From Methylotuvimicrobium buryatense 5G (GTDB lineage Bacteria; Pseudomonadota; Gammaproteobacteria; Methylococcales; Methylomonadaceae), in assembly GCF_000341735.1 (NCBI RefSeq), contig NZ_KB455575.1:4285188-4349187 (forward strand): a stretch of 64,000 nt of DNA, read 5' to 3'. The notes beneath the pieces were generated by a model. That model was given only the letters and a program-made list of their open reading frames with translations, was not told the DNA's origin and ran no database searches. Position numbers and translations under genes: made by a program. Of the stretch, positions 1 through 64,000 are shown one piece after another (position 1 is the first letter of the stretch; the number at the start of each line of letters is the position of its first letter).

Positions 1-579
1 GTCTACACCATCGGCATCCTGGACTTTGTGTTTGATGATGAGGACAATGCCCAGCGCGATGAAGTCATCCATCGGGTGCAATTGAAAAACCAGCATCATC
101 AGGTGTTTTACGACAAGCTGACCTTTATCTACTTGACCTTGCCCAACTTCAGGAAAACGGAAGACCAACTCGACACCCTGCAAGACAAATGGTTCTTTTT
201 GTTCCGCCATTTGCATGAACTGGATGAAATCCCGCCGCGTTTGCGTGAAAAAGTCTTTTTGAGCTTGTTTGAAAAAGCCAGCATTGCACGCTTTCAACCC
301 GAAGAGCGCCAGGCGTATGAGTCCAGCCTAAAATATTATCGCGATTTAAAAAATGTGATTGATACCGCACGAGAAGAGGGGCGAGAAGAAGGGAGAGAAG
401 AAGGTGAGCACATCGGTTATCAAAGAGCCCGAGCTGAAACTATCCTGAAAATGCTAAATCATGGGATGCCGGAAGCGGAGGTAGCAAAATTGATGGACTT
501 AACGTTACAGGATGTTCAAACAATTAAAAAGAGTGCTGTACTTCCTGACTGTACCGGCAATGACGCGGATCGTCGTTGA
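1..579 (+). CDS. Rpn family nuclease/putative transposase, 3' part
   Basis: The frame is open from base 1, so the gene starts outside the window. The visible 192 residues begin with YTIGILDF followed by an acidic stretch, the usual middle section of the Rpn (YhgA-like, PD-(D/E)XK) family of recombination-promoting nucleases. The C-terminus has the typical EGREEGREEGE charged repeat followed by a small helical domain (LNHGMPEAEVAKLMDLT) that resembles a helix-turn-helix and is common in this family. The catalytic core residues lie mostly upstream and cannot be judged. These genes are usually found next to mobile-element debris, as here. Confidence 0.75.
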   Translation, partial: VYTIGILDFVFDDEDNAQRDEVIHRVQLKNQHHQVFYDKLTFIYLTLPNFRKTEDQLDTLQDKWFFLFRHLHELDEIPPRLREKVFLSLFEKASIARFQPEERQAYESSLKYYRDLKNVIDTAREEGREEGREEGEHIGYQRARAETILKMLNHGMPEAEVAKLMDLTLQDVQTIKKSAVLPDCTGNDADRR

Positions 580-740
580 GCCTACCAGGGATCACTTTTG
601 ACTAGCTTTATTGTCCGGCTTCATAATCACCTTTAACAGAAATAACTGGAGTCAAATAACTGGGGGCATAAAATAACAAATTATTTAGGTAACAAAGGAC
701 ACCCCCTAATGCCACTAAGTTAATCAGGCATTAAAACTGC

Positions 741-1798
741 TTAAACATTAGCGCATCTCATAATTTGATCTCCCTTGCGTTTTGCTAATAGCTGTTCTTT
801 AACCTGAGCGCGCGGCGCGGATAAATAAGGAAACGGGTTTGTCGGTCGTCGTTTCACCGCTCTCGGCTCAATTCTCGCTTCACGTTCGCCGATCGTTTTG
901 GATGCCACGATCTCCAAGACGTTGTTAATCCAATTCAATAGGGTTTCACCAGTCGTTTGCGCGAGACTCGAAGCGAATTCTTTGTAGCTTCCCAAGGCTT
1001 CTGTAAAACTAATTCGGCATGGCCAAACATGATGGCGTATGCCGGCTTGCAGCATGAGCAAGCGAATCAGATTGTAAGCCAGCAGACATACGGTGAGCTC
1101 TTTTCGTGCCATGGCCGGTGTCTTACAGCGTATTGCCAGCGGTGCCGATACAATTTCCGTAGTGCGTTTTTCCGATAGTGCTTGGCATCCACTAATGTGG
1201 TCATGTAGGTTCCTGATTAGCAAGTTTCTTCAGCTAAAGCCCAAAGATCAGCATATCCCTAGCAGGACGGGGTTCGCAAGCCATGCGCGTCAAGCTAAAA
1301 ACGGCCAACCCACATCACGCTCTTTCCCAAGCTCCAGCTTGGGAAAGACACCCCGGAAGCTCCCCCTTCGACATGCTCAGGGCAAGAGCTTCCTGAGACC
1401 GACACAACCTCCGCACATTCTCAATCAACCCCGACTCGCTCGATCAATCTTTCTTGGTTTTCGGGAAGCTAGAGCTTCCTGAACAGGTTACCCAAGCTGG
1501 AGCTTGGGTAACAGCATAAATTATCGTAATACTGGTCCATTAGACAGATATCATGGGGCTGTACTGTCGTTGCCATCAGGCGTCTGAGTAAAGCCGTCTC
1601 ACCCGTTCCTTTGCCGCAGTAGGGTGCAACTTCCGCGCCCAATAAACCGCCGTGATTGAGCGAGGCCACGATTTCAAGACGCAGAATCGGGAAGCCCAAG
1701 CCGGCCTCTACGGTCGCCATGAGTGTTTTAAGCCGGGTTCGATGAAGCTCAGGAAGCGCTCGCTTGATCAGATTATGGAGTAAACTTATGGTCGACAT
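741..1798 (-). pseudogene. Decayed IS4-family transposase, interrupted by a repeat
   Basis: Two minus-strand pieces of one transposase flank an inserted repeat. The upstream piece (about 1798-1518) keeps the start and the GKGTGETALLRRLM block that precedes the second catalytic Asp of IS4 transposases, but its start and middle are fused by deletion. The downstream piece (about 1200-741) keeps DAKHYRK and LYRHRWQ in one frame, then shifts frame to ARKELTVCLLAYNLIRLL and EPRAVKRRP, the usual IS4 tail. The segment holding the catalytic Glu after RWQ is missing. A partial terminal-repeat-like sequence (TGCCACTAAGTTAA) lies at 709-722. It cannot encode an active enzyme. Confidence 0.75.
1210..1517 (-). 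repeat. Family F repeat, copy 1 (inside the IS4 remnant)
   Basis: This stretch matches 23194-23392 in the opposite orientation nearly base for base, ending in the palindrome GTTACCCAAGCT...AGCTTGGGTAAC. It has about 100 extra bases (roughly 1367-1465) that the other copy lacks, including a CCTTCGACATGCTCAGGGC segment found widely in proteobacterial intergenic repeats. It splits the IS4 remnant. No coding potential is seen. Confidence 0.75.
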
Positions 1799-1958
1799 AG
1801 GAGCCTCTCCGGGGCGAATCTGAAAGATTACTAATTTCAGAAATTAGACCCGAAAAACCAATTTATTTATCAATTTTTAGCTATAAAAAATTGTTTTATA
1901 TGGTTGTTTTGTGGGGATACCTCGGTATCTGACTCTAGTTTGACCCTAGTTAAATTTC

Positions 1959-3818
1959 CTAAATTTGCGGGTCGCGCAATAAGACGTCTTTGATCAATTC
2001 GATTTGAGCTTCGGCCTTTAGCATTTCATTGTCTACTAATTGCTGGCGTTGCCGGTGTTCTTGTATTTCCGTTTCCAGTTTGGCCATACGCTGTTCTTTC
2101 TCTTTTTGAACTTGTTCGCTTTGTTTTAGGCGCTGTTGATTTTCGGAAAGCGTTTTTTCTAGGGTCGTTATTTTTTCGTTGAGTTCGTCTAGCCTTTTGC
2201 TTGATGCTGCTTTTTCTTGCTGTAACCGCTCGTTTTGTTTAGTCAGTTCGGTTTTTTCTTGAGTTAGCGCTTGCAGTTGCTTTTGTAGGGCTTGGGTATG
2301 TTGGCCTTGCTCGTCCCGTTGCAGGGTTAGCTGCTCGATGTGCTGCTGGCGCTCGGCGGCGGTTTTGGCCTGGTTGTCGCGTTCGGTTTTGAGTTGTGCG
2401 ATTTGGTTTTGTAGCGTTTGGGTATGTTGACCTTGCTCGTCCCGTTGCAGGGTTAGCTTCTCGATGTGCTGCTGGCGCTCGGCAGCAGTTTTGGCCTGGC
2501 TGTCGCGTTCGGTTTTGAGTTGTGCGATTTGGTTTTCCAGCGCTTGGGTATGTTGGCCTTGCTCGTCCCGTTGCAGGGTTAGTTGCTCGATGTGCTGCTG
2601 GCGCTCGGCAGCGGTTTTGGCCTGGTTGTCGCGTTCGGTTTTGAGTTGTGCGATTTGGTTTTCCAGCGCTTGGGTATGTTGGCCTTGCTCGTCCCGTTGC
2701 AGGGTTAGTTGCTCGATGTGCTGCTGGCGCTCGGCAGCAGTTTTGGCCTGGTTGTCGCGTTCGGTTTTGAGTTGTTCAATTTGCTTTTGTAGCGCTTGGG
2801 TATGTTGGCCTTGCTCGTCCCGTTGCAGGGTTAGTTGCTCGATGTGCTGCTGGCGCTCGGCTGCGGTTTTGGCTTGGTTGTCGCGTTCGGTTTTGAGTTG
2901 TGCGATTTGGTTTTCCAGTGCTTGGGTATGTTGACCTTGCTCGTCCCGTTGCAGGGTTAGTTGCTCGATGAGCTGCTGGCGCTCGGCTGCGGTTTTGGCT
3001 TGGTTGTCGCGTTCGGTTTTGAGTCGTTGGATTGTGGCAAGGCGATCCTGTATGAGCCGGGTTTGTTCATCTGACTTTTTGTTTAACTGTGTGTAGTCGT
3101 TCGAGAGTGTGGCAAGTTCGCTACGTAGTACGGAAATATTTCGTGTAAAAACAGCATGCCCTACGGCAGGGTGGTTGCTTTCGATAACAGCTGATTGACG
3201 GTAGTTCAGCGGGGCTAAAAAATCGGTAATAGCCTGAATATCCATGTCAGCCTTGGCGTTATTAGGCGCTTCTTTGACGATGCGTACGCAGATAACATCG
3301 GTATGATTCAATGATTCGGTTGCACCTTGTATGATTTCCAGGGCTGGAAAGCAGTCGATGATGAGCCAGCGGTTTTGTGCTTGTGTCAGAGATTGATAGG
3401 CTGGCGCTTTCAATAGCTCATCGAGTCTTTGTATAGTGCGTGTGTTCTGTCCGGTTTGGCGCAGATTCGGCCAAAGCGGCGTCAACCGGTCGGGGGCAAT
3501 CAGCCCGTCTTCGTCCGGGTTTGTCGCTTGGAAAAAGAGGGCTTCACCTTCACGGCTTCCGATAACCGTATTTACTACATGCCAAGCCGGATTCGATTCG
3601 CAGGCTTTTTGTGCCCAAGTGAGTCGGGTCTCGTCGGCTTCGATGATCAATGCGTCGGGTAGGTTCCATTGTCGCCAGAAATGCATGTTGCCTTGGCCGG
3701 TTCCGGCTCCTATATGAATGACTGCTTGCGGCTCTAGCAGGGTCCTGATAAGGCTAAAAATAGTATCGGTCAGTGCTGTGTCGGCGAATGATCGGTTGTT
3801 ATCTGGAAATGTATTCAT
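1959..3818 (-). CDS. Methyltransferase-like head fused to a repetitive coiled coil
   Basis: The 619-residue protein has an N-terminal domain (about residues 1-230) with VIHIGAGTG and a following acidic IIEADE, the layout of a Rossmann methyltransferase SAM site of FkbM type. It is followed by a long coiled coil. Residues about 266-517 are six near-identical 42-residue units beginning LKTERD, each exactly six heptads, and the tail to 619 is also charged and helical. The neighbour at 3831-6206 on the same strand, 12 bases upstream, has the same plan with a different head. The methyltransferase assignment rests on the one motif; a non-enzymatic scaffold is possible. Confidence 0.55.
   Translation of the reverse strand: MNTFPDNNRSFADTALTDTIFSLIRTLLEPQAVIHIGAGTGQGNMHFWRQWNLPDALIIEADETRLTWAQKACESNPAWHVVNTVIGSREGEALFFQATNPDEDGLIAPDRLTPLWPNLRQTGQNTRTIQRLDELLKAPAYQSLTQAQNRWLIIDCFPALEIIQGATESLNHTDVICVRIVKEAPNNAKADMDIQAITDFLAPLNYRQSAVIESNHPAVGHAVFTRNISVLRSELATLSNDYTQLNKKSDEQTRLIQDRLATIQRLKTERDNQAKTAAERQQLIEQLTLQRDEQGQHTQALENQIAQLKTERDNQAKTAAERQQHIEQLTLQRDEQGQHTQALQKQIEQLKTERDNQAKTAAERQQHIEQLTLQRDEQGQHTQALENQIAQLKTERDNQAKTAAERQQHIEQLTLQRDEQGQHTQALENQIAQLKTERDSQAKTAAERQQHIEKLTLQRDEQGQHTQTLQNQIAQLKTERDNQAKTAAERQQHIEQLTLQRDEQGQHTQALQKQLQALTQEKTELTKQNERLQQEKAASSKRLDELNEKITTLEKTLSENQQRLKQSEQVQKEKEQRMAKLETEIQEHRQRQQLVDNEMLKAEAQIELIKDVLLRDPQI
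2267..3022 (-). repeat. Six tandem 126-bp units coding a heptad repeat
   Basis: Six in-frame direct copies of a 126-bp unit inside the coiled-coil gene at 1959-3818. They differ at only a few codons (for example ALENQIAQ, ALQKQIEQ and TLQNQIAQ unit ends). The unit length is a multiple of 21 bases, so gain or loss of a unit keeps the heptad register. Confidence 0.9.
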
Positions 3819-3830
3819 GTTTCAAATAGG

Positions 3831-6206
3831 TTATTTATTAGTTCGGGGTGATCTTGCTTGAGCTTTTGTTTGTGATTGTCGCTTAGGCGTCGGCTCCGTC
3901 GTCCCGGTTTGTTGAACGGTTAAAGGGCTTTCAATGGACAGTGCGGCTACAGGTGTCGCTTGCTGTTTTATTATTGGAAGCATGGCCTTGATCATAGCAA
4001 GCCAATCGTCCCAAGAACGGGAAATTTGCGCTTGATTGGTGCGTAGGGTGAGCAAGATCGTCGGCAAAAGATTGATCAGCGCCAATATGAAGGATTGGTC
4101 GGACGGGCCAAGCTGATTCCAAACATTAATATCTAAGGCCTGGGGCGGGGCAAAGCGAAGTTCTAATTTGGGACCGAAGTCGTCGTAAGATTCGGCGAAC
4201 CAGGTTTGCAACGGGTTCGGCCCCGTGCTTTCCGGGAATTCTAGTTTCGGATGTTCGCCAAAATGATCCGGACGGGCAATGGCACAGGAAAGACGAAATT
4301 GAAATTCGGGGTATTGGCGATCGTTAAATGAAAGGTTGTTGATATCGAACCAAAGATGTTCGTAATCCGGGTTGACTTGTTCTCGTTTGATCGTGATGTT
4401 GTCGAAACGCAATCGCGAGCGTATTTGGTCAAAGAGATCTTGTAGACGTTTTAGGCTAGAGCAGAGAGTTTTAGCTAGGGCTTTGTCGATTGGAGTGATA
4501 TCGAGGTGGTTTGTTAGGTGTTCGGTAAGCACTGATGGTAGAAGGCGTATAACGTTCCAATCGCTTGCGGCAAGCTCCCTTAAGATGGCTGTCCGAATGG
4601 CCGCGTTGCTATTGTCGCCGACTGGAATCACGGTGATTTGGTCATTTTGTTCCGCGCTGGCGGGCCAGCGTGTTAGATTGCTAGAATTATCGGGTTGGCG
4701 TTTGAAGTTGAATCCGGCGACGCCTGCTTCGATGAGGGTTTCGAATTCGAGTCGATCGAAATACCTTCCTGCCACATTGAGCCGGGTAAAGCGCCAGGCG
4801 ACGGTATCTTGATTGGTTATCGAGCATTCAAGCGTCTCGTAATCGCAATAGTCCGGATGTCGCTGTAGTATGCGTTGCCAACGTTTATCATGGGTTTGTA
4901 GCTGGTTTTGCGCTTCTTGGTGTTGCAGAAAGTAATGCTCGAGTTCTTCCTGAACCTGGTGTAGTTGTAGCAGTAGCAGTTCGTTTTCTTGAGCTTGGGA
5001 TTGCAATTGGTCTTTTAGGTTTTGCAATTCGCTTTGAGCGGCTTTGGATTGAGCGGCGAGTTTGTCGCGTTCCGACGCATAGGATTTTGACAAGGCTTCA
5101 AGTTGGCTTTTTTCATTGAGCAGCGATTGATGCGCTTGGTTGAGTTTTTGTAATTCTTTGGCTTGTTGATCAAAAGCAGTGGTTTGTTCTTTTGATTTTA
5201 TGAAGAGGCTTTCCAGTTCTTCCTGAACTTGATGCAGTTGCAGGAGTAGCAGTTCGTTTTCTTGTGTTTGGTTGTCGAGTTGGGTTTTAAACTCCTGAGC
5301 TTGGGATTGCAATTGATCTTTTGCGCTTTGCAATTCGCTTTCAAGTGCTTCATTCTGGATCTCGAGTTTATCGCGATCTTGAGTCAGCGCTTGATTGGCC
5401 TCATTGAGGGTGTGTAATTGATCGCTTTGTTTTAGGGCTAAAGCTGCCTTTTCTTGCAGGCTCTGTAGCGCACCGATAGCTATATCGATCGATACGGTCA
5501 TCGATTTGGTTGTAGGCCCCAGATGAATTATGCTGGCGGCGATCTCATGGCTGAGACTATTGATCTGTGGTTGGTCGTTATAGATTTGTTGGCCGATGAA
5601 TAAGGCAACTTCGTTGGTATCGGGTTTTTTGAATGCGTCGTTTTCCAGCGGCGCACATTGAAGATGCCAGCGTTCATTGCCGGCATCGATTAAATGGCTG
5701 GGCATGCTGAGTCCTTCGTCTGCCATGATCAAAATACTTCGATCCGGGTGGCGGAGGTGAAAGCGTAACAATGTTTGATGTATGGTTTTCCAGCTTTGTA
5801 GAACGGCATCTGCCGAGATGTCCGAGGGTGAATTTCGTACTGCTTCAGCAAGCATTTGCTCGGGAGATGTGCAGGCCAGAACAAAACGAATATTGGGGTC
5901 AAAGTGAGTCCAATAATCTAATAGCCATGTGCTATTCGTATCGGCCCAACCCCATAATGGGCTGTTTAAATTGGCGATGAAAATTTCACTGGCGAGTTGT
6001 TCCCACAAACGGCCGGGCTCTTGACTATGCTGCTGGGTTCCAGTATTTACCGGTATGTTGGTAAGGACGTGATCGTGCCAATCATGGATGTTGAATATGG
6101 GGTCCTTATTAGTGTCTTGAGCGGGCGACATTCCCGCTTGTTCAAAAATAGAAGCGATTAAATCGATTTGTGACGGAATAGCGCCGGTAATACAGAGTGT
6201 TTTCAT
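3831..6206 (-). CDS. Large coiled-coil protein with possible P-loop (sulfotransferase-like) head
   Basis: This 791-residue protein is not recognised with certainty. The first about 230 residues start with MKTLCITGAIPSQ, a pattern like the nucleotide-binding start of sulfotransferases, and continue with WGWADTNSTWLLDYW and DPNIRFVLACTSPEQM, which fit that fold. Residues about 245-455 are a Gln/Glu/Leu-rich coiled coil with an internal duplication (LLLLQLHQVQEELE occurs twice). A globular C-terminal domain of about 300 residues follows, with a basic, low-complexity end. It is probably co-transcribed with the coiled-coil gene just downstream. A role with the glycosyltransferases further on is inference from position only. 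Confidence 0.5.
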   Translation of the reverse strand: MKTLCITGAIPSQIDLIASIFEQAGMSPAQDTNKDPIFNIHDWHDHVLTNIPVNTGTQQHSQEPGRLWEQLASEIFIANLNSPLWGWADTNSTWLLDYWTHFDPNIRFVLACTSPEQMLAEAVRNSPSDISADAVLQSWKTIHQTLLRFHLRHPDRSILIMADEGLSMPSHLIDAGNERWHLQCAPLENDAFKKPDTNEVALFIGQQIYNDQPQINSLSHEIAASIIHLGPTTKSMTVSIDIAIGALQSLQEKAALALKQSDQLHTLNEANQALTQDRDKLEIQNEALESELQSAKDQLQSQAQEFKTQLDNQTQENELLLLQLHQVQEELESLFIKSKEQTTAFDQQAKELQKLNQAHQSLLNEKSQLEALSKSYASERDKLAAQSKAAQSELQNLKDQLQSQAQENELLLLQLHQVQEELEHYFLQHQEAQNQLQTHDKRWQRILQRHPDYCDYETLECSITNQDTVAWRFTRLNVAGRYFDRLEFETLIEAGVAGFNFKRQPDNSSNLTRWPASAEQNDQITVIPVGDNSNAAIRTAILRELAASDWNVIRLLPSVLTEHLTNHLDITPIDKALAKTLCSSLKRLQDLFDQIRSRLRFDNITIKREQVNPDYEHLWFDINNLSFNDRQYPEFQFRLSCAIARPDHFGEHPKLEFPESTGPNPLQTWFAESYDDFGPKLELRFAPPQALDINVWNQLGPSDQSFILALINLLPTILLTLRTNQAQISRSWDDWLAMIKAMLPIIKQQATPVAALSIESPLTVQQTGTTEPTPKRQSQTKAQARSPRTNK

Positions 6207-6703
6207 GTGTTAAAGCGTAGGTTTGATGTTATATAGGATGTTATATAGTTAGGGTAAAATTTACGGTATTTGGATTTTGCACTCTTAGCGTTTATGTGCA
6301 ATCTAAAGCGTCGAGGAAAATAGTTGGGCAAATGTTTTTTTTGTAAGCGGTTTGCCTACGAATTACTATTAAATCGTAAGAACTTGTTACCAAGGATTAA
6401 GGCTGAGTTTGCGTCGCGCAGGCAGGGACTGCCGTGTTCCAGATGCCATGGGCTTTCGCGTTCTTGCTGCCTGGGTTCCGGCAATCCCTGCTGGGATGAG
6501 GTTCTCAACATTTTTCAAGGTCTAGTGTTAACATAGCATAAATTTAAGGTATTTTTGTCAACATTAAATTAACATGCGTTTATACTACTATTCAGAAAGG
6601 GCCGAATGCCTGAGCGTTTCAGCTTGAGAAAGGTCTCTTTACTACGATCATTTCAGTGTAAATTCAAACTGGGCGGGCAACAAAGACTACAATAATTAAC
6701 TAA
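6207..6703. other. AT-rich intergenic region with an inverted repeat
   Basis: This is the divergent spacer between the coiled-coil operon and the RTX gene. It is AT-rich near 6230-6280 with a repeated GTTATATAG. An inverted pair, GCAGGGACTGCCG at 6422-6434 and CGGCAATCCCTGC at 6480-6492, could form a large hairpin and resembles repeats common between gammaproteobacterial genes. No gene is seen here. Confidence 0.5.
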
Positions 6704-6884
6704 GGAATATGCACAAAGTAACTTATACAAGTAGTAGGCTTTGTGGCGGTTTGGTGACTCGCTTGACAGGACGCCGTGAATACGTCCATGTAGGCTTGAC
6801 GGCGGCTATCCCTGCCGCCGACACCTGTCAATCGAGCCACCAAACCCCCTCCAACAGTTGTCTAAGTTATTTCATGCTCGTTCC
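6704..6884 (+). repeat. Family B repeat, copy 1
   Basis: A 181-bp element starting GGAATATGCACAAA and ending CATGCTCGTTCC, with imperfect inverted ends (roughly GGAA.ATGCA..AA.TAACTTA). TAA flanks both ends (6701-6703 and 6885-6887), consistent with a 3-bp target duplication. The centre holds the shared core GACGCCGTGAATACGTCC and a GGCGGC/GCCGCC hairpin. Near-identical copies lie at 16678-16859 (reverse) and 35701-35882. Confidence 0.85.
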
Positions 6885-7035
6885 TAACTTGGCGTGGTTT
6901 CTGCTTGTCTAAGATTTATAAGATTTCCGTTTATTTTATAATTCTTCCAAGGGAGGTGTGGAAATCATTTCAAAAAGAGTCTTTTTTTGTTAATCTTTAA
7001 CCATTATTTTTTAGTGCATACAGAGGGGTAATAAA

Positions 7036-7851
7036 ATGTCGAATTATGACATGCCGGGACAAGCGATAAATCAGCTTGTCGAAGACGGTAAATTTGAAGA
7101 GAGTTTTAGAGACGATTTGTTTCAAGAGTTGACAAAGGTCAGGGACATATCAAGTCAGTTTTTTGATGAGATACCGGCTGCATTTGAAATTACCAGAGGG
7201 ACAAACTTGCTCTTTGTCGAAGGCGGCGGAGAACTGGATTTAAGTGGCATTGATAGACCAACCGCTAGACAGTTGAATGCAATATTTTTCTCAACCGACG
7301 ATGATGTCGATCTTACATTGCCTAATCAGTTTAGAGGTACTGTTGTATTGGGCGATGGCAATAATAGTTTGGAAGCTAATAATGCCGTAATCGTTTACTC
7401 GGGCGCTGGAAATGATACTATCAACACCGGTCGCGGAAACGATTTGGTTGTTACCGGCGAAGGGGATGATTTCGTCGATACTGGAAATGGCCGCGATACG
7501 ATCGTCGTCGGATCCGGTAACGATACTATTAATGCCGGCAATGGCAGAGATTTGATTATCGTTGAAAAAGGCGAAGATACCGATAACACTATTGTAATTG
7601 ATGGGGGCAGAGGTAGAGATACGCTAGACCTGAGTGATGTGGTCATCACAAGCATTTCGGTCACCGGAACAAACGCTAGAGGAAGACCAACCAGTGTTCA
7701 AATCGAATTGGAGCATGGCACCACGCTGGATGTTACTAATGTTGAAAGGTTTATTTATGACGTTAATGGGGATGGTTTAATTTCTAGAGACGAAACATTA
7801 ACCTTGATTGGTTTGTTGGATATAGATTTCGACGCCGGACCTTTGGGTTAA
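7036..7851 (+). CDS. RTX-type calcium-binding protein
   Basis: The 271-residue acidic protein has no N-terminal signal peptide. Residues about 120-176 are tandem glycine/aspartate nonapeptides (SGAGNDTIN, TGRGNDLVV, TGEGDDFVD, GSGNDTINA), the calcium-binding beta-roll of RTX proteins exported by type I secretion. A second site, DVNGDGLISRDE at about 241-252, matches a full EF-hand/dockerin loop (D, N, D, then E at position 12). The start has a GAGGGG ribosome site 9 bases upstream. A strong terminator follows at 7880-7910, so it is its own transcript. Secretion genes are not in the window. Binding calcium at the cell surface is inferred from the family. Confidence 0.8.
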   Translation: MSNYDMPGQAINQLVEDGKFEESFRDDLFQELTKVRDISSQFFDEIPAAFEITRGTNLLFVEGGGELDLSGIDRPTARQLNAIFFSTDDDVDLTLPNQFRGTVVLGDGNNSLEANNAVIVYSGAGNDTINTGRGNDLVVTGEGDDFVDTGNGRDTIVVGSGNDTINAGNGRDLIIVEKGEDTDNTIVIDGGRGRDTLDLSDVVITSISVTGTNARGRPTSVQIELEHGTTLDVTNVERFIYDVNGDGLISRDETLTLIGLLDIDFDAGPLG

Positions 7852-7879
7852 AGCTTAGGTGTCTTAGTCGCAAGCAACT

Positions 7880-7910
7880 AAAGGGCGCCGATTATTGGCG
7901 CCTTTTTTTT
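7880..7910 (+). terminator. Rho-independent terminator of the RTX gene
   Basis: Perfect GGCGCC stems at 7884-7889 and 7897-7902 with a 7-base loop, preceded by AAA and followed by eight T residues. It lies 29 bases after the RTX stop codon. Confidence 0.9.
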
Positions 7911-8206
7911 GCGGCAACTAATCTCTTTTGATCGAAAAACCGTCTACGAATAAAAGGTGTGTGATGTGTCTATCGAGGACTGCCGTGACCCCCGCCACCT
8001 AAATTATCTTAGATAGTTAAACATAGTCTGTGGATTTTGGAATTTAGGTGCGGGGCGAATGCCGATTTTTCATGAAGAAAAATCGGCTCTGCTGCCGACA
8101 TCCTCGCTAGCCACGCCTATTTTTTGAGTATAAAGGGAGTCGTACAGTATCCCATTTTTTCTTTGACGAATTATCGTCGTTAGCAAGCGCATGAATTATT
8201 TTCGGT
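7911..8206. other. Intergenic inverted repeats
   Basis: This gap holds an imperfect inverted pair (CCCGCCACCTAAATT at 7990-8004 and AATTTAGGTGCGGGG at 8041-8055) and a 10-bp perfect hairpin, GCCGATTTTT/AAAAATCGGC, at 8061-8087. These look like a small repeat element; no second copy was noticed in the window. No gene is seen. Confidence 0.5.
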
Positions 8207-10846
8207 ATGAAAAGGCATAAGAGATTAACGGTTGGCCGATCATTCCATTATTCGTTGAACGGAGCGGAAAAAGACTATGCCTTGTTAATGAAAAAAGCCT
8301 TGTCGCTTATGGGCCAGGAACGGCCTTTCGAAGCGTGGCGCTTATTGGATAGAATCGAAAGATTGAATCCTCAGGTGATGGTCGAGTTCTCTTTGCTGCG
8401 CTCCAAGGCCCTGGTGGATTGTGGCCATGGCTCATTGGCACTGGAAGCGGCGGGCAAGGCCTTGCAAAAAGACCCCGGCAGGCAGGAAAGTCTCCATTAT
8501 TTACTGCGTTTACATGCTATGTTATTACCCGACTATGCAGAGCAGGCCGCGCGTTTGTCGTGGGATGTACTTGGCCGGAATCAGGATGGACAAGCCGTTA
8601 TAATGGCATTGCGCATTCTTAAACAGTTACAAATTCAACCCATCGGGCTTTGCCACTACAATGGTCGAGCCGTTACCGGCTGGTTGTTGGATGCCCCTTC
8701 ATTGCCGGCCTTGACCGTTACGATAGACGGTACGGACTATACTCTGAAACCCTTTTCAGGGACTCCACTCCTAAGGCAGCATGGCTTAGGTTCGGGACAG
8801 GACGGTTTTTCGTTGAAAATGTCGCCAGGGCAATTTCAGTCCATGCGTATTCATCTTAACGGGCTCGATTTGGTCGGCTCGCCTATCCGGTTCAAGCCTG
8901 TAGCTGTCTTGGATAGCGCCCTTTTCGAAACGTCGCCAAGCGAGCTTGCATCGGAGTCGTCCTGTGCGGTGGATATTATCGTACCGGTTTACAAAGGCCT
9001 GGAGGAAACCAAGACATGTCTCGATTCGGTCTTGACTGCCGTCAATCAAACTCGGTATCGCCTGATCGTCATTGACGATGCCAGTCCGGATGCTGAGCTG
9101 GCGGCGTTTCTGCAAGATTTGCATGCCCACGGCCGGATTACGCTGATTCGTCAAGCCGTGAATACGGGTTTTGTCGGCGCGGTGAATAGAGGATTGAAGC
9201 TGAGTACCAAGCGGGACGTCGTTTTATTGAACGCCGACACGCGCGTACTTGGGAATTGGTTGGACCGCTTGCATTCGGCTGCTCACCGCTCGGAAGTCGT
9301 CGGCACGGTAACGCCGTTGAGCAATAATGCCGAATTGTTGAGTTTTCCGCGGCCCATGTATAGCGCACCGATGCCAAGCTACGAGGTATTGGCTAGGCTC
9401 GACGAGACATGTGCCGGTTTAGGCGACGATATTGAGCTTGAAATTCCAGTTGGCGTTGGTTTTTGTTTGTATATCAAGCAGCAATGTCTTGAGCAGGTAG
9501 GGCCATTGGATGAGGCCTTGATCGAGCGAGGTTATGGCGAGGATACCGATTTTTGTTTGCGAGCGGCGGCGCACGGCTGGAAAAATATTTGTACACCGAA
9601 TGTTTTTGTCGGACATCAGGGGAGCGTATCGTTCGGGGGCGATAAAAACGCGTTGGTCAAGAAAAACATTCCGCGAATTCATGCCCGCTACCCTGAGCAT
9701 GAGCAGGACTATTCGGCATTTCTGGAGACGGCTCCATTAGCTTCGATCTATGACCGTCTGCAGCGGGCGGTTTTGCCGCTTTATACCCGAAAACGAAGCC
9801 GCTTAGTTCTCTTGCCGCCCGTACTTGAGGATCCGGCGACCGTGGACGCGATTCGTGCCGCATATAAACATTTCGAACATGCCGTTTATTTTTTGGCTAT
9901 CAGTCCAAGCGAAGTGCTGAGTCATCTGATCAGTTTGACCAGTTCCAACTCCGATGAGTCGATACAATTGGAATACCGTTGGCCTGAGGATGAGGCAATC
10001 TTGTTACAGGATTTGCAAGCGGCTGCTTTTTATGACATCGAAATTCATGCCATTGCCGGGTGGCCGGAAGCCTTGCTTCAAGGCGTCGCGGGGCTTGAAA
10101 TTCCCTACGAGCTCATAGTGCATGATTATGGCGCTTTTTGTTTGCAGACCAAGTTATTAGGTGATAGTTGTTTTCGTTCGGACTGCGCCGAATGCAGCGA
10201 TGCCTGCCTAAAGGCTTCGCCTTTTTATCGCTCCGTTAATGCATTACGTACTTGTTCCGAACGCTTGATGGCCGGTGCTACGGTGGTTAAATTGGCTTCG
10301 TCGGACGCTATGCGACGTTATTTACATTATTTTCCGAACATTCGATTTCAGATCGATCAGCCTGCCGGCACCCCGTTTCCGGGCGGAACCGGCTTGAGGT
10401 TTTCAGGCGAGTGTTTGCGTATCGCGGTTTTTTTCGCGGCTTTGCCGGACCAGGGCTTTTTCAAAATACTCGAACTGGCGAGGCTGTTGGCGGCCAAGCG
10501 GATGAATATGGAGCTGATCGTGTTCGGTTCGACGTGGGATGATCATGCCTTGTTTGCCAGCGGAAAAGCGTGGCTGACGGGGCCGGTTACCTGGCATGAC
10601 ATACCCGATATGGTCGCCTTGCAGCGCTGCAGCTTGGCTTTGCATGCGGCGGTGTGGCCGGAAATCGACGGGCATGCCTGGCGCTTGGCGCGAATGTCGG
10701 GATTACCCCTGGCTGCACCAGAATGGGGTGTTTATACCGATTTGCTTGATCCCGATTGGGGCGATATCGGCTTGGCGCCTGACGTAAGCCCTGAAGAGTG
10801 GCTGTCGCCCCTTAGCAATGCTTATGGCCTTACGAAGTTGACATGA
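8207..10846 (+). CDS. GT2 family glycosyltransferase with TPR-like N-terminus
   Basis: This 879-residue protein has a helical TPR-like start (about 20-110), a linker, then a GT-A fold family 2 domain from about 255: VDIIVPVYKG, IDDASPD and LLNADTRVLGNW (the NAD acts as the DxD-type metal site), and an ED-containing GYGEDTDFCLRA acceptor motif. The C-terminal about 330 residues resemble a second sugar-transferase domain, with a Cys cluster (CFRSDCAECSDAC) seen in large polysaccharide glycosyltransferases. The stop overlaps the next start by 4 bases (ATGA), so translation is coupled. It probably acts at the cytoplasmic side in making a surface glycan. The acceptor is unknown. Confidence 0.8.
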   Translation: MKRHKRLTVGRSFHYSLNGAEKDYALLMKKALSLMGQERPFEAWRLLDRIERLNPQVMVEFSLLRSKALVDCGHGSLALEAAGKALQKDPGRQESLHYLLRLHAMLLPDYAEQAARLSWDVLGRNQDGQAVIMALRILKQLQIQPIGLCHYNGRAVTGWLLDAPSLPALTVTIDGTDYTLKPFSGTPLLRQHGLGSGQDGFSLKMSPGQFQSMRIHLNGLDLVGSPIRFKPVAVLDSALFETSPSELASESSCAVDIIVPVYKGLEETKTCLDSVLTAVNQTRYRLIVIDDASPDAELAAFLQDLHAHGRITLIRQAVNTGFVGAVNRGLKLSTKRDVVLLNADTRVLGNWLDRLHSAAHRSEVVGTVTPLSNNAELLSFPRPMYSAPMPSYEVLARLDETCAGLGDDIELEIPVGVGFCLYIKQQCLEQVGPLDEALIERGYGEDTDFCLRAAAHGWKNICTPNVFVGHQGSVSFGGDKNALVKKNIPRIHARYPEHEQDYSAFLETAPLASIYDRLQRAVLPLYTRKRSRLVLLPPVLEDPATVDAIRAAYKHFEHAVYFLAISPSEVLSHLISLTSSNSDESIQLEYRWPEDEAILLQDLQAAAFYDIEIHAIAGWPEALLQGVAGLEIPYELIVHDYGAFCLQTKLLGDSCFRSDCAECSDACLKASPFYRSVNALRTCSERLMAGATVVKLASSDAMRRYLHYFPNIRFQIDQPAGTPFPGGTGLRFSGECLRIAVFFAALPDQGFFKILELARLLAAKRMNMELIVFGSTWDDHALFASGKAWLTGPVTWHDIPDMVALQRCSLALHAAVWPEIDGHAWRLARMSGLPLAAPEWGVYTDLLDPDWGDIGLAPDVSPEEWLSPLSNAYGLTKLT

Positions 10847-13155
10847 AAAAAGACAATAACCGTTTTAAAGGCAAACTGTTTGGTTTTTACGAAGGGCTGC
10901 TGCATGGCTGGGTTTATGACTCCCGGGATTTGACTGAACGCATCGTCGTGGAAATTTATGCCGACGATTATCCGCTCGGCATTGTGCGCGCGGAAACCTG
11001 GGTTCCTGATTTGGCCGAACAAGGAATCGGCGATGCATGCTATGGGTTTTGGTTGCGTATCTCCCTGGCCAAGCGCGTACACATACAAAATATTCGCGCG
11101 CGAGTCGCGAATACCGATTATTGGCTAAGTGGGCTTGTCGATCAAGCCCGCGAAATGACGACACTTCGACCGCCGCTTCTGGGTTATGTGGTCAATTCCG
11201 GCGGGCTGAGGGTGCAGGGTTGGGCCTGGGATCCTGTGTTTCCGAAGCATGCGGTAGGGTTACGTTTTTATGAAGACGATCGTTTGTTGTGCGAAATTAT
11301 CGCGAATCAATTGATTATCGACCCGGCGGAAGCGGAATTGGGAGAGGGTAAGCACGGCTTCAATTTCAATTTGCCTGGCGAACTTGCAGACGGCCGTGTG
11401 CACCGGATACGCGTAGTCGATGAGCATAACCGCCCCTTACAGGGCGGTCCGTTGGTCGTGGCGGCTTTCCCTTCCGGTTTTAGCAGCGAAATGAAGCGTT
11501 TGAATTTGGCGGAGCCTGAAAAAAACTTTATTGAGACATTGGCTAAACGCTGCGAGCAATTGTTGCCCGACTCGCTTGATTTCGAGCTTTATCGAGAGTG
11601 GTTTGCCCGTTTCGGCAAGCCGAATTCCGATGCTTCCAGTCCATTCGCATTTTTGGTCGTGGTGTTCGGCGTGGGGGATATTGGATCGACGGTCGAGAGC
11701 TTGTTGGGGCAAAGCCACGGCGCCTTGCAGATCATCGTAAAAGGCAGTTTTGAATATTGTGACGACAGAGTTGAAATTTTAACCGACCGGGATTGGCCGT
11801 GCCTGTTTCCCGAGCGATTGCGCCGGCATCAGGGCTTAGTCTGCTATGTCGAGGCCGGCGATACTCTGGCGCCCGAAGCTTTATCCTTGGTCGGCGGCGT
11901 GTTCGCCGATCCTGATGTGCAGCTTGCGTACAGCGATTGCGATTATCGACAAGGCGACGAGACTTGTTTGCCCTGGTTTAAACCCGATTGGGATTTGGAT
12001 CTTTTTTTGGCAAGCGATCCGTTGCAGCATTTATTGGTCGTACGTGCACAGTTGTTACCCGCCGAATCGCCCTGGAGCCTGGAACCGAAAGCCTGGTCTT
12101 GGCTCGCGGTCAATGCCGTTGGCGATAACGGCGAAGCGATACGGCATATTGCCGATGTGCTGTATCATCGGCATCGGCAGCATTGTTTAGCGGAGTATGA
12201 TCAGACGATCGCTGCGGAATTTTTGCCTCTGATTGCGCCTGATGCAGAAGGCGTTACAGCGGCATCGGATTACCCTTCTGTGCGAACGATTCAATGGTCG
12301 GCACCCAACGCTTGGCCGAAAGTGAGCTTGATTATCCCGACTCGGGATCAACAAGACCTGCTCGAACGCTGTATCGATAGTCTGCTGAAAACCGATTATC
12401 CCGATCTTGAAATCATCGTGGTCGATAATGATTCGCAGCAACCCGCCATCCATCGATATTTTAAAAAACTTACCCGTCAGGGTATTCGCATTTTGCCTTA
12501 TCCACATCGCTTCAATTATTCGGCGATCAACAATTGGGCGGTCGAGCAAGCGCAAGGAGACGTTATCGGTTTGATCAACAATGATGTCGAAGCGATCGAG
12601 CCGGATTGGCTGAGTTCGATGGTCAGGCAATTGCTCAGGCCGAATATCGGTGCAGTTGGGGCAAAGTTATTGTGGCCGAACGGCATGGTGCAGCATGGAG
12701 GCGTTTTATTGGGGCTGCACGGTTTGATTGGGCATGTGGGCAATCACTGGGAGCAGCACGATAGCGGTTATTTTGGCTATAATCAATTGGTCAGGCGAGC
12801 GAGTGCGGTGACGGCCGCTTGCCTGATCTGCTTCAAACGCGATTATCAACTTTTGGGGGGCTTGAACGAACAAGCTTTTCCGGTGGCCTTTAACGATGTG
12901 GATTTTTGTTTGCGTTTACGTAAATCCGGTAAGCATATCGTATGGACGCCGGAGGCGACATTGTGGCACAAGGAATCGGCTAGCCGCGGTAGAGACGCCA
13001 TTCCGGAAAAGCAGGCGCGCTTTGAAAAGGAGAAACGAAATTTGAAAGAGCGTTGGGGGCATCTTTTATTCGAAGATCCTTTTTATAACCCTAATCTGAA
13101 TCTCGATCACTATTCCCATAAGGGTCTTGCCTTTCCGCCTCGGCATAAAGTTTGA
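10843..13155 (+). CDS. GT2 family glycosyltransferase with duplicated N-terminal module
   Basis: The 770-residue protein starts with two related beta-rich modules (about 15-75 and 110-190; HGWVYDSRD and QGWAWDPVF mark equivalent points) of a type often fused to family 2 glycosyltransferases. The catalytic domain runs from about 490 to 735: PKVSLIIPTRDQ, VVDNDSQQ, GLINNDVEAIEPDWL as the metal site, and NDVDFCLRLR before the C-terminal helices. It is translationally coupled to the gene upstream and followed by a GT4 gene after 46 bases, so three transferases form one operon. The sugar specificity cannot be read from sequence. Confidence 0.8.
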   Translation: MKKDNNRFKGKLFGFYEGLLHGWVYDSRDLTERIVVEIYADDYPLGIVRAETWVPDLAEQGIGDACYGFWLRISLAKRVHIQNIRARVANTDYWLSGLVDQAREMTTLRPPLLGYVVNSGGLRVQGWAWDPVFPKHAVGLRFYEDDRLLCEIIANQLIIDPAEAELGEGKHGFNFNLPGELADGRVHRIRVVDEHNRPLQGGPLVVAAFPSGFSSEMKRLNLAEPEKNFIETLAKRCEQLLPDSLDFELYREWFARFGKPNSDASSPFAFLVVVFGVGDIGSTVESLLGQSHGALQIIVKGSFEYCDDRVEILTDRDWPCLFPERLRRHQGLVCYVEAGDTLAPEALSLVGGVFADPDVQLAYSDCDYRQGDETCLPWFKPDWDLDLFLASDPLQHLLVVRAQLLPAESPWSLEPKAWSWLAVNAVGDNGEAIRHIADVLYHRHRQHCLAEYDQTIAAEFLPLIAPDAEGVTAASDYPSVRTIQWSAPNAWPKVSLIIPTRDQQDLLERCIDSLLKTDYPDLEIIVVDNDSQQPAIHRYFKKLTRQGIRILPYPHRFNYSAINNWAVEQAQGDVIGLINNDVEAIEPDWLSSMVRQLLRPNIGAVGAKLLWPNGMVQHGGVLLGLHGLIGHVGNHWEQHDSGYFGYNQLVRRASAVTAACLICFKRDYQLLGGLNEQAFPVAFNDVDFCLRLRKSGKHIVWTPEATLWHKESASRGRDAIPEKQARFEKEKRNLKERWGHLLFEDPFYNPNLNLDHYSHKGLAFPPRHKV

Positions 13156-13201
13156 ACTCACGCATTTGGGGCTATCAATCATCACCTTTTAAATGGCATT
13201 T

Positions 13202-14437
13202 ATGAATATTTTATTTCTTCATCAAAATTTTCCGGCTCAGTTCAGTCATGTCGCGACGCGTTTGGCGCAAAATCCCAATAATAAAGTGGTCGCCATCAAG
13301 CAATCGCCCAGTATCGAGATGGACGGTATCGGCGTGGTCGCTTATCAATTGAAGCGAGGAACATCACCCGATATTCATCCATTGATGCAAGATTTCGAGC
13401 CGAAAATCTTACGCGCCGAAGCCGTCGCCAAAACGGCTAACTTCTTAAAGGCAAAAGAATTTAATCCTGATGTGGTGGTGGCTCATCCCGGTTGGGGCGA
13501 AACTTTGCTGTTGAAGGATATTTGGCCAGATGCCAAATATCTGGGCTATTTTGAATATTTTTATTCGGCGACCGGACAGGACTTCGATTTCGATCCTGAG
13601 TTTTCGCAAATCGATGGTAACGAGGTAGCTAAATTACGATTGAAAAACACCATTAATCTGCATGCTTTGAACGATATGGATGAAGGAATAACACCAACAA
13701 ATTGGCAGCTTAATACCTATCCTGAATGGGCGCGAGATAAGATAAAAGTCATGCATGAAGGTATCGATACCGAATATTTTTGCCCGAACCCGAAACAAAC
13801 GCTGAGTATTCCCGAAAAAAATCTTATGCTAAGCAGTCAAGATGAGATCATTACCTATGCGGCCCGGTACCTGGAGCCGGTGCGGGGTTTTCACTGTTTT
13901 ATGAGGGCCTTGCCGGAATTGCTGAAACGCCGGCCTAACGCGCATGTCATGATCATGGGCAACAATCAAGGCGGGTATGGCCCCGAACCTAGCAATCATG
14001 ACAGCTATGTGGAAATGATGCTGGAAGAATTAAAAGGTTCGCTCGATCCGCAACGCGTGCATATTTTGGGGCGCTTGCCGAAGAACGTCTATCGAAATGT
14101 GCTGCAACTATCTTCGGTTCATGTCTATTTGACTTATCCGTTTTTATTATCTTGGTCTATGCTAGAGGCCATGGCGAGCGGCCCGATTATCGTTGCTTCC
14201 GATACTGCTCCGGTGCGGGAAATCATCAAGGACAACAAAAACGGATTGCTGTTCGATTTCTTCGATATCCAGGCCATGGTCGACCGTGTCGAGCAGGCAT
14301 TGACACTGACCACCCGCAAAGCGAATGCGATCAAAAAAGCCTCCAGAAAAACTATTGAAGATGAATATAACTTTGAGACATGCTTGGAAAAGCTGATCGA
14401 AAAAATCGAAGCCCTGGCCGGTAGTGTTGAAAAATAA
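13202..14437 (+). CDS. GT4 family glycosyltransferase
   Basis: A GT-B fold transferase starting MNILFLHQNFPAQF, the standard opening of this group. An ATG nine bases earlier (13193) is also in frame, but the family start fits 13202. The C-terminal nucleotide-sugar domain shows YAARYLEPVRGFHCFMRALP, IMGNNQGGYG and the LSWSMLEAMASGPIIVASDTAPVREI region carrying the family's E-x7-E type motif. It is probably the last gene of the three-transferase unit beginning at 8207. A surface polysaccharide or glycoprotein role is inferred from the neighbourhood. Confidence 0.8.
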   Translation: MNILFLHQNFPAQFSHVATRLAQNPNNKVVAIKQSPSIEMDGIGVVAYQLKRGTSPDIHPLMQDFEPKILRAEAVAKTANFLKAKEFNPDVVVAHPGWGETLLLKDIWPDAKYLGYFEYFYSATGQDFDFDPEFSQIDGNEVAKLRLKNTINLHALNDMDEGITPTNWQLNTYPEWARDKIKVMHEGIDTEYFCPNPKQTLSIPEKNLMLSSQDEIITYAARYLEPVRGFHCFMRALPELLKRRPNAHVMIMGNNQGGYGPEPSNHDSYVEMMLEELKGSLDPQRVHILGRLPKNVYRNVLQLSSVHVYLTYPFLLSWSMLEAMASGPIIVASDTAPVREIIKDNKNGLLFDFFDIQAMVDRVEQALTLTTRKANAIKKASRKTIEDEYNFETCLEKLIEKIEALAGSVEK

Positions 14438-14767
14438 GTATGATCGTTCAGAATGAATCGGCATCCGGAGGTGTTTGCTATGGGTATACAGAAAGGACCG
14501 GCATACCAAAAGCGGGGTAACTATTCACATCCACCTATCGTTCCCAGCAATTCCCAATTTGGAGATCAAAAAGGGTGTGGGGTATGCTTGGCGAGGATGT
14601 CGGCAGCAGGGCAGATTTTTGCTCCTGCAAAATCGACCTGGCACCTCGGCGCCTCCTTAAGTCCTGCCGAAATTTGAAGTGTGACACTTATAGTTATAAA
14701 GCGGGCGTAAAATATATTCGAGTGCGAAAGTTATAAAGGGATTAATACTCTCGGGACTACGAATTCA
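14438..14767. other. Intergenic region with degenerate A/C-type repeat pieces
   Basis: The gap lies between convergent transcripts. It contains GCAGGGCAGATTTTTGCTCC near 14607-14626, also present in the C copy at 20193-20489, followed by a degenerate family A right end (CCTGCCGAAATTTGAAGTG) with a scrambled terminus and a second partial end (GTGCGAAAGTTATAAAG). A short open frame at 14453-14677 lies wholly in this repeat debris and is not called. No gene is seen. Confidence 0.55.
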
Positions 14768-15784
14768 TCATTCTCGTCCGCTCCATTTCTTTGATTCCGA
14801 TAAATCCTGTTCGGACTTTAGCTCGAAATAGCGGGCAAACAGCAAGATCAAAATACCGCTGATTGCCAGTAGATAACAATACTCTGCAAGGCTCTGCCGC
14901 GCTATTTTTTCGGTGTATTGAATCGGCTTGTTTTCGAGGCGACCGATTTCGTCGATGACGTTTTGAAGTGCTTCCGGGTTTTGGGCTTCGAAGGCCTTGT
15001 ACGGAATGCCGATGCTTTGGAAAAACTGATGCAGAAAATATTCCGGCGAGGTGGTTTCGTTTGCATTGGTTGGCTTGCTATCGAGAGCGAGGCTTCTGTC
15101 GTCGCGCAGATAAACCCAATACAGCATGACCTTGTATTGATGGAACAACTGGGTCAGCGTGCTTTGCGTTTCGAGATCGATGCGTGCGGCGCCGTCAGAT
15201 ACCAGTAGAATGACGCGCGATCCGGTCAACGGACGTTCCTGAAAATAGTTCAACGCCATCGCGAGACCCGGTGCGATGTTGGTGACGCCTCGGCCGCGCG
15301 ATCGGGTTGCGTCGATCGCGGCCAGAATCGCGGTTTTGTCTTGGGTCAGCGGCAAGACATGAATGGGCGCTGTGCTGAACGAAATCATGCCGAAAAAATC
15401 GTCTTTTCTGCGTTTGATGAAATCGCTGAGTAAATCTCGGGCAATCGCGATCTTGCTTTCTTTTGCCGCGCCGCCGAAATAACGGCCGGCGAAATTTTCG
15501 TTCATGCTTGCGCTTCGGTCGAGCAGGATGACGATTTCGGCGCCCTGGCCGAGTCGTTGTACGGTTTGCTCCTTGAGATAGGGGCCTGCCAGCGCGATCA
15601 GCAGCAACAGAATGACGCCGGCGCCGATCAACTTCAATAGCGTAAACAACAAAAATGACAAAGGGTCGAACGGCAATACCGACAGGCTTGAGTAACGCAG
15701 CGCGGTTAGATGCTTGCCGAAAAACGGCAGTAAGGCCAGTGGTGAAAACAGCAGTACCCAGGGATGACTTAGCGCTAAATCCAT
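14768..15784 (-). CDS. VWA-domain membrane protein, MxaC-like
   Basis: The 338-residue protein starts MDLALSHPW; a longer in-frame start 36 bases upstream would overlap the previous gene more and adds a non-membrane lead. It has two N-terminal hydrophobic helices, a von Willebrand A domain whose MIDAS motif is DRSAS (about residue 85), TNIAPGLAMAL and VSDGAARID further on, and a C-terminal membrane helix (CYLLAISGILILLFARYF). This is the BatA/MxaC plan. It ends a four-gene unit (MoxR, DUF58, MxaA-like, VWA) that repeats the order mxaR-S-A-C. A role in metal loading or maturation of a periplasmic dehydrogenase is inferred from that order. Confidence 0.75.
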   Translation of the reverse strand: MDLALSHPWVLLFSPLALLPFFGKHLTALRYSSLSVLPFDPLSFLLFTLLKLIGAGVILLLLIALAGPYLKEQTVQRLGQGAEIVILLDRSASMNENFAGRYFGGAAKESKIAIARDLLSDFIKRRKDDFFGMISFSTAPIHVLPLTQDKTAILAAIDATRSRGRGVTNIAPGLAMALNYFQERPLTGSRVILLVSDGAARIDLETQSTLTQLFHQYKVMLYWVYLRDDRSLALDSKPTNANETTSPEYFLHQFFQSIGIPYKAFEAQNPEALQNVIDEIGRLENKPIQYTEKIARQSLAEYCYLLAISGILILLFARYFELKSEQDLSESKKWSGRE

Positions 15785-16854
15785 CGACCGCTCCTTTCGA
15801 GCTTCCGGTATAGCAAGCACAGTTTCTCGATTTGAGCCGGACTTATTGCCGGTAATTCGCTAGCGGCTTCGGCAAAGAAGAGTTGCTGCGAAATGGCGAA
15901 TAAAGCTTCGGTCTTTTCTCGAAGCGTTAAAAACTTCGGATGACTTTGAAAAAAGTCCGGCAATTGTCCGGCAAAGAGTGTTTCGCCGGCCAGTTCGTTC
16001 AAGGCATGATGAAAGCATTGCAGGGCCTGTAAGGTCACGGCCTTCGATTGCGGCAACTTTTTGAGTTTTTTGAGTTCCCGGCAGGCTTTGCCGAATGAGC
16101 CGCTGTAACGTTCGAGAAACGGGATTTTGCCGTAAAACCACACGATATAGAGCAATATAATCGAAGATACCCCGAGCAAATAAGTCAAGGCGCGGTGGTG
16201 CGAAGTCGCATCGATCAGGCGCGGCGGCACTTCCGGTTCAGGCTCGATGTCGCGGTCGGCTTTGTTTATTGGAATCAGCGGGTGATAACTGAAAGTCCAA
16301 GGCGGAAGCGTTGCAGTTTCAGGATTGCCTCGGTGCATGAAGCGAATCGGCAATGGCGGGATCGTCAATTCCTCGGTGGCGCGTACGCTCTTGAAAACCT
16401 GATAGGTTATCGCAAGCGAGTAGTCTTTTCCTGATTTGTTTGGTATTGATTCGATACTATCAAGCCTAAGCCATTCGTTGACCGAGCCAGGGGCCGGCAG
16501 AAAGCCGGATTCCAGTGTATAGAATAACGGTACCCCGATATGGGCCGTCAGGGTGATTTTGTCGCCAAGGCTGTAGCCGTAATTGCGCGGCGAATCGAGT
16601 TCGATTTCAATGTTGGCCGCGTTTGCGGTCATGGCGCCCGATAAATACAGCAATAGCCATAAGTAAAAATGAGCTAAGGAACGAGCATGAAACAATTTAG
16701 ACAACTGTTGGAAGGGGGTTCGGTGGCTCGATTGGCAGGTGTCGGCGGCAGGGATAGCCGCCGTCAAGCCTACACGGACGTATTCACGGCGTCCTGTCAA
16801 GCGAGTCACCGAACCTCCGCAAAGCCTGCTAATTGTAGAAGTTATTTTGTGCAT
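15775..16854 (-). CDS. MxaA-like membrane protein, 5' end altered by repeat insertion
   Basis: From about residue 75 the protein reads as an exported beta domain (PRNYGYSLGDKITLTAH, the typical opening of MxaA proteins) followed by one transmembrane helix (ALTYLLGVSSIILLYIVWF) and a cytoplasmic tail. The coding sequence upstream of the signal-peptide core lies inside a family B repeat. Removing the repeat and one TTA copy gives a clean ancestral start at 16877 reading MNNKHLAHFYLWLL, overlapping the DUF58 stop. Today the first in-frame ATG is inside the repeat (16854), which would add about 50 residues before the hydrophobic core; TTG codons nearer the core are alternatives. It may be impaired or re-started. 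Confidence 0.7.
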   Translation of the reverse strand: MHKITSTISRLCGGSVTRLTGRREYVRVGLTAAIPAADTCQSSHRTPFQQLSKLFHARSLAHFYLWLLLYLSGAMTANAANIEIELDSPRNYGYSLGDKITLTAHIGVPLFYTLESGFLPAPGSVNEWLRLDSIESIPNKSGKDYSLAITYQVFKSVRATEELTIPPLPIRFMHRGNPETATLPPWTFSYHPLIPINKADRDIEPEPEVPPRLIDATSHHRALTYLLGVSSIILLYIVWFYGKIPFLERYSGSFGKACRELKKLKKLPQSKAVTLQALQCFHHALNELAGETLFAGQLPDFFQSHPKFLTLREKTEALFAISQQLFFAEAASELPAISPAQIEKLCLLYRKLERSGRWI

Positions 16855-16859
16855 ATTCC
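16678..16859 (-). repeat. Family B repeat, copy 2, inserted in the MxaA-like gene
   Basis: A 182-bp copy in reverse orientation, flanked by TAA on the plus strand at 16675-16677 and 16860-16862 (TTA in gene sense), the 3-bp target duplication. It carries the shared core (CACGGACGTATTCACGGCGT). Element plus duplication is 185 bp, so it shifts the frame of the host gene, but its own internal reading frame (MHKITSTISRL...) joins the downstream host frame. Confidence 0.9.
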
Positions 16860-16866
16860 TAAGTGT

Positions 16867-17700
16867 TTATTGTTCATAGAAATAATGGGTGAGCTGATCG
16901 GCCTGAAAGGTGTCGTCGAGAAAAAACGCTTGGCGGCCGTAGCGCGTAAACAAATGCTTGAGCTGTTCTTGCCGGGTCTCGAATGCCGCGATGATTTTGC
17001 GTTTCAGGGCCGGACGCATCAGTAATTGTCGGTCTTTACCGGTTTCCGGATCTTCCAGGCGCACCAGGCCCCATTCCGGCAGATTGCGATACTCTTGGGG
17101 ATGCCATAATACGACCGGGATCACGTCGTGTTTCAACAGCGAATCGAAAATTTCGGCGGTTTCATGAAACGGAAAATGAAAGTCGGAGACTAGAAAAATC
17201 AACGAGCGATGCCGGGGGCAATGCTCGGCGATCGAGAGCAGGCTTCGGCAATGGCTGTCGCCGGGGTCGAATTGCCCGAGCCGGTCTACGAGTTCGGCGG
17301 CGCCGCCTTTGTACCAGCGCGGCGGTAGATGAAAGTCCGGCAATAAATCCAGTCCGCAGCCGAAAAAGCCGAAATGATCGCCGCTACGATAGGCTGAATA
17401 AGCCGTCAATTCGGTAAATCGTGCCAGGGTTTTCATTTTTCCGTGAAAGCCCATCGAGGCCGATAAGTCCGCAATGATGTTGACCGAAATCAAGCCGCGC
17501 TGGCGAAAAGTCCTGACCATGAATTGGCCGAACGGGTCGAGCAGACTGGCGTGAATATCGATATTGTGCGCTTCGGGACGCGCGATAAAGAGCGCATGCC
17601 CGTGAAACTCATGTTCGCCGCCGCTGTGTTTGCCGGCATGACGACCAGGGTGCGCGCTCGCGGTGCGCCAAGGCAGTTGATAATGAAATTCTTCGAGCAT
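16867..17700 (-). CDS. DUF58 protein, MxaS-like
   Basis: This 277-residue protein is a close architectural match to the MxaS gene that starts at 63353: both have LLDPF, then a VWA-like ADLSASM / VDLSASM motif, GDHFGFFGCG / GDNFGFIGCG, and LVSDFHF / LLSDFHF followed by VPVVLW / VPLVLW. It is a soluble DUF58 protein that normally works with a MoxR ATPase. Here the MoxR gene lies 117 bases upstream. Its stop codon once overlapped the start of the MxaA-like gene before the B repeat landed. Confidence 0.85.
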   Translation of the reverse strand: MLEEFHYQLPWRTASAHPGRHAGKHSGGEHEFHGHALFIARPEAHNIDIHASLLDPFGQFMVRTFRQRGLISVNIIADLSASMGFHGKMKTLARFTELTAYSAYRSGDHFGFFGCGLDLLPDFHLPPRWYKGGAAELVDRLGQFDPGDSHCRSLLSIAEHCPRHRSLIFLVSDFHFPFHETAEIFDSLLKHDVIPVVLWHPQEYRNLPEWGLVRLEDPETGKDRQLLMRPALKRKIIAAFETRQEQLKHLFTRYGRQAFFLDDTFQADQLTHYFYEQ

Positions 17701-17817
17701 CGTTGGCTTGTGGTAGTAAGCGGTTAGTAGTGAGCAGTGAGCGGAAAGATAAATAATAAAATTCTTAGAGCATCATCCGATTAAGTTTCGCGTACAAATG
17801 GATTGGAGCAAATTTTC

Positions 17818-18834
17818 TTAGGGCGCCGCTACCTGCTGCAGTATTTTTTGGCTGAGCTGTTCGGCGAGCAGTGTACGTCTCAATTCGTAAGTCGGGTTGA
17901 AAAACACACGGTGCGCGATCGTTTCATGGAAAATTTCGCGGATATCTTCCGGCAAGACGTGCGTACGACCGTTTAGCCATGCCGTCACTCGCGCCGCGCG
18001 CATCAGCATTCCGGCACCGCGGGCGCTGGCCCCCGCCAGGATTAGCCGGTCCATGTCGACATTGTCTAATGCAATCGAAAAGTTTTTCGGGAAACGGGTC
18101 GCCTGCCAAAGTTGTAAGGCATAATTTTGCAAGGTTTCACTGGCTTGGATGTGGTGCTGAATCTGTCGGCTGATTTCGTTCAATTCTCGGTAGGGGAGGA
18201 TGCCCGGCTGTATCGTCTCGATCAATGCGTCGACATCGTAAAATCTCGGATTGAACATCAATTCGCGCTGTAGTGCCGGGTCTTCCGGCGTTTCGATTTT
18301 CAACTCCATCATGAAGCGGTCGCGGGCCGCGGAAGGTATTTCGAAGGTTTCGTCCTTTTCGACGCGGTTGCGGTCGGCGAAGACCTGTAAATGCGGGAAA
18401 TAATGCTCACGGTTGAAAGCCGTGACCGATTTTTCGGCCATCACGCGCAACAGTAATGAATGGACCTGGGGTCGGGCGCGGTTGACTTCGTTGAAAAAGA
18501 AGGTCGATAGCTCCTCGCCGTGTTTCAGGATCGGCCCGGGGTCGACCTGCGGTTTGCCGGCTTCGTTGATGTAGGTGTGGTAGACCAGGTCGTTCGGCAT
18601 CAGATCGATGGTGCCTTCGATGCGCTCATAAGCGCCGCCGATGCCGCGTGCGACCGCTCTCAACAAGGTGGTTTTACCAACCCCGACATCGCCTTCGAGC
18701 ATCGCATGGCCGCGCGCGAATATCGCGGTCGTGACGAGTCGTACCGGACGTTCGAGTCCGATCACGGCTTTGTTGATTTCCTGTTCGAACAGTGCGGCGC
18801 GGTTATGCCAATCGGCTAGGTTTCGGTCGGTCAT
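17818..18834 (-). CDS. MoxR-family AAA+ ATPase (paralogue of mxaR)
   Basis: The 338-residue ATPase has the same length as mxaR at 61072-62088 and aligns from the start (MTDRNLADWHNRAALFEQ against MTDKLLNDWREKALQFEQ), which fixes the start here; a longer open frame upstream runs into repeat DNA. Walker A is GDVGVGKTTLL and Walker B is FFFNEVNRARPQVHSLL, with a sensor region ADRNRVEKDETFEIPSAARDRF. MoxR ATPases act as chaperones with VWA partners, and the DUF58 and VWA genes that follow supply them. Its promoter region is filled with C-type repeats. Confidence 0.88.
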   Translation of the reverse strand: MTDRNLADWHNRAALFEQEINKAVIGLERPVRLVTTAIFARGHAMLEGDVGVGKTTLLRAVARGIGGAYERIEGTIDLMPNDLVYHTYINEAGKPQVDPGPILKHGEELSTFFFNEVNRARPQVHSLLLRVMAEKSVTAFNREHYFPHLQVFADRNRVEKDETFEIPSAARDRFMMELKIETPEDPALQRELMFNPRFYDVDALIETIQPGILPYRELNEISRQIQHHIQASETLQNYALQLWQATRFPKNFSIALDNVDMDRLILAGASARGAGMLMRAARVTAWLNGRTHVLPEDIREIFHETIAHRVFFNPTYELRRTLLAEQLSQKILQQVAAP

Positions 18835-18911
18835 TATGGTGTTTAGTTTAAGTGTTATCGGTAGCATTAATTCGGCAAAGGGCTGCCGGTTGGGATTATT
18901 TGGGTAGAGCT

Positions 18912-19158
18912 TTAACCTCTCGTTCATGAAGGCCCGGCCATCGCCCCGGCAAAATAGTTCTTGGGTGGCGGAGGGCGCGGTCACTCGCCCGACAGGACGC
19001 CGTGAATACATCCATGTAGGCTCGACGGCGGCTGTCCTTGCCGCCGACGCCTGTCGGTCGAGCAACCGCTCCCTCTCCGGAACCTACATTTTCTCTGTCG
19101 AGTTTCTTAATATCGAAAAACTAGATTAAGATTTCAAATCCACGAACTTTCACAGTAA
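18912..19158 (+). repeat. Family C repeat, copy 1
   Basis: The element starts near TTAACC...GTTCATGAAGG, then GCCATCGCCCCGGCAAA, the shared core GACGCCGTGAATACATCC with a GGCGGC/GCCGCC hairpin, and ends at CACGAACTTTCACAGTAA. It matches the reverse copy at 20193-20489 in both arms. The ends are only loosely inverted, so the exact boundaries are approximate. Confidence 0.7.
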
Positions 19159-19315
19159 CGTTCATGAAGGTCTAGCCATCGCCCCGGCAAATGACCATCC
19201 TTGGGTGTCGGAGGGCGCGGTCACTCGCCCGGCAAGACGCCGTGAATATACCCATTGGAGATCAAAATTCGGCGGCTCTTCGAGCATTGCCAAAATGTGA
19301 AGTGCGAAAGATATA
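19157..19315 (+). repeat. Chimera of a C-repeat left arm and a family A element
   Basis: Directly after C copy 1, a second C left arm begins (TAACGTTCATGAAGG...CCCGGCAAGACGCCGTGAA). Inside the core, at 19247, it switches to a short family A element (TATACCCATTGGAGATCAAAATTC ... AAGTGCGAAAGATATA) ending near 19315. The C arm has no right half here. Confidence 0.75.
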
Positions 19316-19352
19316 AAGCCATCAAAGCCTGTTTGTCAATGAATTGCTCAGG

Positions 19353-20120
19353 TCAATGCCGGATTCTAACCGGTGCAATCGCAAAGAAGATAAGAAAACC
19401 GAAAAAAGAAACGATGGTCAACCATTTGGTTAGGCCGTAAAGTTTGCGAATGCCTCGGTTGGCTTTTTTGACGATTTCGAATTCTTTAAGGTAAACCGTT
19501 TCGCAGGCACCGTTGCCGGTGTCGTCTCGGGTAATGCTGGTACCGCGAAAGAAATTATTGCTTTTGTTGGCATATTCGGCCAATACGCCCTTGAAACGGA
19601 TATGGTCGCCCGGTTCGGCAGACATCAGCGCTTTTTTGATGCGGTCGTCGTCTGTTAGTAAATGATTGTTCGACAGAGCGTTCATCTTGAATAAAGCGCC
19701 TGTCTCGTAGTCTTGCCAGGATGCCCAGCATGTCCAGCTATCGTTATGAAACTTCATTTGCCGGTAAACGCCGGAACCGACATTTTTACCCCAGATCACG
19801 CATAAGTCGCGAAGATTTAAAAAGTCTTGCCAGCGTTTGTGATGCCAGATGTTGGTGAAGGCATCGGCGTCACTGTAACTGACGACGACGCCGTGTAACT
19901 CATAGTCATACAAAGGCGTGATCGTATATTCCTGATCGTTGACCTGAGTCTTGAACGGCTCGGCGTTTATTTTGGCTTGAACCGGTTTGTCTAGATAACC
20001 GAGATCGTAAAAAGTCGGCTCCGGTAAACGGTCTTTTTTGAAATAAAGCACGACCGTAAGTAATGCGCCGACAATGAAGAGCCATTTAAATAGCTGCTCG
20101 AAAAAGGAACTGGTAGCCAT
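19353..20120 (-). CDS. Hypothetical membrane protein with two end helices
   Basis: The 255-residue protein is not recognised. It has a hydrophobic helix near each end (LFKWLFIVGALLTVVLYF at about 10-27 and WLTIVSFFGFLIFFAIAP at about 233-250) and a soluble middle of about 200 residues with several Trp and Cys residues (SWTCWASWQDYETGALF). The middle would sit in the periplasm if the first helix is an uncleaved anchor. It is isolated between two repeat-filled gaps on the minus strand, so context gives no clue to function. Confidence 0.65.
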   Translation of the reverse strand: MATSSFFEQLFKWLFIVGALLTVVLYFKKDRLPEPTFYDLGYLDKPVQAKINAEPFKTQVNDQEYTITPLYDYELHGVVVSYSDADAFTNIWHHKRWQDFLNLRDLCVIWGKNVGSGVYRQMKFHNDSWTCWASWQDYETGALFKMNALSNNHLLTDDDRIKKALMSAEPGDHIRFKGVLAEYANKSNNFFRGTSITRDDTGNGACETVYLKEFEIVKKANRGIRKLYGLTKWLTIVSFFGFLIFFAIAPVRIRH

Positions 20121-20192
20121 GGTGCAGATCGGTCGTAAAAATTGAAATTATAGTTCAACTGTTAAAATATCAGATGTGCAGAAAGGCTAATT

Positions 20193-20489
20193 TTACTGTG
20201 AAAGTTCGTAGATTGAGATTCTGTATCTAATTTTTCGATATACGGCGCTCGACAGAACCAATGCCGCTTCCGGAGAGGGTGCGGTTGTTCGACCGACAGG
20301 CGTCGGCGGCAGGGCAGATTTTTGCTCCTGCAAAATCTGCATTCGCGCCTTCCTTGGCGCTCGAGCCGCCGTCGAGCCTACAAGGACGTATTTACGGCGT
20401 CCTGTCGGGCGAGTGACCGCACCTTCCGTTCCGCCTCGAACTTTCATTTGCCGGGGCGATGACGGCTTCTTCATGAGTATTACGGTAAG
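20193..20489 (-). repeat. Family C repeat, copy 2
   Basis: A reverse copy of the element at 18912-19158, with TTACTGTGAAAGTTCGTAG at one end and CCGGGGCGATGACGG near the other. It carries an extra inner segment (GGGCAGATTTTTGCTCCTGC, near 20308-20327) that also appears near 14607 within A-type debris. It lies in the gap of about 460 bases before rlmH, which otherwise shows no gene. Confidence 0.7.
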
Positions 20490-20582
20490 ACTTCCCATTG
20501 TTCAAGGTTTTATTTGATGCGTCTCATTAAACGATAGCGTTTGTTTATTGCGCGCTATGGGGCTTCTGTGTATGCTCCGCGC

Positions 20583-21053
20583 ATGCAAATACAATTGATT
20601 ACTATCGGCAATAAAATGCCGACTTGGGTGCAAGCGGGTTATGATGAATACGCTAAACGGCTGCCGAGAGAGTGCGAATTGGTGCTCAAGGAGATCCCGC
20701 CGGGCAAGCGGGGGAAAAATAGCGATTCGGCCCGGATAGTTAAGGACGAAGGCGATAAAATGATCGCGGCGATCGCAAAAGACGCGCATGTCGTTACCTT
20801 AGACGTCCCCGGGAAGCTTTTGTCGACGCCGGAATTGTCGGTTGCCTTGAAACGATGGCTCGAAAGCGGGCGGAATGTCGCCTTATTGGTCGGCGGACCC
20901 GAAGGGTTGTCCGATGATGCGAAACAATTGGCGCGCGAATCCTGGAGTCTGTCCAAGTTGACTTTTCCGCATCCATTGGTACGTGTGATCGTTGCCGAAC
21001 AGATCTATCGTGCCTGGAGTATTTTAAATAACCATCCCTATCACCGCGAATGA
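20583..21053 (+). CDS. rlmH: 23S rRNA pseudouridine-1915 N3-methyltransferase
   Basis: RlmH is a small SPOUT-fold enzyme that methylates pseudouridine 1915 of 23S rRNA using SAM. The 156-residue product starts [16 protein letters not shown], has the glycine-rich knot loop [17 protein letters not shown] and ends with the conserved [27 protein letters not shown]. An in-frame start 42 bases earlier is not supported by the family length. The stop overlaps the maf start by 4 bases, so rlmH, maf and rng form one coupled operon. Confidence 0.95.
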
Positions 21054-21625
21054 GTGCGCAAATCCTTTTAGCTTCGGCGTCTCCGCGTCGTCAGGAACTG
21101 TTAACGCAAATCGGAGTCAGTTTTAAGATGTTTCCGGTCGATATCGACGAGACGCCTTACTCAGGTGAGGCGCCATTGTCTTATGTTCGACGCATCGCCG
21201 CCGAAAAGTCGGCCGTGGCGTTGGAGCGGAGCGATGCAAGGCTCCCGATTCTGGCCGCCGATACGGCGGTGATCTTGGGCGGACGGATCATGGGCAAGCC
21301 AAAGGATAAGGCCGATTGCCTGGCAATGCTCGGCTTTTTGTCGGGACGTACGCATCAGGTCTTTAGTGCCATATCGCTTAGAGGGTCTGAGCACTGGCAA
21401 GCAGTTAGTATTACCGATGTGACTTTTCGCTCCATCAACGAAGAGGAAATGAACCGCTATTGGCAAAGCGGGGAACCGGCCGATAAAGCAGGCGCTTATG
21501 CGATTCAGGGTTTAGGGAGCGTGTTCGTCAAATCGATTACCGGCAGTTTTAGCGGCGTGGTGGGCTTGCCGCTGTTCGAGACGGCTGAACTTTTAGCGAA
21601 ACAAGGGATAACGATTTTCAAATGA
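21050..21625 (+). CDS. maf: Maf/YhdE nucleoside triphosphate pyrophosphatase
   Basis: Maf-family enzymes hydrolyse non-canonical or excess nucleoside triphosphates (dTTP/UTP or modified forms). The 191 residues open with [14 protein letters not shown], the family signature, and contain [31 protein letters not shown] and the C-terminal [28 protein letters not shown]. The gene overlaps rlmH before it and rng after it by 4 bases each. The neighbourhood matches yhdE next to rng in Escherichia coli. Confidence 0.95.
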
Positions 21626-23076
21626 GTGAAGAAATTTTAATCAATGTCACGCCGCCGGAAACTCGTGTCGCCGTCGTCGAAAACGGCGTTTTGCAGGAAC
21701 TGATCATCGAGCGCAGTCGTCAGCGCGGCTTGGTCGGTAATATCTATAAAGGCGAAGTATGCCGGGTGTTGCCCGGCATGCAAGCGGCCTTTGTCGATAT
21801 CGGTTTGTCCAGAGCCGCTTTTTTACACTTGTCCGATTTATGTAGTAAAGATTTGGAAAAAAAAGGGTCGGCGAATATCGAAAGCTATCTGCACGAGGGC
21901 CAGCATATCGTCGTGCAAGTGACCAAGGACCCGATCGGTTCGAAAGGCGCGCGCTTGACCACGGAAATCTCGATCCCGTCGCGTTATCAGGTCTACATGC
22001 CCTATGCGAATAATTGCGGCGTGTCCCAACGGATCGAGTGCGATGCTGAGCGTGCTAGACTCCGTGCCTGTCTCGAATCGTTTCGCGAAAAAAACCAATG
22101 CGGAGGCTTTATTGCGCGTACGGCAGCCGAATGCGTCGAGGAAGCGGTTTTGTATTCCGACATGACGTTTCTTCTCAAACTCTGGAAAACGATTTCCGAT
22201 AGCATCAACAGTGCTCAACCCAAGCAGTTCATTCACAAAGACTTACCGCTGAGTGTCAGAACGCTTCGGGATCTATACAAAGAGGGTATCGAGCGGGTAC
22301 GTGTCGATTCTAAGGAAACTTATCTCAAGCTGGTCGAATTCGCGAAGATTTTCGTACCTGATATCGTCGATGTGATCGAGCATTACACCGGCGATTGTCC
22401 GGTCTTCGATATATACAGCGTTGAAGAGGAAATTCAGCGCGCGTTGGATCGTAAAGTCATGCTGAAATCAGGGGGGCACTTGGTGTTTGACCAAACCGAG
22501 GCGATGACGACGGTCGACGTCAATACCGGCAGTTATGTCGGCGGGCGTAATCTTGAGGAGACGATTTTTAAGACCAATTTGGAGGCGGCTCAGACGATAT
22601 CTCGCCAACTACGATTGAGAAATTTAGGCGGCATCATCATTATCGACTTCATCGATATGCAGAGCCATGAGCATCGCAAACAAGTCTTGCAAGCCTTGGA
22701 GCGGCATTTGGAAAAGGATAATGCGAAGACCAAGATTACCGAGGTTTCCACGCTCGGCTTGGTCGAAATGACCCGTAAAAGGACTCGGGAAAGTCTCGAA
22801 CATATTTTGTGCGAACCCTGTTCGGCTTGCGGCGGGCGCGGTGTTCTGAAAACCGCCGAAACAGTATGTCTGGAGATATTTCGCGAAATTATCCGCGAAG
22901 TTCGGCAATATAAGGTAAAGAAGCTGATGGTGTTGGCCTCGAACGAGGTAGTCGAAATGTTGCTAGATGAGGAGGCCGATATGCTTGCGGAACTCGAAGC
23001 GTTTTTGAATATTCAGATTAAATTCAGGGCCGAGGGCGAATATAATCAGGAACAATATGACGTCGTGTTGTTATGA
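21622..23076 (+). CDS. rng: Ribonuclease G
   Basis: RNase G matures the 5' end of 16S rRNA and trims mRNAs. The 484-residue protein has an N-terminal S1-type domain (QRGLVGNIYKGEVCRVLPGMQAAFVDIG), the catalytic DNase I-like region with TTVDVNTGSYVGG and IIIDFIDM, which hold the metal-binding Asp residues, and the zinc-link segment CEPCSACGGRG. The length fits RNase G rather than the much longer RNase E. It is the last gene of the rlmH-maf-rng unit; yhdP follows after a repeat-bearing gap. Confidence 0.95.
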   Translation: MSEEILINVTPPETRVAVVENGVLQELIIERSRQRGLVGNIYKGEVCRVLPGMQAAFVDIGLSRAAFLHLSDLCSKDLEKKGSANIESYLHEGQHIVVQVTKDPIGSKGARLTTEISIPSRYQVYMPYANNCGVSQRIECDAERARLRACLESFREKNQCGGFIARTAAECVEEAVLYSDMTFLLKLWKTISDSINSAQPKQFIHKDLPLSVRTLRDLYKEGIERVRVDSKETYLKLVEFAKIFVPDIVDVIEHYTGDCPVFDIYSVEEEIQRALDRKVMLKSGGHLVFDQTEAMTTVDVNTGSYVGGRNLEETIFKTNLEAAQTISRQLRLRNLGGIIIIDFIDMQSHEHRKQVLQALERHLEKDNAKTKITEVSTLGLVEMTRKRTRESLEHILCEPCSACGGRGVLKTAETVCLEIFREIIREVRQYKVKKLMVLASNEVVEMLLDEEADMLAELEAFLNIQIKFRAEGEYNQEQYDVVLL

Positions 23077-23466
23077 TTTCGGTTGATGTTGATTGAGTTA
23101 TTCATACAAAATGCCTCCTGATTATCAAGATGCTTCAGTTTGCCGAAGCCAAGTGTCCGAGCAGTGACCAGTCGTAGTCGCAAAAACTAAAATATGCTGT
23201 TACCCAAGCTCCAGCTTGGATAACCTGTTCAGGAAGCTCTAGCTTCCGGGGTGTCTTTCCCAAGCTGGAGCTTGGGAAATAGCGTGATGTGGGTTGGCCG
23301 TTTTTAGCTTGACGCGCATGGCTTGCGAACCCCGTCTTGCTAGGGATATGTTGATCTTTGGGCTTTAGCTGAAGAAACTTGCTAATCAGGAAATGCCTTG
23401 AATACTTTTTATTTTTCAAACGACTCATGTAGTTTTTCAATATCGCATTAACGAGTTTTTAGCTAA
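23077..23466. other. Gap between rng and yhdP
   Basis: About 390 bases whose main content is the family F repeat at 23194-23392. The rest is AT-rich with no further gene or clear terminator. In Escherichia coli rng and yhdP are adjacent, so this insertion separates them. Confidence 0.6.
23194..23392 (+). repeat. Family F repeat, copy 2
   Basis: An uninterrupted copy of the element at 1210-1517: it begins ATGCTGTTACCCAAGCTC, contains two CAAGCT(C/G)(C/G)AGCTTG palindromes and ends AACTTGCTAATCAGGAA. It lacks the about 100-bp extra segment of copy 1, so it probably represents the basic form. Confidence 0.8.
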
Positions 23467-26400
23467 GTGATTCATCACATTACGCGGGCCACGCGAATTC
23501 TGCTTTTTGGGTCTTTGATTGCTTCGGCATTAGGCTTGACGGCAGTCCGTTTATTAATGAGCGGGCTGGAAAGTTATAAGTTCGAATTAGAGAGAGAAAT
23601 TGGGGCGCTCATTGATGCCCCGGTTGAAATTGGCCGAATAAAGACCGGTATGAGAGGCATTACGCCGACGTTAATGCTAAAAGATATCAAGGTGTTGGCT
23701 GAGGATGGGCAGCGCTCTTCTACCCCGGTTAATTTTGAAGAGATTCGCTTAAATATTAGTTTATGGCGTGTTCTTTGGACCCGAGAACTTTGGGGGGCAT
23801 CTTGGATCTCGATCGTAGGTGCCGATGTGTCGATACAGCGAAAACCGGATGGTAGTTTTACACTAGGCGGTTTACAAGCCGGCGGCGAAACCGATTATCC
23901 GTTGTGGTTGCTGCAGGGAGGGAAGTTTGAGCTGTTGCATAGTCGTATCGCTTGGCAAGACGAAATGCGTGGCGGCAAACCCATTCAATTTGAACGAGTC
24001 GATTTGGTAATCAAAAACGATGGTGACCGACATCAAATTCATCTGCTAACGGGCTTACCCGAAAACTTAGGCCATACATTGCGCGTGTCGATGGAATTGA
24101 ATGGCAACTTTTTCGAACCCGGTAATATAGACGGCAAATTGTATTTTGAGGGAACCGGAGTTGACTTGGCCGAGATTATGGCGGGCGAATCGCTATCGGA
24201 TATTAGTATTGAATCCGGGGTTGGCGATCTTAAGCTTTGGACGCATTGGCAAAAAAGTCAATTATCCGAAGCGGTCGCGGAGATTAATCTGTCGCGCGTG
24301 GTATTGCAGTTCAAGGCAAAGAATGCTTTAGTGCTGGATAGACTCGAAACGCTCTTTAGGTGGCGCGATGATGGCCGACGTTTGGTTCTGGATGTTGCTC
24401 GATTGGCTGTCGAAGGTACTCGGCGGCCTTGGACCGATACGCAGTTTAGTTTGGCTGTTGAGCGAGATACAGAGAATGCGTTCAAGCGTTTGGCGTTGTC
24501 GGCGCATCGTCTGGATATGATGAATATTTCCGAGTTGGTGGCTTGGCCAGGTTTATTGCCGGTTGAACAGACGGAACGTTTGACGGCACTCAAGTTGTCC
24601 GGAAATGTGGAAGATTTTACGCTTTTTATCGATATTGACAGTCAGCGCTTTGCCGCCGATGGTCTATTTTCCGATTTAGGATTTGCCGGGTTCGATTCCT
24701 TTCCCGGGTTTTCCGGTTTAACTGGATATATCCGCGGCAATGATGAGCAGGGCATGGTGCAATTGACTACCGGCCAATCGCAGTTAGCGCCGGATGGGGT
24801 TTTTCGGCAAGCGCTATCGTTCGAACGTCTGCAAGGGCGGATCGACTGGCGGCAAACGCTCGATGCCTGGATTATTTCCAGCAAACAAATACGGTTAGAT
24901 GTGCCGGCCGGGTCAACGATTAGCCGCTTGTTTTTAACACTGCCCAAAAGCGAAGCCTCGCCCGTACTGGAATTACAGAGTACTTTTTCGGTTGCCGATC
25001 TTGGTCAGGTTAAAAATTACCTTCCGGTAGGGAGTATCGATCCCGATACTTTCTCTTGGTTAGACCGCGCTTTTATCTCAGGCAGTATTCCGCGTGGCGG
25101 ATTGTTGTTTTCCGGCGAGTTGGAGCGTTACCCCTTTGCTGAAAGTCAGGGCGTTTTCGAAGTCTTGTTCGATGTTTCCGATATGACGTTGAATTACGAC
25201 CCGGAATGGCCGAATTTGACCAAAGTTGATGCGCAGGTGTTGTTTTACGGGCCGTCGCTCAAGGTCGATATCAAAAAAGCCGAAACTGCAAATTGCTCGA
25301 TTAGGCAAGCCGAAATAACTATTCCAATGCTGAATGATGAGCCCAATCTTCTGGTCAGCGGCGTGGCCGAGGGCAGCATTATTAACGCGTTGGATTTTCT
25401 GCAGCAAACTCCGATCGGTTCATCGGTTGGGGCGTTGCGAGCCGCAATAACGCCTACCGGAAACACATCTGTTAAACTCGATCTCGATATCCCATTAGTA
25501 GGGCCGAAACCGATTAAGGTCGATGGCGAAGCGACGTTCGATCATGCCTCCCTCGTCGTGCATTCATTCGATTTACCGGTAGGCAACATCAAAGGGACTT
25601 TAAAATTCAACGAACAGGGGCTTTTCGCCGACAATATGCAGGCGGTTGCGTTGGGGAGCCCGATTCGAGTGAATATCGAAAACGAATCGAAACAAACTAC
25701 GATTAAAGTCGTGGGGCAAAGTGCCGTTGAGGATCTGCAAAATCAATTTAAGCTACCATGGTGGGGTCTTGTTGAAGGCAATACCGACTATCGGTTGGAA
25801 TTGGTGTTGCCGGGCGATGACAATCGCACGACTCAATTGACGGTCAATTCGGACTTGAGAGGCTTATCGCTGGCCTTGCCCGACGGACTCGCAAAAAGTA
25901 AAGACCAGTCTCGATCCTTATCGCTCGTTTTTGATTTGAGCGACGAGCGATTATTACCGGTTAGATTAAATTACGACAATCAATTGAATGCCGCATTCAA
26001 GATTGAGATAGCGGAGCAGGCGTTACATTCGGGGCATTTTCTGTTCGGGGTCGGTGTAGTGGATTATCCGGATGACCCGATTATTAAGCTCGAAGCGAAT
26101 CGTGATCAAATGAATCTCGAAGAATGGCTTAGTTTTATCGATAGGGGCGGTGTCGCAAAAGAGAAGCCGATACCTGTACACGAAATCAAAGTAAAAACCC
26201 GGCAGTTAATTAATAAATTCATGGACTTAGGTCGTCTGGATTTAATGTTGACTCGTAGCGGCAAGGTATGGGTAGGTAAGATCGATAGTTCGGCGGCCAA
26301 GGGGGATTTGCGTATACCTGTTGACCGGTCGGGTGAGGATAGCATACGGATGACCATGGAGTTTATCGATCTGACGGCGATGAGCCGCATTAAATTGGAA

Positions 26401-27285
26401 GGCGGTACCGATAACCTCGCGGAAAAGTTGCCGTTATTCGATATCGACAGCGAAAAAGTGATTTGGCGCTCAAGCGATATCGGGCGATTGGTGTTGCGAA
26501 CCGTACGCATACCTAAAGGCTTGCATTTTCATCGACTTACAGTTTCCGATAGAAATGAAACAATGAATCTGACCGGGCGTTGGATCAATCAAGGATTGGG
26601 CTCTACAACTGAGTTAAAAGGTACTTTCGACGGCCGGCAGTTCGGTCGGTTGCTTAATGAGTTAGGGCTTTATGAAAGTATGAAAGAAACCCGTATTGCC
26701 GCAAAACTCGATCTAAATTGGAATGGGGCTCCTTATCAATTTTCATTGGAGCGCTTGCGAGGTAAAGTGGATATCGAGTTAAAGGACGGTAGATTGCTCA
26801 GCATAGAACCTGGATTAGGGCGGGTATTGGGTATCATAGCGTTTTCACAGTGGGTTAAACGATTGCAATTGAATTTTCGCGATGTTTACGAGGAAGGGTT
26901 AACCTTCAATAGTATCAAGGGACGTATCCATTTAGCCGATGGCATTGCCAGTACCGCAAATTTAGAAGTCGACGCCGTGCCGGCCAAAATAACGCTTTCC
27001 GGGAACGCCAATTTGAACGATAAAACGCTGGATCAACAAGTTCGGGTCGTGCCTAAAAGTTCCGATGCGGTTCCCATTGCTGGTACAATTGTCGGCCGTT
27101 TAGCCGGTTTGATTGCCAAGGCGGTGACGAAAGATTACCAGGAGGGCTTTTTTTTCGGGTCTCAATATCGAATCATAGGTTCTTGGGAAGAACCGCAAAT
27201 AATTCCTTTGCGTGAAGGCGACGGTTTGTTTAACAAAACCTGGCAAGGGCTTACCGATTTTCCGTGGACGGAAAATAGCGATTAA
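23467..27285 (+). CDS. yhdP: YhdP family AsmA-like lipid transport protein
   Basis: YhdP is a very large inner-membrane-anchored protein of the AsmA/TamB group that helps move phospholipids to the outer membrane. The 1272-residue product starts with a GTG codon, has one N-terminal transmembrane helix (ILLFGSLIASALGLTAVRLLMSG) and then a long beta-rich periplasmic region, ending in the conserved DUF3971/AsmA-C part (VDIELKDGRLLSIEPGLGRVLGI ... FNSIKGRIHLADGIASTANL). The length is normal for the family. It follows rng and precedes tldD as in Escherichia coli, with a nitrilase gene and a lipoprotein gene between. Confidence 0.93.
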   Translation: MIHHITRATRILLFGSLIASALGLTAVRLLMSGLESYKFELEREIGALIDAPVEIGRIKTGMRGITPTLMLKDIKVLAEDGQRSSTPVNFEEIRLNISLWRVLWTRELWGASWISIVGADVSIQRKPDGSFTLGGLQAGGETDYPLWLLQGGKFELLHSRIAWQDEMRGGKPIQFERVDLVIKNDGDRHQIHLLTGLPENLGHTLRVSMELNGNFFEPGNIDGKLYFEGTGVDLAEIMAGESLSDISIESGVGDLKLWTHWQKSQLSEAVAEINLSRVVLQFKAKNALVLDRLETLFRWRDDGRRLVLDVARLAVEGTRRPWTDTQFSLAVERDTENAFKRLALSAHRLDMMNISELVAWPGLLPVEQTERLTALKLSGNVEDFTLFIDIDSQRFAADGLFSDLGFAGFDSFPGFSGLTGYIRGNDEQGMVQLTTGQSQLAPDGVFRQALSFERLQGRIDWRQTLDAWIISSKQIRLDVPAGSTISRLFLTLPKSEASPVLELQSTFSVADLGQVKNYLPVGSIDPDTFSWLDRAFISGSIPRGGLLFSGELERYPFAESQGVFEVLFDVSDMTLNYDPEWPNLTKVDAQVLFYGPSLKVDIKKAETANCSIRQAEITIPMLNDEPNLLVSGVAEGSIINALDFLQQTPIGSSVGALRAAITPTGNTSVKLDLDIPLVGPKPIKVDGEATFDHASLVVHSFDLPVGNIKGTLKFNEQGLFADNMQAVALGSPIRVNIENESKQTTIKVVGQSAVEDLQNQFKLPWWGLVEGNTDYRLELVLPGDDNRTTQLTVNSDLRGLSLALPDGLAKSKDQSRSLSLVFDLSDERLLPVRLNYDNQLNAAFKIEIAEQALHSGHFLFGVGVVDYPDDPIIKLEANRDQMNLEEWLSFIDRGGVAKEKPIPVHEIKVKTRQLINKFMDLGRLDLMLTRSGKVWVGKIDSSAAKGDLRIPVDRSGEDSIRMTMEFIDLTAMSRIKLEGGTDNLAEKLPLFDIDSEKVIWRSSDIGRLVLRTVRIPKGLHFHRLTVSDRNETMNLTGRWINQGLGSTTELKGTFDGRQFGRLLNELGLYESMKETRIAAKLDLNWNGAPYQFSLERLRGKVDIELKDGRLLSIEPGLGRVLGIIAFSQWVKRLQLNFRDVYEEGLTFNSIKGRIHLADGIASTANLEVDAVPAKITLSGNANLNDKTLDQQVRVVPKSSDAVPIAGTIVGRLAGLIAKAVTKDYQEGFFFGSQYRIIGSWEEPQIIPLREGDGLFNKTWQGLTDFPWTENSD

Positions 27286-27324
27286 GGACTTCCCGGTATA
27301 CGCGGAGTATAAAAACAGGGTAGT

Positions 27325-27429
27325 TATACCCATCGTAGATCAAAATTCGGCACCGGGTTGCTTGTCAAAGGACGTCGTGAACCCATTACCTTTTTAAGCA
27401 TCGCCCAGGCTTGAAGTGCGAAAGGTATA
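27325..27429 (+). repeat. Family A repeat, degenerate short copy
   Basis: Ends TATACCCATCGTAGATCAAA and AAGTGCGAAAGGTATA are intact, but the middle is short and altered (GGACGTCGTGAACCC instead of the usual core). It lies between yhdP and the nitrilase-family gene. Confidence 0.8.
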
Positions 27430-27535
27430 ATGTTCATAAGGGTAAGTATTGAACGAAAACATCAACGCATCGTTATGCATTGAGCGATTCTGAATAAAAA
27501 TTAAACTGAATAAAAATTAAAACAAGAGTCTTTAA

Positions 27536-28345
27536 ATGAGTAAATGTGCCGCCATACAAATGGCATCGAGTCCCAATGTGGGGGCGAATCTTTTAGAAGC
27601 CGATAAATTAATCGGCGAAGCGGTAAATGCCGGAGCGAAATTGGTTGTGTTGCCGGAAAACTTTGCCTTGATGGGTGAAAACGAGACCGATAAGTTAACG
27701 GTCAAGGAAGTCGACGGGAATGGTCCGATACAAGATTTTTTAGCGTCGACCGCACTCAAATACAAAGTTTGGGTTGTCGGTGGAACGATTCCGTTGGCTG
27801 GCGATAACGATAACAAAGTCAGAGCTGCCTGCCTAGTTTATAACGACCGTGGCGAGCGCGTTGCGCGTTACGACAAAATGCATCTATTCGATGTCAGCGT
27901 GCCCGATACCGAGGAAGAATACCGCGAATCGAATTCGATTGAGCCCGGATATGATCCGGTTGTTGTCGATACACCTTTCGGTAGGTTGGGGCTGTCGGTT
28001 TGCTATGATCTGCGCTTTCCCGAACTTTACCGTAATTTGGTGGCGAAAGGCGCCGAAATTTTGTTGGTACCTTCGGCGTTTACTGCACAAACCGGTGCCG
28101 CGCATTGGGAAGTCTTATTGAGAGCGCGAGCGATCGAAAACTTATGCTATGTCATTGCGCCGAATCAGGGCGGCTTTCATATTAACGGTCGTAAAACTTT
28201 CGGGCATTCGATGATTGTCGATCCGTGGGGTGTGGTTTTAGGTTGTCATAAGAATGGCGGCGGCTTCGTTTGCGCCGATATCGACCACGAACGCTTGGAA
28301 AAAGTTCGATTGTCTTTCCCCGCTTTACAGCACCGGAAAATTTAA
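27536..28345 (+). CDS. Carbon-nitrogen hydrolase, Nit1/Nit2 family
   Basis: A 269-residue nitrilase-superfamily amidase. The Glu-Lys-Cys triad is visible as VVLPENFALMG, RYDKMHLFDV and LSVCYDLRFPELYR, and the C-terminal part has RARAIENLCYVIAPNQGG. This branch includes Nit1-type amidases that remove deaminated glutathione, so metabolite repair is the likely role. The start ATG follows a weak purine-rich site. In many gammaproteobacteria this gene lies between yhdP and tldD, and the order is kept here. Confidence 0.88.
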   Translation: MSKCAAIQMASSPNVGANLLEADKLIGEAVNAGAKLVVLPENFALMGENETDKLTVKEVDGNGPIQDFLASTALKYKVWVVGGTIPLAGDNDNKVRAACLVYNDRGERVARYDKMHLFDVSVPDTEEEYRESNSIEPGYDPVVVDTPFGRLGLSVCYDLRFPELYRNLVAKGAEILLVPSAFTAQTGAAHWEVLLRARAIENLCYVIAPNQGGFHINGRKTFGHSMIVDPWGVVLGCHKNGGGFVCADIDHERLEKVRLSFPALQHRKI

Positions 28346-28412
28346 ATTTCGATTGGTTTTCGGTAAGCAGTTAGCGGTGAACTGATAGGAATTATGATCA
28401 TCGCTTAATTTT

Positions 28413-28630
28413 ATGCTGTTACCCAAGCTCTAGCTTGCACTGCCATTAAGTTAAGCCGTTCGTGGTGAGCCTGTCGAACCATGGACGGCTTAACTTATCG
28501 ACCCAGGATTTTTCCATTCACCCTTCGACAGGCTCAGGGCGAACGGAAAAATCCTTAACTTAATGGCAGTGAGCTCTAGCTTGGGAAAGAAGGTGATGCA
28601 GGTTGGCCGTTTTTAGCTTGATGTGCATGC
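28413..28630 (+). repeat. Family F repeat, copy 3, truncated and nested
   Basis: It starts like copy 2 (ATGCTGTTACCCAAGCTC), is interrupted by element E at 28438-28571, resumes with AGCTCTAGCTTGGGAAAG and GGTTGGCCGTTTTTAGCTTG, and then joins a family A right end at about 28631. The F right third is missing. Confidence 0.75.
28438..28571 (+). mobile_element. Element E: 134-bp MITE with 12-bp target duplication
   Basis: Perfect 18-bp inverted ends CACTGCCATTAAGTTAAG / CTTAACTTAATGGCAGTG enclose non-coding DNA that includes the common proteobacterial segments GTGGTGAGCCTGTCGAAC and CCTTCGACAGGCTCAGGGC. The 12-base AGCTCTAGCTTG flanks it on both sides (28426-28437 and 28572-28583). IS4-type transposases make duplications of about this length, and the ends resemble TGCCACTAAGTTAA beside the IS4 remnant near 709, so an IS4-family enzyme may have moved it. 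Confidence 0.85.
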
Positions 28631-28679
28631 CCCCGGTGCCTTCTTAGACACTGCCGAAATTTGAAGTGCGAAAGGTATA
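28631..28679 (+). repeat. Family A repeat, right-end fragment
   Basis: Only the right end remains (CACTGCCGAAATTTGAAGTG ... AAAGGTATA), fused to the truncated F copy. No left end is found nearby. Confidence 0.7.
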
Positions 28680-28749
28680 TGTACGGCTAAATACTTAGCG
28701 AGAATATTATTGAAAAATCAATTTTTACGGTTACATTGCTTTAAATGTC

Positions 28750-29385
28750 ATGATGCCATCGAATAGAACCATCGTTAAATTTTGCGGCGTGTTGTTGTGG
28801 CCGGCGGTTCTGGTGAGCTGTTCCGAAACTGAAGTCCGTTATCGGGATACCTTGCACCTGGAGCGGCCGCCGGAATTCGAGGGCGCTTTAAGCGAGCAAA
28901 GCTTACAAAAATCGGTTGATCCTGTGTTGACAACCTTATCGATTCAACAAGGCTTAGGCGATAAAGTTGCGATCGAACAATCGGCGCTACGAACCAAGCT
29001 GATCATCAAAGAACCTTTTGAAAAAGCTTGGTTCATAATGGAATTAGTCCTAAATCAGCAACGCATCGAAATTACCGATAGGGACCGCGATGCGGGTTAT
29101 TACTACGTCCGCTTCGATCCCGACGACAACGAGGCGAAAGGTTTTTTGGGGTGGTTATTTAGAGACGACGATTATATCGAGCGAATTTATTCGTTGCAGT
29201 TATCCGAAGGACAGTCCACGACGGAAATTACTGCGGATATCGTGACTGAACAAGATGAAAAAAATCCGTCCATACCAGGTGCGCCAGAGCCGCTCGAGGA
29301 CAATAAAAAAGACGGGCCAGAACGGTTGCTGCAGATGCTCTATGAGAAATTGCGAGACGGCATACCGAAACATCAACGGCAATAA
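28750..29385 (+). CDS. BamC/NlpB-like outer-membrane lipoprotein
   Basis: The 211-residue protein has a signal peptide ending in the lipobox LVSC, so it is a lipoprotein. A single helix-grip domain follows: [19 protein letters not shown], then [20 protein letters not shown] and [21 protein letters not shown], which closely fits BamC of the outer-membrane beta-barrel assembly complex. It is shorter than Escherichia coli BamC, which has two such domains, and is not next to dapA as bamC usually is, so it may be a paralogue. It ends 8 bases before tldD and is probably co-transcribed. Confidence 0.65.
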
Positions 29386-29393
29386 TAAACAGT

Positions 29394-30833
29394 ATGGAAA
29401 TTTTAAATATAGCGAAACAAACGATTCTTGCGCCGGCAGGCTTGCAGGAAAAAGATATCGAGCGAGTCATGAGCAGTTTGCTCAGTGTTCCGGTCGACGC
29501 CGCCGATATCTATTTTCAATCCAGTCATTACGAATCCTGGATTATGGAAAGCGGCATCATCAAAGAGGGCAGTCATAATATCGAACAAGGTGCCGGCGTG
29601 CGTGCCGTCGTCGGTGAGAAAACCGGATTCGCCTATAGCGATAAACTTGAATTGCCGGTCTTGCTCGAAGCGGCCGGTAATGTCAAAGCGATCGTCCGGC
29701 AAGGACAAAATGCGCGTACGGCCATCGCCAAGCAAGCCGGCTGGCCTCGATATTACCATCCTGTTAACCCGCTCAAATCTCTAGCGGATCAGCAAAAGGT
29801 CGATTTGTTACATAAGGTTGACCGAGAGACCCGCAAGCTCGATAGTCGCATTGAAGAAGTGATTATCAGCCTGGTCGGTGTTCATGATAGTGTTTTAGTC
29901 GCTAATCAAGACGGTTCATTGGCTGCCGACATCCGTCCGTTGGTCCGTATGAACGTGAGTGTCATCGTCGAAGAGAACGGACGCCGCGAGCAGGGTAGCA
30001 TGGGCGGCGGCGGACGTTGCGATTACGGTATGTTCGTAAACCAGGATAAAGCATTGGAGTACGGCCGAGAAGCGGTTCGGCAGGCGTTGGTTAATCTGGA
30101 TGCCGTTGATGCGCCGGCCGGCAGCATGACTGTAGTCTTGGGGTCGGGTTGGCCAGGTATCCTATTGCATGAAGCCATTGGGCATGGTTTGGAAGGCGAT
30201 TTTAACCGCAAAGGCACATCGGCCTTTAGCGGACGTGTCGGCGAAAGAGTGGCATCCGATTTGTGTACCGTGGTCGATGACGGTACGCTCGAGGGACGTC
30301 GCGGCTCATTGAGTATCGACGATGAAGGCACGCCTACCGAAAAAACCGTTTTGATTGAAAACGGCATATTGAAAGGCTACATGCAGGATAGATTAAATGC
30401 CAGGCTGATGGGCGTATCCCCGACAGGTAACGGCCGGCGCGAATCTTACGCGCATTTGCCGATGCCGCGCATGACCAACACCTATATGTTGCCGGGGCCG
30501 CACGATCCTGAAGAAATCATCCGCTCGGTCAAAAAAGGTTTGTATGCGAAAAATTTCGGTGGCGGACAGGTCGATATCACCTCGGGAAAATTCGTGTTTT
30601 CAGCCAGCGAGGCCTATCTTATCGAGGACGGCCAATTGACGCGCCCCGTAAAAGGTGCGACGTTAATCGGCAATGGGCCGGATGTCCTGACTCGAGTGTC
30701 GATGGTCGGTACCGATTTGGAACTCGACAGCGGCGTCGGAACCTGCGGGAAGGATGGGCAAAGCGTGCCGGTCGGCGTCGGCCAGCCGACCTTGAAAGTC
30801 GACGCGTTGACGGTCGGCGGTACGAGTATTTGA
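29394..30833 (+). CDS. tldD: Metalloprotease TldD
   Basis: TldD is the catalytic subunit of the TldD/TldE (PmbA) zinc protease that matures certain modified peptides and degrades unfolded CcdA. The 479 residues contain [11 protein letters not shown] near residue 258, which is the HExxxH zinc motif, plus GGGRCDYG before it and the glycine-rich end [18 protein letters not shown]. Its partner pmbA follows after a 357-bp gap holding repeats, an arrangement looser than usual for the pair. Confidence 0.95.
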
Positions 30834-30834
30834 T

Positions 30835-30893
30835 GGTTGGTGATTGGTGAACAGTAAGCGGTAAACAGTAAGCAGTAAGCGGTAAGCAGTTAA
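30835..30893 (+). repeat. Degenerate 7-bp tandem tract (GTAAGCG/GTAAGCA type)
   Basis: A run of imperfect heptamers such as AGTAAGCGGTAAACAGTAAG directly after the tldD stop codon. Related tracts lie at 36971, 42655, 54973 and 62109. Confidence 0.75.
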
Positions 30894-30987
30894 CGGGTCG
30901 TTGTTCTTGAGACAAGCCTGTGCTCCGGCTTCCTTGCCAGTGCGGCGTTTGAATTCCTAAGAGGGCTATTTCTATTGCTCTCCTTAC

Positions 30988-31131
30988 GTAAGTATTCAGA
31001 CCCCGTTGGCAAATTACCGCCATTCAGTCGCAATTGTTGGCCTCCCCCTTTGAAAAAGGGGGATTGAGGGGGACTTATTTAAAAAATCTCCCCTAGCCCC
31101 TCTTTTTCAAAGAGAGGGACTGAATACTTAC
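30988..31131 (+). mobile_element. Element D, copy 1: 144-bp MITE with 8-bp target duplication
   Basis: Inverted ends GTAAGTATTCAG and CTGAATACTTAC bound 144 bp of non-coding DNA with an inner CCCCCTTTGAAAAAGGGGG palindrome. The 8-base CTCCTTAC flanks it at 30980-30987 and 31132-31139. It lies between tldD and pmbA. A second copy with its own duplication is at 50781-50950. Confidence 0.9.
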
Positions 31132-31190
31132 CTCCTTACCGCTCACTGTTGACCGCTTACTATAGATTTAATTTTAAGTAGAGAATTATT

Positions 31191-32522
31191 TTGCAAAACC
31201 GAGAAGAAATCAGTCGATTGGAAAATTTGGTCCAAAGCATTTTAGATGAAGCGAAGCTGCAGGGCGCAACCGCTGCGGAAGCGGGTTTGAGTGTCGATAG
31301 CGGCTTGTCGGTGACGGCGCGTTTGGGTGATGTCGAAACGATAGAACATCATCGCGATCAAGGCTTGGGCGTAACCGTTTATTTCGGACAGCGTAAAGGT
31401 TCGGCGAGTACCACCGATCTATCCAATGCTTCGATCAAGGAAACGGTGACCGCCGCATGTAGTTTCGCACGCTATGGCAGCGAAGATCCATACGCAGGAT
31501 TACCCGAGCAAGACTGGCTTGCGACCGAATTTCCCGACTTAGATCTATTTCATCCTTGGTCTCTCGCGGCGGATCGTGCGATCGAGTTGGCGATAGCCTG
31601 CGAAGATGCCGCGCGTTCTTATTCAACCGAAATTACGAATTCGGAAGGCGCGACGGTCACCAGTCATCAAGGCATTCGGGTTTTGGGCAATAGTTTAGGT
31701 TTCTTGAAGGGGGCCGAATCGAGCCGTCACTCGATTAGTTGCGCAGTATTAGGACAGCGCGGCGACAGTATGCAGCGCGATTATTGGTATAGCGTTGCCA
31801 GGAATCCAGACTTGCTCGAGGCAGTCGACTCCATCGGCAGAAAAGCGGCCGAAAGGACGATCAGGCGTTTGCAAGGGCGTAGTTTGAGCACGCGGCAATG
31901 TCCGGTTTTGTATTCGGCTGAAGTGGCTTCCAGCTTGTTCGGATCGCTAATCGGCGCAATTAGCGGCGGTAACTTATACCGTAAATCGTCGTTTTTACTC
32001 AATGCGTTGGATACACGGATATTTCCGGAATTCATACATATTCACGAGCAGCCTTATTTGGTTGGTGCTCTCGGCAGCGCTGCTTTCGATGCCGAAGGCG
32101 TCAAAACCAGGACTCGGGACATCGTTGCGGACGGTATTTTAAAGGACTATGTGCTGAGTACTTATTCGGCGAAGAAACTCGGTCTAGAAAGCACGGGAAA
32201 TGCCGGCGGCGTGCATAATCTTACCGTAGAGACCGGGCCTGACGATTTTCAAGGCATGCTGAAAAAACTCGACACCGGCTTGCTCGTAACCGAATTGATG
32301 GGGCAGGGCGTTAAAATGGTGACTGGCGATTATTCGCGCGGCGCGGCCGGGTTCTGGGTCGAGAACGGCGAAATTCAATACCCGGTCGAGGAAATTACGA
32401 TTGCCGGAAATTTGAAGGATATGTTTAAAAATCTCGTCGCGGTCGGTAATGACGTTGATTATCGAGGCAACGTCCGCACCGGTTCGGTATTGATCGAGCG
32501 CATGTCGATCGCCGGGGAATAA
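31191..32522 (+). CDS. pmbA: Metalloprotease accessory subunit PmbA (TldE)
   Basis: PmbA pairs with TldD, and it lacks the zinc motif, as here. The 443 residues read VEHHRDQGLGV-like GDVETIEHHRDQGLGVTVYFG early on, and end with MVTGDYSRGAAGFWVENGEIQYPVEEITIAGNLKD-type sequence typical of TldE. The start is a TTG codon with a purine-rich AGTAGAGAA upstream; no ATG or GTG fits the family start better. It is separated from tldD by a heptamer tract and element D, so it may need its own promoter. Confidence 0.92.
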   Translation: MQNREEISRLENLVQSILDEAKLQGATAAEAGLSVDSGLSVTARLGDVETIEHHRDQGLGVTVYFGQRKGSASTTDLSNASIKETVTAACSFARYGSEDPYAGLPEQDWLATEFPDLDLFHPWSLAADRAIELAIACEDAARSYSTEITNSEGATVTSHQGIRVLGNSLGFLKGAESSRHSISCAVLGQRGDSMQRDYWYSVARNPDLLEAVDSIGRKAAERTIRRLQGRSLSTRQCPVLYSAEVASSLFGSLIGAISGGNLYRKSSFLLNALDTRIFPEFIHIHEQPYLVGALGSAAFDAEGVKTRTRDIVADGILKDYVLSTYSAKKLGLESTGNAGGVHNLTVETGPDDFQGMLKKLDTGLLVTELMGQGVKMVTGDYSRGAAGFWVENGEIQYPVEEITIAGNLKDMFKNLVAVGNDVDYRGNVRTGSVLIERMSIAGE

Positions 32523-32563
32523 GGCACTCTATGAGTGGAGCTGTTATGATTGAAAATAGTGGA

Positions 32564-32625
32564 TATACCCATCGTAGATCAAAATTCGGCACCCCGACGC
32601 CGAAATTTGACTAGCAAAGGGTATA
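32564..32625 (+). repeat. Family A repeat, minimal copy
   Basis: Only 62 bp: the left end TATACCCATCGTAGATC, a short joint, and GCCGAAATTTG...GGGTATA. The whole inner core is absent. It follows pmbA. Confidence 0.85.
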
Positions 32626-32668
32626 ATTCAAAATAAAGTAAAATCCCCTGTTTTGTTCAATCAAATCG

Positions 32669-33310
32669 ATGGCTTCTAGCCAAATTTTCAATCAAGATTG
32701 CAGGGATTGCGGACGCTTGGACGATTTTTTGTGCGAGGTGAAACGCAAGTACCCCGATTATCATGCTCGGCCGGTTGCTCCGTTCGGCGACGAACAACCG
32801 AAATTGTTGGTGGTCGGGTTGGCGCCGGGCATGCATGGCGCGAATGCAACGGGGCGCCCCTTTACCGGCGATTATGCCGGAATCTTGTTGTACCAAGCGT
32901 TATACCAATTCGGTTACAGTAATCGCCCCATTTCAGAAGGCCAAGAGGATGGATTGGTTTTAACCGCTTGCCGAATCACCAATGCCGTTAAATGCCTGCC
33001 GCCGCAAAATAAACCGACCGGTTTGGAAATCAATACCTGCAATCGATATTTAAACGCCGAAATAGCGCAATTGCGTGAAGGAACGGTCATTTTGGCGTTG
33101 GGCAGTATCGCGCATCAGGCCGTCTTGAAAGCCTGCGGTCTAAAATTAAAAGACGCACCCTTCGGCCATAATCGCTTGCATCGTTTGCCTAATTCGCGAT
33201 ATCTGGTTGATTCTTATCATTCCAGCCGTTATAACGTGCAAACCAAGCGTTTGACCGAGGAAATGTTTCACGATGTTTTTCGTAGTATCGCTGGAATTTT
33301 CGATCGTTGA
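32669..33310 (+). CDS. Family 5 uracil-DNA glycosylase (UDGb)
   Basis: UDGb removes uracil and some other deaminated bases from DNA and carries an iron-sulfur cluster. The 213 residues start with a Cys pair (CRDCGRL) and show GLAPGMHGANATGRPFTGD, the family 5 active-site motif that lacks the usual catalytic Asp, and a C-terminal DSYHSSRYNVQ in place of the HPS loop. Other Cys residues (ACRITNAVKC, NTC) can complete the cluster. Its stop overlaps the first possible uvrC start, so two DNA repair genes are joined. Confidence 0.85.
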   Translation: MASSQIFNQDCRDCGRLDDFLCEVKRKYPDYHARPVAPFGDEQPKLLVVGLAPGMHGANATGRPFTGDYAGILLYQALYQFGYSNRPISEGQEDGLVLTACRITNAVKCLPPQNKPTGLEINTCNRYLNAEIAQLREGTVILALGSIAHQAVLKACGLKLKDAPFGHNRLHRLPNSRYLVDSYHSSRYNVQTKRLTEEMFHDVFRSIAGIFDR

Positions 33311-33318
33311 GTGTTGCC

Positions 33319-35148
33319 GTGCCTGTTGCCGAATTTGATGTAGCCGCCTTTCTGAAAACCCTGACCGGCCGGCCGGGGATTTATAAAATGCTGAATGAAA
33401 AAGGCGAAATCATTTATATAGGAAAGGCCAAGAACCTGAAGAACCGCGTGTCGAGTTACTTTCGTACGCAGAGCGCATCGCCTAAACAGCAGGCGATGAT
33501 CGCGCAGTTGGCGTCGATCGAAGTGATGGTGACGAGTTCCGAAGGCGAAGCCTTGTTGCTGGAAAGCCAACTGGTCAAGCGTTTCATGCCTCGCTATAAC
33601 ATTTGTTTGCGGGACGATAAATCCTATCCTTATATCTTTATTTCTACCGAACAGGATTTTCCGCGAATTACTTTTCATCGAGGCGCGAAAAAGAAAAAGG
33701 GGCAATATTTCGGGCCATATCCGAGCGCCGGAGCGGTTAAGGAAACGCTAAAATTATTGCAAAAAATATTTCCGGTTCGGCAATGCGAAGATTCTTACTA
33801 TCGCAATCGAACGCGCCCCTGTTTACAGCATCAGATCAAACGCTGCACCGCGCCGTGTGTCGACTTGATCGATACAAGCAACTATGCGGTCGATGTCGAA
33901 AACAGTATTTTATTTTTGGAAGGAAACGGCGAGTTACTGATCGGTCGTTTGATCGAAAAAATGGAAAATGCGTCGGCGGCCTTGGATTTTGAAAAAGCGG
34001 CGGATTTTCGGGATCAAATCGCACGTTTACGTTTGATTCTGGAAAAGCATTTTGTGCATGGCGAGCGGGGCGATGTCGATATCGTTGCCTGTGCTACGCG
34101 AGCCGGTGTCGCATGCGTTCAGGTGTTTTTTATTCGCAAGGGCCAGAATCTCGGCAATAAGTTGTTTTTTCCGAAATTGTCCGATCAAGATGAGCCCGGC
34201 AAAATTTTGCAGGCGTTTATCGCACAATATTATCTCGACAAGACGGTGCCCTACGAATTGATCGTCAGTCACGAGCCGGAAGAGGCCGGCTTATTGGCTG
34301 AAGTTCTGGCAGCTTATGCCAAACATGCCGTTACGATTACATCGAAGGTACGCGGCGAACGCCAAAAATGGTTACAAATGACATTGGTCAATGCCGAGCA
34401 TTCGTTGCAAAGCAAGTTGGCTGATCGGCAAGGTATTTATGCGCGTTTTTTGAGCCTTCAGGAAGAATTGGGTTGCCGGGAATTGCCGAAGCGCCTCGAA
34501 TGTTTCGATATTAGTCATACCCAGGGCGATCAAACTGTAGCCTCGTGTGTTGTGTTCGACAGGGAAGGGCCGGTAAAATCGGCTTACCGGCGTTTCAATA
34601 TCGAGGGTGTGACGCCCGGCGACGATTATGCGGCAATTCATCAGGCGGTTGCCCGGCGTTATAAACGGCTCAAGCAAGGCGAACATGAGGCACCCGATAT
34701 TTTGTTTATCGATGGCGGCAAAGGGCAAGTTGCCGAAGCGAAAAAGGCATTGGCGGATTTAGAGATAAACAATGTTATGATAGTCGGCGTTTCCAAAGGT
34801 CCGGATAGGAAAGCCGGTATGGAAAAACTACTTTTGACCGATCAGTCGCAGCCTTTGGATGTAACTCCCGGCGCGTCGGGGTTGTTGTTGATTCAACATA
34901 TTCGCGACGAAGCACACCGATTTGCAATTACCGGGCACCGGCAGCGGCGAGGCAAGACCAAAAAACAATCCGTTTTGGAGGATATTCCAGGGTTGGGGCC
35001 GAAACGCCGGCAATTATTATTAAAACAATTCGGCGGTTTGCAAGGCGTTGCCGGTGCTAGCGCGGATGCTTTGGCGAGTGTGGCAGGCATTAGTAAGGAC
35101 TTGGCGCAACGAATTTACGAACAATTTCATAACCCAAATGGCCATTAA
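33319..35148 (+). CDS. uvrC: Excinuclease ABC subunit C
   Basis: UvrC makes both incisions in nucleotide excision repair. The protein has an N-terminal GIY-YIG nuclease (GRPGIYKMLNEKGEIIYIGKAKNLKNRV), a UVR motif near the middle (ALDFEKAADFRDQIARL), an RNase H-like C-terminal nuclease (RLECFDISHTQGDQTVASCVVF ... ILFIDGGKGQ) and a tandem helix-hairpin-helix end. The start chosen is GTG at 33319; TTG at 33307, overlapping the glycosylase stop, is also in frame and would add four residues. About 610 residues is normal. pgsA overlaps the end. Confidence 0.95.
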   Translation: MPVAEFDVAAFLKTLTGRPGIYKMLNEKGEIIYIGKAKNLKNRVSSYFRTQSASPKQQAMIAQLASIEVMVTSSEGEALLLESQLVKRFMPRYNICLRDDKSYPYIFISTEQDFPRITFHRGAKKKKGQYFGPYPSAGAVKETLKLLQKIFPVRQCEDSYYRNRTRPCLQHQIKRCTAPCVDLIDTSNYAVDVENSILFLEGNGELLIGRLIEKMENASAALDFEKAADFRDQIARLRLILEKHFVHGERGDVDIVACATRAGVACVQVFFIRKGQNLGNKLFFPKLSDQDEPGKILQAFIAQYYLDKTVPYELIVSHEPEEAGLLAEVLAAYAKHAVTITSKVRGERQKWLQMTLVNAEHSLQSKLADRQGIYARFLSLQEELGCRELPKRLECFDISHTQGDQTVASCVVFDREGPVKSAYRRFNIEGVTPGDDYAAIHQAVARRYKRLKQGEHEAPDILFIDGGKGQVAEAKKALADLEINNVMIVGVSKGPDRKAGMEKLLLTDQSQPLDVTPGASGLLLIQHIRDEAHRFAITGHRQRRGKTKKQSVLEDIPGLGPKRRQLLLKQFGGLQGVAGASADALASVAGISKDLAQRIYEQFHNPNGH

Positions 35149-35701
35149 ATTTAATCTTCCGACCTATCTGACTTTGCTGAGAATTGTTTTAATTCCGTTG
35201 CTTGCAGTGGTGTTTTATCTGCCTTGGGAATATGCCAACTTGGCTTCGACAATCATTTTTATTTTGGCCGGTATCACTGATTGGTTGGATGGTTATTTGG
35301 CTCGTAAGATGAGTTTGGAAACACCGTTCGGTGCTTTTTTGGATCCGGTTGCGGATAAATTGATGGTGGCGATTGTGCTGGTTTTGATTGTACAACAAGA
35401 CGGTTCGCCTTATTTAGCTTTACCTGCGGCAATTATTATCGGGCGCGAAATTACGATTGCATCGTTACGCGAATGGATGGCGGAATTGGGGCAGCGCGCT
35501 AAAGTCAAAGTTTCGCAATTGGGTAAATGGAAAACCACCGCGCAAATGACCGCGATCGGGTTTTTATTGTACGGACAGGATGTCATCGGTATCCCCGTTA
35601 AGACATCCGGATATGTGTTGCTGTATCTGGCGGCGATATTGACGTTATGGTCGATGATTAATTATTTGAAAGCCGCATGGAGTGTGTTTGGAGAGGGTTA
35701 G
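35138..35701 (+). CDS. pgsA: CDP-diacylglycerol-glycerol-3-phosphate 3-phosphatidyltransferase
   Basis: PgsA makes phosphatidylglycerol phosphate at the inner membrane. The 187 residues have the full CDP-alcohol phosphotransferase motif: DWLDGYLARKM, then a G and two Asp residues in PFGAFLDPVADK, with several membrane helices. The ATG at 35138 lies 11 bases inside the uvrC end, so the two are coupled, as in Escherichia coli. The stop codon TAG uses the first base of a B repeat that inserted at this point; the original stop was TAA. Confidence 0.93.
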   Translation: MAIKFNLPTYLTLLRIVLIPLLAVVFYLPWEYANLASTIIFILAGITDWLDGYLARKMSLETPFGAFLDPVADKLMVAIVLVLIVQQDGSPYLALPAAIIIGREITIASLREWMAELGQRAKVKVSQLGKWKTTAQMTAIGFLLYGQDVIGIPVKTSGYVLLYLAAILTLWSMINYLKAAWSVFGEG

Positions 35702-35882
35702 GAATATGCACAAAATAACTTATACAAATAGTAGGCTTTGGGGCGGTTCGGTAACTCGCTTGACAGGACGCCGTGAATACGTCCATGTAGGCTTGACGGC
35801 GGCTATTCCTGCCGCCGACACCTGTCAATCGAGCCACCGAACCCCCTTCTAACAGTCGTCGAAGTTATTTCATGCTCGTTCC
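35701..35882 (+). repeat. Family B repeat, copy 3, inserted at the pgsA stop codon
   Basis: A 182-bp copy flanked by TTA at 35698-35700 and 35883-35885. Its first G completes the pgsA stop (TAG). Removing the element and one TTA restores GGT TAA. The centre carries the shared core GACGCCGTGAATACGTCC and the GGCGGC/GCCGCC hairpin. Confidence 0.9.
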
Positions 35883-35885
35883 TTA

Positions 35886-36326
35886 AAAAACAATCTATTC
35901 ACTATTAATGTAGCGGATCGAAACTAGAATGTTGTAATAAACAACTGTTTGATGTTTAATTTAAAACCTTATTTTAGTATGGGATATGATAATTCGAACA
36001 GCCGTCTTCGAAGTTTTTTGGCGTATTTTGATTTGCGATGGGTATATAAACTTAACGACCGCTTTTTCGTCTGCTCTCGAGTGACGGTTTCCGACGCAGT
36101 TTATCGATGATTTTCCTTTAAGCGTCGAATGAAGTACATAGTCATAATAATCGCAAACAGGGTCGTTTGAAGTGCACAGAATTTTATGTAACTTTTCGGT
36201 GAGTAATATCGGGATTAATCAGCCTTGCCATGCCATGCCCCGCAGGTTCTCGAATGAATTGTCGAAACGATACGAATCATTAACTTTAATAAAGGCAGCA
36301 TAATGATATTGCTGTAAAAAGTGAAA
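35886..36326. other. AT-rich gap before the TetR gene
   Basis: About 440 bases without a recognised gene or RNA. Near 36030-36047 there is a sequence like a worn family A end (TTGATTTGCGATGGGTATA). No clear promoter or operator was identified, although TetR regulators commonly bind next to their own gene. Confidence 0.5.
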
Positions 36327-36926
36327 ATGGAAAAGGAAATAGAAAATAACAAAAATAAATTGGACACTCAGGATGAAATTCTCTTGGCGGCTTTAAAGCT
36401 TTTCGCCGAGAAGGGGTATTTCAATACGTCTCTCGGTGATATTGCCGAAGCGGCCGGTATCAAGACAACCAGTGGTCTGTATCAATGTTTCAAAAACAAG
36501 CAAGCGATAGCCGAAGCCTTATACGCGAATATTATCGATAGTCTGAGTATTTCGATCGATGATATTCGACGCCGAAATGCCAAGCCTTCCGAGCAATTGC
36601 GAGAAGTCGTCGGTCTTTTGTTTAGATTAACTCAGGAAGCGCCTGATGTGATGCAGTTTCTGTTAGTCATTAAGGTTCGCGAATTTTTGCCCGAGCAAAA
36701 GCCTTTCATGGAAACACCGCCCTTCATCAAGATCATAAAAATCCTTCAGGCCGGGATTAAGGCTGAGGAAATCAAAAATATCGAGCCTATACTGGCTTAT
36801 ACCTTTTTTTTCGGGATCATCAATCAAACGCTCCGCATGGCCTTGTCCGGCAGTCTTCCGAAGGACATCGATGCCTATCAATCGCAAGTTTGGCTTGCAG
36901 CTTGGAGTGTCATTTGTAAGAAATAG
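36327..36926 (+). CDS. TetR/AcrR family transcriptional regulator
   Basis: The about 200-residue protein has the TetR N-terminal DNA-binding domain: ILLAALKLFAEKGYFNTSLGDIAEAAGIKTTSGLYQCFKNKQAIAEAL, with the helix-turn-helix near residues 35-55. The C-terminal half is a helical ligand-binding and dimer domain with no close clue to the ligand. GTG at 36321 is an alternative start two codons earlier. No efflux or metabolic gene is adjacent on either side, so the target is unknown. Confidence 0.85.
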   Translation: MEKEIENNKNKLDTQDEILLAALKLFAEKGYFNTSLGDIAEAAGIKTTSGLYQCFKNKQAIAEALYANIIDSLSISIDDIRRRNAKPSEQLREVVGLLFRLTQEAPDVMQFLLVIKVREFLPEQKPFMETPPFIKIIKILQAGIKAEEIKNIEPILAYTFFFGIINQTLRMALSGSLPKDIDAYQSQVWLAAWSVICKK

Positions 36927-36970
36927 CAGCAAACATCCGGCATGGTATCGTTGCCGGCAGATAATGCCTT

Positions 36971-37043
36971 GGTAAGCGGTAAGCGGTAAGCGGTAAGCGG
37001 TAAGCGGTGAAAGAGGAAAGAGGAAAGAGGAAAGAGGAAAGAG
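36971..37043 (+). repeat. 7-bp tandem tract: GTAAGCG then GAGGAAA units
   Basis: Five or six GGTAAGC units run directly into about five GAGGAAA units, both with a 7-base period. It lies 45 bases after the TetR stop codon and 50 bases before a reverse family A element. Confidence 0.9.
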
Positions 37044-37092
37044 TCGACCGGCATGCGGTCTTTCTCTACCCTCACCAAACGCCCAGCGCTTT

Positions 37093-37243
37093 TATACCTT
37101 TCGCACTTCAAATTTCGGCAGTGCCGGAGGGGTGCTCGGTAAAGGCTTTGCCAGCATGGCGCTGGCATAGAGCCTACATGGGCGTATTTACGGCGTCCTT
37201 TAACGGGCGCGCCGAGGCCGGATTTTCATCTACGATGAGTATT
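37093..37243 (-). repeat. Family A repeat, reverse copy
   Basis: It runs TATACCTTTCGCACTTC ... CATCTACGATGAGTATTA with the inner core CATGGGCGTATTTACGGCGT and the GCTTTGCCAGCATGG...GCTGGCATAGAGCC hairpin. About 260 bases of AT-rich DNA with no gene follow before cmoB. Confidence 0.85.
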
Positions 37244-37505
37244 ATTAAAGCGATTGCCAGGTTTTTTGAGCGTTAGGTTGAGTGATTCTCACTAATAAGG
37301 CATAGGTATCTACACAAGTTTTCAGCTTTACAAAACAATTAGTTAAGTTAATTTTTCTGTAATCTAGGATAAAAAAGTAGACTAAAAACATCAATTTTTA
37401 GTCCCTATCTTCATAAAAAACCAGAAGAAACTTTATAACAGATTGATTTTGAATAATAAAGATGTGTAGATACTTATGCTAATAAGGGGGGAAATCGGTT
37501 GTTGG

Positions 37506-38477
37506 TTATTTTTCCGCGATGAAAATGGCTCGTTTGGGGGCTGGGTGGCCTTCTAGCGTTAAGCTCGGGTCGTTCGGGTCGAGAAAATCCTTGAGAGATT
37601 TAAAATCCATCCAGTCGGTGCTGCGTTGTTCTTCCGTGCTTGTTACCGTGACATCGATTAATCTGATGTTGCTGAAACCGCAGCGTTTTAGCCATCCTTG
37701 CAGCGCTTCACAGCTGGGTATAAACCAAACATTGCGCATATGAGCATAGCGGTGCTCCGGCAGCAATACCTCATTCGGTCCGCCGTCGACGACCAGCGAT
37801 TCGAGAATTAATTCGCCGCCGGGTCTAAGGCAATCTTTTAATTCCAGCAAATGATCGATAGGCGAGCGGCGATGATAGAGCACGCCCATGGAAAATACCG
37901 TGTCGAAAGCATTTAAACCGTTCGGTATTTGTTCGATGCCCATCGGCAACACGTAGTGCCTCGCATCACCGGCCAGTTTTTTGATGAGGTGAAACTGCAT
38001 CACATTTAACATTAACGGATCGATACCGACCACAAGATCCGCGCCGGCGCCGAGCATTCGCCAGCCATGATAGCCGTTCCCGCAACCTACATCGAGCACC
38101 AAACGCTTTTTTAGTGGACTGATATGGGCTTTCAATCGATTCCATTTCCAGTCGGAGCGCCATTCCGTATTGATATCAATGCCGAATAAGTCGTAAGGTC
38201 CTTTTCGCCAAGGGCTGAATGTTTTTAATACGGTTGTTAATTGCTCGCGGGAAATATCGCCTAAATCGCTAGCAGTGCCGATTTTGACGGTATCTTCATT
38301 AAAAACGCGCTGCGAGAGAGATAACTCAGGCAAGTCGTCTATGGCTTGGAGCCAGCGAGTCAACTGGCCGTGCCGAGTCGGGTTGAATGCCGACTGTAAT
38401 TGTTCCGGCAGGATGTCGGCCCAGGCGTCCGCGCCATGGTCCCTTAATGTTTGGTAAAGTATTTGATAATCAATCAT
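37506..38477 (-). CDS. cmoB: tRNA uridine-34 carboxymethyltransferase CmoB
   Basis: CmoB transfers a carboxymethyl group from carboxy-SAM to 5-hydroxyuridine-34 in tRNA, giving cmo5U. The 323 residues contain VLDVGCGNGYHGWRMLGAGA as the SAM-type site, KGPYDLFGIDINTEWRSDWKW before it and MGVLYHRRSPIDHLLELK after it, all CmoB hallmarks. Its start overlaps the cmoA stop by 4 bases, so cmoA and cmoB are one operon in that order. Confidence 0.95.
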   Translation of the reverse strand: MIDYQILYQTLRDHGADAWADILPEQLQSAFNPTRHGQLTRWLQAIDDLPELSLSQRVFNEDTVKIGTASDLGDISREQLTTVLKTFSPWRKGPYDLFGIDINTEWRSDWKWNRLKAHISPLKKRLVLDVGCGNGYHGWRMLGAGADLVVGIDPLMLNVMQFHLIKKLAGDARHYVLPMGIEQIPNGLNAFDTVFSMGVLYHRRSPIDHLLELKDCLRPGGELILESLVVDGGPNEVLLPEHRYAHMRNVWFIPSCEALQGWLKRCGFSNIRLIDVTVTSTEEQRSTDWMDFKSLKDFLDPNDPSLTLEGHPAPKRAIFIAEK

Positions 38478-39205
38478 TTGAGTGCGATTATCGAGGCGAA
38501 ATTGAAATATTGAAACCAGACCTCGGCACTATTGAAGCCTGCTTTTAGTAAGCGTTGCCGGTGGCAAGAAAAAGTTTCGGGAATCAATACGTTTTCTAAT
38601 GCGGTCCGCTTTTGGCTGATTTCCAAGTCGCTGTATCCTTGCGCTTTTTTAAACGCGTGATGCATTTCGGTTTGCAATTGCTGTTGGCGAGGGTCGTCGA
38701 ATTTTAATTTCTCGGACAAAATCAAAATGCCGCCCGGTAATAGGGCCTGATAGATGTTGCGGAGAAATTCGCTTCGGTCTTCAATAGGTATGAATTGTAA
38801 CGTGAAGTTCAAGACCACAACCGATGCGTTTTCCAGTCGTGTTTCACGGATATCTTCGCAACGGGGTTCGACTTCGATTGGAGAGGTGTCATTCGCCAAT
38901 ATTTTTTTAAAGCGTTCGATCATCGCTTCCGAATTATCAACAGCAACAATGCGACAGTCAGGTGATTCGATTTGATGACGCATTGCCAGTGTTGCCGCAC
39001 CGAGCGAGCAACCTAGGTCATAGCAGAGGCTATTTGCTTGCGCGAAGCGCCCCGCCAACAAACCGATAGCCGAAATAATGGAACGGTAACCGGGCACGGA
39101 GCGTTGAATCATGTCGGGAAATACTGCCGTTACCGCCGCGTCGAATTGGAAGCCTTCTAGGGACTCGACAGGGTGAGCGTATAGTGAATCTTTTTTAAAA
39201 TTCAT
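38474..39205 (-). CDS. cmoA: Carboxy-SAM synthase CmoA
   Basis: CmoA makes carboxy-SAM from SAM and prephenate, the cofactor used by CmoB. The 243 residues show YDLGCSLGAATLAMR, AVDNSEAMIERFKKIL and VVLNFTLQFIPIEDR, all in the standard spacing. The first gene of the cmoA-cmoB operon; translation of cmoB is coupled through the overlapping stop and start. Confidence 0.95.
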   Translation of the reverse strand: MNFKKDSLYAHPVESLEGFQFDAAVTAVFPDMIQRSVPGYRSIISAIGLLAGRFAQANSLCYDLGCSLGAATLAMRHQIESPDCRIVAVDNSEAMIERFKKILANDTSPIEVEPRCEDIRETRLENASVVVLNFTLQFIPIEDRSEFLRNIYQALLPGGILILSEKLKFDDPRQQQLQTEMHHAFKKAQGYSDLEISQKRTALENVLIPETFSCHRQRLLKAGFNSAEVWFQYFNFASIIALK

Positions 39206-39300
39206 CCAAGTATTGGGTTGGTGCAGGCAAAAATATGAGTTATTTCAGTGGGGTGTAGCGCTCTGTTGAAACAGAGCGTGCATGGCGACGGCGCGATAAT

Positions 39301-39954
39301 TTATGAATTGTGCAGCGAGTTTTTGGACAAAGCTTCGGCATTTCTTGTTTTCAATGTTTCGATAACCGCTGCTAATGAGCCGCGGTTTTTGATTTCATTA
39401 TTGAATGTCGTGCGGTAGTTGGTGACTAGGCTGACGCCTTCGATTAATATGTCGTAAGCTTTCCATTTATCTTTGATTAATACCATCCTGTAGTCTACAG
39501 CGATGGGCTGAATGCCCGGTTGCAATATCTCCGTTTTAACGACGACCTTAGTCGCATCCGATTCCATTTTTAACGGCAGGAAGCGCACCGACCAGTCTTT
39601 GAATTCGACAAACGCGCGAGAATAAGTTCTGACTAACAGGTTTCTGAATTCATTATTGAATTGCGCTCTTTCTTCAGGAGTGGCGTCCCGCCAGTATTTT
39701 CCGAGTACCAATGCCGAAATTCGATTAAAATCGACATGGGGATAAATCGCCGATTCAACAAAATCCGTTATTTGTGCAAAATCCTTTATAAATTCGGGAT
39801 TTTGCATTTTCTCCTTCAGTTTGTCGGAAGCTTCGGAAATCGCTTGTTGGGGCAATAATAATTCGGCGGCAATGGCTTTGTTCAATGCGCTAATGCTTAT
39901 AAAAAAGCTTAATATTGCCAACAGAAAAATGCGTTTGTATTGTGTTGTTTTCAT
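39301..39954 (-). CDS. MlaC/Ttg2D-like phospholipid-binding protein
   Basis: The 217-residue protein has a signal peptide (IFLLAILSFFISISALNKAIAA) and the MlaC fold: VESAIYPHVDFNRISALVLGKYWRDATPEERAQFNNEFRNLLVRTYSRAF, then DYRMVLIKDKWKAYDILIEGVSLVTNYRTTF. MlaC proteins carry phospholipids through the periplasm between outer and inner membrane. No mlaA, B, D, E or F gene is nearby, so it may be a paralogue used by another lipid or hopanoid transport system. Confidence 0.85.
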   Translation of the reverse strand: MKTTQYKRIFLLAILSFFISISALNKAIAAELLLPQQAISEASDKLKEKMQNPEFIKDFAQITDFVESAIYPHVDFNRISALVLGKYWRDATPEERAQFNNEFRNLLVRTYSRAFVEFKDWSVRFLPLKMESDATKVVVKTEILQPGIQPIAVDYRMVLIKDKWKAYDILIEGVSLVTNYRTTFNNEIKNRGSLAAVIETLKTRNAEALSKNSLHNS

Positions 39955-40126
39955 AATGACCTCAAGTTCTTAGACTTATGTGCAAACACATGTCCGAGTC
40001 TTTTACGGATCAGGAAGACTTGGTTTAGGGTGTCGGAAGCGTGCTAATATTATCGGATGATTTATATCTTGCAGTAAAACTATTTTGCAAGGTACAGGCG
40101 CCTTGGCGCACGGCAAACGTGATTAA

Positions 40127-41164
<1,038 letters not shown>

Positions 41165-41306
41165 AAAGTTTCTTACTCGTGATTGTCCACAATGAAGAAC
41201 GCGAAAGTATTTTCGTGATTTTCAGGGTAATAACTTTTGCTTTTCGCCGGAAATAGCCTTAAGCAAGAGTGTCTCTATTCTTAGTTAAGTCAACCGGAGC
41301 GAGCCC

Positions 41307-41837
41307 ATGTCCGAAGATACGCTGTTTACAGAAAAACGAAAATTTCAGATCGAAGAAGGTATTCTGGTTTTGTTGCTGGCGCTTTCGATGACCGGTATTG
41401 GTATTACCGATTACTCGCCGGCCGACGGCTATGTCTATTGGTTGATCATGATCATCATTTTTGCGATTTCGGCAATGATTATCGCTTGGCTGCAATCGAA
41501 GCATAAAGCCAGTGACATCAAACATATCTTACGAGAGCAAACGCTGCATTGGGGCGTGTCGATGCTGATTGTCGCTGCAGCGTTTTCCATTCAGCAAACC
41601 GAAGTGTTCGATGAAAAAAGCGCCGGCATCGTCATTCTATTGATTTTATCGTTGTCGACAATATTGGACGGTATCAGAATCGGTTGGCGTTTCAGTTTGG
41701 TCGGGATTTTTCTCGGCGTGTCCGCAGTCGTGACATCGTTTATGCAGCAAGCAATTTGGATAGAGCTGTTGATGGCAATCGGCATCGTGGCTATGACTAT
41801 ACTCTGGGAAGTTTGGCAATATAAAAGACAATTATAA
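41307..41837 (+). CDS. Hypothetical inner-membrane protein
   Basis: The 176 residues are almost all hydrophobic: about six predicted membrane helices (for example ILVLLLALSMTGIGI, WLIMIIIFAISAMIIAWL, GIVILLILSLSTIL and LLMAIGIVAMTILWEVW) with short loops. No motif is recognised. Its stop overlaps the aroE start by one base (TAATG), so both are probably co-transcribed. Confidence 0.75.
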   Translation: MSEDTLFTEKRKFQIEEGILVLLLALSMTGIGITDYSPADGYVYWLIMIIIFAISAMIIAWLQSKHKASDIKHILREQTLHWGVSMLIVAAAFSIQQTEVFDEKSAGIVILLILSLSTILDGIRIGWRFSLVGIFLGVSAVVTSFMQQAIWIELLMAIGIVAMTILWEVWQYKRQL

Positions 41838-42664
41838 TGACACAAATCGATCAATATGCCGTTTTCGGTAGTCCCATAAAGCACAGTAAATCACCAACTA
41901 TTCATCGAATTTTCGCAGAGCAAACCGGTCAAGAATTGGTTTATACCGCCCAAGAAGTAACGGCCGATCGTTTCGAATCGGCCGTTACGGAGTTCTTCCG
42001 CTTGGGCGGTCAGGGGCTTAATTGTACCGTGCCGCTAAAGGAACTGGCATGGCGATTCGCCGATCGAAAAACCGAACGCGCGGATTCTGCAAAAGCGGTC
42101 AATACGCTGGCGCTTCAGACGGATGGTTCGATATTAGGCGATAACACGGACGGTATAGGTTTGGTGACCGATTTAATCGTTAATCATGAGGTTACGCTAA
42201 ACGGAAAGAAGCTATTGATTCTTGGTGCCGGCGGTGCATCGCGCGGGATTCTTTCGCCGCTATTCGAGCAACAGCCGGCATGCATTGTGATTGCCAATCG
42301 GACGGCTTCTAAGGCCGTTAATTTGGCTGATGAATTTGCCGATCGGGGCGATATTAAGGGTTGCGGTTTTGACGAATTGGCAGGTTTGTCATTCGATGTG
42401 ATCCTGAACGCGACCTCTGCCAGTTTGTCCAACGACCTTCCGCCGTTGCCGGAAGGTCTTTTGGCGCCGAATGGCGTTTGTTACGATCTCGCTTACGGTA
42501 ACGAGCTGACTGCTTTTGTTCGATGGGGCATCAGTCACGGCGCCGCTAGCAGTTTAGACGGTCTGGGCATGTTGGTCGAACAGGCGGCCGAAGCGTTTTT
42601 CATTTGGCGAGGCATCAGGCCGGATACTGCGCCGGTTATTGAGTTATTGAATTCGGAAAGATGA
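41837..42664 (+). CDS. aroE: Shikimate dehydrogenase (NADP+)
   Basis: AroE reduces 3-dehydroshikimate to shikimate in aromatic amino acid synthesis. The 275 residues have [23 protein letters not shown] for substrate, [17 protein letters not shown] with the catalytic Lys, the nucleotide loop [13 protein letters not shown] and NRTASKA typical of NADP binding. The stop TGA is already part of a 127-bp tract of 7-base repeats. Confidence 0.95.
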
Positions 42665-42781
42665 AAGGTGAAAGGTGAAAGGTGAAAGGTGAAAGGTGAA
42701 AGGTGAAAGGTGAAAGGTGAAAGGTGTAAGATGAAAGATGAAAGATGAAAGATGAAAGATGAAAGATGAAAGATGAAAGAT
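42655..42781 (+). repeat. Long 7-bp tandem tract (GAAAGGT and GAAAGAT units)
   Basis: It starts in the last codons of aroE and runs as nine GAAAGGT units, one GTAAGAT and seven GAAAGAT units, all in one 7-base phase. The strand shown is the purine-rich one and is the aroE coding strand. There are no spacers, so this is not a CRISPR array. Confidence 0.95.
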
Positions 42782-42842
42782 GACCCCTTCGTTTAATCTG
42801 GCCTTAGGATTTGGTCGCAAATAACTTCCCTATTTTATGGAT

Positions 42843-42963
42843 GGTTCGGTAACTCGATTGACAGGTGTCGGCGGCAGGAAGCCGCCGACAAGCCTACACG
42901 GACGTATTCACGGCGTCCTTTAGCGGACACCCAGGCGCCGAATTTTGATCTACGACGGGTATA
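42843..42963 (-). repeat. Hybrid B/A repeat
   Basis: The left part (GGTTCGGTAACTCGATTGACAG, then GTCGGCGGCAGG) matches the inner part of reverse B copies. From the shared core CACGGACGTATTCACGGCGT onward it matches reverse A copies, ending ATCTACGACGGGTATA. The join lies in the shared core. The rest of the gap up to lolA has no gene. Confidence 0.8.
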
Positions 42964-43102
42964 TCACGAAATCCTTAATGCATTAATTCAGCTCAAGTTT
43001 ATTTTTCCTCCTCACAATGTTTACCAGCCTTTGGGAAAATCGATTGTTCCGGTAGCCACGGGCCCGAAGCGAATTTTTCAACAAATCAATGAGATAAATG
43101 AA

Positions 43103-43732
43103 ATGGAAAGAATCAAGTATGGAATCATGTCGTTGCTGATGGCTGTTGCCGTGATGCAAGGTGCTCATGCCGACGATAAGCCAATTGAACAATTACGAGA
43201 TTTTTTAAAAACAGCGCATTCTTTGACCGCGGATTTCAGACAGGTCGCGATCGATGAGAGCGGACGCGCGCGGAAAGCAAGTGAAGGCGTGTTTTATTTG
43301 CGTAGGCCCGGTAAGTTTCGTTGGAATTATCTAAAACCTTTCACGCAAGAGATCATTTCCAATGCCGGTAAGGTTTGGTTTTACGATGAAGACTTGGAAC
43401 AAGTGACGATCAAAAAGATGGATCAATCGCTGGGTTCTACGCCCGCTTTATTGTTGAGCGGTGATATCGATTTAGAGGATAACTTTATTTTAGAAGGGCA
43501 AGGTTCCGACGAGGACATGACCTGGATAAAATTACTGCCTAAAAACGAGGACAGCGGTTTCAAATATATTCTGATCGGACTGGATAAGGGCAAGCTTGGC
43601 GGTATGGAGCTCAGTGACAATTTCGGGCAATTAACGCGCATTTATTTTTCGAATCTTAAAATCAATACTCCGATCGATGACGGCGTATTCGATTTTATTC
43701 CGCCCGCCGGAGCCGATGTCTTTGAGGAATAA
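43103..43732 (+). CDS. lolA: Outer-membrane lipoprotein carrier protein LolA
   Basis: LolA carries lipoproteins across the periplasm from LolCDE to LolB. The 209 residues start [19 protein letters not shown], a signal peptide ending GAHA-D, then [29 protein letters not shown] and [30 protein letters not shown], all family features. A longer in-frame start upstream is rejected because it would place 24 polar residues before the signal peptide. rarA begins 5 bases after the stop, so the two form an operon, as in many gammaproteobacteria. Confidence 0.95.
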
Positions 43733-43737
43733 GAAGC

Positions 43738-45072
43738 GTGTTGCAACAAGCCCTAAGGCCCTTAGCTGAAAGAATGCGTCCGATGCGCTTGGACGACTAT
43801 ATCGGACAGCAGCATATTATTAAGCCCGGTAAACCGCTCTATGAAGCGGTTGCATCGGGCCGCTTGCATTCGATGATTTTCTGGGGACCGCCCGGTACCG
43901 GGAAGACCACGCTGGCACGAATAATATCGGTGCATTCCGATGCGCATTTCATCTCGATATCGGCGGTGTTGGCCGGCGTCAAGGATATCCGTGACGCCGT
44001 TGCCGAAGCAAAAAAAATTCGTGAAAGCGAAAATCGCCGCACGATCTTGTTTGTCGACGAAGTACATCGTTTCAACAAATCTCAGCAAGATGCTTTCTTG
44101 CCGCATGTCGAAGACGGCACGGTATATTTTATCGGCGCGACCACCGAAAACCCGTCTTTCGCATTGAATAATGCGTTATTATCGCGCGCACGCGTTTATG
44201 TTTTGAATGCCTTGCAAGCAGTTGACTTGGCGACGGTTTTGGAAAAAGCATTGACCGATCGGGAGCGCGGTTTAGGAGAGCAAGCCATCGAAATGACCGA
44301 CGATATCAAGCGACAGTTTGTCGATGCTGCCGACGGAGATGCGCGTAGATTATTGAATTTATTGGAAATCGCCGCCGAGTTAGCGTCGGCGCACGGAAGC
44401 GGAAAAATCGACGAGATTGTTGCCGGCGAAGTGCTGAGCGGCGGCGTACGTCGTTTCGATAAGCAAGGTGAAGAATTTTACAATCAGATTTCGGCCTTGC
44501 ATAAGTCGGTGCGAGGAAGCTCCCCTGATGCTTCGTTGTATTGGTTGTGCCGCATGATCGACGGTGGTTGCGACTTGGCTTATTTGGCTCGGCGCATCGT
44601 GAGGATTGCATCCGAAGATATCGGCAATGCCGACCCGAGAGCCTTGCCGGTCGCGATTAGTGCTTGGGAGGCGCAAGAAAGGCTCGGCAGTCCCGAAGGC
44701 GAATTGGCGTTGGCACATGCAGTGGTTTATTTGGCCTGCGCGCCGAAAAGCAATGCCGTTTATATGGCATACAATGCAGCGATGCGCGATGCTCGAAATA
44801 GCGGAAGTCTCGGCGTGCCGGTGCATTTACGCAATGCGCCGACGGTATTGATGAAGTCGTTAGATTATGGAAAGGAGTACCGCTATGCGCATGATGAGCC
44901 CGATGCTTATGCTGCCGGCGAAAATTATTTTCCGGACGAAATGCTCGGAACGCGTTATTACGAGCCGGTTAATCGTGGGCTTGAAATTAAAATCGCAGAA
45001 AAATTAAAACATTTACGGAATTTAGATAAAATGGCCGTCTCAGGAAGGAATCAATCGGCTAGTCGCGGATGA
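43738..45072 (+). CDS. rarA: Replication-associated recombination protein A
   Basis: RarA (MgsA) is a clamp-loader-like AAA+ ATPase acting at stalled replication forks. The 444 residues have Walker [13 protein letters not shown], Walker [19 protein letters not shown] and sensor [20 protein letters not shown], followed by the tetramer domain [17 protein letters not shown] and [19 protein letters not shown]. The start is GTG, five bases after lolA. Confidence 0.95.
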
Positions 45073-45279
45073 CGTTTTTATAATGTGAAAAAGAAAACAC
45101 GGAAAAACGGTTCGTGGTGCGTACGAAATACTTTTTGGGGCTTTATTCGCTATGAAGATTGCGATATGGAAACGCATAAACGGGAAAGTCCCAGGTCAAT
45201 CCGTCTAGTCGGCTTCATCCGTGTTCCATTCATTAAGCTTGCTTTTGTTGAGCAGTAACAATAATTCATATATACCATC

Positions 45280-46248
45280 ATGGATCTAAAATTTCTTGAC
45301 TTCGAACAACCCATCGCCGAATTAGAAGCGAAGATTAGAGAACTTCGTCGTGTCGAGTTTGATAACGATATTAATATTTCCGACGCGCTTGAGCAGCTCG
45401 AAAACAAAAGTAAATTATTGACCGAATCTATTTTTGCCGAATTGAGCGATTGGCAGATTTCGCAACTCTCGAGGCATCCCGGGCGTCCTTATACGCTCGA
45501 TTATATCGATTTGATGTTTACCGATTTTCATGAATTGCACGGTGATCGGGCTTACGCCGACGATCCTGCAATCGTGTGCGGTTTGGCTCGTCTGGAAGGG
45601 CAGCCGGTCATGATCATCGGTCATCAAAAAGGCCGCGACACGAAAGAAAAAATTTATCGTAATTTCGGCATGCCAAGGCCGGAAGGTTACCGTAAGGCGT
45701 TGAGAGTCATGAAGATGGCTGAGCGTTTTGGTTTGCCGATCATTTGTTTGATCGATACGCCGGGCGCTTATCCGGGAATTGGGGCAGAGGAACGTGGACA
45801 AAGCGAGGCGATTGCTCGAAATTTGTTTGAAATGGCGCGATTAAAGACCCCGATTATTTGCACAGTTATCGGCGAAGGCGGGTCCGGCGGCGCGTTGGCG
45901 ATCGGTGTCGGAGACCGTTTGTTGATGTTGGAATACAGCACTTACTCTGTGATCTCGCCGGAAGGTTGTGCATCGATTCTGTGGAAAAGTGCGGAAAAGT
46001 CGCAATTGGCGGCCGAAGCGATGGGCATCACTTCCGACCGTATTCGTGAACAAGGCTTTCTTGATGAAATGGTTCGCGAGCCGGTGGGCGGCGCGCATCG
46101 AGACTTTCAAACGACGGCAATGCATTTGCGTGAGGCGTTGTTACGCCATTTGGAGCAGTTAAGGAACGAGCCGGTCGAACAATTACTGGCACATCGCTAC
46201 CAACGAATCATGAATTTCGGTGCTTATATTGAAGAGCCGGGTAAATAA
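45280..46248 (+). CDS. accA: Acetyl-CoA carboxylase carboxyltransferase subunit alpha
   Basis: AccA with AccD transfers the carboxyl group from biotin to acetyl-CoA, the first step of fatty acid synthesis. The 322 residues show [67 protein letters not shown] and [39 protein letters not shown], in family order and length. It stands between rarA and rimO with about 200 bases of unassigned DNA upstream. Confidence 0.96.
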
Positions 46249-46289
46249 CCGTTTTTATCTTGCGGGCTTTGAGATACCGTTGGCAAACC

Positions 46290-46451
46290 ATACTCATCGT
46301 AGATCAAAATTCGGCACCGGCGGGGGCCCGTAAAACGACGCCGTGAATACGTCCATGTAGGCTCTATGCCAGCATCCATGCTGGCAAAGCCTTTGCCAGG
46401 CACCCGGGTGCCTCCTTAGGCACTGCCGAAATTTGAAGTGCGAAAGGTATA
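46290..46451 (+). repeat. Family A repeat, full copy upstream of rimO
   Basis: The ends are ATACTCATCGTAGATC and AAGTGCGAAAGGTATA, with the shared core GACGCCGTGAATACGTCC and a GCCAGCATCC...GCTGGC hairpin. It supplies most of the accA-rimO gap. Confidence 0.9.
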
Positions 46452-46534
46452 TCTCGATCATTTTCCCGGTTCGTCGAGTCAGGAAATCAGATTGCAGCAA
46501 CGCGTTTCCGAATATAATTTTATTGAGATTGTTA

Positions 46535-47845
46535 ATGAGTGCTCCGCATATAGGATTTATTAGTTTGGGTTGCCCTAAAGCCTTGGTCGACAGCGAACGG
46601 ATATTAACCAAGCTTCGATCCGAAGGCTACGAAGTGTCCCCGAGCTACAAGGAAGCCGATTTGGTAGTCGTCAATACCTGCGGCTTTATCGACGCAGCCG
46701 TCGAAGAATCGTTGGATAGCATTGGCGAAGCATTGGCCGAAAATGGACGAGTCATAGTGACCGGCTGTCTTGGGGCCAGAGAGGACGAGATCAGAGCCAG
46801 GCACCCGCAGGTATTGAAAATTACCGGCGCGCATGCGCTGGAAGAAGTCGTTGCGGCCGTCCATGAGCATTTGCCGCCGATACACGATCCGTTTACCAGT
46901 CTTGTGCCCCCGCAAGGGATTAAATTGACGCCCAAGCATTACGCTTATTTGAAAATTTCCGAAGGCTGTAATCACCGTTGCACCTTTTGCATCATTCCGT
47001 CGATGCGCGGCGATTTGGTCAGCCGTCCTATCAGCGAAGTCATGCTCGAGGCCGAACGCCTGGCTAATGCCGGGGTTAAAGAATTGCTGATCGTCTCACA
47101 GGATACCAGTGCTTACGGGCTCGATCTGAAATACCAGGCAGGACAATGGCGAGGTAGGGAGATTCGGACTCGTTTTTATGAATTGTCGGAAGCGTTGGGA
47201 GACTTAGGTATCTGGGTCAGAATGCATTATGTGTATCCCTATCCGCATGTCGACGAAGTTATCCCGTTGATGGCTGACGGTAAAATCCTACCTTATCTGG
47301 ATATTCCGTTTCAGCACGCCGATAGTCGCATACTGAAGTTAATGAAGCGACCGGCGGCTGCCGAAAACAATTTAGAACGCATTAATGCCTGGCGGAAAAT
47401 CTGCCCGGATATTACGATTCGCAGCACCTTCATAGTCGGTTTTCCCGGTGAAACCGAGCAAGAATTCGAGCAATTATTACAGTTTTTAACTGACGCGCAG
47501 TTAGATCGGGTAGGTTGTTTCGCATATTCGCCGGTTAAAGGTGCTGCGGCCAACGATTTGTCGGGTCAGCTTCCTGAGGCAGTCAAACAAGAAAGATTAG
47601 TCCGGTTTATGGAGCATCAGGCGCAAATCAGTGCTGCGAAATTGCGTAGGCGAATCGGACGCGTCGAGACCGTTATTATTGATGAAGTTGTCGAAGAAGG
47701 TGCGGTCGCGCGAAGCAAAGCGGATGCTCCGGAAATCGACGGGCAAGTTTTTATCGACGGTGCGGTGCATTTAAAAGTCGGTGATTTTGCGACAGTGGAA
47801 CTGGAGGAATCGGACGAGCACGATTTTTGGGCGCGCTTAATTTGA
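46535..47845 (+). CDS. rimO: Ribosomal protein S12 methylthiotransferase
   Basis: RimO is a radical-SAM enzyme that methylthiolates Asp-88 of ribosomal protein S12. The about 436 residues have the N-terminal UPF0004 cluster Cys residues ([23 protein letters not shown]), the radical-SAM motif CNHRCTFC, and a C-terminal TRAM domain. The ATG at 46535 fits the family opening [20 protein letters not shown]; an in-frame start 102 bases upstream lies at the end of an A repeat and is rejected. Confidence 0.95.
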
Positions 47846-47861
47846 TCGAGGCGGTTGATTT

Positions 47862-48021
47862 TATACTCATCGTAGATCAAAATTCGGCACCGGGGTGTCC
47901 GTCAAAGGACGCCGTGAATACATCCCTGTAGGCTCTATGCCAGCTCCATGCTGGCAAAGCCTTTGCCGCACATCCCGGTGCCTCCTCAGGCACTGCCGAA
48001 ATTTGAAGTACGAAAGGTATA
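47862..48021 (+). repeat. Family A repeat, full copy downstream of rimO
   Basis: A 160-bp copy starting TATACTCATCGTAGATC and ending AAGTACGAAAGGTATA, with core GACGCCGTGAATACATCC and a GCCAGCTCC...GCTGGC hairpin. It begins 17 bases after the rimO stop. Confidence 0.92.
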
Positions 48022-48182
48022 AATATTTCTACGGTGTTTTTATCCAAAGATTGAATAAGGTCACATTGGTTTTTTTAACTGTATCAAATTATTGGCTTTT
48101 TAGTACTGATGTACAATGGTTTTTGTTCTCAAAATGCATACAATGGACTGTAGTTTAATTAACAATAATGAACGGAGGTGTT

Positions 48183-48386
48183 ATGCAATATAAAACCAGC
48201 AGATGTAAAATATTGTTAGCTGCAATGGGGGTAATCCTGCTTTCTTTTGCAGGGTTGGGAGTTTCGTCGGCGAGTGAAGCGGTAATTATTACTCAAGCTA
48301 ACGGACAGTGGTCGTTGGCGGGGTGGTATGGTTTTAGCGTGATTTTGGCATTGATCGGTTTTATTGCCGCAAAATCGAAAAATTGA
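48183..48386 (+). CDS. Small exported/membrane protein
   Basis: A 67-residue protein starting MQYKTSRCKILLAAMG with a strong GGAGGT ribosome site (48174-48179) four bases before the ATG. It has an N-terminal hydrophobic stretch (ILLAAMGVILLSFAGLGVSSASEA, probably a signal peptide) and a C-terminal helix (WYGFSVILALIGFIAAKSKN). No family is recognised. It stands alone between a repeat and a perfect hairpin, so it is likely a single-gene transcript. The good ribosome site and clean ends argue for a real gene. Confidence 0.7.
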   Translation: MQYKTSRCKILLAAMGVILLSFAGLGVSSASEAVIITQANGQWSLAGWYGFSVILALIGFIAAKSKN

Positions 48387-48396
48387 TTTTCCCTTT

Positions 48397-48422
48397 CACA
48401 GGCGTTCTGTTGAACGCCTGTG
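48397..48422 (+). terminator. Hairpin after the small membrane-protein gene
   Basis: A perfect 11-bp stem, CACAGGCGTTC/GAACGCCTGTG, with a 4-base loop, lies 11 bases after the stop codon. It is followed by CTTTC rather than a long T run, so termination may be modest. The rest of the gap to 48685 has no gene. Confidence 0.7.
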
Positions 48423-48685
48423 CTTTCATCTAAGGCAATCATACAAATTGCTTTTTTCCTTTCATAAATCAAGTTTCGGCGCCCACTTTTGAGGGCTCGG
48501 GCTGTTAGCCGGATTTGCCACGTTCAAAAGAAATCAATAATCTATACTGGCGGAGTTCAAAAACGCAGAATAGTTTTCTTATTTGTTGTTCACAGACTAT
48601 CCTATCCAGCGAAAAACTGTGTAATATGCCGGCCTGAATATAATTAATTAAAGTTAACGATGAGCATGAGGAAAATTACCGTTTC

Positions 48686-49591
48686 ATGAAACTTGCATTG
48701 CTTTCCAGAAATCCTAAGTTGTACTCCACGCGGCGATTGATAGAGGCGGCGGAAGCAAGAGGCCACCAAATTGAAGTCATCGACGTGTTGCGTTGTTATA
48801 TGGAAATTACGTCGACAAAGCCGGGTATTCATTATAAAGGTACGGTATTGGAGGGATTCGATGCGGTCATTCCTAGAATCGGCGCGTCGGTAACGTTTTA
48901 TGGTACGGCGGTGCTTCGTCAGTTTGAAATGATGGGGACTTATCCGCTCAATGAATCGGTTGCGATTTCAAGGTCGAGGGACAAGCTGCGTTCATTGCAG
49001 TTATTATCCCGCAAAGGTATCGGTTTGCCGGTGACCGGTTTCGCACATAAGCCGGACGATATTGAAGATTTGATCAAAATGGTCGGAGGGGCTCCGGTGG
49101 TCATCAAGCTTCTCGAAGGCACCCAGGGTATCGGCGTCGTATTGGCTGAAACGAAAAAAGCGGCGGAAAGCGTTATCGAAGCTTTTATGGGCTTGAAGGC
49201 CGATATATTGGTTCAGGAGTTCATTAAGGAAGCCGATGGCGCGGATATTCGTTGTTTCGTAGTCGGGGATAAAGTCGTAGCGACGATGAAGCGGCAAGGC
49301 GGCGAAGGCGAGTTTCGTTCGAATCTTCATCGGGGCGGGACTTCGTCGTTAATCCGGATTACGCCGGAAGAGCGCTCGATCGCGGTTCGCGCAGCTAAAA
49401 CGATGGGTTTAAATGTCGCGGGCGTCGATATGTTGCGTTCGAATCATGGACCAGTCGTGATGGAAGTCAACTCCTCTCCGGGATTGGAAGGCATCGAAAC
49501 GGCAACAGGCAAAGACATCGCAGGCATGATTATCAGTTTTATCGAAAAGGATTGTCTCGGCAAATCCACGCGGACCAAAGGCAAGGGCTGA
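48686..49591 (+). CDS. rimK: RimK family alpha-L-glutamate ligase
   Basis: RimK is an ATP-grasp ligase that adds glutamate residues to the C-terminus of ribosomal protein S6. The 301 residues include [21 protein letters not shown], the ATP loop [34 protein letters not shown] and [14 protein letters not shown], all in standard order. The start follows a GAGG site. The next gene begins one base after the stop, so the two are co-transcribed. Confidence 0.93.
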
Positions 49592-49592
49592 C

Positions 49593-50645
49593 ATGACGGA
49601 ATTGTTCATCGGCGGTCAGAAAATTAAAGCCGGCGAACGCAGAACTCTGGATATTCCGTTGCCGAATCTTTATACCCATACCGTTGTTCCGATGACGGTA
49701 CATGTGATTAACGGCCGGCAAAGCGGACCAAAACTTTTCGTCTGTGCGGCGATACACGGTGATGAGATCAATGGTATCGAAATCATCCGTCGTTTGCTGC
49801 AGTCGCCGGCGTTGCGTAATATCAAAGGGACTTTGATTGCGGTACCGATCGTCAATATTTATGGCTTTGTTAGGCATTCGCGTTACTTACCCGACCGCCG
49901 CGACTTGAACCGGGTTTTTCCCGGATCCGATAAAGGCTCGTTGGCCGGTAGGCTGGCATCGCTTTTTTTTCATGAAATCGTCGAGCAATGCACGCACGGT
50001 ATCGATTTGCATACCGGAGCGATTCATCGCGATAATCTGCCGCAAATTCGCGCCGATTTGAATGAAGGCGAAGAAACCGAGACTTTAGCGAGGGTTTTTG
50101 CCGCTCCGGTTATTTTAAACTCGGATGTGCGGGACGGTTCATTGCGGGCGATCGCCGCGGAACATAAAATTCCATTGTTGGTATACGAAGCCGGCGAGGC
50201 GTTACGCTATGACGAACTGTCGATCAGGATCGGGCTGCGCGGCATTATACGTGTGATGAGGCAATTAGGCATGATTCGTCAGGAAACAGCTAAACGAAAA
50301 AGCAAACTGCCGGAACCGGTTGTCGCTCGTTCGAGCTATTGGGCCAGGTCTTCCAAAAGCGGCTTATTAAGAGCGATGGTTTCGTTGGGAGCTAAAGTTG
50401 ATAAAGGCGAAACGCTCGGTGCGGTTAGCGATCCGTTTTATCTTGAAGACGATAATATCACAGCGCCGAATTCCGGCATTATCATCGGTAAGACTAATCT
50501 GCCGATCGTCACCGAAGGCGAGGCGTTGTTTCATATAGCCCGATTCGGTAAAGCCGACAATGCCGCCGACGTCGTAGAGCAATATCAGCACGAATTCAAT
50601 CCGATGAATGAAGCTTATGAGTGGTCTGAAACCCCAATTGTTTGA
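49593..50645 (+). CDS. Succinylglutamate desuccinylase/aspartoacylase family protein
   Basis: A zinc carboxypeptidase-like (M14-type) hydrolase of 350 residues. The zinc ligands are visible as AAIHGDEING (H and E) and GIDLHTGAI (H), with RDLNRVFPG between, and the C-terminal half has a beta domain (SGLLRAMVSLGAKVDKGETLGAVSDPF) resembling a biotinyl-lipoyl fold. This group is often paired with rimK-type ligases, as here. The substrate may be a glutamate-modified peptide, but that is inferred from the pairing. Confidence 0.85.
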   Translation: MTELFIGGQKIKAGERRTLDIPLPNLYTHTVVPMTVHVINGRQSGPKLFVCAAIHGDEINGIEIIRRLLQSPALRNIKGTLIAVPIVNIYGFVRHSRYLPDRRDLNRVFPGSDKGSLAGRLASLFFHEIVEQCTHGIDLHTGAIHRDNLPQIRADLNEGEETETLARVFAAPVILNSDVRDGSLRAIAAEHKIPLLVYEAGEALRYDELSIRIGLRGIIRVMRQLGMIRQETAKRKSKLPEPVVARSSYWARSSKSGLLRAMVSLGAKVDKGETLGAVSDPFYLEDDNITAPNSGIIIGKTNLPIVTEGEALFHIARFGKADNAADVVEQYQHEFNPMNEAYEWSETPIV

Positions 50646-51117
50646 ACTTGGAAAATGCCATAATCAAGAAGACCGATTTTAGGGTTTAGATTGGTAAGTT
50701 AAATTGATCCTATAAAAAGCATTTTGTCCACGAAACACACGAAAATCACGAAAATAGTCAAATTGTTATACTTTCCAAGTGTAAGTATTCAGCCCTCTCC
50801 AGGAAAATAAGAGTTCGCTCATTCCCAAGCTCTTTGTTTGGGAATGCAATACGAGAAGCTCCAGCTTCTCGAAACCGGTAAGCAAGAGCTTACGTGAAGG
50901 GCTTCCCAAACCGTAGTTTGGAAAACAGCGGAGAGGGGCAGAATACTTACTTCCAAGTTGCTTACCCAAGGGGTGATTCAAGATATTTATGTGACTGTAT
51001 GATTACTTTCGTGTGTGTCTTGATTTTCGTGGACTGACTGCCGATTTAGGTTGATCAACAAGCGGGCATCCCAGGTGGAACTGATGCCTTATTTTGATAA
51101 ATTATTGGAAATTCTTT
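50646..51117. other. Nested repeat gap before the FkbM gene
   Basis: An outer inverted pair, TCCACGAAACACACGAAAAT near 50729-50748 and its complement near 51008-51036 (CTTTCGTGTGTGTC...TTTTCGTGGA), is split by element D copy 2. No gene is seen. The pattern resembles the common intergenic CACGAA repeats of proteobacteria. Confidence 0.65.
50781..50950 (+). mobile_element. Element D, copy 2: 170-bp MITE with 8-bp target duplication
   Basis: Ends GTAAGTATTCAG and GAATACTTAC (inverted), with TTCCAAGT on both sides (50773-50780 and 50951-50958). The inside has several short palindromes (TTCCCAAGC..., GAGAAGCTCCAGCTTCTC). It sits inside an older inverted repeat. Only the ends match copy 1 at 30988-31131. 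Confidence 0.9.
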
Positions 51118-51954
51118 ATGAAGGAAACTCAACAAACCGATCTGAAAGCCCAGAATAAGCCTTGGGGATGTTATGCGCCAACTGCGGCAACAAGGGTTTT
51201 GAGGTTGATTGCCGCATTAGGTATAAGCCGAGGTCAATTAAGGAAATGGGTGGCTAGACAATGGAAAAAGTCGGGTTGGCATTTTGTCGATTATGAGAAG
51301 CAAGGTATCCGGTATCGATTGGATATTCTCAATAATACGACCGATGAAAAAATTCTCACATCTTCAAAAATTTATGATAAAGAAGAGATCGAATTTCTGG
51401 CTGAACGAGGGTCGGGGCTAAATTCGTGTTTTGTCGACGTGGGGGCGAATACCGGTTATTACTCGCTGAGTCTTGCACAAAAAGGGTTTAAAAAAATTCT
51501 GGCAATCGAACCGAACCCGCCGACTTTGAGCTTGTTAAAAAATAATGTTGAGCTTAATGGGTTAGAGTCTGTGATCGAAGTCATGCCGGTTTGTGTCGGC
51601 GAAGAAGGCGATGTGCCTTTTTATTCAACGGGCGTATTAGGCGGGGCCAGTCGGCTTGCGCCATCGGCATCAACCCGAGAAATAACACTACCGTCTCTTC
51701 CGCTTGAGAAAATTTTGTTAATGCAAGGTATCGATAAGATTAGCTCATTAAAAATCGATATCGAGGGTTACGAAGATCGAGCCTTAGCGCCGTTTTTTTT
51801 GCATGCGCCCGAGTCGCTTTGGCCGATACGCATTGTCATCGAGGATTGTCACAAAGATAAATGGGAAACGGATGTCGTCGAGCTCATGCTTGAAAAGGGC
51901 TATCGTCTCGTCAAGCAAACAAGAGGCAATGCTTTTCTGGAAAAAGACGAATAA
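51118..51954 (+). CDS. FkbM family methyltransferase
   Basis: A SAM-dependent methyltransferase of about 278 residues. The family motif is FVDVGANTGYYSLSLA, followed by ILAIEPNPPTLSLLKNNV and, later, SLKIDIEGYEDRAL, which are the FkbM hallmarks. These enzymes usually methylate sugars or other small hydroxyl groups in surface glycans or secondary metabolites. A TTG start eight codons earlier is possible; ATG is preferred. It is isolated from the glycosyltransferase block by about 37 kb, so its target is unknown. Confidence 0.85.
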   Translation: MKETQQTDLKAQNKPWGCYAPTAATRVLRLIAALGISRGQLRKWVARQWKKSGWHFVDYEKQGIRYRLDILNNTTDEKILTSSKIYDKEEIEFLAERGSGLNSCFVDVGANTGYYSLSLAQKGFKKILAIEPNPPTLSLLKNNVELNGLESVIEVMPVCVGEEGDVPFYSTGVLGGASRLAPSASTREITLPSLPLEKILLMQGIDKISSLKIDIEGYEDRALAPFFLHAPESLWPIRIVIEDCHKDKWETDVVELMLEKGYRLVKQTRGNAFLEKDE

Positions 51955-51993
51955 AAATCAACGGCTTTGTTTAACGCCCATGCGTTGATGTTT

Positions 51994-53064
51994 TCATAAC
52001 CATTTCTTATGCCGGAAGAAAATCAGCAGGCTCATTGCCGTAGCGAGACTGACCGACCAGAACACCGGATAGGACCATGCCCATTTCAGTTCCGGCATGT
52101 AATCGAAATTCATGCCGTAAACGCCGGCCAGAAAGGTTAGCGGTATAAAAATCGTCGCAAAAACGGTCAATACTTTCATGACTTCATTCATTTTATTACT
52201 GAGACTGGACAAATAAATTTCCAGTAGGCCGGCGATCAAATCCCGGTAAGTATCCAGTCCCTCGGCGACGCGAATCGTATGGTCGTAAACGTCGCGCAGA
52301 TATACTTTGGTCGTATCGCGTATTAGGTCGGATTCCGAACGAAGCAGACCGTTCAAGACCTCTCTAAGCGGCGAAACCGCTCGTCGAACGAAAATCATGC
52401 CTCGTTTCAACTTTTGAATCGTATTCAGCATGTCGGGCGAGGGCGAAAGGAGCAATTGATCTTCGAGGTTTTCGACAATTTCATCCAGACTGTCTTCGAT
52501 CAAAAAATAGTGATCCACGACCAAGTCGATAATACTGTAACTCAAATAATCCGCACCCTGACTACGAAATTTCCCCCGGCTGTTTTGGATTCTGCGGATT
52601 ATCGGATGTAGTAGATCCGATTCCGATTCTTCAAAGGTCAAGATGAAATTACTGCCGAGTATTAAGCTGAACTGTTCGTTATCGAAAGTCAGAGATTCCG
52701 CGTCGAATCGTATGACCCTGAGCACGATGAAAATAATATCGTCGAACTCCTCTACTTTGGGCCGTTGATGGGTATTGGCAATGTCTTCCAGTACCAGTTG
52801 ATGAATAGTGAACTCTTTCCCGAGTTGTTCGATCAACTCGACGTCGTGCAGACCGGTGATGCTGAACCACGATACGGTGGGCTTGTCTTTCGGCGGAATC
52901 AACTCCGAAACGGTCTTGATCTCACGTTCGATCAAGATGTCTTTATTGAATTCGATCAGTTTGATTTTACCGGTCGTTTCCAGTCTTTCTCCGACATGAA
53001 TAACGCTGCCCGGCGCAAGGCCGAATTTTTCGGAAGAACTGCTTAACGATTGGAGTTGAGTCAT
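51994..53064 (-). CDS. corA: Magnesium/cobalt transporter CorA
   Basis: CorA forms a pentameric channel for Mg2+. The 356 residues have a large cytoplasmic N-terminal domain (KPTVSWFSITGLHDVELIEQLGKEFTIHQLVLEDIANTHQRPK) and two C-terminal membrane helices, the first ending in the selectivity motif YGMNFDYMPEL. The basic end FRHKKWL is typical. It is convergent with the FkbM gene and follows the beta-CASP gene on the same strand by 36 bases. Confidence 0.95.
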   Translation of the reverse strand: MTQLQSLSSSSEKFGLAPGSVIHVGERLETTGKIKLIEFNKDILIEREIKTVSELIPPKDKPTVSWFSITGLHDVELIEQLGKEFTIHQLVLEDIANTHQRPKVEEFDDIIFIVLRVIRFDAESLTFDNEQFSLILGSNFILTFEESESDLLHPIIRRIQNSRGKFRSQGADYLSYSIIDLVVDHYFLIEDSLDEIVENLEDQLLLSPSPDMLNTIQKLKRGMIFVRRAVSPLREVLNGLLRSESDLIRDTTKVYLRDVYDHTIRVAEGLDTYRDLIAGLLEIYLSSLSNKMNEVMKVLTVFATIFIPLTFLAGVYGMNFDYMPELKWAWSYPVFWSVSLATAMSLLIFFRHKKWL

Positions 53065-53100
53065 CGTCGTTCGAGAAGGTTCATCATGTGTTGTCCAAAA

Positions 53101-54504
53101 TTAAAACTCAATGGTTTGTCCCACTTCGGGAAGCGTAGCGTCCCAGTCGGTACGGTGAAAACACGTGCGTAACGAATGAGAGGCGTTGAGTTCGCCGTGG
53201 ATCAAATACAGCCGGGGTTTCGGGTCTTTGAACGCCGAGGCCCAACGGAGCAATTGGCTTTGGTCGGCATGTGCGCTCAAGCCGCCGAGCGTATGAATAG
53301 TGGCTTGCACATGGATTTGACTGCCGAGAATTTTCAAGTCTTTCTGACCTTCGACCAAGGTCCGGCCGAGAGTGCCCTGGGCCTGAAAACCGACGAACAC
53401 GATATGCGCATTGCGCCGCCAGAGATTGTATTTCAGATGATGGCGGATGCGTCCGCCGGTACACATGCCGCTGCCGGCGATGATGATGCTGCCGCCGACG
53501 ATGCGGTTGATCGCTATCGAGTCTTCAGTCGATTCGGAATAGACCAGATTCGGTAGCCAGGTTTGCCAACCGTCTTTGCGTTTGGCGATGTTTTTGAACT
53601 CGGGGTCGTCATCGTTGAACAAGTGGCTATGATCGTCGTAAATCTTGCTGGCTTCGATCGCCATCGGGCTATCGAGAAATACCTGCTGCTGAGGCAGCGC
53701 GTCTTCTCGATAAAGTTTACCTAGCCAATAAATCAAGTCTTGGGTACGTCCGACCGCGAATGATGGAATAATCACATTGCCGCCGTTCTCGTGAGCTGCG
53801 ATGAGTATTTCGCGTAATTCGTCGAGCGTCGTGTCTAATGGCTTGTGATCGCGATCGCCATAAGTCGATTCCAATAACAGAATATCCGCTTCGGTGAGTT
53901 GTTCCGGATCGTACAGCAAAGGCGAATGCGGATTGCCGAGATCGCCGGAAAACACCAAGGTTTTTTGTTGCGGGCCGTTGTTTGATTTCAATTCGACAAT
54001 CGCCGATCCGAGAATGTGTCCTGCATCATGAAAAGTGACCGACAAGCCAGGGACGATTTCAGTCGGTTCGCGATAGGCGATAGGCTTACGAAGTTGCAGC
54101 AGGTTTTCGACATCTTCGAGCGTATAAAGCGGTTCGAGCAATTTTTTTCCGGAACGTTGGCGCCGTTTGTTTTCCCACTCAGTATCGCGCAGTTGCAGTA
54201 ATGCGGCGTCTTTGAGTAACAGGTCGAGCAGATGAGAGCTGCCTTCGGTCAGGAAAAGATCGCCTCTGAAACCGTCTTTATAAAGTTGCGGCAGACGTCC
54301 CGAGTGATCCAGATGGGCATGCGACAACACGACCGCGTCGATGCTCGACGGGTTGAACGGGAATCGGGATCGGTTTTGTTTGTCGGCTGCTTTGCCACCC
54401 TGAAATATGCCGCAATCGATCAAAATGCGCTTAGCGTTCGATTCCAAGAGATAGCAGGAACCAGTCACCTGGCCGGTGGCGCCGAGGAAAGTGAGTGTAT
54501 TCAT
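53101..54504 (-). CDS. Beta-CASP metallo-beta-lactamase fold exonuclease
   Basis: The 467 residues have the zinc motif HAHLDHSGRLPQL, a DAGHILGSAIVEL stretch, the beta-CASP insert (SGMCTGGRIRHHLKYNLWRRNAHIVFVGFQAQGTLGRTL) and the C-terminal GLSAHADQSQLL and LIHGE. This combination defines the RNA-processing exonucleases related to CPSF-73 and archaeal homologues. In bacteria the exact RNA substrates are mostly unknown. It is probably co-transcribed with corA just downstream. Confidence 0.88.
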   Translation of the reverse strand: MNTLTFLGATGQVTGSCYLLESNAKRILIDCGIFQGGKAADKQNRSRFPFNPSSIDAVVLSHAHLDHSGRLPQLYKDGFRGDLFLTEGSSHLLDLLLKDAALLQLRDTEWENKRRQRSGKKLLEPLYTLEDVENLLQLRKPIAYREPTEIVPGLSVTFHDAGHILGSAIVELKSNNGPQQKTLVFSGDLGNPHSPLLYDPEQLTEADILLLESTYGDRDHKPLDTTLDELREILIAAHENGGNVIIPSFAVGRTQDLIYWLGKLYREDALPQQQVFLDSPMAIEASKIYDDHSHLFNDDDPEFKNIAKRKDGWQTWLPNLVYSESTEDSIAINRIVGGSIIIAGSGMCTGGRIRHHLKYNLWRRNAHIVFVGFQAQGTLGRTLVEGQKDLKILGSQIHVQATIHTLGGLSAHADQSQLLRWASAFKDPKPRLYLIHGELNASHSLRTCFHRTDWDATLPEVGQTIEF

Positions 54505-54588
54505 AGCCCTTTCTGTTTGTGACGGTTTTATTTGGGATGGTCTTGCCTGCCTCGGTGGACAGTTTGGCGGTCCACCGTATGGCTGGGA

Positions 54589-54855
54589 TTATTTTTTAAT
54601 ACGATCGATGATGCGCTGGTAGGCGCCGGTCAGTTCCTCGGCGACAACTTTGGCTGCAGAGACCAATTCCTCGGTCGTTTCTTTGGTATCGTCTTTGATT
54701 TCCTCTGCTTTGTGTTTTAATTCGGTCCATTTTGTTTCGGCATGTTCCCATTCGTCTTTCGCTTCCTTACCGGCAAGATTTAATTGGACAGCGATTTCAT
54801 CGCGTTGTTGTCTGATTTTGTCGGACAGGCGTTCCAAGTCTTTCAAAAGGTCCAT
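54589..54855 (-). CDS. Small helical, charged protein
   Basis: An 88-residue protein of almost pure amphipathic helix (MDLLKDLERLSDKIRQQRDE, then repeated KAEEIKDDTKETTEELV) with no signal peptide and no Cys. It resembles small coiled-coil or stress-type proteins but no family is clear. It lies 84 bases upstream of the beta-CASP gene on the same strand and has a GGAGAA ribosome site before the ATG. Confidence 0.7.
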   Translation of the reverse strand: MDLLKDLERLSDKIRQQRDEIAVQLNLAGKEAKDEWEHAETKWTELKHKAEEIKDDTKETTEELVSAAKVVAEELTGAYQRIIDRIKK

Positions 54856-55322
54856 GGTGTTCTCCTCGTTTGTGCAGTGTTGTCTTGTTTTTATGGCTAA
54901 AATGAGTTGCTCGGGATGGATCTGAGCATGGTTGAGTATAATTCAATTCTTTGACGGCTTGGGAAGGAATTTTGAAAGAAGAAAAAAGAAAGAGGAAAGA
55001 GGAAAGAGGAAAGAGGAAAGCTGCGTAGCCCGGATGGCAATGCCTAGCTTAGCATCCATCTAACCTTAATATCGACAACCCTTACCGATATGACGAATAA
55101 AGCCATAAAAGGACCGTAGAGTAGGCGCTAAGCTGGCTCTTATGGCTTAGAAGTCACGCCATTTCCGCACTCCGCTATGCCGCATTCGGGTTATATGTGT
55201 TTACAGCAGGATGCGCATAGGGTGAAATCGGAAAAAATCCTGATGAATAACGGGAAGTTTACTCAATGCCGATATTGGGCGTTGGCCCATAATAAGCGAT
55301 TTAATTTTTGCTTATACCGACT
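54856..55322. other. Gap with a heptamer tract and a weak inverted repeat
   Basis: A divergent gap. A run of 7-base units (GAGGAAA type) occupies 54973-55020. It is followed by an imperfect inverted pair (GTAGCCCGGATGGCAATGC near 55025 and GCCGCATTCGGGTTA near 55179), of a type common in gammaproteobacterial gaps. No gene is seen. Confidence 0.6.
54973..55020 (+). repeat. 7-bp tandem tract (GAGGAAA units)
   Basis: After an irregular start (GAAAGAAGAAAAAAG), about four GAGGAAA units follow with a 7-base period. It lies in the divergent gap before the mxaD-like gene. Confidence 0.85.
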
Positions 55323-55853
55323 ATGAAACAGTTACTGATCATTCTATTCAATTTCCTGATTTTTCCAGTGGTCGCCTTGGCGCACGGACCGACACCGCAA
55401 AAAGCCAAAGAGAGTATTGCCATTGAGGCGCCGGCGGACAAAGTTTGGGATGCGGTCAAGCAATTCGGTTCGATCGCCGATTGGCATGACGATGTACAAA
55501 AAAGCGAGGGCGACGGTAAGCACGAGTCGGGCGGCAAGCGCACGCTGACGTTTACCAACGGAGAACAACTCGTCGATGAGCTCGATTATTACAGCGACGA
55601 AAACCGCGAATACAGTTACCGCCTGAACAAGGAGAATGTCAAGGCGCTACCGGTCAGCTCCTATTCGATCGAGCTGCAAGTTGCACCGGGCGAGAGCGAT
55701 AGCAGTAGCATCGTGACCTTGAAAAGCCGATTTTATCGCGGCGATACCGGCAACACACCACCCGATCACTTGAATGATGAAGCGGCGGTCAAAGCGATGA
55801 CTCAGTATTTTAAAAACGGCTTGACCGGTTTGAAGAAAAAATTGGAAGAATAA
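55323..55853 (+). CDS. mxaD: MxaD-like periplasmic SRPBCC protein
   Basis: The 176 residues start with a signal peptide (LLIILFNFLIFPVVALA) and the conserved exported end HGPTPQKAKESIAI. The body is an SRPBCC fold: VWDAVKQFGSIADWHDDV, TLTFTNGEQLVDELDYYS and FYRGDTGNTPPDHLNDEAAVKAM. MxaD of methylotrophs has this layout and helps methanol dehydrogenase pass electrons to its cytochrome. The gene lies 2 kb from mxaF, separated by a broken CAP gene and mxaB. The start at 55323 is preferred to one 15 bases earlier because it opens directly with the basic signal start. Confidence 0.72.
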   Translation: MKQLLIILFNFLIFPVVALAHGPTPQKAKESIAIEAPADKVWDAVKQFGSIADWHDDVQKSEGDGKHESGGKRTLTFTNGEQLVDELDYYSDENREYSYRLNKENVKALPVSSYSIELQVAPGESDSSSIVTLKSRFYRGDTGNTPPDHLNDEAAVKAMTQYFKNGLTGLKKKLEE

Positions 55854-55889
55854 TCAATGCGCCCGGATTACTTGCCCGGGCGCATTCTT

Positions 55890-56383
55890 TCAGCAAGTGG
55901 AACGATTTTCTGTTTTTTTAGACAAACGTAACACAGTAATACCGCTTAATAATAACCACAGTGCCGAAGGCAGAGGAACGGTGTCTCCCGCGGCAAAATT
56001 GTGTGTCCAATAGCTGTAATAAGGGTCGGCACTCGGGTCGAAAACCAGTCCTACCCCAAGGTCGGTAAACCAATCCAATAAAATGTTCTCGCGATGTCCG
56101 AAACGGCCCATCCAGCCGTCGCCGAAGATTCCTTTGGAGGCGTGCCAAGCGTCCCAGGTCAAATCATTCCAACCGTTACCTACGTCATCCTATGAATTGA
56201 AAGCTTGTATAAACCGTTATTGGTAGAGAAAAGGCTCAATTCATTCAAATCGGAGGAGTCGTACATAACCAGTCGCGCCGACTCTTGTGCCGGTAGCATG
56301 GTTAATTGGCCCTCGGAAAAGGTTACTCCGTATCCTGCTGCAATGTTTTCTCCCCAGCCTCCGCTCGGTTGATTCCAGGGCAT
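55890..56383 (-). pseudogene. CAP/SCP-domain protein remnant with C-terminal sorting anchor
   Basis: The piece 56383-56180 carries WGENIAAGYG, a CAP-domain motif, and stops at a TAG near 56183. A one-frame shift later the sequence continues DVGNGWNDL TWDAWHASKG and GWMGRFGHRENILLDWFTDLGVGLVFD, the second half of a CAP domain, then ends VPLPSALWLLLSGITVLRLSKK, a PEP-CTERM-like sorting anchor. The expected signal peptide and CAP start are missing; the reading begins right after mxaB. It looks like a truncated, frameshifted gene. Confidence 0.7.
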
Positions 56384-56389
56384 TTTGGA

Positions 56390-57046
56390 TTAGTGCGCCA
56401 GATTGTCTATGATGCCGTGCCGGCTAGCGAGTAGAGTCATCTCGGCGACCGATTTGACACCGAGTTTTTCTTTAATTGAGGTGCCGTGATTGCACACAGT
56501 CTTGTAACTCAAGCAGAGCTTTTCAGCTGCTTTGCGCGTCGTATAGCCTCTAGCCAATAAACAAAATACGTCGAATTCGCGCGGCGACAATTGTTTGATT
56601 TGTTCCGATTCGTCCTTTTCGGATGCGATGTTGAAGGCCAGTTGTTGCGCTAATTCGGGTTCGACATAACTGCCGCCGGCGGCGATTTGACAGACTGCCG
56701 CGACTAGCGTTTCGGGAACGCTGTTTTTGGTGATGTAGCCTTTTGCTCCGGCCTTAATAGCGCGGGTCACATAGACCAATTCATTATGGATGCTAAACAC
56801 TAAGATTTTACAATTCGGATCGCGCGCAATCAGCCGCCGAATGCTTTCAAAGCCGCCGATGCCGGGCATAGACAAGTCCATCACGACGATATTCGGTTGA
56901 TACTGAGTGTAGAGTTGGCAAGCGGTTTCGCCCTTGTCGGCCTCGTAAATATCGCCGATTTTATTCGACAGTGAAAGGTAGGTTTTGTAACCGGCCCTAA
57001 CCACGGCATGGTCGTCCACCAGCAAGACATCGATCTTATCGGACAC
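56390..57046 (-). CDS. mxaB: LuxR-family response regulator, MxaB-like
   Basis: The 218-residue protein has a receiver domain (IDVLLVDDHAVVRAG; phospho-Asp in VVMDLSMPGIGG; Lys in GAKGYITKNS) and a C-terminal LuxR/NarL helix-turn-helix (LSPREFDVFCLLARGYTTRKAAEKLCLSYKTV). It is transcribed away from mxaF, sharing a 318-bp intergenic region. MxaB regulates methanol dehydrogenase genes in methylotrophs, and in Methylomicrobium buryatense it takes part in the calcium/lanthanide switch. No histidine kinase gene is next to it. The symbol rests on family and position. Confidence 0.75.
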   Translation of the reverse strand: MSDKIDVLLVDDHAVVRAGYKTYLSLSNKIGDIYEADKGETACQLYTQYQPNIVVMDLSMPGIGGFESIRRLIARDPNCKILVFSIHNELVYVTRAIKAGAKGYITKNSVPETLVAAVCQIAAGGSYVEPELAQQLAFNIASEKDESEQIKQLSPREFDVFCLLARGYTTRKAAEKLCLSYKTVCNHGTSIKEKLGVKSVAEMTLLASRHGIIDNLAH

Positions 57047-57364
57047 GTTGTTACTTCTCCATACAATTAAACCGGGAATGATGTCGGATATTTAACGGCA
57101 AAGCCATGGGAGCTTTTCCCGAATTTGAATGCCGACATACTCTCGGGATATTTTCCCTGTTTTTTCTTAGCGCTTTTCCCGTCATCTGGGTGCTGTATTC
57201 CGTAACGTCGCATCCCGCTCCTTCCGTATGATTACCGTCCGTGCGCTGCCCTCTATGAATGATTCGTTATGCGCCTTGATCAAGCTAAGCCGGTTGTAAC
57301 AACAAACACCGCAATCAATAGGGGGCCGCGCCGACATTATGCGAAAAATCAATCTGGAGGAATT
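57047..57364. promoter_or_regulatory. mxaB-mxaF divergent control region
   Basis: It must hold the promoters of both mxaB (minus) and mxaF (plus). TTTTCCC occurs three times (57114-57120, 57151-57157, 57174-57180); GCTTTTCCCG is present twice exactly 60 bases apart. These could be regulator sites, but binding is not shown. A good ribosome site (GGAGGA, 57354-57359) serves mxaF. No reliable sigma-70 boxes were identified. Confidence 0.5.
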
Positions 57365-59173
57365 ATGCAACACCATAAAAAACGCGAACTCTGGGGCGCG
57401 GCGGCATTAGTGTCGGGCGTCTTGTTGGCCGCGTCGCAGCCGGCGCAGGCCAATCAAGCGTTAGATAAGTTGTCCAAACAAAATACCAATTGGGTCATGC
57501 AGACCAAGGATTACAGCTCGACTCACTATAGCGAGTTGTACGACATCAACATCACGAATGTACAAAATCTGAAGCCGGCCTGGTCATTTTCAACCGGCGT
57601 TCTGAACGGTCATGAAGGCGGGCCTCTGGTCGTCGACGGCATTATGTATGTGCACTCGCCCTACCCGAACAATGTTTTTGCGATCGATCTGAACAACCCG
57701 GATAAAATTCTGTGGCAATTCAAACCGAAGCAAAATCCGGCCGCGCGCGCTGTGGCCTGCTGCGACGTCGTCAACCGCGGCTTAGCTTACGCGCCGCAAG
57801 GCAAGGATTATCCGGCGACGATCTTTTTAAATCAATTGGACGGCCATGTCGTCGCATTGAACGCGAAGACCGGCGAACTGCTATGGAAAATGGAAAACTC
57901 CGACATCGCCATGGGCTCGACGCTGACCGTGGCGCCGTTCGTCGCCGAGGATAAAGTCATCGTCGGCACATCGGGCGCCGAATTGGGCGTCAGAGGTTAC
58001 GCGACTGCTTACAATATCAAAGACGGCAAGCAAGCCTGGCGCGTCTATGCAACCGGTCCCGACGAAGATATCAAGTTGTCGAAAGACTTCAATAAGGCCA
58101 ATCCGCATTACGGGCAGTTCGGTCTGGGGCTGAAAACCTGGGAAGGCGACGCGTGGAAGATCGGCGGCGGAACCAACTGGGGTTGGTACGCTTACGATCC
58201 TGACTTGAGAATGCTGTACTACGGATCGGGTAACCCGGCGCCATGGAACGAAACGATGCGTCCCGGCGACAACAAATGGACAATGACGATCTGGGGCCGC
58301 GACATCGATTCCGGCGAGGCGAAGTTTGGTTATCAAAAAACGCCTCACGACGAATGGGATTACGCCGGCGTCAACTATATGGGACTGTCCGAGCAAAAGG
58401 TCAACGGCAAAATGACCAAGTTGCTGACGCATCCCGACCGTAACGGCATCGTCTATACGCTGAACCGCGAAAACGGCGATCTGGTCAGCGCGTTCAAGAT
58501 CGACAATACCGTCAATTGGGTCAAGCACGTCGATCTGAAAACCGGTCTGCCGGTGCGCGATCCTGAATATTCGACACGCATGGACCACGAAGCGAAAGGT
58601 ATTTGTCCTTCGGCGATGGGCTACCACAACCAAGGCATCGAATCCTACGACCCGAACAAGCAATTGTTCTTCATGGGCATTAACCATATCTGTATGGATT
58701 GGGAACCGTTCATGCTGCCTTACCGGGCCGGCCAATTCTTCGTTGGCGCGACGTTGAACATGTATCCGGGACCGAAAGGCACGCTGGGACAAGTCAAGGC
58801 AATGAACGCGGTAACGGGCGAGTTCGAATGGGAAGTTCAGGAAAAATTCGCGGTTTGGGGCGGCACGACCGCAACAGCCGGCGACTTGGTCTTCTACGGC
58901 ACGTTGGACGGCTACATCAAGGCCTTGAACTCGAAAACCGGCGAAGAACTGTGGAAGTTCAAACTGCCTTCCGGCGTGATCGGTCATCCGATTACCTATA
59001 AACACGAAGGCAAGCAATATGTCGCGATCTATTACGGTGTCGGCGGTTGGCCTGGCGTTGGTCTGGTCTTCGATTTGAAAGACCCGTCGGCCGGTTTGGG
59101 CGCGGTCGGTGCGTTTAAGGAATTGGCGCATCACACCCAAATGGGCGGCGGCGTGATGGTGTTCTCGTTGTAA
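57365..59173 (+). CDS. mxaF: Methanol dehydrogenase large subunit (PQQ-dependent, calcium type)
   Basis: MxaF oxidises methanol to formaldehyde in the periplasm using PQQ. The about 602 residues have a signal peptide ending AQANQA, the adjacent Cys pair ACCDVVNRG that contacts PQQ, and tryptophan-docking repeats. The catalytic segment reads [12 protein letters not shown]; XoxF lanthanide enzymes have an Asp where this has the Ala after WDY, so this is the calcium form. The ATG at 57365 has GGAGGA six bases upstream; a longer open frame from 57269 is rejected. It heads the mxa operon. Confidence 0.97.
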
Positions 59174-59190
59174 GAAATTAAGGCATGAAT

Positions 59191-59220
59191 GTCGGGTTAC
59201 GGCTTTTTGTCTAACCCGAC
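59191..59220 (+). other. Stem-loop between mxaF and mxaJ
   Basis: A perfect 9-bp stem, GTCGGGTTA/TAACCCGAC, with a 12-base loop lies 17 bases after the mxaF stop. It is not followed by a T run, so it may protect the 3' end of an abundant mxaF message or partly reduce reading into mxaJ rather than stop it fully. Confidence 0.75.
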
Positions 59221-59238
59221 CCACCTAATGAGGGCTAA

Positions 59239-60084
59239 ATGAAACAACTGAATGACATTTTGACTGCGTTGGCTATTGGCTTGGCTGTGTCGGCTTCGGC
59301 TCATGCAAGCGAAGAGCCTCTGAAAGTGTGCAATGCCGAAAACGAAATGCCTTATGCGAACAAAAAAGGCGAAGGCTTCGAAAACAAGATCGCACAAGTC
59401 GTAGGCGAGGCACTCGGACGGCCGATCGAATATGTTAATTGGACCGATGCGCGCTATTTCGTGCGCGATTATTTGGATAAAGGTTTGTGCGATGTCGTGA
59501 TAGGTATGGATGCCGGCGATCCGCGTGTGCTGACGACTGAACCGTATTATCGGTCGGGTTATGTATTTATCAGTCGCGTTAAGGACGGACTGGATCTTCA
59601 CGGTTGGGACAGCAATGCATTGATGAATGCCGAGCGCATCGCCTTCATTCCGGGCACCCCGGCCGAAGTGATGATGCGCAAGATCGGACGTTACAACGAC
59701 CAATTCAACTACATGCATGAACTGGTCGGCTTTAAGTCGCGCCGAAATCAATATGTCAAATACGATTCGTCGAAGCTGGTCGGCGAGGTCGCCTCAGGCA
59801 AGGCTGAAGTTGCGGTGCTGTGGGGACCGTCTGCAGCACGCTATGTCAAGGAATCCGCGACGCCTCTGACGATGGCGGTCATTCCGGACAACAACGTCCG
59901 CGCCGACGGCGAGAAAGTCGGCTTTCACTACAGCACCTCGATGGGCGTGCGCAAGGAAGATACTAAATTGCTCGAACAGTTGAATCAGGTGCTGGCCGAG
60001 CGCCGTCAAGACATCGATCGAATTTTGAGCGCCGAGGGCATACCGGTCGTTTCGGAACCCGCACAGGCGTTGGCATCACAATAA
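59239..60084 (+). CDS. mxaJ: Methanol oxidation periplasmic protein MxaJ
   Basis: MxaJ is a periplasmic solute-binding-type protein needed for methanol dehydrogenase assembly. The 281 residues have a signal peptide (LTALAIGLAVSASAHA), then LKVCNAENEMPYANKKGEGFENKIAQVVGEALGRP, IEYVNWTDARYFVRDYLDKGLCDVVIGMDAGDPRVLTTEPYYRSGYVF, in the standard MxaJ order. It lies between mxaF and mxaG with a GAGGG ribosome site. Confidence 0.93.
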   Translation: MKQLNDILTALAIGLAVSASAHASEEPLKVCNAENEMPYANKKGEGFENKIAQVVGEALGRPIEYVNWTDARYFVRDYLDKGLCDVVIGMDAGDPRVLTTEPYYRSGYVFISRVKDGLDLHGWDSNALMNAERIAFIPGTPAEVMMRKIGRYNDQFNYMHELVGFKSRRNQYVKYDSSKLVGEVASGKAEVAVLWGPSAARYVKESATPLTMAVIPDNNVRADGEKVGFHYSTSMGVRKEDTKLLEQLNQVLAERRQDIDRILSAEGIPVVSEPAQALASQ

Positions 60085-60100
60085 ACAGGAAACGAAAAAA

Positions 60101-60574
60101 ATGAAATTAACACAACTTATGGCCGCTATTTTGGCCGGAACGGCTTTGATGAGCACTGCGGTCCATGCCGAAATTACTTTGCGTAATGCGATTACTGGCG
60201 AACAGCTGGATATGAGCTTCGCTAAAAAGGGCGGCGATACTGAAGCGTTCAAGCAATTCATGCAAGACGGAAAGAATCCTTATAACGGCAACGAAGAAGT
60301 GGTTGCTGAAGGGAAAAGTCTTTATATGACCGGCTGTTCAGGTTGTCACGGCCATGAAGCGGAAGGCAAGCTTGGCCCTGCTCTAGCCGACGATTACTGG
60401 ACTTATCCTAGCGGCGAGACCGATCAGGGCTTATTCGAAATTTTATTCGGCGGCGCGCAAGGCATGATGGGGCCGCAATATGTCAACTTCAATACCGATG
60501 AAATGCTGAAAATTATGGCGTTCATTCGCAGCATTTACACCGGCGATACTAGTAAAGCCAAATGGCTTAAATAA
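60101..60574 (+). CDS. mxaG: Cytochrome cL, electron acceptor of methanol dehydrogenase
   Basis: MxaG accepts electrons from MxaFI. The 157-residue precursor has a signal peptide (AILAGTALMSTAVHA) and one haem site, CSGCHGHEAEGKLGP, with GAQGMMGPQYVNFN downstream as the likely region of the sixth ligand. The gene begins 16 bases after mxaJ. The length is usual for cytochrome cL of gammaproteobacterial methanotrophs. Confidence 0.94.
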   Translation: MKLTQLMAAILAGTALMSTAVHAEITLRNAITGEQLDMSFAKKGGDTEAFKQFMQDGKNPYNGNEEVVAEGKSLYMTGCSGCHGHEAEGKLGPALADDYWTYPSGETDQGLFEILFGGAQGMMGPQYVNFNTDEMLKIMAFIRSIYTGDTSKAKWLK

Positions 60575-60591
60575 ACAGCGAGGTTAACACG

Positions 60592-60876
60592 ATGAAAAAA
60601 ACATTATTGCTCGGCGCCGCGAGTTTCGCGGTTGCTTTGTCGTCTTCCGCAATGGCCTACGACGGGACTAACTGCAAGGAACCCGGCGTTTGTTGGGAAC
60701 CGAAACCGGGTTTTCCGGATAAGGTAGCGGGTAGCAAATACGACCCGAAACACGACCCTAATGAACTGAATAAACAAGCGCAATCGATCAAAGAAATGGA
60801 AGCCCGCAATCAGAAACGAACGGAGCATCTGTCTAAAACCGGCAAGTTTGTTTATGAGGTAGAAGAAATCAATTAA
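60592..60876 (+). CDS. mxaI: Methanol dehydrogenase small subunit
   Basis: MxaI is the beta subunit that wraps around MxaF. The 94-residue precursor has a signal peptide (MKKTLLLGAASFAVALSSSAMA), then YDGTNCKEPGVCWEPKPGFPDKVAGSKYDPKHDPNELNKQ, with the two Cys residues that form its disulfide, and a Lys/Glu-rich helical end. Presence of mxaI confirms the calcium-type two-subunit enzyme. Confidence 0.96.
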   Translation: MKKTLLLGAASFAVALSSSAMAYDGTNCKEPGVCWEPKPGFPDKVAGSKYDPKHDPNELNKQAQSIKEMEARNQKRTEHLSKTGKFVYEVEEIN

Positions 60877-60963
60877 GACCGTATACCGTTTCCCCCTGCC
60901 AATGTACGCATGGCGTGTGGAAACGCATATCGTGCTGAATTGCCGGTATGATCTTTCCCCCTC

Positions 60964-60996
60964 GGAAACCGGAGGCTGATTTTACCGCCGGTTTCA
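60964..60996 (+). other. Hairpin between mxaI and mxaR
   Basis: An 8-bp perfect stem, GAAACCGG/CCGGTTTC (60965-60972 and 60988-60995), in the 195-bp gap between mxaI and mxaR. No T run follows. It may mark the end of the abundant structural-gene message before the maturation genes. Confidence 0.6.
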
Positions 60997-61071
60997 TTAG
61001 TGATCTTTGAAGACTAATATGACTTCGCCCCTGAAAGCTGCAGGCTGGATGGGGCCTTTTTTATCTCTGCC

Positions 61072-62088
61072 ATGACAGACAAATTACTGAACGATTGGCG
61101 CGAAAAGGCGCTGCAATTCGAGCAACAAATCAACCGAGTCGTGATCGGCCAGCAAGAAGCCGTTCGAAATATCGTGATCGCGGTATTCGCTCGCGGACAC
61201 GTTTTGCTCGAAGGCAATGTCGGCGTCGGCAAGACCACTTTGCTGCGCGCGGTCGCGCAAGGGCTCGGCGGACAATATCAGCGTATCGAAGGCACGATCG
61301 ATTTGATGCCGGCCGATCTGATTTATTACACTTATTTAAACAGCGACGGCAAGCCCTGCGTCGATCCGGGGCCGTTGTTGAAACAAGGCGAGCAACTCTC
61401 GACCTTCTTTTTTAACGAAATTAACCGCGCCCGGCCGCAGGTACACTCGCTACTGCTGCGCGTAATGGCCGAACGAAGCGTCGGCGCATTCAATCGGGAT
61501 TATCTTTTTCCGCATATTCAAGTATTCGCCGACCGCAACCGGGTCGAGAAAGAAGAAACCTTCGAATTGCCGGCCGCCGCACGCGACCGCTTTTTGATGG
61601 AAATCGGCATTGAGATGCCGAATGACGATACCGTTTTGGATGATTTGATGTTCAACCAGCGCTTTCACGATGTCGATGCCTTGGTTGCGGAAATCGATAG
61701 CGGTTTGATTCCTTATTATCAACTCAACGAATGGTTCGTTCGGATCCAACAAGCGATCGAGCCGAGTCCTGCCTTGCGCCGATACGCGCTCGATCTGTGG
61801 AAGGCCGCTGCCGAACCCGGTCGCTACGGGATTAGTCTGAGTGATGTCGATATGTCTCAATTGATACAGGCGGGCGCCAGTCCTCGGGGCATGAGTTATC
61901 TGATACGCGCCGCGAAAATCCGCGCTTGGCTCGAGAGTCGCACGGTATTGCTGCCCGAGGACGTTCAAGCGGTCTATCGGGTGACGATGGCGCACCGCAT
62001 CTTTCTGAATCCGATCATGGCCTATCGCAAAGACGAGCTGATGCCAGCGTTGATCGACGGGATTTTGGAGGCGATCGCCGCGCCTTGA
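61072..62088 (+). CDS. mxaR: MoxR-family AAA+ ATPase MxaR
   Basis: The 338 residues show Walker A GNVGVGKTTLLRAVAQG and Walker B FFFNEINRARPQVHSLLLRVMAE, and the C-terminal lid domain (GASPRGMSYLIRAAKIRAWL). MxaR supports calcium insertion and maturation of methanol dehydrogenase together with MxaS, MxaA and MxaC-type proteins. The same-length paralogue at 17818-18834 aligns throughout. A 636-bp repeat-filled gap separates mxaR from the next gene. Confidence 0.92.
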   Translation: MTDKLLNDWREKALQFEQQINRVVIGQQEAVRNIVIAVFARGHVLLEGNVGVGKTTLLRAVAQGLGGQYQRIEGTIDLMPADLIYYTYLNSDGKPCVDPGPLLKQGEQLSTFFFNEINRARPQVHSLLLRVMAERSVGAFNRDYLFPHIQVFADRNRVEKEETFELPAAARDRFLMEIGIEMPNDDTVLDDLMFNQRFHDVDALVAEIDSGLIPYYQLNEWFVRIQQAIEPSPALRRYALDLWKAAAEPGRYGISLSDVDMSQLIQAGASPRGMSYLIRAAKIRAWLESRTVLLPEDVQAVYRVTMAHRIFLNPIMAYRKDELMPALIDGILEAIAAP

Positions 62089-62108
62089 GGGTTGGGGACG
62101 CGGGAAGC

Positions 62109-62182
62109 GATAAGCGGTGAAAGAAGAAAGATGAAAGATGAAAGATGAAAGATGAAAGATGAAAGATGAAAGATGAAAGATG
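62109..62182 (+). repeat. 7-bp tandem tract (GATGAAA units) after mxaR
   Basis: One TAAGCGG-type unit leads into about nine ATGAAAG units in a 7-base period, starting about 20 bases after the mxaR stop. It matches the aroE-linked tract in unit sequence and strand. Confidence 0.92.
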
Positions 62183-62321
62183 AATGGAGTCCTTTGTGGG
62201 AGCGATCCCCAGATCGCGATTTCGAAGCCGGTAAGCTTGGGCGACAATAAACGATATCGAAGTCGCATTGGCCAAGCTTCCTCGTTCCCAACGCTCCAGA
62301 GGCTGTGAAAGTATTGGAAAA

Positions 62322-62481
62322 TATACCTTTCGCACTTCAAATTTCGGCAGTGCCCGAGGAGGCGCCGGGGTGTCCGACAAAGGCTTTGCCAGCATGGAGC
62401 TGGCATAGAGCCTACATGGACGTATTCACGGCGTCCTTTGGCGGACACCCCGGTGCCGAATTTTGATCTACGATGGGTATA
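62322..62481 (-). repeat. Family A repeat, reverse copy inside the mxa operon
   Basis: A 160-bp copy, TATACCTTTCGCACTTC to ATCTACGATGGGTATA, with core CATGGACGTATTCACGGCGT and the GCCAGCATGG...GCTGGC hairpin. Confidence 0.92.
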
Positions 62482-62724
62482 CATCATAAAAAATTTATTC
62501 ACCATGAAGAACATGAAGGCAGTGAAGAAAAATCCCCCAAAGTTAATAGCCTAATTCTTCATGTAACTTCATGCTCTTCATGGTTATTTCATAATATTGA
62601 ATACTTTCACAGTCTCTCCAGCGTGGGAATGCAGACCGGTCTTGCCTCGGCAGCTAATGTATGGGTTTGCACTGATGACCCTGGGAACCGGAAAAAACAA
62701 TAAACAAGTTAACTAAGTAATCTG

Positions 62725-63351
62725 ATGAACTATAAAAAATGGATCGAATCGGCTGTGCCGAAGGCCGGCGTCAGTCATTTAGTGGAAATGTATTTGACTT
62801 GGTCCGGCGTGGGCTTTGCCGGAGCGCTGATCGCCAGCGCGCTCGATCATTATTCGGCGGTGCCTTATGCCGCATATTTCACCGGCGCCGTGAACGATGC
62901 GGTCGGTTACCGTTTTTGGGTACTTTTGGCCGATATTGGCTTGTTGTTTTTTTGTTTCAGTCTGCCGTTTCTCTTCATGACGCGCTATTTCGGGGCTGTC
63001 GAAAAAGTCGCCGGTCCCTTGCAGCGTCTGACCTACACGTTTTTCGTCGTGGCCTTCGACGAAGGCGCATTGATGATCGGCATTTTGTTCGCGAATTTGC
63101 TGCATGCCTCCGATAAAACCGTCTTGCTGGTGAGTAAATCGTTTTTATTCAGCGATGTCGGTATTTTTACGATTCTGGTGTTGATCGTTCTGAATTCGGC
63201 GCTCTGGATGTTGGGCGAGTCCATTTTCAACCGCGACGATAAAACTTTTTCGGGCATCGTACAAATGCTGATGACTGCGCCGGTCAAATACACTGCCCCG
63301 GGTTACTGTTGTTTCACCGGTATCGCGGTTTATTTAATCGTGAGTCAATGA
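62725..63351 (+). CDS. Membrane protein of the mxa cluster
   Basis: The 208-residue protein has about five membrane helices (FWVLLADIGLLFFCFSLPFLF, LTYTFFVVAFDEGALMIGILFANLL, VGIFTILVLIVLNSALWML and others) and no recognised catalytic motif. It ends one base before mxaS, so they are coupled. Methanotroph mxa clusters can have an extra membrane protein at this place (possibly named mxaP), but the match is from position only. It may anchor the MoxR-DUF58 maturation complex. Confidence 0.7.
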   Translation: MNYKKWIESAVPKAGVSHLVEMYLTWSGVGFAGALIASALDHYSAVPYAAYFTGAVNDAVGYRFWVLLADIGLLFFCFSLPFLFMTRYFGAVEKVAGPLQRLTYTFFVVAFDEGALMIGILFANLLHASDKTVLLVSKSFLFSDVGIFTILVLIVLNSALWMLGESIFNRDDKTFSGIVQMLMTAPVKYTAPGYCCFTGIAVYLIVSQ

Positions 63352-63352
63352 G

Positions 63353-64000
63353 ATGGCGTTACCGATAGAGACTTTCCATTACCGTTTGGCGCATCCGGGG
63401 TATTGCGCGATTCCCGGCGCACATCCCGGGCAAATGGTTGGTAGCGGACAGTTATTCAAGCGGCACGAGTCGTTGTTGGCAAGTCCCGATCCCAGGCGCC
63501 TGGATTTACGGGCCAGTGTACTCGATCCTTTCAATCATTACCGGGTCAAGGTCTTTCAACAGCACAGCAAAATCGACGTGTTCATTATCGTCGACCTGTC
63601 TGCGTCGATGTCCATTCCAGGCGAGTCGTCGAAATTACAGGTCGCGGCTGACTTTTTACTGTCTTCCGCACAATCGGCTTTTGAGTCCGGCGATAATTTC
63701 GGTTTCATCGGTTGCGGACAAGGTATCGAAAAAGCATGGCTGTTTCCGAAAGGCTTACGCATGGGCCGCGTGCATGAATTGGCTCGCGATTTGTCTCGCG
63801 TTCGAAACGGTCTGAGCGGCAACGGATTGTTTCAGGTGGAGCCTTATTTGCCGCTGCGGCGGTCCTTGGTTTTTCTGCTATCGGATTTTCATTTCGATCT
63901 GAATCGATTTTCGCGTCTTGCCGGGCTATTCGGCAGGCATGCCGTCGTGCCGCTCGTCTTGTGGGATCCGGCCGAATATGACGATTTGCCGGAGTGGGGC
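63353..64000 (+). CDS. mxaS: MxaS (DUF58) protein, 3' end beyond the window
   Basis: The frame from ATG at 63353 is open to the last base (216 codons visible). It has LLASPDPRRLDLRASVLDPF, the VWA-like motif IIVDLSASMS, GDNFGFIGCGQG and LLSDFHFDLN, then VPLVLWDPAEYDDLPEWG, matching the 16867-17700 protein at each point. MxaS is a cytoplasmic DUF58 protein working with MxaR on methanol dehydrogenase maturation. The C-terminal part is not visible. Confidence 0.9.
   Translation, partial: MALPIETFHYRLAHPGYCAIPGAHPGQMVGSGQLFKRHESLLASPDPRRLDLRASVLDPFNHYRVKVFQQHSKIDVFIIVDLSASMSIPGESSKLQVAADFLLSSAQSAFESGDNFGFIGCGQGIEKAWLFPKGLRMGRVHELARDLSRVRNGLSGNGLFQVEPYLPLRRSLVFLLSDFHFDLNRFSRLAGLFGRHAVVPLVLWDPAEYDDLPEWG

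Follow-up and report, generated by a model that had tools for sequence, protein, structure and literature searches.

A non-autonomous hairpin transposon (a miniature inverted-repeat element, MITE) inserted once into codon 6 of an mxaA-like gene of Methylotuvimicrobium buryatense 5G, and the gene probably survives by using start codons in the stop-free frame of the repeat. A frame-shifting repeat at codon 6 should kill a gene; here, the gene continues under selection, apparently by way of the exit frame and the starts that the repeat brings. The relevant features, all within a 64,000-nt stretch of the genome (the window), are as follows.

16678..16859, minus strand: MITE-like hairpin repeat, 182 bp, inside codon 6 of the MxaA-like gene (from the empty site in the congener G001, the family, the duplications and the fold)
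16860..16862, minus strand: target-site copy TTA, DUF58 side (CTA in G004 and G005)
16675..16677, minus strand: target-site copy TTA, gene side
16875..16877, minus strand: old start ATG, overlapping the DUF58 stop; same place in G001 and in the sister-genus loci L007-L009
16842..16877, minus strand: remnant mini-frame MNNKHLGICTK, then TAA (16844-16842), read from the sequence
16852..16854, minus strand: the repeat's ATG, candidate new start (359 aa), kept in 5/5 repeat-bearing alleles
16807..16809, minus strand: the repeat's GTG behind GGAGG, second candidate start (344 aa), kept in 5/5
16702..16704, minus strand: the repeat's TTG near its end, third candidate start (MSKLFHARSLAHFYLWLLLYLSGAMTANAA), kept in 5/5
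16615..16677, minus strand: remainder of the host signal peptide (LAHFYLWLLLYLSGAMTANAA)
15775..16614, minus strand: mature part of the MxaA-like protein (NIEIEL...), intact in 5/5 repeat-bearing species
16867..17700, minus strand: upstream DUF58 (MxaS-like) gene, PF01882
14768..15820, minus strand: downstream VWA (MxaC-like) gene, PF13519
17818..19065, minus strand: MoxR-like ATPase that heads the cluster; analogy to its copy in the mxa cluster makes MTDRN the probable true start

The initial annotation had described a 182-bp repeat with a TTA duplication that splits the signal peptide of the MxaA-like gene, and all its coordinates held when they were re-read on the minus strand. TTA is the sixth codon (Leu) of the gene; the hairpin and a second TTA come next, after which the host frame resumes with AHFYLWLLLYLSGAMTANAA. 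When the repeat and one TTA are removed, ATG 16877 is joined to the downstream frame as proposed, giving MNNKHLAHFYLWLL... in frame with ...TANAANIEIEL. The 185 bp added (182 + 3) after codon 6 do shift the frame: from the old start, translation would now cover 11 codons (MNNKHLGICTK), enter the repeat and stop. The repeat's own open frame likewise enters the host frame as claimed, and the frame from its ATG (16854) into the host gene is 359 aa long. This ATG lies 12 nt past the DUF58 stop (TAA, 16869-16867, overlapped by ATG 16877), and the TAA of the 11-codon remnant begins 10 nt beyond the A of the ATG.

The gene order is MoxR, DUF58, MxaA-like and VWA, all on the minus strand, with the neighbours identified by Pfam. 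The bacteria of this group are methanotrophs that are not known to be pathogenic. A canonical mxa cluster, recognised by models for a PQQ-dependent methanol/ethanol-family dehydrogenase, MoxJ and cytochrome c(L) MoxG, starts ∼40 kb off and continues beyond the window's end. The repeat-interrupted gene is the copy outside the mxaF cluster, a paralogue of the canonical cluster's MxaA (32% identical residues in 278 aligned positions), for which a role in methanol dehydrogenase maturation is putative. Neither copy was matched by any Pfam or NCBIfam model; we take both to be MxaA.

To place the insertion, the MxaA-like core was searched against 101 genomes, of which 59 gave matches; the best 10 of 30 loci were read and the six loci of the genus aligned. 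The gene is present in all six genus genomes (G000, the window's own, to G005). Crucially, the repeat is absent from the congener G001 (a 79%-complete genome), where the empty site reads ATGAACAATAAACACTTTGCTCATTTTTGC and the uninterrupted gene (MNNKHFAHFC...) reads MNNKHFAHFCLLLTLYLSGAMTAIGANIEIEL from an ATG that overlaps the DUF58 stop, just as had been supposed for the ancestral start. In the other five genomes (G000, G002, G003, G004 and G005), the repeat sits at the identical base and a single open frame leads from it into the gene; in G005, this frame survives an extra 54-bp insertion within the repeat. The sister-genus loci L007-L009 and the locus L010 lack the repeat as well and start at or near the same place. 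Since the repeat is missing from G001, L007-L009 and L010 and occupies the same base in five species, it entered on a single occasion, after separation from the lineage or allele of G001. The direction of change is known because an empty site exists in a congener, which turns a resemblance into an event with a direction. Among 13 repeat sites in the surrounding stretches (for several, the flanks were untraceable in some species), only the MxaA site is occupied in all five species; the others are patchy and some plainly empty.

The repeat belongs to a large family. The window has further copies near 6699 and near 35698, with 93% identity across 152 and 188 nt, respectively, and each of the six genus genomes has at least 43-48 matches at the nucleotide level and at least 88-154 with the repeat frame as protein query. 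We parsed 76 copies from the matches listed, separated by their flanks, so that orthologues from different species may count twice. The commonest length was 182 bp (35 of 76), and 68 copies have the same three bases at both ends (38 TTA, 27 TAA, 2 CTA, 1 AAA), so the flanking duplication is not due to chance. The repeat strand folds end to end with its ends paired (single-strand DNA fold −36.1 kcal/mol, z −5.14). It is thus MITE-like in being short, non-coding, multi-copy and dispersed, in its terminal inverted repeats and hairpin, in its target-site duplication, and in the empty sites at MxaA and other loci. IS5-type and PIF-Harbinger elements make 3-bp duplications of the TWA type, as seen here, but none of six PF13586 loci (∼3.25 kb each) carried the pair of the repeat's ends; one loose, one-ended match was found. 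A plasmid search with the repeat gave no match, and Rfam returned a sub-threshold match alone, to the Yersinia sRNA Ysr224 (23.6 bits versus a gathering score of 70).

The frame that begins at the repeat's ATG is open in 59 of 71 copies (53/59 short, 6/12 long), which extends an earlier remark that the same repeat is open elsewhere, whereas the other two forward frames are open in none (0/59 short, 0/12 long). Furthermore, the length of 37 of the 59 short copies lets this frame exit in phase with the last base. Entropy by codon position was 0.13, 0.23 and 0.20 bits (35 copies), with no third-position excess of variation, so no protein is conserved in the family; this rules out selection of the family to encode a peptide and leaves the repeat non-coding as such. 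The open ATG frame looks like a by-product that is useful when an insertion lands well. We also considered the GGAGG before GTG 16809 as a local adaptation and rejected this, as the combination occurs in 13 of 62 readable copies (of the 76) and is a family variant.

Is the interrupted gene alive? The MxaA-like core has equal length and no stop in all five repeat-bearing alleles, and between G000 and G005 it differs at 30 of 633 nonsynonymous versus 25 of 201 synonymous sites (p 0.0005). Its dN/dS is ∼0.2-0.5 within the repeat-bearing group, clearly below 1, compared with 0.11-0.13 against G001 and with 0.07-0.20 (DUF58), 0.04-0.21 (VWA) and 0.02-0.06 (MoxR) for the neighbours within the group. 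The core is therefore under purifying selection that is somewhat relaxed and weaker than in the neighbours; because its dN/dS exceeds both theirs and the value against G001, MxaA-like function may be partly relaxed. These same figures are what one would cite for a gene that lost its start and is decaying slowly as a pseudogene, the frame through the repeat being open by chance: the ratio of nonsynonymous to synonymous changes is 30:25 between G000 and G005 but 49:93 when G001 is the reference (p 0.015), the DUF58 ratio for the G000-G005 pair is 13:27 (p 0.039), and the genome has a second, canonical mxaA. We regard such decay as unlikely, given a stop-free core of the same length in five of five species and a dN/dS that stays below 1. 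The initial annotation had left two readings, a repeat that provides the N-terminus and a dying gene; the former is the better supported, and the intact core speaks against the latter. In the repeat part (compared by codons without G005's extra 54 bases), dN/dS is 0.5-1 with few changes in nine of ten pairs and undefined in the tenth, which gives no clear amino-acid constraint. At such low divergence, chance alone would often leave the frame open. Four of the five alleles do not differ at all in the 19 codons that precede the mature part, and G004 has three changes there.

Which codon would start translation is constrained by the upstream gene. The TAA of DUF58 lies ahead of the new frame and in phase with it, so no start farther upstream can feed it, and a start that keeps the signal peptide has to be either within the repeat or at a poor TTG that closely follows. 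The in-frame starts in the repeat are ATG 16854, GTG 16809 and several TTG codons; after the repeat there are TTG 16653, CTG 16650 and ATG 16632 alone. At −3.3 kcal/mol, the ribosome-binding match of ATG 16854 is weak and little better than that of ATG 16632 (−2.5). GTG 16809 has a strong GGAGG match (−10.2 kcal/mol) but lies inside the hairpin, and TTG 16704 would give a signal peptide of ordinary length, MSKLFHARSLAHFYLWLLLYLSGAMTANAA, with no ribosome-binding match. The old start, ATG 16877, has no such match either. We infer that the start is probably one of ATG 16854, GTG 16809 and TTG 16704, and rank ATG 16854 first, with about one half of the weight, because coupling to the DUF58 stop existed before the insertion.

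Initiation just past the repeat would need none of its codons, at the price of a lost or shortened signal peptide. TTG 16653 and ATG 16632 are both in frame, slightly less structured (mean unpaired 0.58 and 0.56 versus 0.53 at ATG 16854), and their weak ribosome-binding matches (−1.5 and −2.5 kcal/mol; the three codons after the repeat span −1.5 to −2.5) come near that of ATG 16854. However, judged by hydropathy, neither these two nor CTG 16650 leave a charged n-region before the hydrophobic stretch, and the 19 near-invariant codons before the mature part look as if they were used, at a divergence that is low. We therefore consider such a start improbable. Hardly credible is a native long N-terminus that the repeat merely resembles: the frame is indeed common to five species, but the empty site in G001, the lack of a repeat in L007-L009 and L010, the 3-bp duplication and the dozens of copies elsewhere refute it, and the relatives do not all have a long N-terminus without a repeat, the outcome that the initial annotation had named as contrary to its proposal.

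Continued use of the gene through starts in the repeat would have come about as follows. The MITE entered the TTA codon, in the n-region of the signal peptide, in the ancestor of the five alleles, severing the old start, whose 11 codons now run into the repeat and a stop. In exchange, it brought candidate starts in a stop-free frame that exits at its far end and rejoins the host frame at TTA. Ribosomes that have finished the DUF58 gene, whose stop lies 12 nt upstream, or the 11-codon remnant, whose stop lies 10 nt downstream, would most likely restart at ATG 16854, or else at GTG 16809 behind GGAGG or at TTG 16704. A strong ribosome-binding site would not be needed in a gene that depended on the DUF58 stop beforehand. 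As cleavage should remove the signal peptide, the n-region could tolerate an unselected extension of 9-59 residues with the mature protein unchanged, although export may suffer when the n-region is lengthened.

The same repeat has joined other genes. Using the repeat frame as protein query and selecting by open-frame length, we found captures at no fewer than four loci among the matches listed (at least four): the MxaA-like gene, a Pom-type porin, a DUF2272 lipoprotein and a cytochrome c'-like lipoprotein. Of 11 captured alleles at these four loci, 10 are open from the repeat's ATG into the gene. The Pom-type porin (PF17251) is captured in G000, G002 and G003; there, the repeat begins at the stop of the upstream gene, its ATG comes 4 nt later and is preceded at 8 nt by GGAGG, and 59 codons of the repeat lead into a signal-peptide-like stretch. 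No empty site for it was found in the genus, as the three other genomes gave no match to the gene. The cytochrome c'-like lipoprotein (PF01322, below cut-off) is captured in G000 (2538662) at a TTA that is codon 11, with empty sites in G002, G003 and G001, and its old frame ends LGICAK, like that of MxaA. The DUF2272 lipoprotein is captured in G004 and G005; the insertion is absent from G000, G002, G003 and G001, the last of which has a different, diverged repeat farther upstream. Both lipoproteins share the geometry seen at MxaA. In G005, nested cassettes break the DUF2272 frame from the repeat's ATG, while a later in-frame stretch is open; as this allele is unreadable from the ATG, the start must sometimes be another codon. 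At L237-L243 and L118, frames that leave or enter repeats join no recognisable gene and were not counted, nor was a long frame at 1832455 in G000, which consists of repeats in a row.

By hydropathy, all four hosts look exported or lipid-anchored, and the pattern suggests that signal peptides are favoured, from four cases that were found by seeking in-frame fusions. It is possible, although less likely than not, that the family is a recurrent start donor for which n-regions of signal peptides are a safe harbour, with four exported proteins re-started and the MxaA allele perhaps recombined between species. The donor geometry would be an ATG set between the stops of the other frames at one end and a frame exit at the other, and insertions in n-regions would survive since the foreign part is cleaved off.

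In-frame fusion by such repeats is already known; proven empty sites and recurrence at signal peptides set the present case apart. According to the accessible part of its description, RU-2 (YPAL), a palindromic repeat of ∼168 bp in Yersinia, is likewise a small mobile hairpin, with a 56-aa open frame that is fused in frame to genes (Delihas 2007, PMC2759123). The duplications there are TA and here TTA/TAA, and that part of the paper is without an empty site for the same gene, retention in several species or a stop-and-restart geometry, all three of which are found here; also in distinction to RU-2, the host here retains its own hydrophobic core and the repeat replaces the preceding part alone (PMC2759123). 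Rickettsia palindromic elements, ∼150-bp repeats with a conserved open frame, are, in the portion of the source available, also fused in frame within unrelated genes, as translational fusions that modify the product, according to a review (PMC10969869); in the present case, the repeat cuts off the old start and has to provide another at the N-terminus, in a part that should be cleaved off. Unlike a coding repeat of that type, the peptide encoded here is unconserved as a protein, by dN/dS and by entropy. Coxiella QMITE1 and QMITE2 are MITE families that overlap annotated genes, with 2-3-nt duplications for QMITE1; in the text available, its authors state that no QMITE seems to alter a gene with known function at its 5′ end (PMC5896051), whereas the captures found here sit at the 5′ end. 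Judged by title and opening of the abstract, the open-licence literature on MITEs at signal peptides and start codons, Methylomicrobium MITEs and Methylotuvimicrobium mxaA yielded no paper on this case. The distinguishing feature appears to be that, repeatedly within one genus, an insertion cuts away the old start and brings a replacement. The four captures suggest a testable rule: mobile DNA is tolerated where a signal peptide begins, and N-termini can turn over by this route.

Sharing by five species might be read as proof of great age, a reading that is weakened by the low divergence of the region and of the synonymous sites of the core. Among 26 comparable 2.5-kb intervals, the one at 15.5-18.0 kb has diverged least (ten-pair mean 4.1%, median 5.5%), and between G000 and G003 it differs by 1.2% against a median of 6.8%. 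In overall identity, other pairs are just mildly low, and for some the interval is ordinary: for G003-G005, 18 of 26 intervals are no more diverged. At synonymous sites, the core has diverged (0.03-0.14) less than MoxR in 10/10 pairs, than VWA in 10/10 and than DUF58 in 8/10. Some species may have exchanged the repeat-bearing allele recently, G000 and G003 being the clearest case; if such a transfer took place, the insertion is younger than its spread over five species suggests. The MxaA copy of the repeat seemed unusually conserved (7/183 versus 25/201 synonymous sites of the gene, p 0.003), an idea that we rejected after comparing four other shared copies: divergence is just as small in two (0.5-2.7%), reaches 3.7% in a third and is 8-23% in one alone.

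Besides the MxaA-like gene, three more genes for exported-type proteins have an open frame that starts within a copy of the MITE-like repeat:

DUF2272 gene (locus L236), open frame starting in a repeat copy
Cytochrome c'-like gene (locus L278), open frame starting in a repeat copy
Pom porin gene (loci L233-L235), open frame starting in a repeat copy

For two of the three, there are relatives of the same genus that lack the insertion. Upstream of the DUF2272 gene of G001, a congener in which this gene has no repeat-borne start, a different, diverged repeat copy was present (L260).

Inspection of the repeat copies further revealed nested hairpin cassettes, both in the MxaA-like gene of the congener G005 (L005) and in the comparison of G002 with G003 at one shared site. 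One cassette type measures about 49-54 bp and lies near the loop of the repeat, and another has the ends CCCAGCACCTAAATT. The cassette content of orthologous repeat copies differed although their flanks were nearly identical, as if cassettes were moving or being exchanged inside the repeats.

Divergence between species was low across 15501-18000, the region surrounding the repeat-bearing MxaA-like gene, most strongly between the window's own genome and G003 (1.2% versus a median of 6.8%). The hairpin core (16736-16840) resembles the Yersinia sRNA family Ysr224, with which it has a long stretch of bases in common, at a sub-threshold 23.6 bits (gathering score, 70); the core may be distributed beyond the genus.

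A diverged member of the repeat family also lies at 18929-19076, immediately upstream of the MoxR-like gene and in the opposite direction, and because of this position the predicted MoxR-like frame extends into the copy. In the canonical mxa cluster (L072, 2456-13892), repeat-like sequence was present between the MoxR gene and the next genes, as were GAAAGAT-type short repeats.
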